DNA from: a virus
Virus record (IMG/VR): IMGVR_UViG_3300032092_000135
Span: 1-33,381 of that record
Length of the DNA: 33,381 nucleotides
Direction: 5' to 3' (one strand)
In this document: positions 1-33,381 of the stretch, piece by piece
How positions within the stretch are numbered: the first letter of the stretch is position 1
Layout of the letters: each line of letters begins with the position of its first letter
Position numbers and translations under genes: made by a program
The notes under the pieces: model-generated
What the model saw: the letters and a program-made list of their open reading frames with translations, nothing else
What the model was told of the DNA's origin: nothing
Databases searched by the model: none

Positions 1-1394
1 GCACTCGGTGTAACTCCTAATCCTATATTGCCGTTTACTTGTTGTAATACACTATTTTCTATTGAACTACTACTAACACTAAAAACAGGTATATAATTAA
101 TTGCCCTTGTTCCCGTTCCTGTAATTGGATTAGTTAAAGCATTCTGCTTGTTGTTAAACGTAGTCCAATCGGTACTTGATAATAACCCATTTTGTGAACC
201 ACTTGCAGTTGCAATAGATAAAGTAATCGTACCACTTGTAGTGATAGGACTTGAACCAATAGTAACTCCACTTGTTGCAGAAGATAATCCAACACTTGTT
301 ACTGTTCCTACACTATAAGACCTATTCGCACTTAAATCAAATGAAGTTCCGTTAATAGTTATAGTTCTACTTGTTGGAACATATCCACTTAAATCAGGTG
401 TGTAATTAGGAATGTTAAACACTCCTGTTGTTGAGTTATAAGTAGCTGCACCACTTGTACCTGTTGTGGTCAAGCTAATCGCTGCCCTTGCTCTTGCATC
501 CGTAAAATAAAGGTTTGTATTTTCAGTTACTTGTGATGTATTGTAATCGCCACTTGTAGCTACAACCGCACCTGTTCTGCCAAATACACTTGTAACCGCA
601 TCCGTATTGTCATCTGTCCAAGAAGCCGTTATTGTACCGCCATCTTGTTGATTTAAAGTTAATGTCTTAGTTGTAGTTCCTGTAACTGCTGCACTATTAA
701 TCTTATCGTTATACGCTGAATCCCAATTACTTGTATTATCTGTCAAGTATGATATTGTGCCACCTGTACTTTTTACAATACCTGTGCCACTTAATGCGTT
801 TTGTTTTCCGTTGAATGTTGTCCAATCTGCTGAATCTAAAAATCCATCTTGACTACCACTCGCTTGTTTAACTTCTATACTTGTACCGCTTCCAATAACT
901 GCATTTGTTCCACCTGTAATAGTTAATACAGAACTTGTTGCTTCTGTTAAATTACCTTTGGTAATTGTGCTTTGCTTATTATTGAATGTGTTCCAATCTG
1001 TTGAACTTAAATAGCCATCACTTGAAGCACCTGATTGTGTGATAGAAATAACATTACTAGCAATTCCTAACGGAGCAGTAGCACTTGTTATTCTATTTGT
1101 ATAAGCCGTATCCCATTGTGTTTGTTTTGCAGTTGTAGGTATAGAATATCCTGCCGTAAATGTAATTGCGAAAGTCCCTGTTGATGTAATTGGAGAACCT
1201 GTTACACTTAATCCTGTTGGTACAGATAATGCTACGGAAGTAACTCCCATATTCAAATTGGTTTGCATCCAATCTTGTATAGTAGATATTGTTACTTTAT
1301 TTGTAGTCGCAGCATTCAACGCTACTATCGGTAGGACATCATTGTTGGCAATGGTAACCCTCTCTACTAACTGACTTATCCTTTTATCTGACAT
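1..1394 (-). CDS. Tail fibre / receptor-binding type protein, C-terminal part cut by window edge
   Basis: The minus frame is open from an ATG at 1394 to the left edge (464 codons) with no stop. The product is rich in Ser, Thr, Gly, Asn and Val and is built from short beta-type modules. A block of the type SSTDWNTFNNKQ occurs three times (near 130-220, 785-870 and 970-1040). A module VFGRTGAVVA...YFTDARARAAIS lies near 480-600. Such modules are common in fibres and prophage structural proteins of Bacteroidota phages. The ATG lies 4 nt after the stop of the upstream tail gene, which suggests one late operon ending in adhesion proteins. The N-terminus (MSDKRISQLVER) is probably the part that joins the tail. 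The receptor-binding tip would be beyond the window. The fibre role is an inference from composition and position. Confidence 0.8.
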   Translation of the reverse strand, partial: MSDKRISQLVERVTIANNDVLPIVALNAATTNKVTISTIQDWMQTNLNMGVTSVALSVPTGLSVTGSPITSTGTFAITFTAGYSIPTTAKQTQWDTAYTNRITSATAPLGIASNVISITQSGASSDGYLSSTDWNTFNNKQSTITKGNLTEATSSVLTITGGTNAVIGSGTSIEVKQASGSQDGFLDSADWTTFNGKQNALSGTGIVKSTGGTISYLTDNTSNWDSAYNDKINSAAVTGTTTKTLTLNQQDGGTITASWTDDNTDAVTSVFGRTGAVVATSGDYNTSQVTENTNLYFTDARARAAISLTTTGTSGAATYNSTTGVFNIPNYTPDLSGYVPTSRTITINGTSFDLSANRSYSVGTVTSVGLSSATSGVTIGSSPITTSGTITLSIATASGSQNGLLSSTDWTTFNNKQNALTNPITGTGTRAINYIPVFSVSSSSIENSVLQQVNGNIGLGVTPS

Positions 1395-1398
1395 ACTT

Positions 1399-3576
1399 TT
1401 AAATATAAAACTTATCAATTCCGTTTTCCTGTAACATATAGTAATCCGTTTCTAAAAGGATATACTCATACTCTAATGGTTGTACTTCCGCTAGTATTTT
1501 GAATAGGCTGACATGAGATAGCGTATTGGCTATCGGGTTATATCTATCTACCTTATGAAGTTGATAGTAGTGGTTGCCTACCTTAATTATCTTTCTAAAA
1601 TCTAAATCCATTATATCCTGTGGAGTTAAATAAAACATACCTTCTAATAATCTACTATTCCTATCTCCAATCAAATCAATTAGAGGGGAATAATATGCTC
1701 CATAAAGGTTTGCTCCGGGATATACTGATATACTAAAATAAACTTCTTTTGGAGTTCCAAATAATAAATCATTCACAGGTTCAATAGGATTATTCAAATG
1801 CCCTGCGTATGGATAGGCTGAATATGTGCTAAATCCTGCTGCAAAATTCATTCGCCACATAGTAGGACAACTCGTGTTCGGTTGCCAATATGCTATTCTA
1901 GGTTTAAAGTTATCTCTTATCTTAACTCCGTTCTCAACTTTATATAAATGTATCATAACCCTACCTGCCACTTCTTCTCGCATAACAGGTGGAGCAAATA
2001 CAACTTTCAATGATTTAGTTTCTAATACAAAGTCATTATCAATAATCTCTCTCGCTTCTCCATATCCTTCGTTAAACTTTGTTTTATAGAACTGACTCCA
2101 ATAATCGCTATCATCATCAAATGCAATACGATATTCTTTCGCACTTAATTCACTTACAGGAGTTATAGTTACATCTTGACTTGTATCAAGTTTATTAGTC
2201 CAATCTGCTGCTTCATTTTTAAATGCCCTATAAAATAAACTATATGGTATGATGTCTAATACATTATCCTGCAATTTATCTTGTGTTACATAAAGATTAT
2301 GCATTGTAATAATACTTTTCAAAAAATCTCTTTGTTTCATTGACTTTGGCATAGTATATCCTATCTTCATTATATCGCCTTCTGCCAATTCAACCGCCAC
2401 AGGAACTGTATTACCTATTTTAAATTCTGCTCCTGTGCGTAAAAATATATTAGTATGCATACCTTGGTCTGCACGACTACCACCGATTCTTTCTCCTGTA
2501 ATTTCAATTTCAAAATAATCACCATTAACTAAATCTAACGCAGTACTTAATTCAACATCCCAATTAAATATTTGACCTGTTGATATAAAAGATACTATTC
2601 TAGTAGCAGTTAAAATATCAGAACCATTTTTTTTAACATGAACCATCCATTCATTCCTTGTACCACCTTGTAATGCTTGAAACACTAAACTACATTTGAA
2701 AGTCAAACCTGTATTTATTGTTTGTACTCTATTCCAAGTAAATTTGCTTCCTGAATTTGCAATAGTAAATCCATCATTTGATACATTAGAAAAATATATT
2801 AAATCACTATAATTTTCAGCAGTAGTAACTGCATCTATAATTGAATATCCATATTGATTTAGTAATGTGCTAACTTGTTTAGTAATTGACTTTTCAGCCG
2901 TTACCATAATCAACTTCTTAAAGTACTGCGTATTAAAGAATGGTGCTCTTATCTCAAACCCTGCTTCTGCAAATATTCTTTTTAAAATCTCACGAATATA
3001 AACGGCAGGTTTGAAGTTTGTTAATGGATATGCATAACCATCTGTTGAATATCCATAATCTACTAATGGATATACATAGTTCATAGCACCATCTACCCAT
3101 TGTGTACTATTCCAAGATAATCCAATATTATTACTATTCCATACATGGTCGTAATCATTAAAGTTTAATTCAGCCAATGTCTTGTCGCCTAATGTGTCTA
3201 GGATGTCCCTCAATCGCCCAAAAACATTTACCTCATAAGTTATATCACCATCTTTGTTAGTGACCTTAATCAGCCTTAAAACGCCATCAAATATCTTTAC
3301 ATTATCAAGGAATATCTGTGCCTTTGCTTGTTTGGCAGGGTTGAAGTTTACTAGAATGTTTGGGTCATTCTCATAATAATCATTTGATACTGATACATCA
3401 AATATATTACCGAATAGTTTTTGATTATTAGATGTAGAAGGTAGTACCATTGTTTTTGAAAACGATGTGTTCCTTCTTTCAATATCGCTAATGTCAGCAA
3501 TAGAATATGAGAAATCAACATCAATATCCCCCAAAGTATCTGCTTCATATCCTTCTATATATAACCTTGTACTCAT
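1399..3576 (-). CDS. Large tail protein, probable tail tip / baseplate component
   Basis: A 725-residue protein starting MSTRLYIEGYEAD. It lies between another tail gene and the fibre gene, 1 nt after the stop of the former. The N-terminal ~130 residues are beta-rich and contain the stretch RRNTSFSKTMVLPST, a pattern I associate with large structural proteins of Bacteroidota phages. The remainder is a mosaic of beta segments, including an aromatic region (YWSQFYKTKFNEGYGEAREI), and ends with the tyrosine-rich tail YEYILLETDYYML. No catalytic motif was recognised. By position and size it should be the tip or hub to which the fibre attaches, comparable with Dit/Tal proteins of other siphophages. 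That equivalence is inferred from context, not from sequence. Confidence 0.65.
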   Translation of the reverse strand: MSTRLYIEGYEADTLGDIDVDFSYSIADISDIERRNTSFSKTMVLPSTSNNQKLFGNIFDVSVSNDYYENDPNILVNFNPAKQAKAQIFLDNVKIFDGVLRLIKVTNKDGDITYEVNVFGRLRDILDTLGDKTLAELNFNDYDHVWNSNNIGLSWNSTQWVDGAMNYVYPLVDYGYSTDGYAYPLTNFKPAVYIREILKRIFAEAGFEIRAPFFNTQYFKKLIMVTAEKSITKQVSTLLNQYGYSIIDAVTTAENYSDLIYFSNVSNDGFTIANSGSKFTWNRVQTINTGLTFKCSLVFQALQGGTRNEWMVHVKKNGSDILTATRIVSFISTGQIFNWDVELSTALDLVNGDYFEIEITGERIGGSRADQGMHTNIFLRTGAEFKIGNTVPVAVELAEGDIMKIGYTMPKSMKQRDFLKSIITMHNLYVTQDKLQDNVLDIIPYSLFYRAFKNEAADWTNKLDTSQDVTITPVSELSAKEYRIAFDDDSDYWSQFYKTKFNEGYGEAREIIDNDFVLETKSLKVVFAPPVMREEVAGRVMIHLYKVENGVKIRDNFKPRIAYWQPNTSCPTMWRMNFAAGFSTYSAYPYAGHLNNPIEPVNDLLFGTPKEVYFSISVYPGANLYGAYYSPLIDLIGDRNSRLLEGMFYLTPQDIMDLDFRKIIKVGNHYYQLHKVDRYNPIANTLSHVSLFKILAEVQPLEYEYILLETDYYMLQENGIDKFYI

Positions 3577-3577
3577 A

Positions 3578-4759
3578 CTAAATTGATTGTCTTTGATTAA
3601 CTAACCCGAACTCTAAATCTAGTTCTAAATTAAATAACTTATCTGATATTGATTTTTTTAATTCGTAACTATTAGCACTTACTTTTGATGGAATCCAAGA
3701 TGGTGTAACATAATTGTCATTCACTACATTTAAGTAAAGTAATGGAGATGTATATAACTCCCTAATCAATTCGCTTTGGCTATCTGTTAAGTAGTCGCTT
3801 ATTATTTTCCATTTTTGTAATTCCTTGACATAGTATATAGGATTGATGTTCTTTACAACTATACCATTCGCTTCATATATATCTCCTGTGTAATTCCTTT
3901 GGTAACCTTTCCTTTCTATTTCAAATGTTGTCTTATTAACTAAATCAAAATTAAAGAAGTCATAAGTGCCATACTTATTTAAGTAGGCTAAACGCATAGG
4001 GTCGTACTTGCCACATTCTTGTATGTATAGTGTAGCGAACAGGCTTCTTCTTGCTGAACCATTATTCCAATTGATGTATGTTTCTATGTATGATACATTA
4101 CTTCCGTAAGTCAATGGTGTAACTTTGAAATATGTAATTGTATGGTCGCCAACTGCTGATGGAGTTATTGTAAAAGTGCTATTTGTATTATTAGTATAGA
4201 ATACTTTTAATTCACAACTCACAATCTTGTTGGTATTATAGAATCCAAATACTTGTGAATCAGTACTCCTTAACTTAATTATATTCCAATCTGTCAATGG
4301 CTTATAAACACTATTGCTTGTTCCATTATAATTATTAAAATCAGCGTACCAATTCTTTAATTCTAGTAATGGTAAAGATGCCGCTAATCCATATTTCGTT
4401 GCTGATACTACTTCTGTGTTTAATATAATTACATAATCGCCATCAACTTCATAATATTCATAGCATTTTATATAGAACTTTTTTAGTATGCCATTATCGT
4501 TGCCTGTATTTGCAGTTTCATAAAATCCTCTACTAAAATTATATTGAGTTGATACAAATTTAGATATATCAAATTCAACTTCGTTAGCAGGATTCGCAGG
4601 ACTATCATAATAAGCCGTAGCGATTAATTCATTTGCTCCGTTATATACTTTCACTACATATTTAAAACCAATGTTAGCAGCGTTGTTACTTACAATTCTA
4701 TAAAGAATACGATTGAATGTAGGTAGTATGCTTGGTGTCGGTTGTGTTAATGTTATCAT
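3578..4759 (-). CDS. Tail structural protein, probable distal tail component
   Basis: A 393-residue protein beginning MITLTQPTPSILPTFNRI. The first ~90 residues look like a beta-sandwich (FKYVVKVYNGANELIATAYY). The middle contains repeated Thr/Asn-rich beta strands, and the end is more charged. I know similar N-termini from tail genes of Bacteroidota phages but no named function. The ATG overlaps the stop of the upstream gene (ATGA at 4756-4759), so the two are translationally coupled. It precedes the 725-residue tail tip candidate by 1 nt. A distal tail (Dit-like) role is the best guess from order alone. Confidence 0.6.
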   Translation of the reverse strand: MITLTQPTPSILPTFNRILYRIVSNNAANIGFKYVVKVYNGANELIATAYYDSPANPANEVEFDISKFVSTQYNFSRGFYETANTGNDNGILKKFYIKCYEYYEVDGDYVIILNTEVVSATKYGLAASLPLLELKNWYADFNNYNGTSNSVYKPLTDWNIIKLRSTDSQVFGFYNTNKIVSCELKVFYTNNTNSTFTITPSAVGDHTITYFKVTPLTYGSNVSYIETYINWNNGSARRSLFATLYIQECGKYDPMRLAYLNKYGTYDFFNFDLVNKTTFEIERKGYQRNYTGDIYEANGIVVKNINPIYYVKELQKWKIISDYLTDSQSELIRELYTSPLLYLNVVNDNYVTPSWIPSKVSANSYELKKSISDKLFNLELDLEFGLVNQRQSI

Positions 4760-5409
4760 TTCTTACTTACTTTTAATATCAATGAGTTAGCACCTACTTC
4801 TTCAAGTTCTGTTAGGTAGAATGGTGTAATATCATCAACTGCTCTTTGTTTAAAGTTCTTACCTTCAATACCATATTTCTTAATGTAATATGCTAATCTA
4901 CTAGCAGGACTTGTAATCTGTTTTAATTTCTTTCTTCTTTTCCCTTCTGTGTTTTCAATAAGGTTTGTTGCCTTTAATTCTATGTTCTTTCTTTTCGCCC
5001 ATCCTTCTAGGTTCGCTAGTGCTTCGGGTGGCATACCATAAGTTTTGAACTGATAATATTTACCATCAGCGTTCTTATAGAACATTTTATTCTTTGGGTT
5101 ACCTGCTACACCTTTAACTCCCTTATCAATAAAATCCGTATAACTCGCATCACCGAATCCTATTTCTAATCTCCACACTCCACTCTTTTCTTTTGCACCG
5201 ATAACCGCTATTGAACTTGCTAATCTGCCCGAAGCCTGTGGAACTAATTCTTCAAGTCTAGCAACTAAATCTATTCCTAGCCTATCCAATATAGATTTGA
5301 CACTTTGTTGTAAAGTATTTTCTACTTCAACAACATATTCGTTTTCAGTTAGCCTTCTGCCACCGATATTGAATAAGGCATCTACTTCTTTCTGTGTCGC
5401 AACTCCCAT
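4756..5409 (-). CDS. Tail completion / neck-like protein
   Basis: A 217-residue protein (MGVATQKEVDALFNIG...). After ~20 residues it contains a segment of the form QQSVKSILDRLGIDLVARL, followed by LVPQASGRLASSI and a beta stretch WRLEIGFGDASYTDFIDKG. This resembles the HK97 gp10-like class of head-tail or tail completion proteins: amphipathic helix, SG(R/K)L(A/R)xSI motif, then a beta sheet. Residues 140-175 are very basic. The start overlaps the upstream -1 frame extension by 28 nt, and the stop overlaps the next ATG (ATGA). A tail completion role is plausible. The location after the tail chaperone, where a tape measure would normally sit, is unusual. Confidence 0.55.
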   Translation of the reverse strand: MGVATQKEVDALFNIGGRRLTENEYVVEVENTLQQSVKSILDRLGIDLVARLEELVPQASGRLASSIAVIGAKEKSGVWRLEIGFGDASYTDFIDKGVKGVAGNPKNKMFYKNADGKYYQFKTYGMPPEALANLEGWAKRKNIELKATNLIENTEGKRRKKLKQITSPASRLAYYIKKYGIEGKNFKQRAVDDITPFYLTELEEVGANSLILKVSKK

Positions 5410-5648
5410 TGTTTATATTCTGCTTCTTTATGTTTGTTATAATCCTTTAAATATGCTAGACTATTTAGATACTGAATGATTGGTAGATTATATGCTGCCG
5501 TCATTGTTATATTTTCAAAGTCCGCTATTTGTTTTGTTGAATAAACCCATCCCCATCTTTCCATAAACGAAGTAGAGCCGCTCTCGTTTCCTCCTTCAAA
5601 TTTGAAGAGGTTATTGTATCGCTTACTAATTCCTTGAATAATTGATAA
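5382..5648 (-). CDS. -1 frameshift extension of the tail assembly chaperone
   Basis: This reading frame has no good start of its own; only a TTG at 5663 is available. It is open from inside the overlapping chaperone gene to a stop at 5382. It is in the -1 frame relative to that gene and begins exactly at a run of nine T. The 88 residues encoded after the slip include FMERWGWVYSTKQIADFE and a charged helical end (YKQWELRHRKK), a coherent protein-like sequence. A -1 slip would give a fusion of about 242 residues beside the normal 194-residue product, the same logic as lambda G and G-T. I see the overlap and slippery run directly; actual frameshifting is inferred. Confidence 0.65.
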   Translation of the reverse strand, partial: LSIIQGISKRYNNLFKFEGGNESGSTSFMERWGWVYSTKQIADFENITMTAAYNLPIIQYLNSLAYLKDYNKHKEAEYKQWELRHRKK

Positions 5649-6109
5649 AAAAAAAGCATACAACCATAAAGTTCTACGAATTTAGCGTTCAATAAATCTT
5701 CTGCGACTACCTCGTGTGGTATAGTTCCATACTCCATATACTTATCTCCCTTCATTGGTAGAAAGAAACAAGCACCAATCTTGTGTAACTGCATTATCTG
5801 TCCGCTAAAATGATTGATGTCAATATACTGACCTGCGGTAATTTCAGTTAATTCAAAACAAAACTTATACCTTCTGTCGCCTATTGTTATATAATCAACT
5901 GCTTTACATTCTGGCACATTGTTGAAGAACTCTAACTTCTTGGCATATTCCTGTACTAATTCCCTATACTTTATGGCATCATAATCTTCTTCGTTCTTGC
6001 CTTCAACGACTGCCAACATCTTTTGTTGCTTCTCAACAATGTTAAGTTGCTCACTTAATTCAATATCGTATAGGCTTATAAATTGCCCGACTGTCAGTTT
6101 ATCCCACAT
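5525..6109 (-). CDS. Tail assembly chaperone (G-like, zero-frame product)
   Basis: A 194-residue protein starting MWDKLTVGQFISLYDIE. It has a helical N-terminus (residues 1-65), a beta segment with the motif ITIGDRRYKFCFEL, and the segment TAGQYIDINHFSG. I know this arrangement from small helical proteins encoded near tail genes in Bacteroidota phages. The identification as a tail chaperone rests mainly on the T9 run at codons 152-155 with an overlapping -1 frame, the hallmark of G/G-T genes. In most siphophages such a gene directly precedes the tape measure. Here the next gene is a 217-residue tail completion-like protein, and the tape measure candidate lies far away at 30.7-32.9 kb. Confidence 0.6.
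   Translation of the reverse strand: MWDKLTVGQFISLYDIELSEQLNIVEKQQKMLAVVEGKNEEDYDAIKYRELVQEYAKKLEFFNNVPECKAVDYITIGDRRYKFCFELTEITAGQYIDINHFSGQIMQLHKIGACFFLPMKGDKYMEYGTIPHEVVAEDLLNAKFVELYGCMLFFYQLFKELVSDTITSSNLKEETRAALLRLWKDGDGFIQQNK
5648..5654 (-). promoter_or_regulatory. Probable -1 programmed frameshift slippery site (T TTT TTT)
   Basis: Nine consecutive T on the minus strand (5655-5647) lie at codons 152-155 of the chaperone gene, read CTT TTT TTT TAT. The heptamer T TTT TTT fits the X XXY YYZ rule for a -1 slip at Phe153 and Phe154. After the slip the next codon is TTA in the open -1 frame. The site lies inside the 139-nt overlap of the two frames. RNA polymerase slippage on the same run could give the same outcome. 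Confidence 0.6.
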
Positions 6110-6138
6110 AATTGTAAATATATTTTTTAGGTTATCGT

Positions 6139-7338
6139 TTATCTAAAAGTATACAATCCTTTGTTACTAACCTTTAATTCATTCAAGGCGAAGTATCTTA
6201 ATGCGTCTATCGCATGGTTGTATAAATCTGTTGGCTGACCTGTTAGTGTGCCATCTTTTTCTGTTCTGTATTTGTATGTCATAACTTCTTTACCAATTAT
6301 ATCTTCGGCTACGAAGTTAATCTTATATCGCTTCAATATATCTATACTATTGTTAATACTATCTTTTCCTTTGTTAGCACCTTTAATCATTCGCCATCCA
6401 TCCCTGTATAATTCTTCAATGCTTTTTGGTTCTGCACTATCTGCTATGATTGTAATGTGTTGAGGAACATTGAGTTGTCGCATCTTGGCACTAATGTCTT
6501 GATTCGTTAAGCCTCTTTCATAAATCAATGTTTGTACATAGAGTTGCCCTTCGTGTTTCCTTACCTCAACTAATGCAGTCGGGTCAATAGAATAACCAAA
6601 GTCCAAGCCGTAACCTAGTAATTCGCCTTGTAATGATTCACAGGCTTCAAAGTTATTGAATATCAAGCCTTCAATCGTACCCCATTCTCCTATACCATAA
6701 ACATTCCACAACGCAGGGTCTGTCTTTTTTAATAGTTCAATTTCAAGGATAACAGATTCTTCTAGGAATGGATTGTCTTTGTAACTGCTGACTATGACAT
6801 CAATATCATTTTCAGTATATCTTCTAACATCTTCTAGTTCTGTTTTTATGAAATGGTTTGGTGATGATGGGTTCAATGCTAGGAATATAGTTCCTGTCGT
6901 TCTAAATAGTAATTGTTGCCATTCTAGTTTGTTAATCTCGTTGGCTTCATCTATGAACAGATGGTTTCTTTTCCTACCTCTTAACTTTGTTTCTTGGTCA
7001 ACTGAAAAGAATTCAACTATCCTGTTGTTATACTTAAATTCAAAGTTGGATTTGTTGTATTCAATGTGATTGTGTAAGCCTGTTGATTCTAATATTTCAA
7101 TAAAATCCCTTAATGTTGAACTACGAAGGGATGGTAAAAATTTACGGACAATACTGAATGTTCCTTTATTATCAAATTGATTGCCTATTCTACCTGTCAA
7201 TAACCATACTACTGCTATTTGACAGATGGAATATGATTTAGTGCTACGAGTACCGCCTCTGTTGATTCTTATTTTCTTTGTTGATAGGGCATTCTTTTCG
7301 TAGACTTCACTTCCTTTTATGACAAGGTTATTGCTCAC
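6139..7338 (-). CDS. terL: Terminase large subunit
   Basis: A 399-residue packaging motor. The Walker A loop is GGTRSTKS at residues 28-35 and the Walker B strand is LFIDE at 127-131. The coupling segment ALNPSSPNHF lies near 154-163. The C-terminal RNase H-like nuclease carries acidic residues at D246 (GLDFGYS), D300 (IIADSAEPK) and D378 (NHAIDALRYF). Length and domain order match ordinary TerL proteins that cut and pump phage DNA into proheads. The start overlaps the small-subunit gene by 11 nt. The enzyme follows directly after the putative DNA-modification cassette, so modified DNA would be its substrate if that hypothesis holds. Confidence 0.95.
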   Translation of the reverse strand: MSNNLVIKGSEVYEKNALSTKKIRINRGGTRSTKSYSICQIAVVWLLTGRIGNQFDNKGTFSIVRKFLPSLRSSTLRDFIEILESTGLHNHIEYNKSNFEFKYNNRIVEFFSVDQETKLRGRKRNHLFIDEANEINKLEWQQLLFRTTGTIFLALNPSSPNHFIKTELEDVRRYTENDIDVIVSSYKDNPFLEESVILEIELLKKTDPALWNVYGIGEWGTIEGLIFNNFEACESLQGELLGYGLDFGYSIDPTALVEVRKHEGQLYVQTLIYERGLTNQDISAKMRQLNVPQHITIIADSAEPKSIEELYRDGWRMIKGANKGKDSINNSIDILKRYKINFVAEDIIGKEVMTYKYRTEKDGTLTGQPTDLYNHAIDALRYFALNELKVSNKGLYTFR

Positions 7339-7693
7339 GCTTTATTATTTGTACTTCAATGCCTGTTAGGTTAAGGCTACCTTCTAATTGTATTTGTTCT
7401 TTTGGTTTACCATACACTCTTGTAAGTAGTGTGTCAATAGAATACAAACTACCTTTCCTAAATGAACGATATAAGGCATTGGCTATTGTCTTTTCAAGTA
7501 TAGTCGTGTCATCGCTTTGTACTATATCTTTCAGTTGTTCCATATCCATACCTAACATATTCTGTATGGTATCATTGATTTCGCTTTGCTTATATCCTAT
7601 TCCTTTCAATAAGGTTGTAAACTTCTTTGGTCTGCCATTAGGGTTTCCACTTTCGCCCTTCTTGTATGGTATAAGGTTTTCTTCGTTTGGCAT
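7328..7693 (-). CDS. terS: Probable terminase small subunit (DUF5681-like N-terminus)
   Basis: A 121-residue protein with the N-terminal signature FKKG-SGNPNGRPKK type (here YKKGESGNPNGRPKKF, residues 10-25). This is the pattern of the DUF5681 domain often found beside large terminase genes. The middle is helical (INDTIQNMLGMDMEQLKDI). A second helical part contains EKTIANALYRSFRKGSLYS. Direct position upstream of terL with an 11-nt overlap supports a DNA-recognition role in packaging. No classical HTH can be assigned with confidence. It starts 1 nt after the stop of the nucleotidyltransferase gene, so packaging and putative modification genes are on one message. Confidence 0.7.
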   Translation of the reverse strand: MPNEENLIPYKKGESGNPNGRPKKFTTLLKGIGYKQSEINDTIQNMLGMDMEQLKDIVQSDDTTILEKTIANALYRSFRKGSLYSIDTLLTRVYGKPKEQIQLEGSLNLTGIEVQIIKREQ

Positions 7694-7694
7694 A

Positions 7695-8144
7695 TTATCT
7701 AATATTACTTATGATATCTTCTTGTAATTCAACAGGAACAAACTTCCTCCAATTCTCATTACCTAGTTTAATTGATTCACGGATATTTGTTGCTGATATA
7801 TTTGCTATTTCTTCTGTCGGGGTATATTTGTTTACCTCATAGCCTACACCCCTACCAAAGTTAATTGATTCCATATCAGGTATAATCATAACCTCAACAT
7901 CTTGTTTCCTTTGTCTATGATACTTCAATATCATATTCTTTGTTTGTACTGATGTGAATGGATTACCATTGTCAGGCTCAATATCCCTAATAAGTATTAG
8001 AACAGGTATTCCTTTCAATAACTTCTGTTCAATTAATTGAATATGTCCATAGTGATAAGGCTGATACCTTCCTATGAAGATTGCTCTTTTCTTATCTTTG
8101 TTCTGTGTAGGTTGCCCTCCGTAGTTTCTTTTAACCCAAGCCAT
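7695..8144 (-). CDS. Nucleotidyltransferase of the HxGH (adenylyl/cytidylyltransferase) superfamily
   Basis: A 149-residue enzyme. Residues 24-34 read IGRYQPYHYGH, the nucleotide-binding GxxxPxHxGH motif. Residues 116-122 read ISATNIR, the second signature (ISxTxIR) shared by NMN/pantetheine-phosphate adenylyltransferases and, in a related form, by ATP sulfurylases. The first ~20 residues are a basic extension. The family transfers AMP or CMP to a phosphate-type acceptor. The closest visible pattern is NadM/NadR-like. In this cassette, next to an APS kinase and a sulfotransferase, formation of APS from ATP and sulfate is an attractive but unproven alternative. Its ATG overlaps the APS kinase gene by 14 nt. 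Confidence 0.8.
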   Translation of the reverse strand: MAWVKRNYGGQPTQNKDKKRAIFIGRYQPYHYGHIQLIEQKLLKGIPVLILIRDIEPDNGNPFTSVQTKNMILKYHRQRKQDVEVMIIPDMESINFGRGVGYEVNKYTPTEEIANISATNIRESIKLGNENWRKFVPVELQEDIISNIR

Positions 8145-8577
8145 TTGATTTGTTGTTTAGTATTTTCATAATGCAGTTCTCTACCGATTCGTTGGTTGTA
8201 TCAATATCTATATAATCTTCCGTTGGAACTTCAAATTCTGCTACAAAAAACTTCTCTCTGCCACGAATTTCGCTAGTGTGGACATATACCTCAACCATTT
8301 GATTTGAAGCCTTTAATGCCCTCCTGTGTTCGTTATAGGGGGCAACTACACTAATGATAACATCATAGCCTTCGTTATCCATAAACCTTGCAATATCTAA
8401 TACAGATTGTATGTTCTTTTCCCTGCCTTCCCTAGTGTAATCAAAGTTCTGTAATACTTCACGAAGGTTATCGCCGTCAATATGCACGTGCTTTGTGCCT
8501 AGTTTTTCAATTAGTGCTTTTGCTAATGTAGTTTTACCTGCTGCGGGTTGACCGCAAAACCAATATATCATATTCAT
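8131..8577 (-). CDS. cysC: Adenylylsulfate (APS) kinase-like protein, short form
   Basis: A 148-residue P-loop kinase. Walker A is GQPAAGKTT (residues 9-17). HIDGDNLR (32-39) matches the (L/I)DGDN(V/L)R motif. FDYTREGREKNI (45-56) matches the FSxxDRxENIRR region. SVVAPYNEHRR (76-86) matches the (S/A)xISPYxxxRD region of CysC. These place it in the APS kinase family, which phosphorylates APS to PAPS, the universal sulfate donor. It is shorter than cellular CysC (~200 residues) and lacks the usual KGLYKKARxG...FTG lid, so its substrate range may be relaxed. The start overlaps the DUF2061 gene by an ATGA, and the next gene overlaps it by 14 nt. A related nucleoside or DNA-base kinase role cannot be excluded. 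Confidence 0.82.
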   Translation of the reverse strand: MNMIYWFCGQPAAGKTTLAKALIEKLGTKHVHIDGDNLREVLQNFDYTREGREKNIQSVLDIARFMDNEGYDVIISVVAPYNEHRRALKASNQMVEVYVHTSEIRGREKFFVAEFEVPTEDYIDIDTTNESVENCIMKILNNKSNGLG

Positions 8578-8777
8578 TTTTTTAATCCGTACTTAATATA
8601 TTTATACCATACCCTTTCGTGAATGTAATATTGTATAGGCTTGTATAGTAATTCAACTATACTGAAAGTTGCACCGACCTTAACCGAACCGCTTACAATA
8701 TACATAATAATAAATCCTATCAATGTGCTTACTATTCTATAAGATATTGTTTTTGCTATGTGCCTTTTCTTATCCAT
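8574..8777 (-). CDS. DUF2061 small membrane protein
   Basis: A 67-residue protein. The pattern TISYRIVSTLIGFIIMYIVSG, then VELLYKPIQYYIHERVWY, matches DUF2061: a K.xSxR start, a hydrophobic helix, and the YY(I/L)HERVW signature at about residues 50-58. One clear TM segment covers residues 15-30 and a weaker hydrophobic stretch follows. The function of the family is unknown. I recall DUF2061 segments being found with APS kinase genes in cellular genomes, and here it sits immediately before such a gene (ATGA overlap). It might therefore be an accessory to sulfate activation at the membrane. That link is inference. Confidence 0.78.
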   Translation of the reverse strand: MDKKRHIAKTISYRIVSTLIGFIIMYIVSGSVKVGATFSIVELLYKPIQYYIHERVWYKYIKYGLKK

Positions 8778-9697
8778 TATATAATCTTATTGATAGCTAC
8801 TAGAAAATCTTTTTCCAATTCTAATTTATAATCTTGTGTTCCGTTATTAAATAGTTCTTGTTGCAAAGTTACTAACTCATCATAGTTTTTCAGTTTATCA
8901 ATTACATCTTCTTGGTTTGCAACTGCAAAATTATCATTCCAAAATCCTGCTCTTTCTAATGTTTGCTTTGAATCAATATCATATAATAAAAGTATTTTAG
9001 CAGATAGGCATTCGTAAAATCTATTCGCAGGTGTAAGTTCAATTTTTTTATTGATTACATCCTCTATATATACAGAAGATTGAAAGTACTGCATTCCATC
9101 AATAACATTTGGCATTGGATTAACAAATACTGCTGCATTATTTATATTATAGAATTCTTTTTGGTTTTTCTTTGATGTGCTTATTGCAACTTTTAGATTA
9201 CTATTGTTTTTCAGATACCCACTAAACTTTTGCACCCTGTCTTTTCTTAATGCGCCATAGTAAAACAATCCCTCATATTTATATTTCATCTTTCTTATTG
9301 TCTTATCAAATGTTAGTTTGTTAAAATCAACAATGATATGATTATCAATATTATCAAAGTTTGAGTATTGTGCTATTCTATAAAAGTTGCTTTGTTTTTT
9401 TATGAATCTTATCTGTGATGGTATTTCAATAGCATAATCATTCCCAATCCATATAACTTTATTTGCTCTTAAAATAATTTCTTTAACCTCATCTTTGAAA
9501 TCACAGAATCCATACATACCATTTATGATAATCACATTACCAACGCTATGTTGTAAAACATAAGTAGCTAATTTTTTATCATCTACTAATCTATAACTCA
9601 ATAAGTTAGATATCCATGTTGCAATTCTATTTGATGCAGTAATAGATGTCTTAGTGCATTTATTGAAATTTATAACAATGTTAATACTTGTACCCAT
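8777..9697 (-). CDS. Glycosyltransferase-like protein (GT-B type, tentative)
   Basis: A 306-residue protein. The N-terminal half alternates beta strands and helices. The centre has YYGALRKDRVQKF (about 147-159) followed by a Rossmann-like strand. The C-terminal half contains TPANRFYECLSAKILLLYD, which resembles the acceptor/donor loop of GT-B glycosyltransferases (the RxxEALAxG-like segment), then LERAGFW. It has no signal peptide, so it acts in the cytoplasm. It overlaps the sulfotransferase gene by 17 nt and its stop shares a base with the DUF2061 start codon (TAATG). In the neighbourhood of a TET/JBP-like enzyme, sugar transfer to a hydroxymethylated base is a reasonable hypothesis. A surface-glycan enzyme is the alternative. 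Confidence 0.6.
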   Translation of the reverse strand: MGTSINIVINFNKCTKTSITASNRIATWISNLLSYRLVDDKKLATYVLQHSVGNVIIINGMYGFCDFKDEVKEIILRANKVIWIGNDYAIEIPSQIRFIKKQSNFYRIAQYSNFDNIDNHIIVDFNKLTFDKTIRKMKYKYEGLFYYGALRKDRVQKFSGYLKNNSNLKVAISTSKKNQKEFYNINNAAVFVNPMPNVIDGMQYFQSSVYIEDVINKKIELTPANRFYECLSAKILLLYDIDSKQTLERAGFWNDNFAVANQEDVIDKLKNYDELVTLQQELFNNGTQDYKLELEKDFLVAINKII

Positions 9698-10295
9698 AAC
9701 TTTCCGCTAATGTTTTGATTCTTTTTGCTAATACTATATCTTGGTTATATAATACTGACCAATCTATTTTAATTTCTTTTTTAAATGGTATTTTATTTCT
9801 TTGCTCTCTATTGATTGTTTTTTTTAATTCGGGTATTGGGGTAATTGGTATATTTATTTTATTCAATATAGTTTCCCATTCATTATCAATATCTTCAATC
9901 CTAAATGTATAATCAGCTAATGATTGACAATGTTTATTTAAGACATACCAATATGTCATACATCTTTGTAGCCTATTAATTCTTTTACTATAACCATAAT
10001 GATTTTCAAACCACTCCCAATGATTTGTGAAAAATACAACATATGCACTTTCTATTTGTTTCAGAGGGCATCTGACTTGATGAATAGTATAATCCCAATT
10101 TGTTTTAGAACAATCTTCGTTTTCATGAACTATGAAATCACCTATTGTTTGCAGGTATGGTGGAGGACTCATAGCATAACAAGAGGCAGTTCCATCTTTG
10201 CCTGTTAGTTCGTGCTTAATATCCATGCCTATTTTCTGCATCACTTCTGCAATATATTTAGTTCCACTCCTTCCACAACCAATGAATCTTATCAT
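9681..10295 (-). CDS. PAPS-dependent sulfotransferase-like protein
   Basis: A 204-residue protein with the sulfotransferase 5'-phosphosulfate loop at the very N-terminus: IGCGRSGTKYIAEVMQ (residues 5-20). The 3'-phosphate-binding element is VRCPLKQIESAYV (about 74-86), with the expected Arg75-x7-Ser83 spacing. Its length is near the lower limit for the fold. The family moves a sulfuryl group from PAPS to a hydroxyl or amine. There is no signal or membrane segment, so a cytoplasmic substrate is likely. The ATG overlaps the stop of the dioxygenase gene (ATGA) and the next gene is glycosyltransferase-like. A PAPS-making enzyme is encoded in the same string. Acceptor unknown; DNA-linked sugar, glycan or lipid are possible. 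Confidence 0.8.
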   Translation of the reverse strand: MIRFIGCGRSGTKYIAEVMQKIGMDIKHELTGKDGTASCYAMSPPPYLQTIGDFIVHENEDCSKTNWDYTIHQVRCPLKQIESAYVVFFTNHWEWFENHYGYSKRINRLQRCMTYWYVLNKHCQSLADYTFRIEDIDNEWETILNKINIPITPIPELKKTINREQRNKIPFKKEIKIDWSVLYNQDIVLAKRIKTLAESYGYKY

Positions 10296-11245
10296 ATCTT
10301 TTTTTTCCTTATATTTTTTCTATCAACCATTCTTTTAACTTGTTCTAATTCTTCACTAGCACTTCCGCAGTATTGAATATTCTCACGATAATACATTACT
10401 AAACTTATCCTTTCATATTCTCCATTCTTACCCACTATTGGTGTATTACAATGCCATTGGTGCACATCAGTAAACAATACATCACAATTATTAAGGTCAA
10501 CTGCAATTCTCCATTTTGGTAAGCAAAAATATCCACCTGTGTATGTTCCAACTCTTAGTACAACTAGATTACCATAACTCCCTTTCAAATCCCCTTTGTC
10601 TGTATGTACGGCAGTTTGCCAATTCTTGTTGACTGTGATTGTAGTGAATACTGTATCTTTAATAACAAAGTCAGGACTAGATTTATCAACTATTGATTTT
10701 TGATAGTTGTAATGTTCAGGCATTAGTTCAGCATATAAATCATTCACAATCTTAATTATGGGATATGCTTTATTGAACCTATCCATATGCTTTTCGTTGA
10801 ATGCAGTTTGCCTACAATAAGGGAATCTAACATCTCTATCAAAGTAACCAATGATACCACTCTCTACTTTCTTTGCCCTCACGGTATTGCTTATAGTTCC
10901 ATCTCTTTTGATAAACCTAATTCTGTAATCGTTGATTCTTTTATATCCCTTGAACCCAAACTTAACTACCAATCTTTCTGCTTCACTATCAGTTATAGGT
11001 CCTGCTGATATACCACGATTATCAGATTCAACAATCCCATTTCTTAAATTCAGATATGCCTCTTTGGCAATATTAGATGGTATAACATTCTTTCTAAATT
11101 TAAATAGAACATTCCCTGTTTCTTTATCTATACAATCGCAATCTTCTTCAATGAGTGTATCATAAGAATTTTCATTTAGCATTTTACCTGCTAATGCAGA
11201 TGCTTCTTCATCTGTTAATTTTGGGTCAAGATATATTGTTTTCAT
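10292..11245 (-). CDS. TET/JBP-like 2-oxoglutarate/Fe(II) dioxygenase
   Basis: A 317-residue protein when started at the ATG at 11245; a TTG at 11266 would add seven residues. The C-terminal half holds a double-stranded beta-helix. FTTITVNKNWQTAVHTDKGD gives the iron ligands H214 and D216. GGYFCLPKW is the turn and strand that follows. LFTDVHQWHCNTPI gives the distal histidine (H265, possibly H262). ERISLVMYYR supplies R279 for 2-oxoglutarate. This order (HxD, GG..LP, WH.N.P, R.S.V.Y) is that of TET/JBP enzymes, which oxidise the 5-methyl group of cytosine or thymine in DNA. The ~110-residue N-terminal part is family-poor. It starts 1 nt after the ParB-like gene and overlaps the sulfotransferase start. 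Confidence 0.82.
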   Translation of the reverse strand: MKTIYLDPKLTDEEASALAGKMLNENSYDTLIEEDCDCIDKETGNVLFKFRKNVIPSNIAKEAYLNLRNGIVESDNRGISAGPITDSEAERLVVKFGFKGYKRINDYRIRFIKRDGTISNTVRAKKVESGIIGYFDRDVRFPYCRQTAFNEKHMDRFNKAYPIIKIVNDLYAELMPEHYNYQKSIVDKSSPDFVIKDTVFTTITVNKNWQTAVHTDKGDLKGSYGNLVVLRVGTYTGGYFCLPKWRIAVDLNNCDVLFTDVHQWHCNTPIVGKNGEYERISLVMYYRENIQYCGSASEELEQVKRMVDRKNIRKKKI

Positions 11246-11246
11246 T

Positions 11247-11843
11247 TTATACTTTTGTTGATTCAACGCATTTAACTATTGTGTCTGTTACATTGTCTGT
11301 TCCATAATGCTCACTTAATTTATCTATCATTTCCATGAACTTATTGTATTGTACTAATGACATAAACAATTGAATCATTTTAACATGAGCGTCTTGATTT
11401 TGAACATCATTCAAGGTTATTGAACCATCTTCTTCTCCATCTACAATAAACTCTAAGCCTTTATTCAATTCTTTCTTATCATTCCATACATCTAACCCCC
11501 AATCATTAAGGTCAGTATCATCCCATTCATTGGCTAACTTATCCCAATCCCATTCACCGAATGATACGTTATCCTTGATGGTAAATTCTCTCTGTTCATT
11601 CTCTGTTAAATCTTTGGCAACGATAACAGGTATTTCTTTAAGTCCTGCTTCTTGACAGGCCCTTAACCTCATATTACCACCTAGTACAACCATATCACTA
11701 TTCACAACGATAGGTCTAATCTCTAACATCTTTGGGAACTCCTGAATGGATTTCAATAATGCTATATACTTATGGTCTTTTATTACCCTTGGATTCTCGG
11801 GATTTGGTAGTATCTTACTTATCTTCAAGTACTGGAAGTGCAT
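11247..11843 (-). CDS. ParB/Srx-like N-terminal domain protein
   Basis: The likely start is the ATG at 11843 (MHFQYLKIS); an ATG at 11855 and a TTG at 11879 are also in frame. The core is ISKILPNPENPRVI, then SIQEFPKMLEIRPIVV, VVLGGNMRLRACQEAG and KEIPVIVAKDLTENEQ, which is the ParB N-terminal fold with its GG(N/H)MR nucleotide-binding motif. The following REFTIKDN...EWDWDKL stretch is what is seen where such domains precede DNA methyltransferases in phages and plasmids. Here no methyltransferase domain follows; the last ~80 residues look like a helical tail. Position directly upstream of a TET/JBP-like gene fits a DNA-modification context. A plasmid-partition role is unlikely because no ParA is present. 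Confidence 0.78.
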   Translation of the reverse strand: MHFQYLKISKILPNPENPRVIKDHKYIALLKSIQEFPKMLEIRPIVVNSDMVVLGGNMRLRACQEAGLKEIPVIVAKDLTENEQREFTIKDNVSFGEWDWDKLANEWDDTDLNDWGLDVWNDKKELNKGLEFIVDGEEDGSITLNDVQNQDAHVKMIQLFMSLVQYNKFMEMIDKLSEHYGTDNVTDTIVKCVESTKV

Positions 11844-12042
11844 CTGGGTTGCCATAATCTTCGGATTTAGTTGTGTCAATAATTGGTTGTTCTGTTACTA
11901 CATTTTCAATGTCGTTTTCTGTTAGCCATTTACTAAACGCAGCGGCTAGTTGAAATACTGCTTCTTCCTGTGGAAGTGTTACGCTTACAATCTTCTTGTC
12001 ATTGTTGAAGTTGAGTGCGAATGGTTGGTACTCTTTGCTCAT
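11815..12042 (-). CDS. Small conserved-looking protein of unknown function
   Basis: A 75-residue acidic protein starting at an ATG (MSKEYQPFALNFNN). It has a short beta start, a helix (EEAVFQLAAAFSKWLTEND) and an acidic tail ending PVLEDK. I do not recognise a family. Its 3' end overlaps the beginning of the ParB-like gene, so the two are probably translated from one message. Nothing suggests catalytic function; a small structural or regulatory partner is possible. Confidence 0.6.
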   Translation of the reverse strand: MSKEYQPFALNFNNDKKIVSVTLPQEEAVFQLAAAFSKWLTENDIENVVTEQPIIDTTKSEDYGNPDALPVLEDK

Positions 12043-12052
12043 TGGATTGATT

Positions 12053-12175
12053 TTATCGCCCTTGACCTCTATATGTTTTAGGTCTTGGACTATGTTTATT
12101 GAAAGATTTCTTTGCTCTACCTGTTTTCCTTTTACCGAATGATATCTTTTTGCTATCGCTTTTTGATTTTGCCAT
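12053..12175 (-). CDS. 40-residue very basic small protein
   Basis: An ATG at 12175 opens 40 codons ending at TAA (12053-12055). The product reads MAKSKSDSKKISFGKRKTGR and continues with a second basic half ending PRPKTYRGQGR. Fifteen of the 40 residues are Lys or Arg. It overlaps the end of the HNH gene by 23 nt and fills an otherwise empty 110-bp gap, which supports it as a real gene. I recall similar small basic proteins from phages of Bacteroidota, but no function. A nucleic-acid or ribosome binding role is only suggested by charge. Confidence 0.62.
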   Translation of the reverse strand: MAKSKSDSKKISFGKRKTGRAKKSFNKHSPRPKTYRGQGR

Positions 12176-12407
12176 TGTGTATTTCTATTAGATATTCAAT
12201 ATGTTGTTTCTTATCTCCGTATTCAATATGACATGACCTACACAATCCCATCAAGTTACTAATATCATCCTTTGTTTTTGAAGAACCCATACCCCTTGCG
12301 TCTATGTGGTGTATATCTACTGCCTTACTACCGCATAACTCACAAGGGATAAAGTCCTCAATACCATAACCGAAATGATTAAGGTATACTTTTGTGTGAT
12401 TCTTCAT
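12153..12407 (-). CDS. HNH-type endonuclease-like protein
   Basis: An 84-residue protein with a zinc-stabilised HNH fold. C22-x2-C25 (CELC) and C56-x2-C59 (CRSC) are the metal knuckles. VDIHHIDARG (residues 30-39) holds the catalytic His pair. ISNLMGLCRSCH supplies the Asn and the final His60. It is at the small end for phage HNH proteins, which help packaging, recombination or homing. It is not beside the terminase genes, lying about 5 kb upstream of terL. Its ATG shares a base with the stop of the preceding gene. A replication or recombination role is as likely as a packaging one. Confidence 0.85.
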   Translation of the reverse strand: MKNHTKVYLNHFGYGIEDFIPCELCGSKAVDIHHIDARGMGSSKTKDDISNLMGLCRSCHIEYGDKKQHIEYLIEIHNGKIKKR

Positions 12408-12649
12408 TAGAAGGGTAAGTCTGTTGATTCATTTGTGGCTTTCTTGTACTCGTTTAATGTAATTGATACATCCTTTCCATAGTCATTAGGCACATCGGCG
12501 ATATTGATATTGATACTGATGTACTCTTTCCCTTCATAGTGAAATGAATGCTTATGTGCTTCTGATAAACAGATTGAAGCAGTTAGCCATGTCGGGTTTC
12601 TTTTCTTACCGCTACCTAAACGGATTTTTTTTGATTTGGTTTGTTCCAT
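12407..12649 (-). CDS. Small protein with SSB-like C-terminal tip (DLPF)
   Basis: An 80-residue protein. The basic N-terminus (KSKKIRLGSGKKRNPTWL) is followed by beta-strand-like segments (EGKEYISININIADV; GKDVSITLNEYKK) and ends in ESTDLPF. An acidic end closing with (D)(L/I)PF is the classical interaction tip of bacterial single-stranded DNA-binding proteins. The size is too small for a complete OB-fold SSB of standard length, but a compact one is possible. The gene sits among replication and recombination genes. A ssDNA-binding role is therefore proposed, with the C-terminal tip as the main evidence. Confidence 0.6.
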   Translation of the reverse strand: MEQTKSKKIRLGSGKKRNPTWLTASICLSEAHKHSFHYEGKEYISININIADVPNDYGKDVSITLNEYKKATNESTDLPF

Positions 12650-12664
12650 TGGTTTTTGATTTAA

Positions 12665-13009
12665 TTATTGTTTACTTTTTCTTTTTTTTCTAGGTTGTTC
12701 TATTGATATAAATTCTGTATCAGGTGCTGATTCTAGCGGAACATCAACTTGAACTTCTTCTTTAACAGGTAATTCAACATTCTGTGATACATACCAATTA
12801 TACAAGTGATTCACTAATTCAGCACGACAACTGCTACACCAATGCGAAAAGTTGTGTTTCTCACTTACATACTTTGAATACAAGTAAATTAGATTTGAGT
12901 ATACATCTTTTTCATAGTTCTTTACGAACTGATGCTTCTTCCACATTTCATATAGAGGATAATGTCTTTCAAATATCTCTTTGTCAATTTCGTTAATCAT
13001 AATTCCCAT
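12665..13009 (-). CDS. Hypothetical protein with a CxxC motif
   Basis: A protein of 114 residues from ATG 13009, or 111 from the ATG at 13000, which overlaps the upstream stop as ATGA. The N-terminal two thirds are helical and aromatic (YEMWKKHQFVKNYEKDVYS). The segment HWCSSCRAELVNHLYNWYV near residues 56-75 carries a CxxC pair. The C-terminus is disordered and ends in a basic KKRKSKQ tail. No family assigned. It belongs to a run of overlapping early genes. Confidence 0.65.
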   Translation of the reverse strand: MGIMINEIDKEIFERHYPLYEMWKKHQFVKNYEKDVYSNLIYLYSKYVSEKHNFSHWCSSCRAELVNHLYNWYVSQNVELPVKEEVQVDVPLESAPDTEFISIEQPRKKRKSKQ

Positions 13010-13263
13010 TTATTAGTTATTAAATCCTCAATGTAAAGATACAAGAAGGGTGCGATACTACCTATAAATATAGCATCCATAAAGTTTGTTTTCAACCATA
13101 AAGAAAAAAATGTAATCCAAAAAGATAGACAGAATCCACAGGAGAAAGGTTTTTGCATCTTTAATTTAGTAAGCCTCCACATAATAGCAGGTGCTTTGAA
13201 TATGTATAACCATATCATCGGTAGGAATATCCCACCTATTAGACAAGTGATTGCTTGATACAT
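12997..13263 (-). CDS. Small multi-pass membrane protein (DUF1360-like)
   Basis: An 88-residue protein with three hydrophobic segments, about residues 3-22, 41-57 and 62-79. The motif KPFSCGFCLSFWITFF resembles the CxxCxxxW region of small DUF1360-type membrane proteins common in phages and their hosts. Function unknown. It overlaps the sigma-like gene by 25 nt and the next gene by 4 or 13 nt depending on that gene's start. In an early region, an effect on the host envelope or on superinfection is possible, but nothing in the sequence proves it. Confidence 0.65.
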   Translation of the reverse strand: MYQAITCLIGGIFLPMIWLYIFKAPAIMWRLTKLKMQKPFSCGFCLSFWITFFSLWLKTNFMDAIFIGSIAPFLYLYIEDLITNKWEL

Positions 13264-13733
13264 TTGCGTATGTTTTTAATTGTTATGAATATTGATGTAT
13301 GAGGTATCCCTGTTATGGCTGATACTTTCCTTACGCTACCTAGTTCTATATACATTTTCAGCACTTCCTTATCATACCAATATAGTTGTTCTATCTTTTT
13401 CTGTATAGAATCGATTAATGGTTGGTCATCAAATTCCTCAACTTCCTCACTAATAAACTTTACTATATCTTCAACAGGCAATAATTGATTGTATAATCTC
13501 CACATCTTACCATACTTACTATGAAGTTGATTACAACATATTCTCACAATCCAAAATTTAAATACCTGTTTGCCTTTTGATTCAAGTTCCGCTATCTTAT
13601 CCTTATCATATTCTAATACAATCAATGCTATTTCTTGACGCAAGTCTTCCCAAAGGTCACGACCTATGTTCTTGAAGGCTAGTTCAAACTCTTTGTCATA
13701 TATCCAATTAATCGCTTTCAAAGTACTCGTCAA
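13239..13733 (-). CDS. Sigma factor-like DNA-binding protein
   Basis: A 164-residue protein. Residues ~25-60 (RDLWEDLRQEIALIVLEYD) resemble sigma-70 region 2, where helices bind the polymerase clamp. A spacer rich in acidic residues follows (EEVEEFDDQPLID). The C-terminus holds a helix-turn-helix (VRKVSAITGIPHTSIFITIKNIRK, about 133-156) like region 4. This two-part layout is that of small ECF-type sigma factors, shortened. It may direct host polymerase to middle or late phage promoters. It could alternatively be a sigma-like regulator that does not initiate transcription. Its N-terminus overlaps the VRR-NUC gene by 26 nt. Confidence 0.65.
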   Translation of the reverse strand: MTSTLKAINWIYDKEFELAFKNIGRDLWEDLRQEIALIVLEYDKDKIAELESKGKQVFKFWIVRICCNQLHSKYGKMWRLYNQLLPVEDIVKFISEEVEEFDDQPLIDSIQKKIEQLYWYDKEVLKMYIELGSVRKVSAITGIPHTSIFITIKNIRKCIKQSLV

Positions 13734-14088
13734 TTTTCTTTATTGTATCTTGATACCCTTGACCGAATACTGCTTTATAACCCCTAGCATATAATTTAGT
13801 TAGCATAATTGCCTGTTCCTTATGATGTTCGTTCTGTCTTAATGTGCCATCTTTTTTAAATACAATATTATCTTCTGTCTTTAATTCAATAAACATACCA
13901 TAGTATTGACCTCTTGGTTCTACGATAAATATATCAGGGAATGCTCTTGAAGATTGTAATGCTTTATGCCTTCTAGCCATGCCTATACTCATTCTCATAC
14001 CACTAGCGAAATCACTACGGAATATAGCATAAGGGTATTTAGTTCTAATGTAATTACATACCATCAAGTGAATATCTTTTTCTAGCAT
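13708..14088 (-). CDS. VRR-NUC domain nuclease
   Basis: A 126-residue PD-(D/E)xK nuclease. The catalytic pattern is FPDIFIVEP (D52) followed by GMFIELKTE (E68, K70). Downstream lies the conserved LRQNEHHKEQAIMLTKLYARGYKA helix, and the fold ends with AVFGQGYQDTIKKI. Single-domain VRR-NUC proteins of phages are thought to cut branched DNA and to help resolve replication or packaging intermediates. It sits directly downstream of the DnaB helicase gene, separated by 43 bp. Confidence 0.85.
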   Translation of the reverse strand: MLEKDIHLMVCNYIRTKYPYAIFRSDFASGMRMSIGMARRHKALQSSRAFPDIFIVEPRGQYYGMFIELKTEDNIVFKKDGTLRQNEHHKEQAIMLTKLYARGYKAVFGQGYQDTIKKIDEYFESD

Positions 14089-14131
14089 AATACAAAATTA
14101 TATATATTTATTTGGTATAACCTAATTTATT

Positions 14132-15469
14132 TTAAAAAGGATTTTCGTATTCCTCAAACTTCATAAGTTCCCCAATGAAGCGGAATGGAATATTCTTTAA
14201 ACTGCCATGTCTGTTCTTGGCTATCTTAACAACACATAGTCCGTTGCTTGGTATAGTGTTCCCACTAATTTCAATCTCGGGGATGTTATATGTTTCCGGC
14301 CTCATTAAGAATATAACACTATCAGCATCCTGTTCAATCCCACCACTTTCACGCAGGTCGGATAGTTGTGGTAACTTGTCAGGCCTGTTTTCAACTGCTC
14401 TACTTAATTGTGATAAGGCAATAACAGGTATGTCTAGTTCCTTGGCAAGTATTTTACAACCCCTACTAATTTCTGCTATCTCACTTTCCCTGTTCCCTTT
14501 CCTATCAACACCGCTCATAAGTTGCAGATAATCAATACATAGTAATTGTATGTTGTACTTACGTTTCATAATGGTTGCCTTACTACGCAACTCACGAATG
14601 TTAAGGCTTGGACTATCATCAATATACAATGGGTACTTAATCATTTTATTTTCGGACTTATCAATCAATGATTGTTCGTATTCGGTAACAATATTGTGTC
14701 GCAGATTATGGTGCTTAATCTTGGTTACTAAACTTAATAACCTATTGACTAACTGCGTTCCACTCATTTCTAAACTAAATACCCCTACGGCTTTGTCTTG
14801 TTCAAGCACATTCAGTATCGTGTTAAGCATAAAGGCAGTCTTTCCCTGTGCGGGTCGGGCGGCTAGTATTATAAGGTCAGGATTAACCCATCCGCTCACA
14901 ATCCTATTTAAACTTGGCCAACCTGTGTCTATACCTATCTGTCCATTTTCAAATATCTGCCCTCGTTGTTTGGCTAACTCAAACAGATAGTGAAACATAT
15001 TTAGTTCTGTTGACTTGTATACTTTCTGTTGAGCATTGATAATTTCATTACTAGCACTATTCAATATGTTGCTAATCTCTGTTGTAGTATATGAATTGTT
15101 GATAAGGGTATGGCCTATCAATATACCTTGTCGTTGTAAGTACAGATGTTGTAATATAGATACCCAATCTTGTATGTGAGCAGCACTCACAACATCATTA
15201 GTAAGTTTGACAACAGAATACGCTCCACCAATTTGTTCTATTTGATTTGTTTGTGTTAAGTGATTAACGACTGTCACTAAATCAACGGCAATTGTTTTAT
15301 CGTATAAATGTACGATAGTGGTATAAATAATTTGATAGTGCTTATTGTAAAAGAAATCTACTGATAACTTGTTTACAACATCGGGAATACATCTAGGTTC
15401 TATAAGTAAAACACCTAGAATACTTTTTTCCACCGATATATCATTCGGCGGTGCTTTTGTTTCGTACAT
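14132..15469 (-). CDS. dnaB: DnaB-like replicative helicase
   Basis: A 445-residue hexameric helicase. The N-terminal helical domain starts with PNDISVEKSILGVLLIEP, typical of DnaB. The RecA-like domain has Walker A ARPAQGKT at residues 204-211, VGVFSLEMS, the Walker B region LLCIDYLQLM, and LSQLSRAVENRPDKLPQLSDLR, where DnaB proteins bind DNA. It ends with IAKNRHG...FRF. The length is normal. It should unwind DNA ahead of the phage or host polymerase. The gene follows a 214-bp noncoding region full of 11-bp repeats and G-runs, a plausible origin next to its helicase. Confidence 0.95.
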   Translation of the reverse strand: MYETKAPPNDISVEKSILGVLLIEPRCIPDVVNKLSVDFFYNKHYQIIYTTIVHLYDKTIAVDLVTVVNHLTQTNQIEQIGGAYSVVKLTNDVVSAAHIQDWVSILQHLYLQRQGILIGHTLINNSYTTTEISNILNSASNEIINAQQKVYKSTELNMFHYLFELAKQRGQIFENGQIGIDTGWPSLNRIVSGWVNPDLIILAARPAQGKTAFMLNTILNVLEQDKAVGVFSLEMSGTQLVNRLLSLVTKIKHHNLRHNIVTEYEQSLIDKSENKMIKYPLYIDDSPSLNIRELRSKATIMKRKYNIQLLCIDYLQLMSGVDRKGNRESEIAEISRGCKILAKELDIPVIALSQLSRAVENRPDKLPQLSDLRESGGIEQDADSVIFLMRPETYNIPEIEISGNTIPSNGLCVVKIAKNRHGSLKNIPFRFIGELMKFEEYENPF

Positions 15470-15519
15470 TGGCCTGTTTTTTATGGTTATTTATTAGGGG
15501 TTACCCTGTTATATGGTTT

Positions 15520-15620
15520 GCCTGTTTTGGCTAAAATAGGGGTGGATAGGGCCATTTTAAGGCCATTTTAAGGCGATTTTAGGGGGGTTAGGGCTAAAAT
15601 AAGGGTTTAGCTAGGCTAGG
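15520..15620. repeat. 11-bp phased repeats and G-runs upstream of dnaB (possible origin)
   Basis: Three tandem 11-mers stand at 15550-15560, 15561-15571 and 15572-15582 (GGCCATTTTAA twice, then GGCGATTTTAG). A related unit GGCTAAAATA(G/A) occurs at 15529-15539 and 15592-15602. Runs of G (GGGGGG, GGG, GGG, GGGGGG) between 15582 and 15624 could form a four-tract G-quadruplex on the plus strand. The gap between dnaB and the preceding replication gene holds no ORF. Iteron-like spacing and position suggest a replication origin or a protein-binding array. Confidence 0.5.
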
Positions 15621-15660
15621 GGGGTAAAAATGCCTATATACGGCTAAAAAGGTCATTTAA

Positions 15661-15690
15661 ACCTATTTAGACCTGTATAGACCTTATATG
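15661..15690. repeat. Three 10-bp direct repeats (ACCTxTxTAG type)
   Basis: The units ACCTATTTAG, ACCTGTATAG and ACCTTATATG follow each other without gaps at 15661-15670, 15671-15680 and 15681-15690. The last unit overlaps the stop of the replication-protein gene. They lie next to the 11-bp repeats and may belong to the same control or origin region. Confidence 0.35.
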
Positions 15691-16109
15691 CTTATTTTGG
15701 TCACAAAACCATTTATTTGGTTTATTTCCTTTCCTTTGTTTGCATTAGCACCCCCATTAGCCACCCCATTACCCCATCTGCGATTTGCCCCTTCTTTGCC
15801 CTTATCAGATAGCGTCTTACGTAGTTTTAAGTGTTCGGCTAAACGCATACTGAAAAATGTTTCGTTTTCTATAACGAATAAATTGAATTGGCGAATAACA
15901 CAATCAACTTTCGCTTCTGTTACTTGCATTTGCATAGCAAGTACAGGGGTAATATTTAAAGGCAATATACCACCACTCGTTGCCAATGCCTCAACTAAAT
16001 ACCAATAGATACCATATCCTTCCATACCTAATTGTTGTCGCAGGAATAATACCTTGACATCGTTAGCCGCATTGTAATCGTGGCTAAAATAATAAGAGTT
16101 TGATTTCAT
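15684..16109 (-). CDS. Replication initiation-like protein, Lin1244/DUF4373-type N-terminal domain
   Basis: A 141-residue protein. Residues 1-50 (YYFSHDYNAANDVKVLFLRQQLGMEGYGIYWYLVE in pattern) match the N-terminal winged-helix found in Lin1244/Lin1753 and DUF4373 proteins, often described as phage replisome organisers. A basic linker (KLRKTLSDKGKEGANRRWG) follows, then an Asn/Gly-rich short end. Many relatives carry a longer C-terminal part that contacts helicase or its loader; here it is missing, so this may be a reduced form. Encoded two genes upstream of the helicase region and beside the 15.5-kb repeats, it is a candidate origin-binding protein. Confidence 0.75.
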   Translation of the reverse strand: MKSNSYYFSHDYNAANDVKVLFLRQQLGMEGYGIYWYLVEALATSGGILPLNITPVLAMQMQVTEAKVDCVIRQFNLFVIENETFFSMRLAEHLKLRKTLSDKGKEGANRRWGNGVANGGANANKGKEINQINGFVTKISI

Positions 16110-16133
16110 AGACTTATATACCTAAACACAGAA

Positions 16134-16149
16134 GCACCTAAATAGGTGC
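16134..16149 (-). terminator. Hairpin, possible terminator or leader structure
   Basis: GCACCT-AAAT-AGGTGC forms a perfect 6-bp stem with a 4-nt loop. It lies 18 nt downstream of the stop of the 78-residue HTH gene and 25 nt upstream of the next ATG. On the minus strand it is followed by TTCTGTGTTTAGG, which is only moderately T-rich, so termination may be weak or the hairpin may act on translation. Confidence 0.35.
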
Positions 16150-16166
16150 CTCGTGCTAGGATTTGT

Positions 16167-16403
16167 TTAATTTAATAAATATACTTTCCTTTCTTTTTTG
16201 TAATAATGAATCTTAATCAACTTGTGCTTTTCTAATGCGAATAACCAATTATTGATTGTCATAGTACTAACATTGAATTCTAGTGCGTAAAAGTTATTAT
16301 TCTTTTCTAGGTTATCATTGTTTTCTTTTAACCACCCATAAAATAGTTTCGCAGCCGCAGTTAATTGTTTTTCATAGAACACATCCTTTTCAATACAAAT
16401 CAT
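16167..16403 (-). CDS. Small winged-helix DNA-binding protein
   Basis: A 78-residue protein. ALEFNVSTMTINNWLFALEKHKLIKI contains a helix-turn-helix followed by a short wing (IHYYKKERKVYLLN), as in DNA-binding domains of replication and regulatory proteins. The N-terminus (YEKQLTAAAKLFYGWLKEN) is a helix pair like that before the recognition helix of replication initiators. It may be an early regulator or a partner of the adjacent replication protein. Exact role unknown. Confidence 0.65.
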   Translation of the reverse strand: MICIEKDVFYEKQLTAAAKLFYGWLKENNDNLEKNNNFYALEFNVSTMTINNWLFALEKHKLIKIHYYKKERKVYLLN

Positions 16404-16406
16404 AAT

Positions 16407-16661
16407 CTACTTAATTAAATTGTTATAAATCTTTGTCGCTTCTCTTTTGTTAAGTACATTAAATCTTCCAAACTTAATCATCCTTCCAAACTTATTTTTG
16501 TGTGGCTTATTATCACATAGGATATTCACACCTGCTTGTCGTAAAAGTGTAATGGCTGATGTTGGATTACATACTCCTAACTTAACTATACTCATAGTTG
16601 TTTGTTCTCCTTGAAGTAATGAATACAATACTTCTGTTTTTTGATTGATTGGTTTTTTCAT
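16407..16661 (-). CDS. Small HTH-type protein
   Basis: I place the start at the ATG at 16661 (MKKPINQKTEVLYSLLQG), giving 84 residues; an upstream in-frame extension overlaps the neighbouring gene and has poor protein character. TTMSIVKLGVCNPTSAITLLRQAG looks like a winged HTH (helix, turn, recognition helix), followed by a basic strand region (KNKFGRMIKFGRFNV). Similar short HTH proteins are frequent in phages of Bacteroidota. Role unknown. A 14-bp palindrome lies just upstream. Confidence 0.6.
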   Translation of the reverse strand: MKKPINQKTEVLYSLLQGEQTTMSIVKLGVCNPTSAITLLRQAGVNILCDNKPHKNKFGRMIKFGRFNVLNKREATKIYNNLIK

Positions 16662-16686
16662 TTTTTTAAAATTGATTTGATTAAGA

Positions 16687-16700
16687 AATAGAATTCTATT
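16687..16700. promoter_or_regulatory. Perfect 14-bp palindrome, possible operator
   Basis: AATAGAATTCTATT is self-complementary over all 14 bp. It lies 26 bp upstream of the start of the 84-residue HTH gene, in a 97-bp A/T-rich gap that follows the DnaA-like gene. The placement fits binding by a dimeric repressor or activator of the downstream operon. Confidence 0.35.
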
Positions 16701-16758
16701 GTTAGATATACGCATAAGAATATAGGTATACTGATAAATAGAAAATGAAGAAATGATA

Positions 16759-17157
16759 CTACTCGCATTGTTTAATTGTTTTAATTTTGTGAACACTATG
16801 TAATATCGTAGTGTGGTCACGCTTTAAGTATCTACCAATTTCAGATAAGCCGAATCCTTCTTTGTAGGCATCAACGCAAAACCTATTTCTCAAACATAAC
16901 ACTTCTGCTTTTCTAGATTTAAGTGCTACTTGATTATATGTTGTATCGTTATTAATCATCCATTCATTCGCCCACTTTTTAATTGTATGATTTGACTTTT
17001 TCTTTTGTATCAATACTTCTTTTGTGCTTTCAACTACTTTTATTACTTCCCTAGTTACTATCATACCATCAAGCAATACCTTTATTCTTTTCAATGTATG
17101 GTCAGAGCAGTTGGTATATAACTTAATGTATTTCAAAACATTTTCTACTTGTTCCAT
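16759..17157 (-). CDS. DnaA domain IV-like DNA-binding protein
   Basis: A 132-residue protein whose C-terminal 50 residues copy the DNA-binding domain of DnaA. SRKAEVLCLRNRFCVDAYKE parallels the SRKxEVVxARQ helix, and FGLSEIGRYLKRDHTTILHSVHKI parallels the (L)xEIGxxFGxRDHTTVxHAxxKI signature at about 103-125. The ATPase domain of DnaA is absent. The first 75 residues are helical and do not match a known family. It may bind DnaA-box-like sites at the phage origin or compete with host DnaA. The gene overlaps the exonuclease gene by 13 nt. Confidence 0.8.
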   Translation of the reverse strand: MEQVENVLKYIKLYTNCSDHTLKRIKVLLDGMIVTREVIKVVESTKEVLIQKKKSNHTIKKWANEWMINNDTTYNQVALKSRKAEVLCLRNRFCVDAYKEGFGLSEIGRYLKRDHTTILHSVHKIKTIKQCE

Positions 17158-17798
17158 TTATCGTTTAATAGATTATAAAGGTTATTCAAATATTTACCTG
17201 CCTGTTCAACCTTATTCAATAATAGTTGAGCATCTTCCATATTAATAGGGATACGAAGCGTAAACATCTGTAAGCCTTCCGGCATTTCTTTACAATAAGA
17301 AACGAAATCACAATACTGCCTGTTACTAACTAGCATATCACTTTGGCATTGCCAATAGTATTCACGATACTTCAATTTGAAGAACTCCACATCACTTACT
17401 AATCCATAGTGAATATGATTTTGATAGTTGTATGGGCATTTAACTTGTATGATACCATCATCATTAACGAACCCATCAGGAGTTCCACCATACAATCCAT
17501 TGATACATTCAATATAACCGCATTCAGTTACTACATTACCTGTCTTATTCATATAGAATTGTAAGGCTTCGGCTTCTAATTCTAGTCCGTGAGTTGTAGC
17601 ATCGCTTTTGAAATCACGATACACCCCTGTTAATTTCTCGGCTAACTTACCCATCAGGTAATCTTTTGTTGTACTAGATAGTTCGCCATTGTCTTTCTTT
17701 GCCTTTTCCTTTGGTTCTACGATTAAATTCCATATCGTACTGCTTGTTATTTTACCAAGCCTTGTTTGAAACCATTCTTGACTATATGTTTCTATCAT
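17145..17798 (-). CDS. YqaJ / lambda-type recombination exonuclease
   Basis: A 217-residue PD-(D/E)xK exonuclease. It begins with SQEWFQTRLGKITSS, the usual YqaJ start (W...R.G.iTaS). GLELEAEALQFY (residues 71-82) follows, then GGTPDGFV (D108) and IIQVKCP with K120. The normal catalytic motif there is ExK; this protein has Gln118 instead of Glu. It ends with a helical part that shapes the toroid in lambda Exo. The partner ERF annealing gene is directly upstream with a 17-nt overlap, so the two form a Red-like recombination pair acting on double-strand ends. Confidence 0.88.
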   Translation of the reverse strand: MIETYSQEWFQTRLGKITSSTIWNLIVEPKEKAKKDNGELSSTTKDYLMGKLAEKLTGVYRDFKSDATTHGLELEAEALQFYMNKTGNVVTECGYIECINGLYGGTPDGFVNDDGIIQVKCPYNYQNHIHYGLVSDVEFFKLKYREYYWQCQSDMLVSNRQYCDFVSYCKEMPEGLQMFTLRIPINMEDAQLLLNKVEQAGKYLNNLYNLLNDKWNK

Positions 17799-18366
17799 CT
17801 TTTAGAGTTTGAATTGTTAATAAATCTTTTTCTCTGAATGTGAAGTGTTCAGTTGCTTTATCAAACACATCTGTTTCGCCACCATTAAATCGTGCGACTA
17901 GTTTCAATAATGCCACATCATTCATTTCTACCTTTGACTTAACTTTTTTAGGTAGTTCAATAGTTTTAACCTGTTCACCTGCCGCATCAATATCCTTATC
18001 AGTTACTAAACCTAGAATACTTGATAATGCATATCGGCGAAAGTATGTTATACCGCTACCGAATGATTGATAGACATTCATCTTGGCTAGTTCAATGATT
18101 GGTATTTCCGTGATGGATTCAATGGATTCCCCTGTTTCTGTATGATAGATAATCGTGCGGAGTTGTGTTCCTTCAAGTGGTTGAGAGAAACATAACTTAT
18201 GCTTCTTCATGAGTGGCATAATGGTACTGATAATCTTTGGTAGGTCAGCGTAAGTGTAGTTAAATCCGCTAGTGTCCTTATGGATTATCGGGCATTCATA
18301 CTGAAACTCTGCTAATGATTTTAGCAAAGTCTGTTGCTTTGGTTTGTCTACTTGTGCTTTTTGCAT
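17782..18366 (-). CDS. erf: ERF-family single-strand annealing protein
   Basis: A 194-residue recombinase. Residues ~10-130 show the ERF core: NYTYADLPKIISTIMPLMKKH, then SFGSGITYFRRYALSSILGLVTDKDIDAAGE, which is the family hallmark (GS.iTYxRRYaL..LLGi..D.DdDg). The C-terminal ~55 residues are lysine-rich and helical. ERF proteins coat ssDNA and anneal homologous strands. It is encoded just before the YqaJ-type nuclease, which makes the 3' overhangs. The ATG at 18366 lies 10 nt after the previous stop. Confidence 0.92.
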   Translation of the reverse strand: MQKAQVDKPKQQTLLKSLAEFQYECPIIHKDTSGFNYTYADLPKIISTIMPLMKKHKLCFSQPLEGTQLRTIIYHTETGESIESITEIPIIELAKMNVYQSFGSGITYFRRYALSSILGLVTDKDIDAAGEQVKTIELPKKVKSKVEMNDVALLKLVARFNGGETDVFDKATEHFTFREKDLLTIQTLKDDRNI

Positions 18367-18376
18367 TTGATTTGAT

Positions 18377-18715
18377 TTATGGTTGAAAATTTGTTATGAA
18401 TGTTTCTAATGATTTTATAACTATACTTTCTATTTCATCACGATTGATATAGTTATTGATATAATCATTGACTCTTATTCCATGAGTGTTCATGTGCGTT
18501 ATGCCTTCTTCATCCTCTACATATTCATCCCAAAGAATAACATTGTCTTGAACTTCAACAATCCCATTGACAAATAAGAAGTCCAAGAATTGTTGCTCAT
18601 TAAACATAATTGTAAAATTACCAATTAATTTTGTGTCAGCAACAATAATAATAAAATTATTATCATCAATGAATTTCAATTCAATTGTAGCATTATTGAT
18701 TTTGAATGTTTGCAT
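18377..18715 (-). CDS. Hypothetical protein
   Basis: A 112-residue acidic protein (MQTFKINNATIELKFIDDNN). The N-terminal half alternates hydrophobic strands (FIIIVADTKLIGNFTIMF) and the C-terminal half is a helix (EIESIVIKSLETFIT). No family recognised. It follows a strong GC hairpin and precedes the recombination genes, so it may begin a transcription unit or receive readthrough. Confidence 0.6.
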   Translation of the reverse strand: MQTFKINNATIELKFIDDNNFIIIVADTKLIGNFTIMFNEQQFLDFLFVNGIVEVQDNVILWDEYVEDEEGITHMNTHGIRVNDYINNYINRDEIESIVIKSLETFITNFQP

Positions 18716-18728
18716 AAGATTAAATTAA

Positions 18729-18749
18729 AGGGGGGTTATTCGCCCCCCT
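18729..18749 (-). terminator. GC-rich hairpin after the DUF932 gene
   Basis: AGGGGGG-TTATTCG-CCCCCCT makes a 7-bp stem, almost all G-C, with a 7-nt loop. On the minus strand the right end is followed by TTTAATTTAATC, a weak T-tract. It lies 6 nt past the stop of the DUF932 gene and 14 nt before the next ATG. A partial terminator or attenuator that separates the two genes is likely. Confidence 0.6.
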
Positions 18750-18755
18750 ATGTTA

Positions 18756-19697
18756 TTAATTTTTGTTTAGTGAATTGATTAGAGTTAGAACTCGGTTGTC
18801 TATTTTAGTAGCCTTCCCGATATATTTACTTTCAAGCCTTGCTCCTTCACGCTTCGGCACAGGCATTGTATGTGTAGTATAATTGGTAACTCCACTAAAT
18901 AATCCCCACATCGTTTCGCCTTTCTGTTCCATTTCAACTGCGACACATTCAAGCAATTCTTTGGAACGATTAATATTATATCCGCTGAACTTACCTTCGG
19001 CTTCGGATTCATCCATCATAATATCAACCCCTGTAACATTCTGTACAATTTTGGCGATATGATTTTGCTTAACAGGTATTTCAGATAGTTTGATAAATCT
19101 TTCAAATATCGTTTTCTCCTGCTCAATAGCGAATCCTATTTCTCGTAGGTATTCATCAACCTTCGCATGTAAATTGTTAGTATGGCGAATACTATTCTGC
19201 AATTCTTTACTAGCAGCGTTGAATGTGTTTTGGCAACTGATAGTTATATTAGTCGCACCCCAACGCAATGCCCTTGTGCCATCGTGTGAATTGATTCCTG
19301 TCGTATAGCCAACGACCTTGTCTTTGTTTTTGCCAATACTTTTTATAATGTTACCGCTTTCAAGTTGTGCGTATACTTTTGCACCTGCCTTGAACATTCC
19401 ACCGCCGTGAATTTTGTAGCCACCCTTATCAGCGATACGGATGAGCAATTCTGCTAGTTCACTATTTTGATAAGGATTGTAACTATCCTTACAAGTTGTG
19501 AATACTTTTTGGGTATCATCCCTTACAATTCCAACGAATGGGGTTTCTGTACCATCCTTCAAGAATAATGGTTGCTTACTGACTGTCCATCGTAAACCGA
19601 ATTGGTCAAGTAAATTTGCAACTCGTTCTGCATTTGAATCGTCTTGTAATTTAAGACCGCTAAATGCCTGTTCTAAGATTTGGTTTGCTTTTTTCAT
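18756..19697 (-). CDS. DUF932 phage/plasmid-like protein
   Basis: 313 residues from the ATG at 19697 (MKKANQILEQAFSG); a GTG at 19724 would add nine. The core shows PFVGIVRDDTQKVFTTCKDSYNPYQNSELAELL, then GGYKIHGGGMFKAGAKVYAQLE and a segment rich in small polar residues (GINSHDGTRALRWGATNITISCQNT). These are hallmarks of DUF932, a family common in phages and plasmids. The HDGT element and SCxNT are highly conserved. The biochemical role is unknown; members are often next to recombination genes, as here, where ERF and the exonuclease follow. Confidence 0.85.
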   Translation of the reverse strand: MKKANQILEQAFSGLKLQDDSNAERVANLLDQFGLRWTVSKQPLFLKDGTETPFVGIVRDDTQKVFTTCKDSYNPYQNSELAELLIRIADKGGYKIHGGGMFKAGAKVYAQLESGNIIKSIGKNKDKVVGYTTGINSHDGTRALRWGATNITISCQNTFNAASKELQNSIRHTNNLHAKVDEYLREIGFAIEQEKTIFERFIKLSEIPVKQNHIAKIVQNVTGVDIMMDESEAEGKFSGYNINRSKELLECVAVEMEQKGETMWGLFSGVTNYTTHTMPVPKREGARLESKYIGKATKIDNRVLTLINSLNKN

Positions 19698-19734
19698 AGC
19701 ATTACGCAGTGTAAGATGCTGCACCCTTTATGGT

Positions 19735-19917
19735 TTAATTGAAAAGTTTATTGACAATGTAGTTGTCAAATGTGGTTTGATTAAAATTAGTACCGAAAAC
19801 TTTAAAGAATGTTAGATAATGGATGTAAGAACTAGCGGATTGGAAATCGGATAGTTCATTAAAGCGGCATTCATCAACGACTGATTGTGCTGCCCATACA
19901 TAATGTTTCTTACTCAT
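19735..19917 (-). CDS. Small hypothetical protein
   Basis: A 60-residue protein (MSKKHYVWAAQSVVDECRFN), aromatic and helical, with no family recognised. Its ATG overlaps the stop of the upstream gene (ATGA at 19914-19917), which supports translation. It lies upstream of the DUF932 gene. Confidence 0.5.
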   Translation of the reverse strand: MSKKHYVWAAQSVVDECRFNELSDFQSASSYIHYLTFFKVFGTNFNQTTFDNYIVNKLFN

Positions 19918-20102
19918 TTTGTTTCTTTTAAAAATTTAGATAGAATATTGTTTTCTGCATCTGTGCGATTATACATATCATACAATTTTTTGTTTATGTA
20001 TTGTGATGATACATTTAGTGCTTTACACCATTCGTTGAATGATAGTTGTGTGGCAGGATAAGTTGATACACTTATCTTTTCTCGCCTTCTGTTTTTACTC
20101 AT
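19914..20102 (-). CDS. Small HTH-like protein
   Basis: A 62-residue protein with a basic N-terminus (MSKNRRREKISVSTYPATQ). The segment LSFNEWCKALNVSSQYINKKLYDMYNR could fold as helix-turn-helix. A small early regulator is possible. The stop overlaps the start of the next gene by an ATGA. No family was assigned. Confidence 0.5.
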   Translation of the reverse strand: MSKNRRREKISVSTYPATQLSFNEWCKALNVSSQYINKKLYDMYNRTDAENNILSKFLKETK

Positions 20103-20111
20103 AAGATTGAT

Positions 20112-20375
20112 TTAAAAGTTTTGTAATGTAATTACCCTCAAAGTTTTATGTGTATGATTCTTCACATCATAATTACTTAATTCATAAGTTGAATGTATAA
20201 CTGAATAATCAATTATACTAATGAATTCTAATTCTTCTTTTAAAAGTTTACTAAATTCATCAAGTGCTATTCCGTAATCTTCTGAATCAAATATTTTCAG
20301 CCTTTGATAGCCTTCAAATTTAGTAATTGAATTGTCTAGTCTTTTTGTTTGTCTTGTTGCAAAGATTTGATACAT
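20112..20375 (-). CDS. Hypothetical protein
   Basis: An 87-residue protein with a compact alpha/beta pattern. MYQIFATRQTKRLDNSI is followed by a helix (YGIALDEFSKLLKEELEF) and two strands, the last ending in RVITLQNF. I do not recognise it. It lies 3 nt after the small membrane ORF and 9 nt before the next gene, in an early gene string. Confidence 0.55.
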   Translation of the reverse strand: MYQIFATRQTKRLDNSITKFEGYQRLKIFDSEDYGIALDEFSKLLKEELEFISIIDYSVIHSTYELSNYDVKNHTHKTLRVITLQNF

Positions 20376-20378
20376 GAT

Positions 20379-20480
20379 TTATTTTTTATAATGTTGATAA
20401 ATAGTTTTAATTAGCACCCAAGATAGGATGCTAATTATACTAATGATAAATAATTCTGCGATTGTAATGTGAGTTCCCAT
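20379..20480 (-). CDS. 33-residue single-span membrane peptide
   Basis: An ATG at 20480 opens 33 codons ending at TAA (20379-20381). The peptide begins MGTHITIAEL and contains one TM segment (FIIISIISILSWVLIKTI-like, about residues 11-28) followed by a basic tail (QHYKK). It fills the gap between two early genes with 17 and 3 nt spacing. Membrane-spanning small early proteins are common in phages. Evidence is limited to spacing and composition. Confidence 0.45.
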   Translation of the reverse strand: MGTHITIAELFIISIISILSWVLIKTIYQHYKK

Positions 20481-20497
20481 TTGATTTGATTTTTGGA

Positions 20498-20947
20498 TTA
20501 GTCAATTATTGTTATTGTATCTACTTCTGTTGGTTGTGCTTCCCTTTGTTTTTCTTCTAACAATTCATTTAAGCCAATTTCAACATCTTTGTAAAATTCT
20601 TGTTCATCAAATTCAACATCACAAGAATTCAGTTCAACTTGATTGCGATAATTTAATTCGAAATCTGCTGAATCAGTATCGGCTGATGTGTATTCAGAAT
20701 AAGATAGGTTTTCAATAACACTTAACACTTCTTCAAGTGTAAATCGTTGGTCGGTAAAGTTTTCAACGACAGGTGCGTTATCAAATACTTGCCCTAGTTC
20801 ATCAACACATTGGTTGCGTAAATTAATAAGTAATGAACGCACATCATCTTTTGTGTGTAAAGAACCTGTGGATTCACTAACTTTCAACATAATGTTGTTA
20901 ATTGCTGATTCCATTGTAGCGATTGTTTGGATTTTTAAAGTTTCCAT
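20498..20947 (-). CDS. Acidic hypothetical protein, first gene after the noncoding region
   Basis: A 149-residue protein rich in Glu and Asp, especially in the C-terminal half (DVEFDEQEFYKDVEIGLNEL). It has a helical N-terminus (ESAINNIMLKVSE) and no family I recognise. It is the first gene after the 690-bp noncoding region, so it is likely the first early product. Strong negative charge makes a DNA-mimic or inhibitor of a host nucleic-acid protein conceivable, but nothing more specific can be said. Confidence 0.6.
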   Translation of the reverse strand: METLKIQTIATMESAINNIMLKVSESTGSLHTKDDVRSLLINLRNQCVDELGQVFDNAPVVENFTDQRFTLEEVLSVIENLSYSEYTSADTDSADFELNYRNQVELNSCDVEFDEQEFYKDVEIGLNELLEEKQREAQPTEVDTITIID

Positions 20948-20966
20948 ATTGTTTTTTCAGAGATTA

Positions 20967-21436
20967 TAGTGGTGACTCCACTTTTAGCGATGATGGAATG
21001 ACTTGAACATTCAGGTAGCCTGCTACACATCACCAAACCTTTTTTCGTTATGAACAACTTCCAATGAAGGATTACCATTGTTCGACCTTCGCACACCCAT
21101 ACCACTTGCATTGATGGATTAACTTACCAAAGTGTTCCATTGTGTGGTTATACAACTAAATTGTTTATTCATAGCAGTTTCTTGGTTATCGTCCCTGTGG
21201 TTCTATGATTCATTGTATATCGCTAGACTGAGAATGTGTTACCTGTCCTATTCAAGTTTTCTATTGCCCTGTTCTTATTTCATTTTGTGTAGTGGCTTAC
21301 TGCCCTGGGATGATGATTAGGCTAGTAGCGAATAGAATTGACTGGATGGGATTCGCTTTAATTAGGTACTTCACTTATACTGAGTTTTTACAACTGATTG
21401 GGTGAATTGTCAATTGGTTATGGTGGCCACAACCCG
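20967..21436 (-). ncRNA. Candidate large structured noncoding RNA (~470 nt)
   Basis: No credible coding frame exists here on either strand. The segment folds into many local helices. 21416-21434 is an 8-bp hairpin. 21391-21416 pairs CAACTGA with TCAATTG. 21327-21357 has a 7-bp perfect stem (AGCGAAT/ATTCGCT). 21169-21208 has a 6-bp stem. 21052-21083 has GAACAA/TTGTTC enclosing CTTC/GAAG. 20989-21034 is a compact three-way junction. In three helices the odd pair is G-U on the minus strand but A-C on the plus strand, which points to a leftward transcript. Family unknown; comparison with large phage RNAs such as GOLLD or ROOL would be worthwhile. Confidence 0.5.
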
Positions 21437-21475
21437 AATCCGTATTTAAAAGAACTACCACAATATTACAACATA

Positions 21476-21500
21476 ATTATAATATACCAAAATAAATTTA
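21476..21500 (-). promoter_or_regulatory. AT-rich promoter-like stretch upstream of the noncoding RNA
   Basis: The minus strand reads TATTTTGGTATATTATAAT. It includes a TATAAT match (21476-21481) and TATTTTG (21488-21494), the latter one base short of the Bacteroidota -7 consensus TAnnTTTG. It lies 40-60 bp before the first helix of the RNA candidate. No convincing -33/-35 partner was found, so this is a suggestion only. It could also be the unwinding part of an origin. Confidence 0.3.
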
Positions 21501-21549
21501 AGGCTTAAATATAACTTATTGGTTATCAGTCAGTTATGTGACCAATTTT

Positions 21550-21612
21550 GGCTGTTTTTAGCCTGTTTTTAGGCTATTTTTGGGGGTTTTTAGGGGGTTT
21601 TTTATAGGGGGG
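21550..21612. repeat. Five phased 11-bp repeats with G-runs (possible origin)
   Basis: Units at 21550 (GGCTGTTTTTA), 21561 (GCCTGTTTTTA), 21572 (GGCTATTTTTG), 21583 (GGGGTTTTTAG) and 21594 (GGGGTTTTTTA) follow without gaps, then TAGGGGGG. Each carries a T-tract in the same phase, so the DNA is probably curved. Runs of five or six G could form a quadruplex on the plus strand. The array is followed to the left by a very AT-rich stretch (21435-21500). The pattern is shared with the region upstream of dnaB. Confidence 0.55.
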
Positions 21613-21613
21613 T

Positions 21614-21636
21614 TATGCTGCCCTGTTGAGCATAAT
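21614..21636. other. 7-bp inverted repeat after the 83-residue gene
   Basis: TTATGCT (21614-21620) and AGCATAA (21630-21636) are perfectly complementary around a 9-nt loop. It sits 4 nt past the stop of the gene at 21641. On the minus strand it is followed by C and A runs rather than T, so a standard intrinsic terminator is unlikely. Confidence 0.35.
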
Positions 21637-21640
21637 TCGT

Positions 21641-21892
21641 TCAACTGTCATCCTCATCCATATCACTTTGTAAGTGTAATATTTTATCCCTCAATGAATC
21701 GTAATCGCCACGAATGTATATTGTAGTTTGGTCTTGAAATGTAAGGATTTGTATATCAGGCAATAATTCTTGCAAATAATATATTTCATCAAGCCTTATC
21801 ATCCTTCTAGCGAAATCGTATTGGATGTCAAAGCCTAAATCCTGCCAATTAATTGTCCTGTCTTTTAATAAGACTTCAATTTCTAGCCACAT
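21641..21892 (-). CDS. Small acidic hypothetical protein
   Basis: An 83-residue protein (MWLEIEVLLKDRTINWQDL) with alternating short strands and helices and an acidic tail ending SDMDEDDS. No family recognised. It starts 1 nt after the metallophosphoesterase stop and is the last gene before the 690-bp noncoding region. It may be a partner of that enzyme, judged only from adjacency. Confidence 0.6.
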   Translation of the reverse strand: MWLEIEVLLKDRTINWQDLGFDIQYDFARRMIRLDEIYYLQELLPDIQILTFQDQTTIYIRGDYDSLRDKILHLQSDMDEDDS

Positions 21893-21893
21893 A

Positions 21894-22751
21894 TTATGTT
21901 GAATATACTTTTGTTTCTATTTGTGATTTCCTTTCGCCATCTATTTTATGCCTTCCATAAGATAATTCAACCCAATATCCACCAATCTCCGATGGACCGA
22001 ATCCTTTTTCAACTGACCATCCACCTTCTTTATATTCTTGTTTCCAACATCCTGTACGAATATGATATACTTTATGAAAATCTACATTGTATACATTACT
22101 ACTTGTTATCTTTTCTATGGTTGAATGTACGCAATATTGTGTATGTGTGTGTCCTAACCATATTAAATCAGCACCTTCAACATACGTACTCATTCTATTG
22201 TGTTCAATAACACCTTTGGTTACCCTAGCATTTCCACCGCTTCCGTGATGCATTTTAATATAATAAGAAGCACTTGAATTGTTATGTAGAAAGTTAATAA
22301 CTATCCATCCTTGATAGCCTGTATGTTGTGTATTACTGCCACCTTCCTTGCGTAACATATAACACAATCTTTCTAATGGGTTAGTTTCATAGTTCTTTGT
22401 GATAGCAGTTTCGTGGTTACCATCAGCCATCACTAATATATTTTTAGCGTAAGGCTTTAAGAATTCATAGGCATCCTCAATAACTAAATCAAAATAGTTA
22501 TCTCCTAAATATTCTTTTCTTAAACTGCCTTTCATTCCTCTTTTATCATTTCTGCTTTGCATCATATCAAAAAAATCGCCATTCACTAAAATGATAGCAT
22601 TCTTTTCTAATGCTTCATCAAGTTTGCTTTTTAGCAATTCTCTTTCACAACTTTTACTATCAAAGTGAACATCTGATAATAGGAGGAAGGTTTGTTCTTT
22701 ACCACTAATTTGTATTTTAGTGATGTTGTTGCCTAGTTTATTGATAACCAT
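21894..22751 (-). CDS. Calcineurin-like metallophosphoesterase
   Basis: A 285-residue enzyme with the complete set of metal-binding motifs: SDVHFDS (D27, H29), NGDFFD (D59), ADGNHET (N112, H113), KMHHGSGG (H168 or H169) and LGHTHTQ (H201, H203). The family hydrolyses phosphomono- or phosphodiesters, including nucleic acids or nucleotides, using two metal ions. The long segment between GNHE and HHGSGG carries basic residues that could contact nucleic acid. The ATG lies inside the end of the spanin gene (19-nt overlap), so it is on the lysis transcript although its role may be in nucleotide or DNA metabolism. Confidence 0.9.
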   Translation of the reverse strand: MVINKLGNNITKIQISGKEQTFLLLSDVHFDSKSCERELLKSKLDEALEKNAIILVNGDFFDMMQSRNDKRGMKGSLRKEYLGDNYFDLVIEDAYEFLKPYAKNILVMADGNHETAITKNYETNPLERLCYMLRKEGGSNTQHTGYQGWIVINFLHNNSSASYYIKMHHGSGGNARVTKGVIEHNRMSTYVEGADLIWLGHTHTQYCVHSTIEKITSSNVYNVDFHKVYHIRTGCWKQEYKEGGWSVEKGFGPSEIGGYWVELSYGRHKIDGERKSQIETKVYST

Positions 22752-23197
22752 CTGTATAGTGCGTACTTTAAGACCTTGAATAAAATTATGATACCTAATA
22801 TAATGAATAGTATATTTCTTTGTTTTGTTCTTGTACGCACCTTTTCTTCTAGTTTCTTATTATCATCATTCACTTTTGCCAATTTTTGACTCATGTCTTT
22901 CATTTGGAATTCAAATAATGCACTTTTCGCTGTATTTTCTTGATACACAATTTTCTCTTTTAATTTTGTAATCTTTGGAAATTTAACAGGTGGACAGATT
23001 GTGTCCTTATAAATAACTTCTCCTTTCAAATAGAATGGTACTTTTATACTATCGCCTTTGATATATTCATAAGTTGTATCTATCTTTTCAATTATGATAG
23101 TACTATCCTTGATTGGATATTTTTCAGCACATATTTTGGCTATTTTCTTTTCAGAAACACAACTGACAAACAATAAACAGATTATTAGATATTTCAT
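22733..23197 (-). CDS. Probable unimolecular spanin (lipoprotein with C-terminal TM)
   Basis: A 154-residue protein. The N-terminus MKYLIICLLFVSC is a lipoprotein signal with Cys13 as the lipidated residue. The middle is mostly extended, then helical with heptad-like charge (about residues 76-120, KDMSQKLAKVNDDNKKLEEK). A C-terminal TM segment spans about 128-142 (ILFIILGIIILF) and a basic end follows. A lipid anchor in the outer membrane, a periplasmic span and an inner-membrane TM together are the design of u-spanins, which fuse the two membranes at the last lysis step. It is encoded in the lysis block after the endolysin and holin candidates. The next gene overlaps its end by 19 nt. Confidence 0.72.
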   Translation of the reverse strand: MKYLIICLLFVSCVSEKKIAKICAEKYPIKDSTIIIEKIDTTYEYIKGDSIKVPFYLKGEVIYKDTICPPVKFPKITKLKEKIVYQENTAKSALFEFQMKDMSQKLAKVNDDNKKLEEKVRTRTKQRNILFIILGIIILFKVLKYALYRWLSIN

Positions 23198-23268
23198 ATT
23201 TTACCAATGAATTGATGTTGCTGACATTTTGAATATAAATAACAAAACTCTTTGAACCACTTTTTCAT
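23194..23268 (-). CDS. 24-residue basic peptide ORF coupled on both sides
   Basis: ATG 23268 overlaps the stop of the holin candidate (ATGA) and its own TGA overlaps the ATG of the spanin (ATGA). The peptide MKKWFKEFCYLYSKCQQHQF plus four more residues is basic, aromatic and has two Cys. It may simply be a translational bridge that carries ribosomes from the holin to the spanin start, or a small functional peptide. The double ATGA is the only strong evidence. Confidence 0.4.
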   Translation of the reverse strand: MKKWFKEFCYLYSKCQQHQFIGKI

Positions 23269-23453
23269 TTGATTAAACTTTTTATTTTATCTATAATACT
23301 ATCAGGACTGAAAATAAGAATTAGACCAACTGCTATACCAATTATAGCATCCGACCATTGTATTTCCTTTATAAACACACTCGCAATAGAGCAAGTCATA
23401 ATTATCAAGCCTAGTGTAGTCGTTTTCCATTGTTTAAAATTATTCAATTTCAT
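23265..23453 (-). CDS. Holin candidate, two TM segments
   Basis: A 62-residue protein with two hydrophobic helices: about residues 11-29 (TTTLGLIIMTCSIASVFIK) and 33-50 (WSDAIIGIAVGLILIF), a short turn between, and a basic C-terminus (KIKSLIK). Two TM helices, small size and position right after the endolysin gene (ATGA-type overlap, 4 nt) match class II holins, which permeabilise the inner membrane. The sequence does not resemble a specific named holin family that I can identify. Confidence 0.65.
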   Translation of the reverse strand: MKLNNFKQWKTTTLGLIIMTCSIASVFIKEIQWSDAIIGIAVGLILIFSPDSIIDKIKSLIK

Positions 23454-23935
23454 ATTAACACATAGTTATTTTTGTCTACTTTGCCACTATTATACAAATT
23501 CAATAGACTTCTAGTGCTATATCCGAACGTTTTTTCAAAGTGTGGAGCATCTTTAAACTTCCAATCACCACCCCAAGTCCAACCATATTGCTTGAAAATA
23601 GCAACTACTTCCATCCAATCTGCTTTACCATCGCCATCAAAATCTTTTTTAGTATCCCATATAGCACTCTTACCATCTATTAATACAATATCAATAGCCA
23701 ATCCGTAATTGTGTGGACTCAAACCTGCTTTTGCCATAGAAACGATTGGACCTTTTGTTGTTCTGCCCTGTGCGTATATGGCATCCTGTTCTGCGAATGT
23801 TCTTAATGTATGGCTAAATCTACAAAATGTCTTGCTCGTTAATGATTCTGTTATTTCCAAATAAATATCATTAGCCTCTTCACGAAGTTTAGGATGCATT
23901 AGTGCTATCCGTTCCATTGTTTTTGCGTCTATCAT
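23450..23935 (-). CDS. Peptidase M15-type endolysin (L-alanyl-D-glutamate peptidase-like)
   Basis: A 161-residue cell-wall peptidase. CRFSHTLRTFAEQDAIYAQGRT (around residues 38-59) and LSPHNYGLAIDI supply the family signature with zinc ligands H75 and D82. WGGDWKFKDAPHFE gives the third ligand H132. The family includes T5 endolysin and VanY-like enzymes, which cut the stem peptide of peptidoglycan. DFDGDGKADW (98-107) is a calcium-loop-like insertion, as in T5 endolysin, where calcium controls activity. No signal peptide is seen, so export depends on the holin. It lies between two candidate membrane genes. Confidence 0.9.
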   Translation of the reverse strand: MIDAKTMERIALMHPKLREEANDIYLEITESLTSKTFCRFSHTLRTFAEQDAIYAQGRTTKGPIVSMAKAGLSPHNYGLAIDIVLIDGKSAIWDTKKDFDGDGKADWMEVVAIFKQYGWTWGGDWKFKDAPHFEKTFGYSTRSLLNLYNSGKVDKNNYVLI

Positions 23936-24107
23936 AACTTTTTTTTTCGTTTTTGATTTTATATATTAGGTAAACGATAGAAAGAATTGAAATTATCCAA
24001 GTGAAAACAATATTCACAAGTTCAACTCCCATTAATTGCATACCATTAAATAAAATTGCACCTAATGTTGATGGTACACCTATTTCATCTCTTTCAAACA
24101 TTGTCAT
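23889..24107 (-). CDS. Small one-TM protein in the lysis block
   Basis: A 72-residue protein with one hydrophobic segment (ELVNIVFTWIISILSIVYLIY, about residues 29-49) and a basic, polar C-terminus (KIKNEKKSYDRRKNNG). The last 47 nt overlap the endolysin start in another frame. It may be a second holin, an antiholin or an export partner of the endolysin. Topology and position are the only evidence. Confidence 0.6.
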   Translation of the reverse strand: MTMFERDEIGVPSTLGAILFNGMQLMGVELVNIVFTWIISILSIVYLIYKIKNEKKSYDRRKNNGTDSTNAS

Positions 24108-24117
24108 TATTGTATTA

Positions 24118-24549
24118 TTATGTTGGGAATTGACATAAATTTAAAGGGGTAGGGTCAATGATTTCAATATTAGCAGAAACTCCTGCCGTAAAATCATCAA
24201 ACCTTTCTTGAAAAAACTCTATATTTATATTTTGACTTATATTGAAACTATAAGTATTATCTAATTTCAGTTTAGATATAACATCAATAGCAACTTGTAA
24301 TTGGTCGCTTTGAAGTTGTAACCTGTTTGATTTATCTTCTGTTAATAAATCAGCAAAAACTAATACAAATCTGTAACGCATAGTGCCTGTTACATAACTA
24401 GATGGTTGAGGTACAACCCACAATACAGGATATTCTATTTCTCCGCCATTATCAACGTAGTCATAGATATCACCCTCTCCGAATGTTTTTAACATTGGAT
24501 GGCTTTGTTGTATTGATTTTATCTTTGCTATCAGGTTGCTTAAACTCAT
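24118..24549 (-). CDS. Tail terminator / neck-like protein
   Basis: A 143-residue protein with an N-terminal helix (SLSNLIAKIKSIQQSHPML), then a beta region (YPVLWVVPQPSSYV, MRYRFVLVFADLL), a helix (LQSDQLQVAIDVISKL) and another sheet. This alpha-beta-alpha-beta order resembles the tail terminator class (gpU or gp17-like) that stops tail growth and joins the head. It lies two genes downstream of the portal, after the adaptor. No exact family is identified; position and secondary-structure pattern support the call moderately. Confidence 0.5.
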   Translation of the reverse strand: MSLSNLIAKIKSIQQSHPMLKTFGEGDIYDYVDNGGEIEYPVLWVVPQPSSYVTGTMRYRFVLVFADLLTEDKSNRLQLQSDQLQVAIDVISKLKLDNTYSFNISQNINIEFFQERFDDFTAGVSANIEIIDPTPLNLCQFPT

Positions 24550-24601
24550 CTTTCTTTTTTAAATATTCTTTTAGTTTCTTTTCATTTTTTGTGTATGCCA
24601 T
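24470..24601 (-). CDS. 43-residue lysine-rich ORF overlapping the neck gene
   Basis: An ATG at 24601, one base after the adaptor stop, opens 43 codons ending at TGA (24470-24472). The peptide begins MAYTKNEKKLKEYLKKKDEF and is strongly basic. It overlaps the first 80 nt of the next gene in a different frame. Its start fits coupled translation and it fills the only gap between two genes, but the long overlap makes it doubtful. Confidence 0.3.
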   Translation of the reverse strand: MAYTKNEKKLKEYLKKKDEFKQPDSKDKINTTKPSNVKNIRRG

Positions 24602-24602
24602 C

Positions 24603-25196
24603 CTAATATGGTTTTTTATAACGATTGCCTTGATATCTTTCACTATAAGGTCTAGTATCTTCTAACTCGCCATTGCCTAAATTAATAGCAGTCCTATATT
24701 GATTGCTTGTAGGCCATATAGCAGTTATATCACTTCCGGGATTTAAGTATTCAGGATATGTTTCACTATTCGCAGTAAGGTAATTAATTGTTCGTTCAGC
24801 ATACCATTCTGCGTAACCTTGATAATATTTGCTAATACTTTGTAATTCAGCGTATGTAGGTTGCTCACTATTCTCACTTGTTTTCTTTAATACTCCTTTA
24901 TTAACGAACTTGTATTGCATAGCCATTGGTAACTCTCCTAATACATAGTTAAATAATGTATCAGTTAAGAAATCATCAAGTAATGTTTTGTATTTAGCGT
25001 TTCCAACCAAAGTGATATCTCCTGTGCTAATTAAATTTAAAATCTTATTGTATAAAGCACTACCACATAATGAATGGATATACCTATCCTGTGTCATTTT
25101 TATAATCTGTGTTAGATTTTTTAAATCTATGTTATTTGAAGCAATCGTAAAATCTTTAAAAGACTGCTCACTAATCATTAAAATATTCGCGCTCAT
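24603..25196 (-). CDS. Head-tail adaptor-like protein (DUF6712-type, tentative)
   Basis: A 197-residue, largely helical protein. Residues 30-55 (KMTQDRYIHSLCGSALYNKI) and 75-100 (LLDDFLTDTLFNYVLGELPM) give a bundle, followed by VNKGVLKKTSENSEQP and another helix (ISKYYQGYAEWYAERTINYL). I associate this layout (QDRYIxPLxGxxLY..., VNKGvv.k.se) with the DUF6712-like connectors of Bacteroidota phages. It begins with an ATGA overlap of the portal stop, the typical place for the first head-completion protein. Confidence 0.65.
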   Translation of the reverse strand: MSANILMISEQSFKDFTIASNNIDLKNLTQIIKMTQDRYIHSLCGSALYNKILNLISTGDITLVGNAKYKTLLDDFLTDTLFNYVLGELPMAMQYKFVNKGVLKKTSENSEQPTYAELQSISKYYQGYAEWYAERTINYLTANSETYPEYLNPGSDITAIWPTSNQYRTAINLGNGELEDTRPYSERYQGNRYKKPY

Positions 25197-27181
25197 CGTG
25201 ATGTTTTTTCAATTACAACATTTCGTTTCCATTCGTGTCTGCAATATGGTGTAGTAACTCCTGTGTTTGGATTTGTATACCATCCACCACAAAGTTGAAA
25301 TACAGAATATCCTAATTGGTCAGTTATGTTTTGGATTTCTTCCCTAGTGAAATATAACTTACTACCATAAAGTTTTTGACATAATGGTCTGCTCTCTGTT
25401 AAAGGCTTTGGAACATTAGGTCTTTCCTCATAACTATATAGAATCTTGTATGATGTGATAGGAGTTAATTTTCTAATCGCTGAATCGCCAATTTTAGTTA
25501 CTGACCTTGTAATTGTACCATCCCTGCTAATCTTTTCTTTAATAACCCCATCATCAAGTAATGTATTTAATCTATCGGTTACTACATTTTTACTTACACC
25601 TGATTTTTTTGCAATATCTTCAATCGTTGCGGTTGGATTGCCTTTAATAGCAGCCACAATATTTTCCTGTACTGCGTTCAATGTGTATTCAGCAAAATCT
25701 TGATGTCTGTTAAATTCATCCATATCGCTAAATAACATTCTATCTTCCTGTAATGCTATAAAGTTTTCTTGTGGTAAACCTTTGCCTTCAAATAATGCTA
25801 TAATTTCATCATCATTTTTCCCGTGACTGCATGAAACATGCATAGTTTCTGTTGGAGTAACAGGTTCAACGGCTACATCTTCAACTTTTGGCATCAATCC
25901 TACTAAACTTCTTAACTCATCTGTGTTCATATTTTCCAATACTTTCTGTAAAAGTGTAGGATTTAATGAATTAAGTGAATTAATTAGGTTTTGACTAGAA
26001 TCAGTTTCTTGTTTTTCAATCATTGGCAAACTCAACTTCTCTCTAATCTCATCTTGTGTCATATTAGAACTGATGATAGCCTCGCCGAATTGGAATGAAA
26101 TTGGTTCTGTCTTGTTTAATAACAATTCTGCCGTTACATCATTGAAAGAATATAGGTAATTGATAACTTGTTCTATCTCCTTTTGCTTGGTATTGATGTA
26201 GGTATTTTGAAACAACTCACTAGCCTCACGCAATTCTGCCCTTCCACCTAATTGCCCTTCTGTTTTAATACCAAATAGCATAGGACTTGTAACCTTATGA
26301 CCGCTAAAAATTTCCTGTTGAACTGTCTTATTCAAAAGGTCAAAGTGCTTGTCAAGTTCAGTACCGCTTAAATCGATTATAGATGGCTCATTTTCCTTGC
26401 TATCGTTGAACGCTAACATAAACTTACCCGCATTCTTTGAGCCGCTAAATTTGTCTTTAAATTGCTTTTCAATCCTGTTTTCTTCTTCCTCGCTAACTCG
26501 CCCACCATTTAGGTTAATAAGTTTAGAACTGAACATTCCATTATTGATACTATTCAAATGGTATTCCCCAATACAAATATCTAGTTCAATATATGAAATA
26601 GCACCCCTATAATCAGGAAGTGAATAAATATTACATCCTGCTCTATATTCTTTGAAATATAGAATTTGACTTCCCTTTCTATTGTTATCATCAAATCTTG
26701 GGTATTCTAAATAGTTAGGTCTAGGGTTTACTTGTCCGTTCTTAATCCAATCATCAGCCACATAATAGCAATTATTGATAGAATTAGTTCTAACCTTGTA
26801 ATAATCTAAATGATATAGTTCAGCAATCTCTCCTGTTCCTTTGCTCCAAATAACTTGTAAATAGTAACCACCGAATATTGATAAGTCGGTAGCCATCTTT
26901 TTAGTTATGTCTGTAAGGCTTTCTCCTTTGGTATTAACCTTATCTAAAATTGTATAGGCTTTTGCCTTTTGCATTTCATCTTCTGAAATAGCATCCCATC
27001 CATTTCCGCAGATATAATCTACTTTACCTGTTATAATTGCATTATGCTTTGCACTATTGTTGTATAAACGCAATAGATAATCAGGGTAATCATTTTTTTC
27101 GCCATAGTAAATCCAATCTTTGCCTTTCACTTCTTTATAAACTGGCAATGGAACTTGGTCAAACTTTAAGAACTTAATCAT
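25193..27181 (-). CDS. Portal protein with appended winged-helix and Cys/His C-terminal region
   Basis: A 662-residue protein. Residues 1-390 look like a portal: DYPDYLLRLYNNSAKHNAIITGKVDYICGNG in pattern, ISYIELDICIGEYHLN stem/crown helices, and TSPMLFGIKTEGQLGGRAELREASELF, a conserved portal element. Residues ~503-572 form a winged helix-turn-helix (NPTATIEDIAKKSGVSKNVV, DGVIKEKISRDG). Residues 575-655 contain Cys601, Cys631, Cys647 and His649 (PYCRHEW), a possible metal site seen in minor head proteins. The combination is unusual. The portal is the DNA gate; the added parts may bind DNA or other head proteins. ATGA overlaps link both neighbours. Confidence 0.8.
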   Translation of the reverse strand: MIKFLKFDQVPLPVYKEVKGKDWIYYGEKNDYPDYLLRLYNNSAKHNAIITGKVDYICGNGWDAISEDEMQKAKAYTILDKVNTKGESLTDITKKMATDLSIFGGYYLQVIWSKGTGEIAELYHLDYYKVRTNSINNCYYVADDWIKNGQVNPRPNYLEYPRFDDNNRKGSQILYFKEYRAGCNIYSLPDYRGAISYIELDICIGEYHLNSINNGMFSSKLINLNGGRVSEEEENRIEKQFKDKFSGSKNAGKFMLAFNDSKENEPSIIDLSGTELDKHFDLLNKTVQQEIFSGHKVTSPMLFGIKTEGQLGGRAELREASELFQNTYINTKQKEIEQVINYLYSFNDVTAELLLNKTEPISFQFGEAIISSNMTQDEIREKLSLPMIEKQETDSSQNLINSLNSLNPTLLQKVLENMNTDELRSLVGLMPKVEDVAVEPVTPTETMHVSCSHGKNDDEIIALFEGKGLPQENFIALQEDRMLFSDMDEFNRHQDFAEYTLNAVQENIVAAIKGNPTATIEDIAKKSGVSKNVVTDRLNTLLDDGVIKEKISRDGTITRSVTKIGDSAIRKLTPITSYKILYSYEERPNVPKPLTESRPLCQKLYGSKLYFTREEIQNITDQLGYSVFQLCGGWYTNPNTGVTTPYCRHEWKRNVVIEKTSR

Positions 27182-27534
27182 ACTGTATATGTTTTATATG
27201 CGCCATTATACCCATTGTATCTAATGACATCTGTATCACTTAAATTTGTATCAACTAATTCAAACTTACCTGTTGCTATTATTGTAGCACCGCTTCCTGC
27301 CTGTGTTACATAATACCTCCAAAATCCTATTGTCTTTGTATTAAATGATGTATTTAATATTTGAAACTTTGAATATCTGTTCTTGAATGAACTGACATCT
27401 GTCAAAGTTAGATTAACTTGTTCATTCGTTACTTCATTTACAAATAATATTGTATAGGAATTACTAGATGTAAGCCTTTTGTCATCTAAACTCAAATAAA
27501 TGAACCCTGTAACATTTTTTGTAAGTCTAATCAT
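27178..27534 (-). CDS. Small beta-rich structural protein
   Basis: A 118-residue protein of alternating strands (MIRLTKNVTGFIYLSLDDKR; YTILFVNEVTNEQVNLTLTDV; TIGFWRYYVTQAGSGATII). It looks like a single beta-sandwich domain with an aromatic end (YNGYNGAYKTYTV). It lies between the tube gene and the portal, with a stem-loop terminator before it and an ATGA overlap with the portal. Decoration protein or neck component are both possible; no family identified. Confidence 0.6.
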   Translation of the reverse strand: MIRLTKNVTGFIYLSLDDKRLTSSNSYTILFVNEVTNEQVNLTLTDVSSFKNRYSKFQILNTSFNTKTIGFWRYYVTQAGSGATIIATGKFELVDTNLSDTDVIRYNGYNGAYKTYTV

Positions 27535-27565
27535 AATAGTAAATATAATAAATTGTTACTTGTAT

Positions 27566-27597
27566 AAAAAAAAAGACACCCCGAAGGATGCCTTTTC
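27566..27597 (-). terminator. Intrinsic terminator with UUCG loop
   Basis: On the minus strand AAAAGGCATCC-TTCG-GGGTGTC is followed by nine T. The stem pairs GGCATCC with GGGTGTC including two G-U pairs, and the flanking A and T runs extend it. A C(UUCG)G tetraloop and a long T-tract are the ideal intrinsic terminator features. It lies 30 nt past the stop of the tail tube candidate, so much of the capsid transcript should end here. Confidence 0.85.
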
Positions 27598-27626
27598 CAA
27601 AAAAACCATATGTAAACAAACCAAAT

Positions 27627-28130
27627 CTACACGATAGGGATAATAGCAGTCACTTTCGGTGCTAATTCTTTCTCATTTCCTGTGAAAGTCAAAGTGTAAC
27701 CACTTCTGTCACCGAAGGCAGTACCTGTGGCACTACCACCGCCTGTTAAATCTAAACCATAAGCAACTCCTAAGAACCAATTATCGCCATTATTATCTGT
27801 TGCGATTACTGCTAATCTATTTTTAGCCAAAAGCAAGATTTCGTTTCTAGTGTTTACTTGCAATTTGTTTAAAATTACCTCTAATGTTTGAGTATAGAAA
27901 ACAGTACCATTCTGTACATTTGTATTTACTGCTTCTGCAAAGTTAGAACTTTCTTTTACAAGGTCGTATTTATAAAATTTCTTACCTGTGTCCATAGTCA
28001 AGGTAGTTACAACACCCGAAGCCTGTGTAACTACATTCAAATCTTCCCATGGGGCGAAGTATACGGCAGTTAAACCACCTATACTATCTTTACAATCAAG
28101 GGTATATCCCTGTGTTAATGCGCACGGCAT
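27627..28130 (-). CDS. Probable major tail tube protein
   Basis: A 167-residue protein. It starts MPCALTQGYTLDCKDSIGGL and continues with beta strands. The second half, WFLGVAYGLDLTGGGSATGT followed by a segment YTLTFTGNEKELAP, resembles the glycine-rich beta hairpin and strand of tail tube proteins in Bacteroidota phages. The size fits a tube subunit of a siphophage. It is flanked by terminators on both sides, consistent with separate, high-level expression of an abundant structural protein. Confidence 0.68.
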   Translation of the reverse strand: MPCALTQGYTLDCKDSIGGLTAVYFAPWEDLNVVTQASGVVTTLTMDTGKKFYKYDLVKESSNFAEAVNTNVQNGTVFYTQTLEVILNKLQVNTRNEILLLAKNRLAVIATDNNGDNWFLGVAYGLDLTGGGSATGTAFGDRSGYTLTFTGNEKELAPKVTAIIPIV

Positions 28131-28157
28131 AATGTTAAATTTAAAATATTATAAAAT

Positions 28158-28179
28158 TAGGGGAGTATTACCTCCCCTA
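28158..28179 (-). terminator. Terminator-like hairpin after the capsid gene
   Basis: TAGGGGAG-TATTAC-CTCCCCTA is a perfect 8-bp stem with a 6-nt loop. On the minus strand it is followed by ATTTTATAATATTTT, a broken T-tract. It lies 12 nt past the capsid stop and 27 nt before the tube start, so some transcripts would end here and others read through. Confidence 0.75.
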
Positions 28180-28191
28180 TATTATTTTCTA

Positions 28192-29145
28192 CTACGCTGA
28201 TGCTTTCTTCCAGAAAACAACCTCATCTGTGAATGCTACTTGACATCCTAATTTGAATTCTACTACAAATCTCATTTCATCTGCTTCTTTCGCATAGAAT
28301 AATTCAAACTTGTCTTGCTCATTCAACATATCTGTACCCAAGTACATGTTGCTCATACAGATACCAACCATATAGTCAGTTCCGTTCAAACCATTCACAC
28401 CAATTAATTTGATGTTTGTAGCAGGTACAACTACTTCCATATTTGCAGCCTCAACTGAATAGTGGAATAAGTTAGCCTCACGAAGTGCTACTACATATTC
28501 ACGGAATGTATCATTACCACAGAAGATAACAAAATCATCTTTGTCTAAAAGTGCAGCAGGGATTGATAAGAAAATCTCATCAACCGCTTGTCTAACATTT
28601 GATTTAGTTAAAGTAGTTAAAGCACTTGTGTTTCCGTTGATTGGGTCACCCGCACCACCAAAGCCAAGAGCATTGATAATGGTAGCAAATCCATTAAATT
28701 TATTTAGGTTAGCCGTACCACTTGTGGTATCGCCTTGCCAAATCGCAGTTTCAAGAGCAGCACCAATTCTTTGAATCTTTTGATTAGTGAAGTCTGTTGC
28801 GTAAGCCATATAATCGTAAGTAGAACCTACTCTTAATGCCTTTTGTGTATACTTCGCTTCAAAAGTTTTAGGACAGATAGCCTCTTGAACTTTAATTTTA
28901 CCTACTGTAATTTGTCTTTGTGTAATTGCAGTTGTACCACTTGAATTGAATCCGCAAGTACCACCTGCTTGGAATACCGCATCGGTAGTCAAAACATTGA
29001 TTGTTTCTGCTGATTTGATACCAACTTGAACATTACCCTTCGCTTCAATCAAAGAAGCAGTTTTCGCACTGAAAATTGCAGCAGCAGTAAGTTGCTGGGC
29101 ATTTTCTTCTACATAGTTTGTTAGTGCTGATAAATCTAATGCCAT
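28192..29145 (-). CDS. Major capsid protein
   Basis: A 317-residue protein of probable HK97 fold. The N-terminus (MALDLSALTNYVEENAQQL) is a helix, followed by an extended region with AAAIFSAKTASLI and VQVGIKSAETINVL. The centre shows SALTTLTKSNVRQAVDEIFL (spine-helix-like) and IFCGNDTFREYVVALREAN. The C-terminus, NMYLGTDMLNEQDKFELFYAKEAD and VVEFKLGCQVAFTDEVVFW, is the beta-rich A-domain end typical of capsid proteins in Bacteroidota phages. It follows the protease and scaffold-like genes and is followed by a terminator, as an abundant structural gene should be. The initiator AUG has an A/T-only leader. Confidence 0.88.
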   Translation of the reverse strand: MALDLSALTNYVEENAQQLTAAAIFSAKTASLIEAKGNVQVGIKSAETINVLTTDAVFQAGGTCGFNSSGTTAITQRQITVGKIKVQEAICPKTFEAKYTQKALRVGSTYDYMAYATDFTNQKIQRIGAALETAIWQGDTTSGTANLNKFNGFATIINALGFGGAGDPINGNTSALTTLTKSNVRQAVDEIFLSIPAALLDKDDFVIFCGNDTFREYVVALREANLFHYSVEAANMEVVVPATNIKLIGVNGLNGTDYMVGICMSNMYLGTDMLNEQDKFELFYAKEADEMRFVVEFKLGCQVAFTDEVVFWKKASA

Positions 29146-29146
29146 A

Positions 29147-29746
29147 TTATTTTGTTTTTAAATTTTGAAAAACTTGTTGTAATTTATTAAATTGTTGTTG
29201 TTTCGCGTCTTTTACTTCTTTGTAAAAAGTATTAGGCTTTTGAATTGCTTCATCAGATGGTTCAGTTGCTAATGATTCTAAAACTTGTGCTGACAATTTA
29301 ATTGCAGAACTCATTTTTTCTTCCTTTACACCCATTTCATCTAACTTTTTAGCCATTTCCTCTACTTTCTTTTCAAGTGCTGCATATTTTTCTTCCATTG
29401 CAGACATTTGCTCGTCAATCTTTGGCTTTTCATCTTCGGCAGGTCCTTCTTCTTTTGCAGCCTCAACCTCAACTTCAACCTTTGGTTCGCTTTCAGCCTT
29501 TTTAACTTCTGCGATTTTACCTTCTTCAACCACAACGATAAGCTCGCCTGATTCAAGTTTGTGTTCGCCAACAGGTGCAGGCATATTCGCCCCATCTTGA
29601 CCAACTACATAGATTTCGCCACTCTCTAAATCGTACTTTACAGCAGTTCCATCTTCTAATTTGCCATCTGTTAAGGCAAACTCTTGTTTACTATTCTCTG
29701 TAAATAGTAACTTTTTGATTTCTTGTAATGCTTCTTTTGCGTTCAT
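29147..29746 (-). CDS. Capsid scaffold-like protein with coiled coil
   Basis: 199 residues from the ATG at 29746 (MNAKEALQEIKKLLF); the longer frame uses a TTG and overlaps the protease end. Residues ~25-80 form a small beta domain (LEDGTAVKYDLESGEIYVVG; GEHKLESGELIVVVEEGK) of a lipoyl-like or hinge-like kind. An acidic linker rich in Glu, Pro and Lys follows. The last ~95 residues are a coiled coil (MEEKYAALEKKVEEMAKKLDE). Between the prohead protease and the capsid gene, this fits a scaffolding protein that is removed during maturation. The beta domain is unusual for a classical scaffold. Confidence 0.68.
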   Translation of the reverse strand: MNAKEALQEIKKLLFTENSKQEFALTDGKLEDGTAVKYDLESGEIYVVGQDGANMPAPVGEHKLESGELIVVVEEGKIAEVKKAESEPKVEVEVEAAKEEGPAEDEKPKIDEQMSAMEEKYAALEKKVEEMAKKLDEMGVKEEKMSSAIKLSAQVLESLATEPSDEAIQKPNTFYKEVKDAKQQQFNKLQQVFQNLKTK

Positions 29747-29768
29747 AATTGTAAATATTAAATTTTTA

Positions 29769-30701
29769 TTAGTGTTCAATTTGTGATAAAATATTGATGA
29801 CCTTTTGCATCGTAACCTCTTCTTCTGTTATTGTTTCTTTTGTCTTTTGGTATCTAAACATACCTTCTATGCTAAATCCTTTGAATGTACCTGCCTTAAC
29901 TTCATCCCATATCTTATCGTTATCAACCTTATAACTTCCAAACCAACTCCCATTAGATATATCTTCAAATCCTTTTGGTGGCATAACACCCTTATCCCTA
30001 TCAACTATATAACTTTCATACATATAAACATCATCAACAGGCTTTCCATGTTCTATATTAACCTTTGCTTGATAACCTTTCTTGAAAAATCGTTGTACTA
30101 TTTTCTTTATTTCTTCTGCACTAAACACTACATAGTATTCTCCATCCTCATCTCTCCTATAAATCGGCAAATCCGCTATCATAAGTGGACCTGTTACTAT
30201 CCTTTGTTCCTCATCTTGTATTGCAAACTTCAAATCAGAACTTTGTTCATCGCCTAATTCTCCTAATTGTCTTAATTTATTACGGCTCCAACCTAATGCA
30301 GCCTTACCACCCCACGCATCATACATCAATTTACCACATCCATCGCCATAAGATTTACTTGAAGTTAAGTCGGCTTCATGTCTGCTTAAATAAGAATACA
30401 TCCTTTTGATAGTTTCTAGTGATATAGCCTCTCCACTTGCTAACTGATTGGCTCTTTGTTTTCCAACAGGAGTACCACATGAACCCCATCCATTCTTTTC
30501 TGCATATTCTAATACCCTTCTAGCGTTACCTTTTACTCCATCAGGATAATCAGCGTAACTTTCAAACTCATCTGTTTCATTAAATGCTAAAAAATTCCTT
30601 TGGATAGCAGGATATTCAACCAATGCGACATAATCTACCTCCTCCTCGCCATCTATATCATCGGCAATCAACATTTTATATATTGGTAATTTCACTTTCA
30701 T
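29769..30701 (-). CDS. XkdF-like prohead serine protease with an inserted domain
   Basis: A 310-residue protein. Residues 1-40 (MKVKLPIYKMLIADD...VDYVALVEYPAIQRNFLAF) and 155-285 match the XkdF-like serine protease fold: KVNIEHGKPV (His218) and AGTFKGFSIEGMF (Ser277) are the likely catalytic elements. Between them, residues ~50-147 hold a separate helical insert (YPDGVKGNARRVLEYAEKNG, GSCGTPVGKQRANQLASGE, GCGKLMYDAWGGKAALGW). The protease should cut scaffold and capsid N-termini during head maturation. Gene order before the scaffold and capsid genes supports this. The insert is also seen, to my knowledge, in other phage structural proteins, with no known role. Confidence 0.78.
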   Translation of the reverse strand: MKVKLPIYKMLIADDIDGEEEVDYVALVEYPAIQRNFLAFNETDEFESYADYPDGVKGNARRVLEYAEKNGWGSCGTPVGKQRANQLASGEAISLETIKRMYSYLSRHEADLTSSKSYGDGCGKLMYDAWGGKAALGWSRNKLRQLGELGDEQSSDLKFAIQDEEQRIVTGPLMIADLPIYRRDEDGEYYVVFSAEEIKKIVQRFFKKGYQAKVNIEHGKPVDDVYMYESYIVDRDKGVMPPKGFEDISNGSWFGSYKVDNDKIWDEVKAGTFKGFSIEGMFRYQKTKETITEEEVTMQKVINILSQIEH

Positions 30702-30712
30702 AGTTATAAATA

Positions 30713-32902
30713 TTAAAAACCTGCCCTTCGTTCAATATCAGCCACCCTCTTTTGACTACCTGTTACTTCACTTTCAACTACAAAGGCTCTTAATGGCTTT
30801 TGATTTTGCATTACATTGGCTATTGCCGTAACAGGACTATTTCCTAATGTCGGTACTGCTGATGCAGTTGTAGGTGCAGAAGCACTTATACTAGGTGCTG
30901 ATGCTCCACCACCTCCGGGTACTTTTGTTTTTGTTATCTCACGAATTGATTTAATACCTGTTGCAACAATTACACCTGCTTGTGCTATACGAATGATAGT
31001 TGCCAATGGTTCAGGAGCGGGTACTTTACTATTCAAAGCCTGTGTCGCACCTGTGTATGTGTTAATTGTGGCTGCGGCAATCGCCAAACCCTTTCCTGCT
31101 GCCGTATCTTTACCTGCTAGGTCAGACATAGATGTTAAAATACCTGCTACCTGTTGTGCAACCTGCATTTTAGCCTGTACACTAGCCTCATCAATCTTTT
31201 TTTGTTCCTCTGCATTAGCACGTAAGAAATTGGTATATTCTGTTTGGCTCATTCTACCATTTTCAAACTCAGTTTTTGCTAGTGCTAACTTTTTAGCGGC
31301 TAAATCCTTTTGTATATTGAACTGAAATTCAGATTGTTTCATTTGATAATCTAAATCAGCCACATCTTGATTGAACTTTTGTGCCTTTCTTTGATTTTCT
31401 AATGTATCTAATTCTAAATTTTCCTTTTCTTGTAGTGCTTTTTTTAGTGCTAACTTTTGTTCAGCCGTTAATTTTTCATTAGCATCAATATCTGCGTATT
31501 GTTGTTGATAGTTAGCCAATAATTCTTGCTTCGCCCTTTCGTTTTCATCCTTTATAGCGGATAATCTAGCCTCTGTTCGTGCCTTATTTAACTCCTTATC
31601 AAATGCTAATACCTTATCCGCTTCCTCTTTTGCATATTTTTCTTTTACATCAGCCAATTCTTTTTGTTTAGCGGCCTCTAAACTACCATCATCCTTAATA
31701 CCTGCCTCTTTTAACTTCTTAAATTTTTCTTTATATGCTTCTTCAATCGCTGCTTCTTCTTGTTTTTGTTTATCAAGTAGTTTATTTTTAGCCTCTTGCA
31801 ATATTTTCTGTGCTTCTAATTCTTTTGCATCCTGTTTTTCTTTATCTGCTTTTGTTTTATCTGCTCCTGCTTTATCAATACCTTGTACTGCTATTTGAAA
31901 TCCTGCTCTTTTTTCTTTTAATTTATTTAAAGTTTCTTCCGCTTCCTTAATTGTAGCGTCCCCTTCCTTCGCAGTTTCCTCTGGGTTGAATACCATTTTC
32001 GCTAATCCACCTGTAAAGCCTTCTGCTAATCCAAAATTCTTGCCTAATACTTTACCAACTTGGTCTATCATTGCCAATACGGCAACTAATGGTGCAGATA
32101 AGAATGTTATGATACCCTGCAATATTTCTTTATTCCTTTGTGCTGCTTTTACCTGTGCATCTTTGGTGGCTTTTGAGTTAGCAAGATTAACTTCTGCTGC
32201 TTTTATCGCCTCATCACTTTGTTTAATCTTAATATTTAGGATATCCTTTTCACTTTTACCTTGTAATTTAAGTTGATTGGATTGCCCATCTATTGCATCT
32301 AATTTATCTTCTTGTGTTTTTAAGTTTTCTTTTGAACTTTCGTTTAATTTTTTCTGTTCTTTACTAACACCGCCTACTGCTGCTTTAATATCATCCCAAT
32401 AAGCAACTAATAAACCAACCGCAACAACCAAAGCACCTATCCCTGTTGAGATAAGTGCTTTTTTAAATCCTTCTGCTCCTGCCGTAAGTCCTTTGAATGA
32501 AATTTTTAATTGTTCTCCTACTTTCCCAATATCTTTTAATTGAGATAAGCCTTGTGATAGTGCCATAGCACCCTGTACTTTCTGTAAAGTTTTGGCTACA
32601 TCTTCACTTTCTCCACCAAACAATGCCATAGCACCTGATACCGCAGAAATACCTGCCGCAGCCGTACTCGCTGCCGTAGTTAATGCTTGAAAACGCTTTC
32701 CTGGGTCGAATAACGCTGCTTGTTCTCCTGCTGCTTCTATCTCATCTTTGATAGCCGCAACTTTGTTTGCAGCAGCAATCGCTTCCTCACTAAATTCACC
32801 GAACTTTTGTCTAGCAGCCTGTAATGATACAGTCGCCTCTTTAAGTTGTGATTTGAGTGGTTTTACATCAACATCAATTATTAAACTATTTTGTTCTGCC
32901 AT
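30713..32902 (-). CDS. Tape measure protein
   Basis: A 729-residue protein. It begins with a charged helix (KSQLKEATVSLQAARQKFG), then a glycine/alanine-rich part (AASTAAAGISAVSGAMALFGG) and a hydrophobic segment (ALISTGIGALVVAVGLLVAYW, about 149-169), with a second one near 260-280. Residues ~340-560 are a long coiled coil rich in Lys, Glu and Ala. A small-residue segment (GLAIAAATINTYTGATQALNS) and a Pro/Ser/Ala-rich part follow. This is the layout of tape measure proteins, which set tail length; 729 residues would give a tail of very roughly 110 nm at 0.15 nm per residue. It overlaps the upstream gene by one base and lies before the protease gene, an unusual place. Confidence 0.82.
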   Translation of the reverse strand: MAEQNSLIIDVDVKPLKSQLKEATVSLQAARQKFGEFSEEAIAAANKVAAIKDEIEAAGEQAALFDPGKRFQALTTAASTAAAGISAVSGAMALFGGESEDVAKTLQKVQGAMALSQGLSQLKDIGKVGEQLKISFKGLTAGAEGFKKALISTGIGALVVAVGLLVAYWDDIKAAVGGVSKEQKKLNESSKENLKTQEDKLDAIDGQSNQLKLQGKSEKDILNIKIKQSDEAIKAAEVNLANSKATKDAQVKAAQRNKEILQGIITFLSAPLVAVLAMIDQVGKVLGKNFGLAEGFTGGLAKMVFNPEETAKEGDATIKEAEETLNKLKEKRAGFQIAVQGIDKAGADKTKADKEKQDAKELEAQKILQEAKNKLLDKQKQEEAAIEEAYKEKFKKLKEAGIKDDGSLEAAKQKELADVKEKYAKEEADKVLAFDKELNKARTEARLSAIKDENERAKQELLANYQQQYADIDANEKLTAEQKLALKKALQEKENLELDTLENQRKAQKFNQDVADLDYQMKQSEFQFNIQKDLAAKKLALAKTEFENGRMSQTEYTNFLRANAEEQKKIDEASVQAKMQVAQQVAGILTSMSDLAGKDTAAGKGLAIAAATINTYTGATQALNSKVPAPEPLATIIRIAQAGVIVATGIKSIREITKTKVPGGGGASAPSISASAPTTASAVPTLGNSPVTAIANVMQNQKPLRAFVVESEVTGSQKRVADIERRAGF

Positions 32903-33174
32903 TAATCAAATTGTTCAAGCAATTGTGCTTTCGCTAGGATTGTTAGTTGCTCATTGTTTGTAATAAAATCCTTCAAAGTTTGTGTATCAGATTTATCAAT
33001 GTCAAGTTCTTTACCTTCGTGCAATTTTAATGCCCATCCGTAAAACTTAACTGCATCTCCTTTACTTCCACTTACTAATTGGTCTGCTAAGATGCTACCT
33101 AATGTAACTTCTTTACCATTTTGGTTTACAACTGCAATACCATCTAAATTTGTGATTGATTTGTTGAAATTCAT
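32902..33174 (-). CDS. Small tail-chaperone-like protein upstream of the tape measure
   Basis: A 90-residue protein (MNFNKSITNLDGIAVVNQNG) with a short beta start followed by helices (VTLGSILADQLV, QTLKDFITNNEQLTILAKAQ). The size, helical character and position directly before the tape measure, with a one-base stop/start overlap, resemble small tail chaperones that keep the tape measure soluble. I see no frameshift site here. Assignment rests on neighbourhood. Confidence 0.55.
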   Translation of the reverse strand: MNFNKSITNLDGIAVVNQNGKEVTLGSILADQLVSGSKGDAVKFYGWALKLHEGKELDIDKSDTQTLKDFITNNEQLTILAKAQLLEQFD

Positions 33175-33193
33175 GATTTATTTTTTTTAGTTA

Positions 33194-33381
33194 TTAAATA
33201 TTTGCCAAAGTTAAATTTAATTTTTCTAATGCCCAAGTTATCGCCCATTCATTTGCACTTACACTTGAATCCCAAGTTTGATAGTCAGCACCATCTAAGG
33301 TTAAATTACCATCAACTAATACTTGACTAATAGATTCCTCTGTTTGCTCTGTTGAGATAGAGTAATAAAATGTAGCAGATG
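33194..33381 (-). CDS. Partial gene of unknown function, 5' end beyond the window
   Basis: A minus frame is open from the right edge to TAA at 33194-33196. The visible C-terminal part (about 62 residues) includes SATFYYSISTEQTEESI, LVDGNLTLDGADYQTWDSS, and the end NEWAITWALEKLNLTLANI. It looks like a small alpha/beta protein. It precedes the tape measure and its chaperone-like gene, so a tail or head-tail role is likely. No family recognised. Confidence 0.6.
   Translation of the reverse strand, partial: SATFYYSISTEQTEESISQVLVDGNLTLDGADYQTWDSSVSANEWAITWALEKLNLTLANI

Follow-up and report, generated by a model that had tools for sequence, protein, structure and literature searches.

The window, by which we mean the whole stretch of 33,381 nucleotides (33 kb) that we analyzed, belongs to a tailed phage and carries nearly all of its genes on the minus strand. 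As well as the portal and terminase genes, it contains genes for an endolysin-type peptidase and a metallophosphoesterase. We infer from the portal, whose closest named relative is in Nonlabens phage P12024S (a flavobacterial phage, ~30% identity), that the host is probably a member of the Bacteroidota. The portal of the window also has, at its C terminus (residues 502-548), an additional winged helix-turn-helix (PF13412), which is unusual for a portal. Between an 83-aa gene and a 149-aa gene (p149), ~690 nt are free of genes, at the border of the late and early gene blocks (Table 1). The original prediction placed a large, structured, leftward RNA here, in ~470 nt without a gene at the head of the early genes, and this description of the setting is sound: the only notable ORF is one of 58 aa that is broken in relatives, and “head of the early genes” is reasonable given that genes encoding DUF932, an ERF annealing protein, a YqaJ exonuclease and a DnaB helicase lie to the left, i.e., downstream.

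Table 1. Features of the RNA locus and neighboring genes, with window coordinates; paired strands of a helix are separated by a slash.
Feature	Position	Strand	Remarks
Terminase gene	6139-7338		
p149, acidic 149-aa protein	20498-20947	minus	Present in all RNA carriers
P8 hairpin AGTGG-AGTCA-CCACT	20968-20982	minus	Element of the downstream gene's leader (probable)
Large structured RNA, ~469 nt, multi-domain fold P1-P7	20988-21456	minus	Alignments, covariation count, RNAalifold, homologues in L001-L005 and L046
tRNA-like element without anticodon arm	20988-21034	minus	Compensatory changes; T-loop invariant in all seven sequences
P6 hairpin GAACAAT/GTTGTTC	21052-21083	minus	Three double-change pairs, 100% of cells paired
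Central junction	21092-21238	minus	P3 enclosing P4, P4b and P5
P3	21238-21232/21098-21092	minus	Double changes in 3 of 7 pairs
P4	21219-21212/21156-21149	minus	Enclosed by P3
P4b	21208-21203/21174-21169	minus	Double changes in 4 of 6 pairs
P5	21148-21144/21105-21101	minus	Double changes in 4 of 5 pairs
P2 domain	21259-21337	minus	TTCTATT/AATAGAA (21337-21331/21265-21259), double changes in L001 and L046
5' domain, closed by P1	21349-21441	minus	P1 21441-21435/21355-21349, compensatory changes in L001
P1a hairpin, within 5' domain	21434-21427/21423-21416	minus	Compensatory changes in L001
P1b, within 5' domain	21415-21411/21364-21360	minus	Compensatory changes in L001
P1c, within 5' domain	21406-21402/21374-21370	minus	Compensatory changes in L001
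boxA-like element AGTTCTTTTAAA	21445-21456	minus	Predicted RNA 5' end
Bacteroidota-type promoter TTTG - 19 nt - TAATATTG	21461-21491	minus	Same place in L002-L005
83-aa gene	21641-21892		
Portal gene	25193-27181	minus	

Using the 149-aa protein as a query, we recovered five phage contigs (L001-L005) in which the intergenic region aligns along its whole length with that of the window. A search guided by the phosphoesterase gave 74 further phage contigs, one of which (L046) contains a diverged copy of the RNA with 56% identity to the window, detected (E 5e-41) by an nhmmer profile built from the other six sequences. The known carriers are the window and these six contigs, and our sample is limited in that all seven sequences come from one phage group, with two of them divergent from the rest. 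No copy is present in seven relatives with similar flanking genes (L040, L041, L042, L044, L045, L047 and L048), and a DNA similarity search of 50,697 phage records found no match for the window or L046. Core-motif patterns run against viral and genome contigs returned the same phages plus chance matches in coding sequence (L013 was such a match inside a coding gene), and another pattern found L046 again (as L120), with no new member gained. In two samples of 395 Bacteroidota genomes each, our covariance model, R1, identified nothing but P8-type hairpins, and a search of 33 phage records gave the known carriers alone. In Nonlabens phage P12024S, the phosphoesterase gene is not flanked by a gap of this kind, and the phage contains neither a boxA nor an R1 match.

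Identity across the locus is uneven. The RNA of the window is 94-97% identical to that of L005, where the compared genes reach 78-89%, and only 75-80% identical to that of L001, where the genes reach 83-93%; this mismatch can be read as pointing to mosaic evolution, with recombination around the RNA. Two further features of the neighborhood were noted. Upstream of the RNA promoter, region 21550-21640 holds three plus-strand G runs (GGGGG/GGGGG/GGGGGG) with T-rich spacers between them, as well as a TAGCCT/AGGCTA hairpin that can be read as a terminator on the plus strand, all retained, with indels, in L003-L005. A perfect G6/C6 hairpin directly follows the DUF932 gene, just before the next start codon (window position 18748, minus strand), and is conserved in relatives (L001:4100, L003:7202).

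To model the fold, we listed helices available to each of the first six sequences and took those with compensatory changes first, giving 98 base pairs in 17 helices, with covariation tested on a sequence-only MAFFT alignment of all seven sequences. Compensatory double changes occur in 33 of the 98 pairs, compared with 8.6 +/- 2.3 in shuffles (0 of 500 come close), and 96.5% of alignment cells form standard pairs. When partners were slid by 1-3 columns, paired cells fell to 34-44% and double-change pairs to 1-8. The 3' domain has 100% of its cells paired and 11 double-change pairs, and L046, although it played no part in the choice of helices, has 55 of 57 standard pairs in the 3' half and one A-C. 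Support is best for P4b, P5, P6 and the D-like arm described below; for example, one P4b pair is G-C, A-U or U-A depending on the phage. Without a given structure, RNAalifold run on the minus strand recovers most of the model helices; its covariation term is -6.46 (favorable) there vs. +1.36 on the plus strand. A lack of covariation in related phages had been named as what would refute a functional leftward structured RNA; the covariation is present and, with the pairing in L046 and the minus-only RNAalifold term, supports such an RNA. Plain folding energy is no better than that of shuffles (z 0.32 minus, 0.37 plus), so our claim is a comparative one and does not draw on energy. As to the strand bias originally put forward, of G-U pairs on the minus strand where the plus strand would have A-C, the 98 model pairs in the window include seven G-U and no A-C on the minus strand. 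This count is weak evidence alone, because G-U was permitted when the helices were selected and because a naive helix count on both strands did not separate them. This locus contains a conserved, folded RNA of ~470 nt on the minus strand that was not previously catalogued; in the absence of expression data, its transcription, processing and function are inferred only.

All the helices named in the original prediction exist: the 8-bp hairpin is P1a, the 7-bp perfect long-range stem is P1, and the three-way junction forms the 3' end (21034-20989). P1c is retained in L046, by eye, as TTTAAC/GTTAAA. The interior of P2 is poorly conserved and partly missing in L046, which also lacks half of P5. The loop of P4b holds a conserved core, ACGATAACCAAG, the interior of P6 is the conserved GGNAATCCTTNANTGGAA, and an invariant GCGAAGGTC precedes P6. 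An ACCAAG/TTTGGT pseudoknot, attractive in six sequences, is not claimed (TTTGGT is missing in L046), and a pairing of the T-loop with ACTTGAA is broken in the same contig.

The junction at the 3' end is tRNA-like, with an acceptor, a D-like arm and a T-arm. The 7-bp acceptor-like stem (21034-21028/20995-20989) reads GGUGAUG/CAUCAUC in the window and GAUAGUG/CACUAUC in L046. A single U (U8, 21027) separates it from a 4-bp D-like arm (21026-21015), whose loop, CAGG, is invariant and whose stem occurs as GUAG/CUAC, GCAG/CUGC, GCCG/CGGC and CCAA/UUGG. After two nucleotides comes a 5-bp T-arm, GAAUG-UUCAAGU-CAUUC (21012-20996), with a 7-nt loop that is closed by G-C and fits the T-loop consensus UUCRANY; as in tRNA, the 3' strand of the arm continues straight into the acceptor. 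Substitutions on both sides affect all four D-like pairs and two acceptor pairs, and the T-stems of L001 and L046 have one extra nucleotide; the 7+5-bp stack and the UUCRANY loop are kept in all seven sequences, with the stems varying by compensation. The element meets our criterion for a tRNA-like fold, i.e., a 7-bp acceptor stacked gap-free on a 5-bp T-stem with a UUCRANY loop and G-C closure. It does not meet that for a canonical tRNA, in that neither ARAGORN nor the Rfam tRNA model matches it, the anticodon arm is absent, and the acceptor is followed by G-CUA, with no CCA. An acceptor/T stack of 7+5 bp with a T-loop is the minimal substrate known to be accepted by bacterial RNase P, and cleavage before 21034, although inferred, is therefore a reasonable prediction.

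P8-type hairpins also occur before other genes, being found just before the DUF932 ATG in five phages that lack the RNA (L040, L044, L045, L047 and L048) and, as AAAGTGCGGTGTCAGCACTATAATCACTGAC, ahead of host-gene start codons in some ten Bacteroidota genomes. Judging from this distribution, P8 is probably part of the 149-aa gene's leader and not of the RNA proper. With P8 as a separate leader element, the tRNA-like element falls exactly on the border between RNA and mRNA. We found neither a leftward terminator nor a leftward sigma-70-type promoter between the RNA and p149. The limits first proposed for the RNA, 20967-21436, need revision at both ends: the 5' end is most likely at 21456, 20 nt further upstream, and the hairpin at 20982-20968 is probably outside the RNA proper. 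The P8-type element is not in Rfam 15. DUF805 RNA (RF03081) is also a short GUGGAG...ACCAC hairpin before a start codon, but the match is weak (17.8 bits) and so far under the gathering score of 51.1 that P8 is not assignable to it. In the Bacteroidota genomes (L153-L156, L160-L164, L166 and L167), AAAGTGCGGTGTCAGCACTATAATCACTGAC precedes start codons by 6-9 nt, and the products of the genes concerned often look like signal-peptide proteins, and our search gave 13 hits vs. 2 for a reversed-pattern control. Its loop, GTCA(G), is complementary to a downstream (C)TGAC, which suggests a putative H-type pseudoknot at translation starts.

At the opposite end of the RNA, TTTG-N19-TAATATTG fits the Bacteroidota primary promoter, and the -7 box is TATATTTG in L001 and TATATTGC in L046. 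The flavobacterial -7 consensus is TAnnTTTG, from -12 to -5 (PMC9723704). At the usual promoter spacing, transcription is predicted to start at ~21456, and the RNA would begin directly with AGUUCUUUUAAA, the counterpart of which in relatives is AGUUCUUUGAAA or AGCUCUUUGAAA. The boxA-like element found here (AGTTCTTTGAAA or AGCTCTTTGAAA in relatives) is the single match in the window with both strands searched, occurs once per RNA-bearing locus, and was not found in the seven relatives lacking the RNA. In three of the Bacteroidota genomes examined (L139, L142/L151 and L145), AGTTCTTTGACA is located 113-173 nt before the 23S rRNA, i.e., at the position of the rrn boxA. The phage element meets what we asked of a boxA, a sequence of the host group located upstream in the transcript, by sequence match only; NusB-S10 binding and antitermination are inferred, as is the transcription start, with the promoter and boxA matches themselves being observed. 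RNAalifold pairs the boxA core UCUUUG with an invariant CGAAGG near 21091 (inside GCGAAGG), and the conservation of boxA may therefore have another cause, its sequence being kept for folding as well or instead.

The gene p149 lies directly after the RNA in every carrier, with 36% protein identity in L046. In the seven relatives that lack the RNA, p149 is also absent, although genes from both sides (p83; p62, p60 or DUF932) are kept. The RNA and p149 are genetically linked, in that they are present or absent together. The protein contains 33 D+E vs. 10 K+R, matches no Pfam or PHROG family, and has an uninformative predicted fold (pTM 0.40) with no Foldseek match at E<=0.001; our search of 395 Bacteroidota genomes found no p149 other than one marginal match broken by stops. 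This linkage, the boxA, the promoter and the tRNA-like nature of the three-way junction were not foreseen in the original prediction.

We favor, with a probability of roughly one half, a reading in which the RNA is made on one transcript with the early operon, is released by a cut at the tRNA-like element, and from then on works in trans as a stable molecule. Host RNA polymerase would start leftward at TTTG-N19-TAATATTG early in infection, and the 5'-terminal boxA would probably recruit Nus factors (NusB and S10), which would let the polymerase cross 470 untranslated nucleotides without being stopped by Rho, as happens in rRNA operons. The RNA would fold into its multi-domain structure with the tRNA-like element at the end, and host tRNA-processing enzymes, most likely RNase P, would cut before 21034, separating the RNA from the early mRNA, whose own leader would then begin with the P8 hairpin. 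The released RNA would then act in trans as a stable structured RNA while infection is still early, possibly with the 149-aa protein. In favor of this reading are the covariation and RNAalifold results, the distribution of the boxA and its likeness to the rRNA boxA, the lack of an identified leftward terminator, the acceptor/T stack kept in all seven sequences, the location of the tRNA-like element on the RNA/mRNA border, and the linkage to p149; against it stand the absence of expression data, of CCA and of a match to tRNA models, the possible pairing of the boxA core within the RNA, the small sample from a single phage group, and the missing parts of P5 and P2 in L046. Antitermination, cleavage and action in trans are all inferred. 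We propose more tentatively, at somewhat less than an even chance, that a stable phage RNA of a new class copies the rRNA maturation route (boxA and RNase P release) for trans control of the host or of defences, with or without p149.

The RNA could instead remain unreleased, with boxA and the folded RNA forming a cis-acting antitermination or regulatory leader of the early operon, much like nut or put sites or as riboswitch-like control of p149. This is the main rival and a real possibility, albeit one that we do not favor. In every carrier, the RNA immediately precedes p149 and the early genes in the same orientation, boxA is among the features that define known antitermination leaders, and the lack of an identified promoter or terminator between RNA and gene fits a leader as well. 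However, this RNA greatly exceeds known nut, put or EAR elements in size and gives no sign of two alternative folds or of an expression platform, and a tRNA-like element ahead of the gene's own leader suggests separation.

The strict co-occurrence of the RNA and p149 between conserved flanking genes, and a conservation of the RNA between the window and L005 above that of any gene compared, would suit a two-part accessory cassette, either an RNA-protein complex or an RNA-based control pair, directed against host defences or other phages. We consider this unlikely: the strongly acidic composition of p149 is unusual for an RNA binder, the protein has no recognizable fold, and the linkage may be mere neighborhood. 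A cassette overlaps with the released RNA that we favor and does not exclude it. That the region is a DNA-level element, such as a replication origin or packaging site, with inverted repeats that merely resemble RNA helices is very improbable: its intergenic location at a gene-block boundary would fit, but long-range asymmetric helices, G-U intermediates, a T-loop and a one-strand covariation term are not expected of one. A misread coding region can be set aside almost entirely, since the 58-aa ORF overlapping the 3' domain (20935-21111, minus strand), the longest on that strand, is broken in relatives, with 31 aa left in L001 and 16 in L046, and the helix changes are compensatory.

The proposed Infernal comparison with Rfam identified no known family: across the whole window, none of the Rfam 15 families, including GOLLD, ROOL and OLE, scored above its gathering threshold, and at E<=10 the window RNA and L046 gave only weak, unrelated hits. 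There was no Rfam match to group I introns or other ribozymes, and no tmRNA match with either ARAGORN or Rfam. We found no description of this RNA in Rfam or in the literature searched. It is a new family of large structured phage RNA, of the same sort as GOLLD and ROOL and by test a member of neither; the comparison with these two made at the outset holds as an analogy, but there is no model match even at E<=10. Only a handful of large structured RNAs, including GOLLD and ROOL, have come from phages so far, and what they do is not yet known. The compact RNA described here can be approached experimentally through its likely promoter, its boxA, its candidate processing element and the gene linked to it, R1 is usable for finding relatives, and our findings suggest that phages may borrow rRNA-type antitermination and tRNA processing from the host to make a stable RNA of their own.

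ROOL and GOLLD are large, ornate noncoding RNAs of phages and prophages, with no known function and often near tRNA genes (PMC12286853). A homo-oligomeric RNA nanocage is a mark of membership for both. Our RNA resembles them as a large, ornate, phage-encoded noncoding RNA, but has no sequence or covariance-model similarity to them, is smaller (~470 nt vs. 659 nt for the studied ROOL and often >800 for GOLLD), and differs in its own boxA, its built-in tRNA-like 3' element and its position at the head of an early operon. Transcripts of rRNA operons, with their boxA and spacer tRNAs, are likewise boxA-led, untranslated and highly structured, with, by inference, a tRNA-type fold at a processing border, and the boxA of L002-L005 and L046 is identical to the rRNA-operon boxA at 11 of 12 positions; unlike them, this RNA is phage-borne and non-ribosomal, and its tRNA-like element is not a tRNA. 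As in the mascRNA/menRNA type, a tRNA-like element stands after a long noncoding RNA, whose 3' end would be made by an RNase P cut before that element; the phage element differs in lacking an anticodon arm altogether, and its host is bacterial. Lambda nut and HK022 put leaders share with our locus a boxA or structured RNA heading a phage early transcript, whereas the RNA described here is much larger and has a tRNA-like end, with no boxB recognized and no antitermination protein identified. To our knowledge, the combination of a boxA, a large fold and a tRNA-like end is new.
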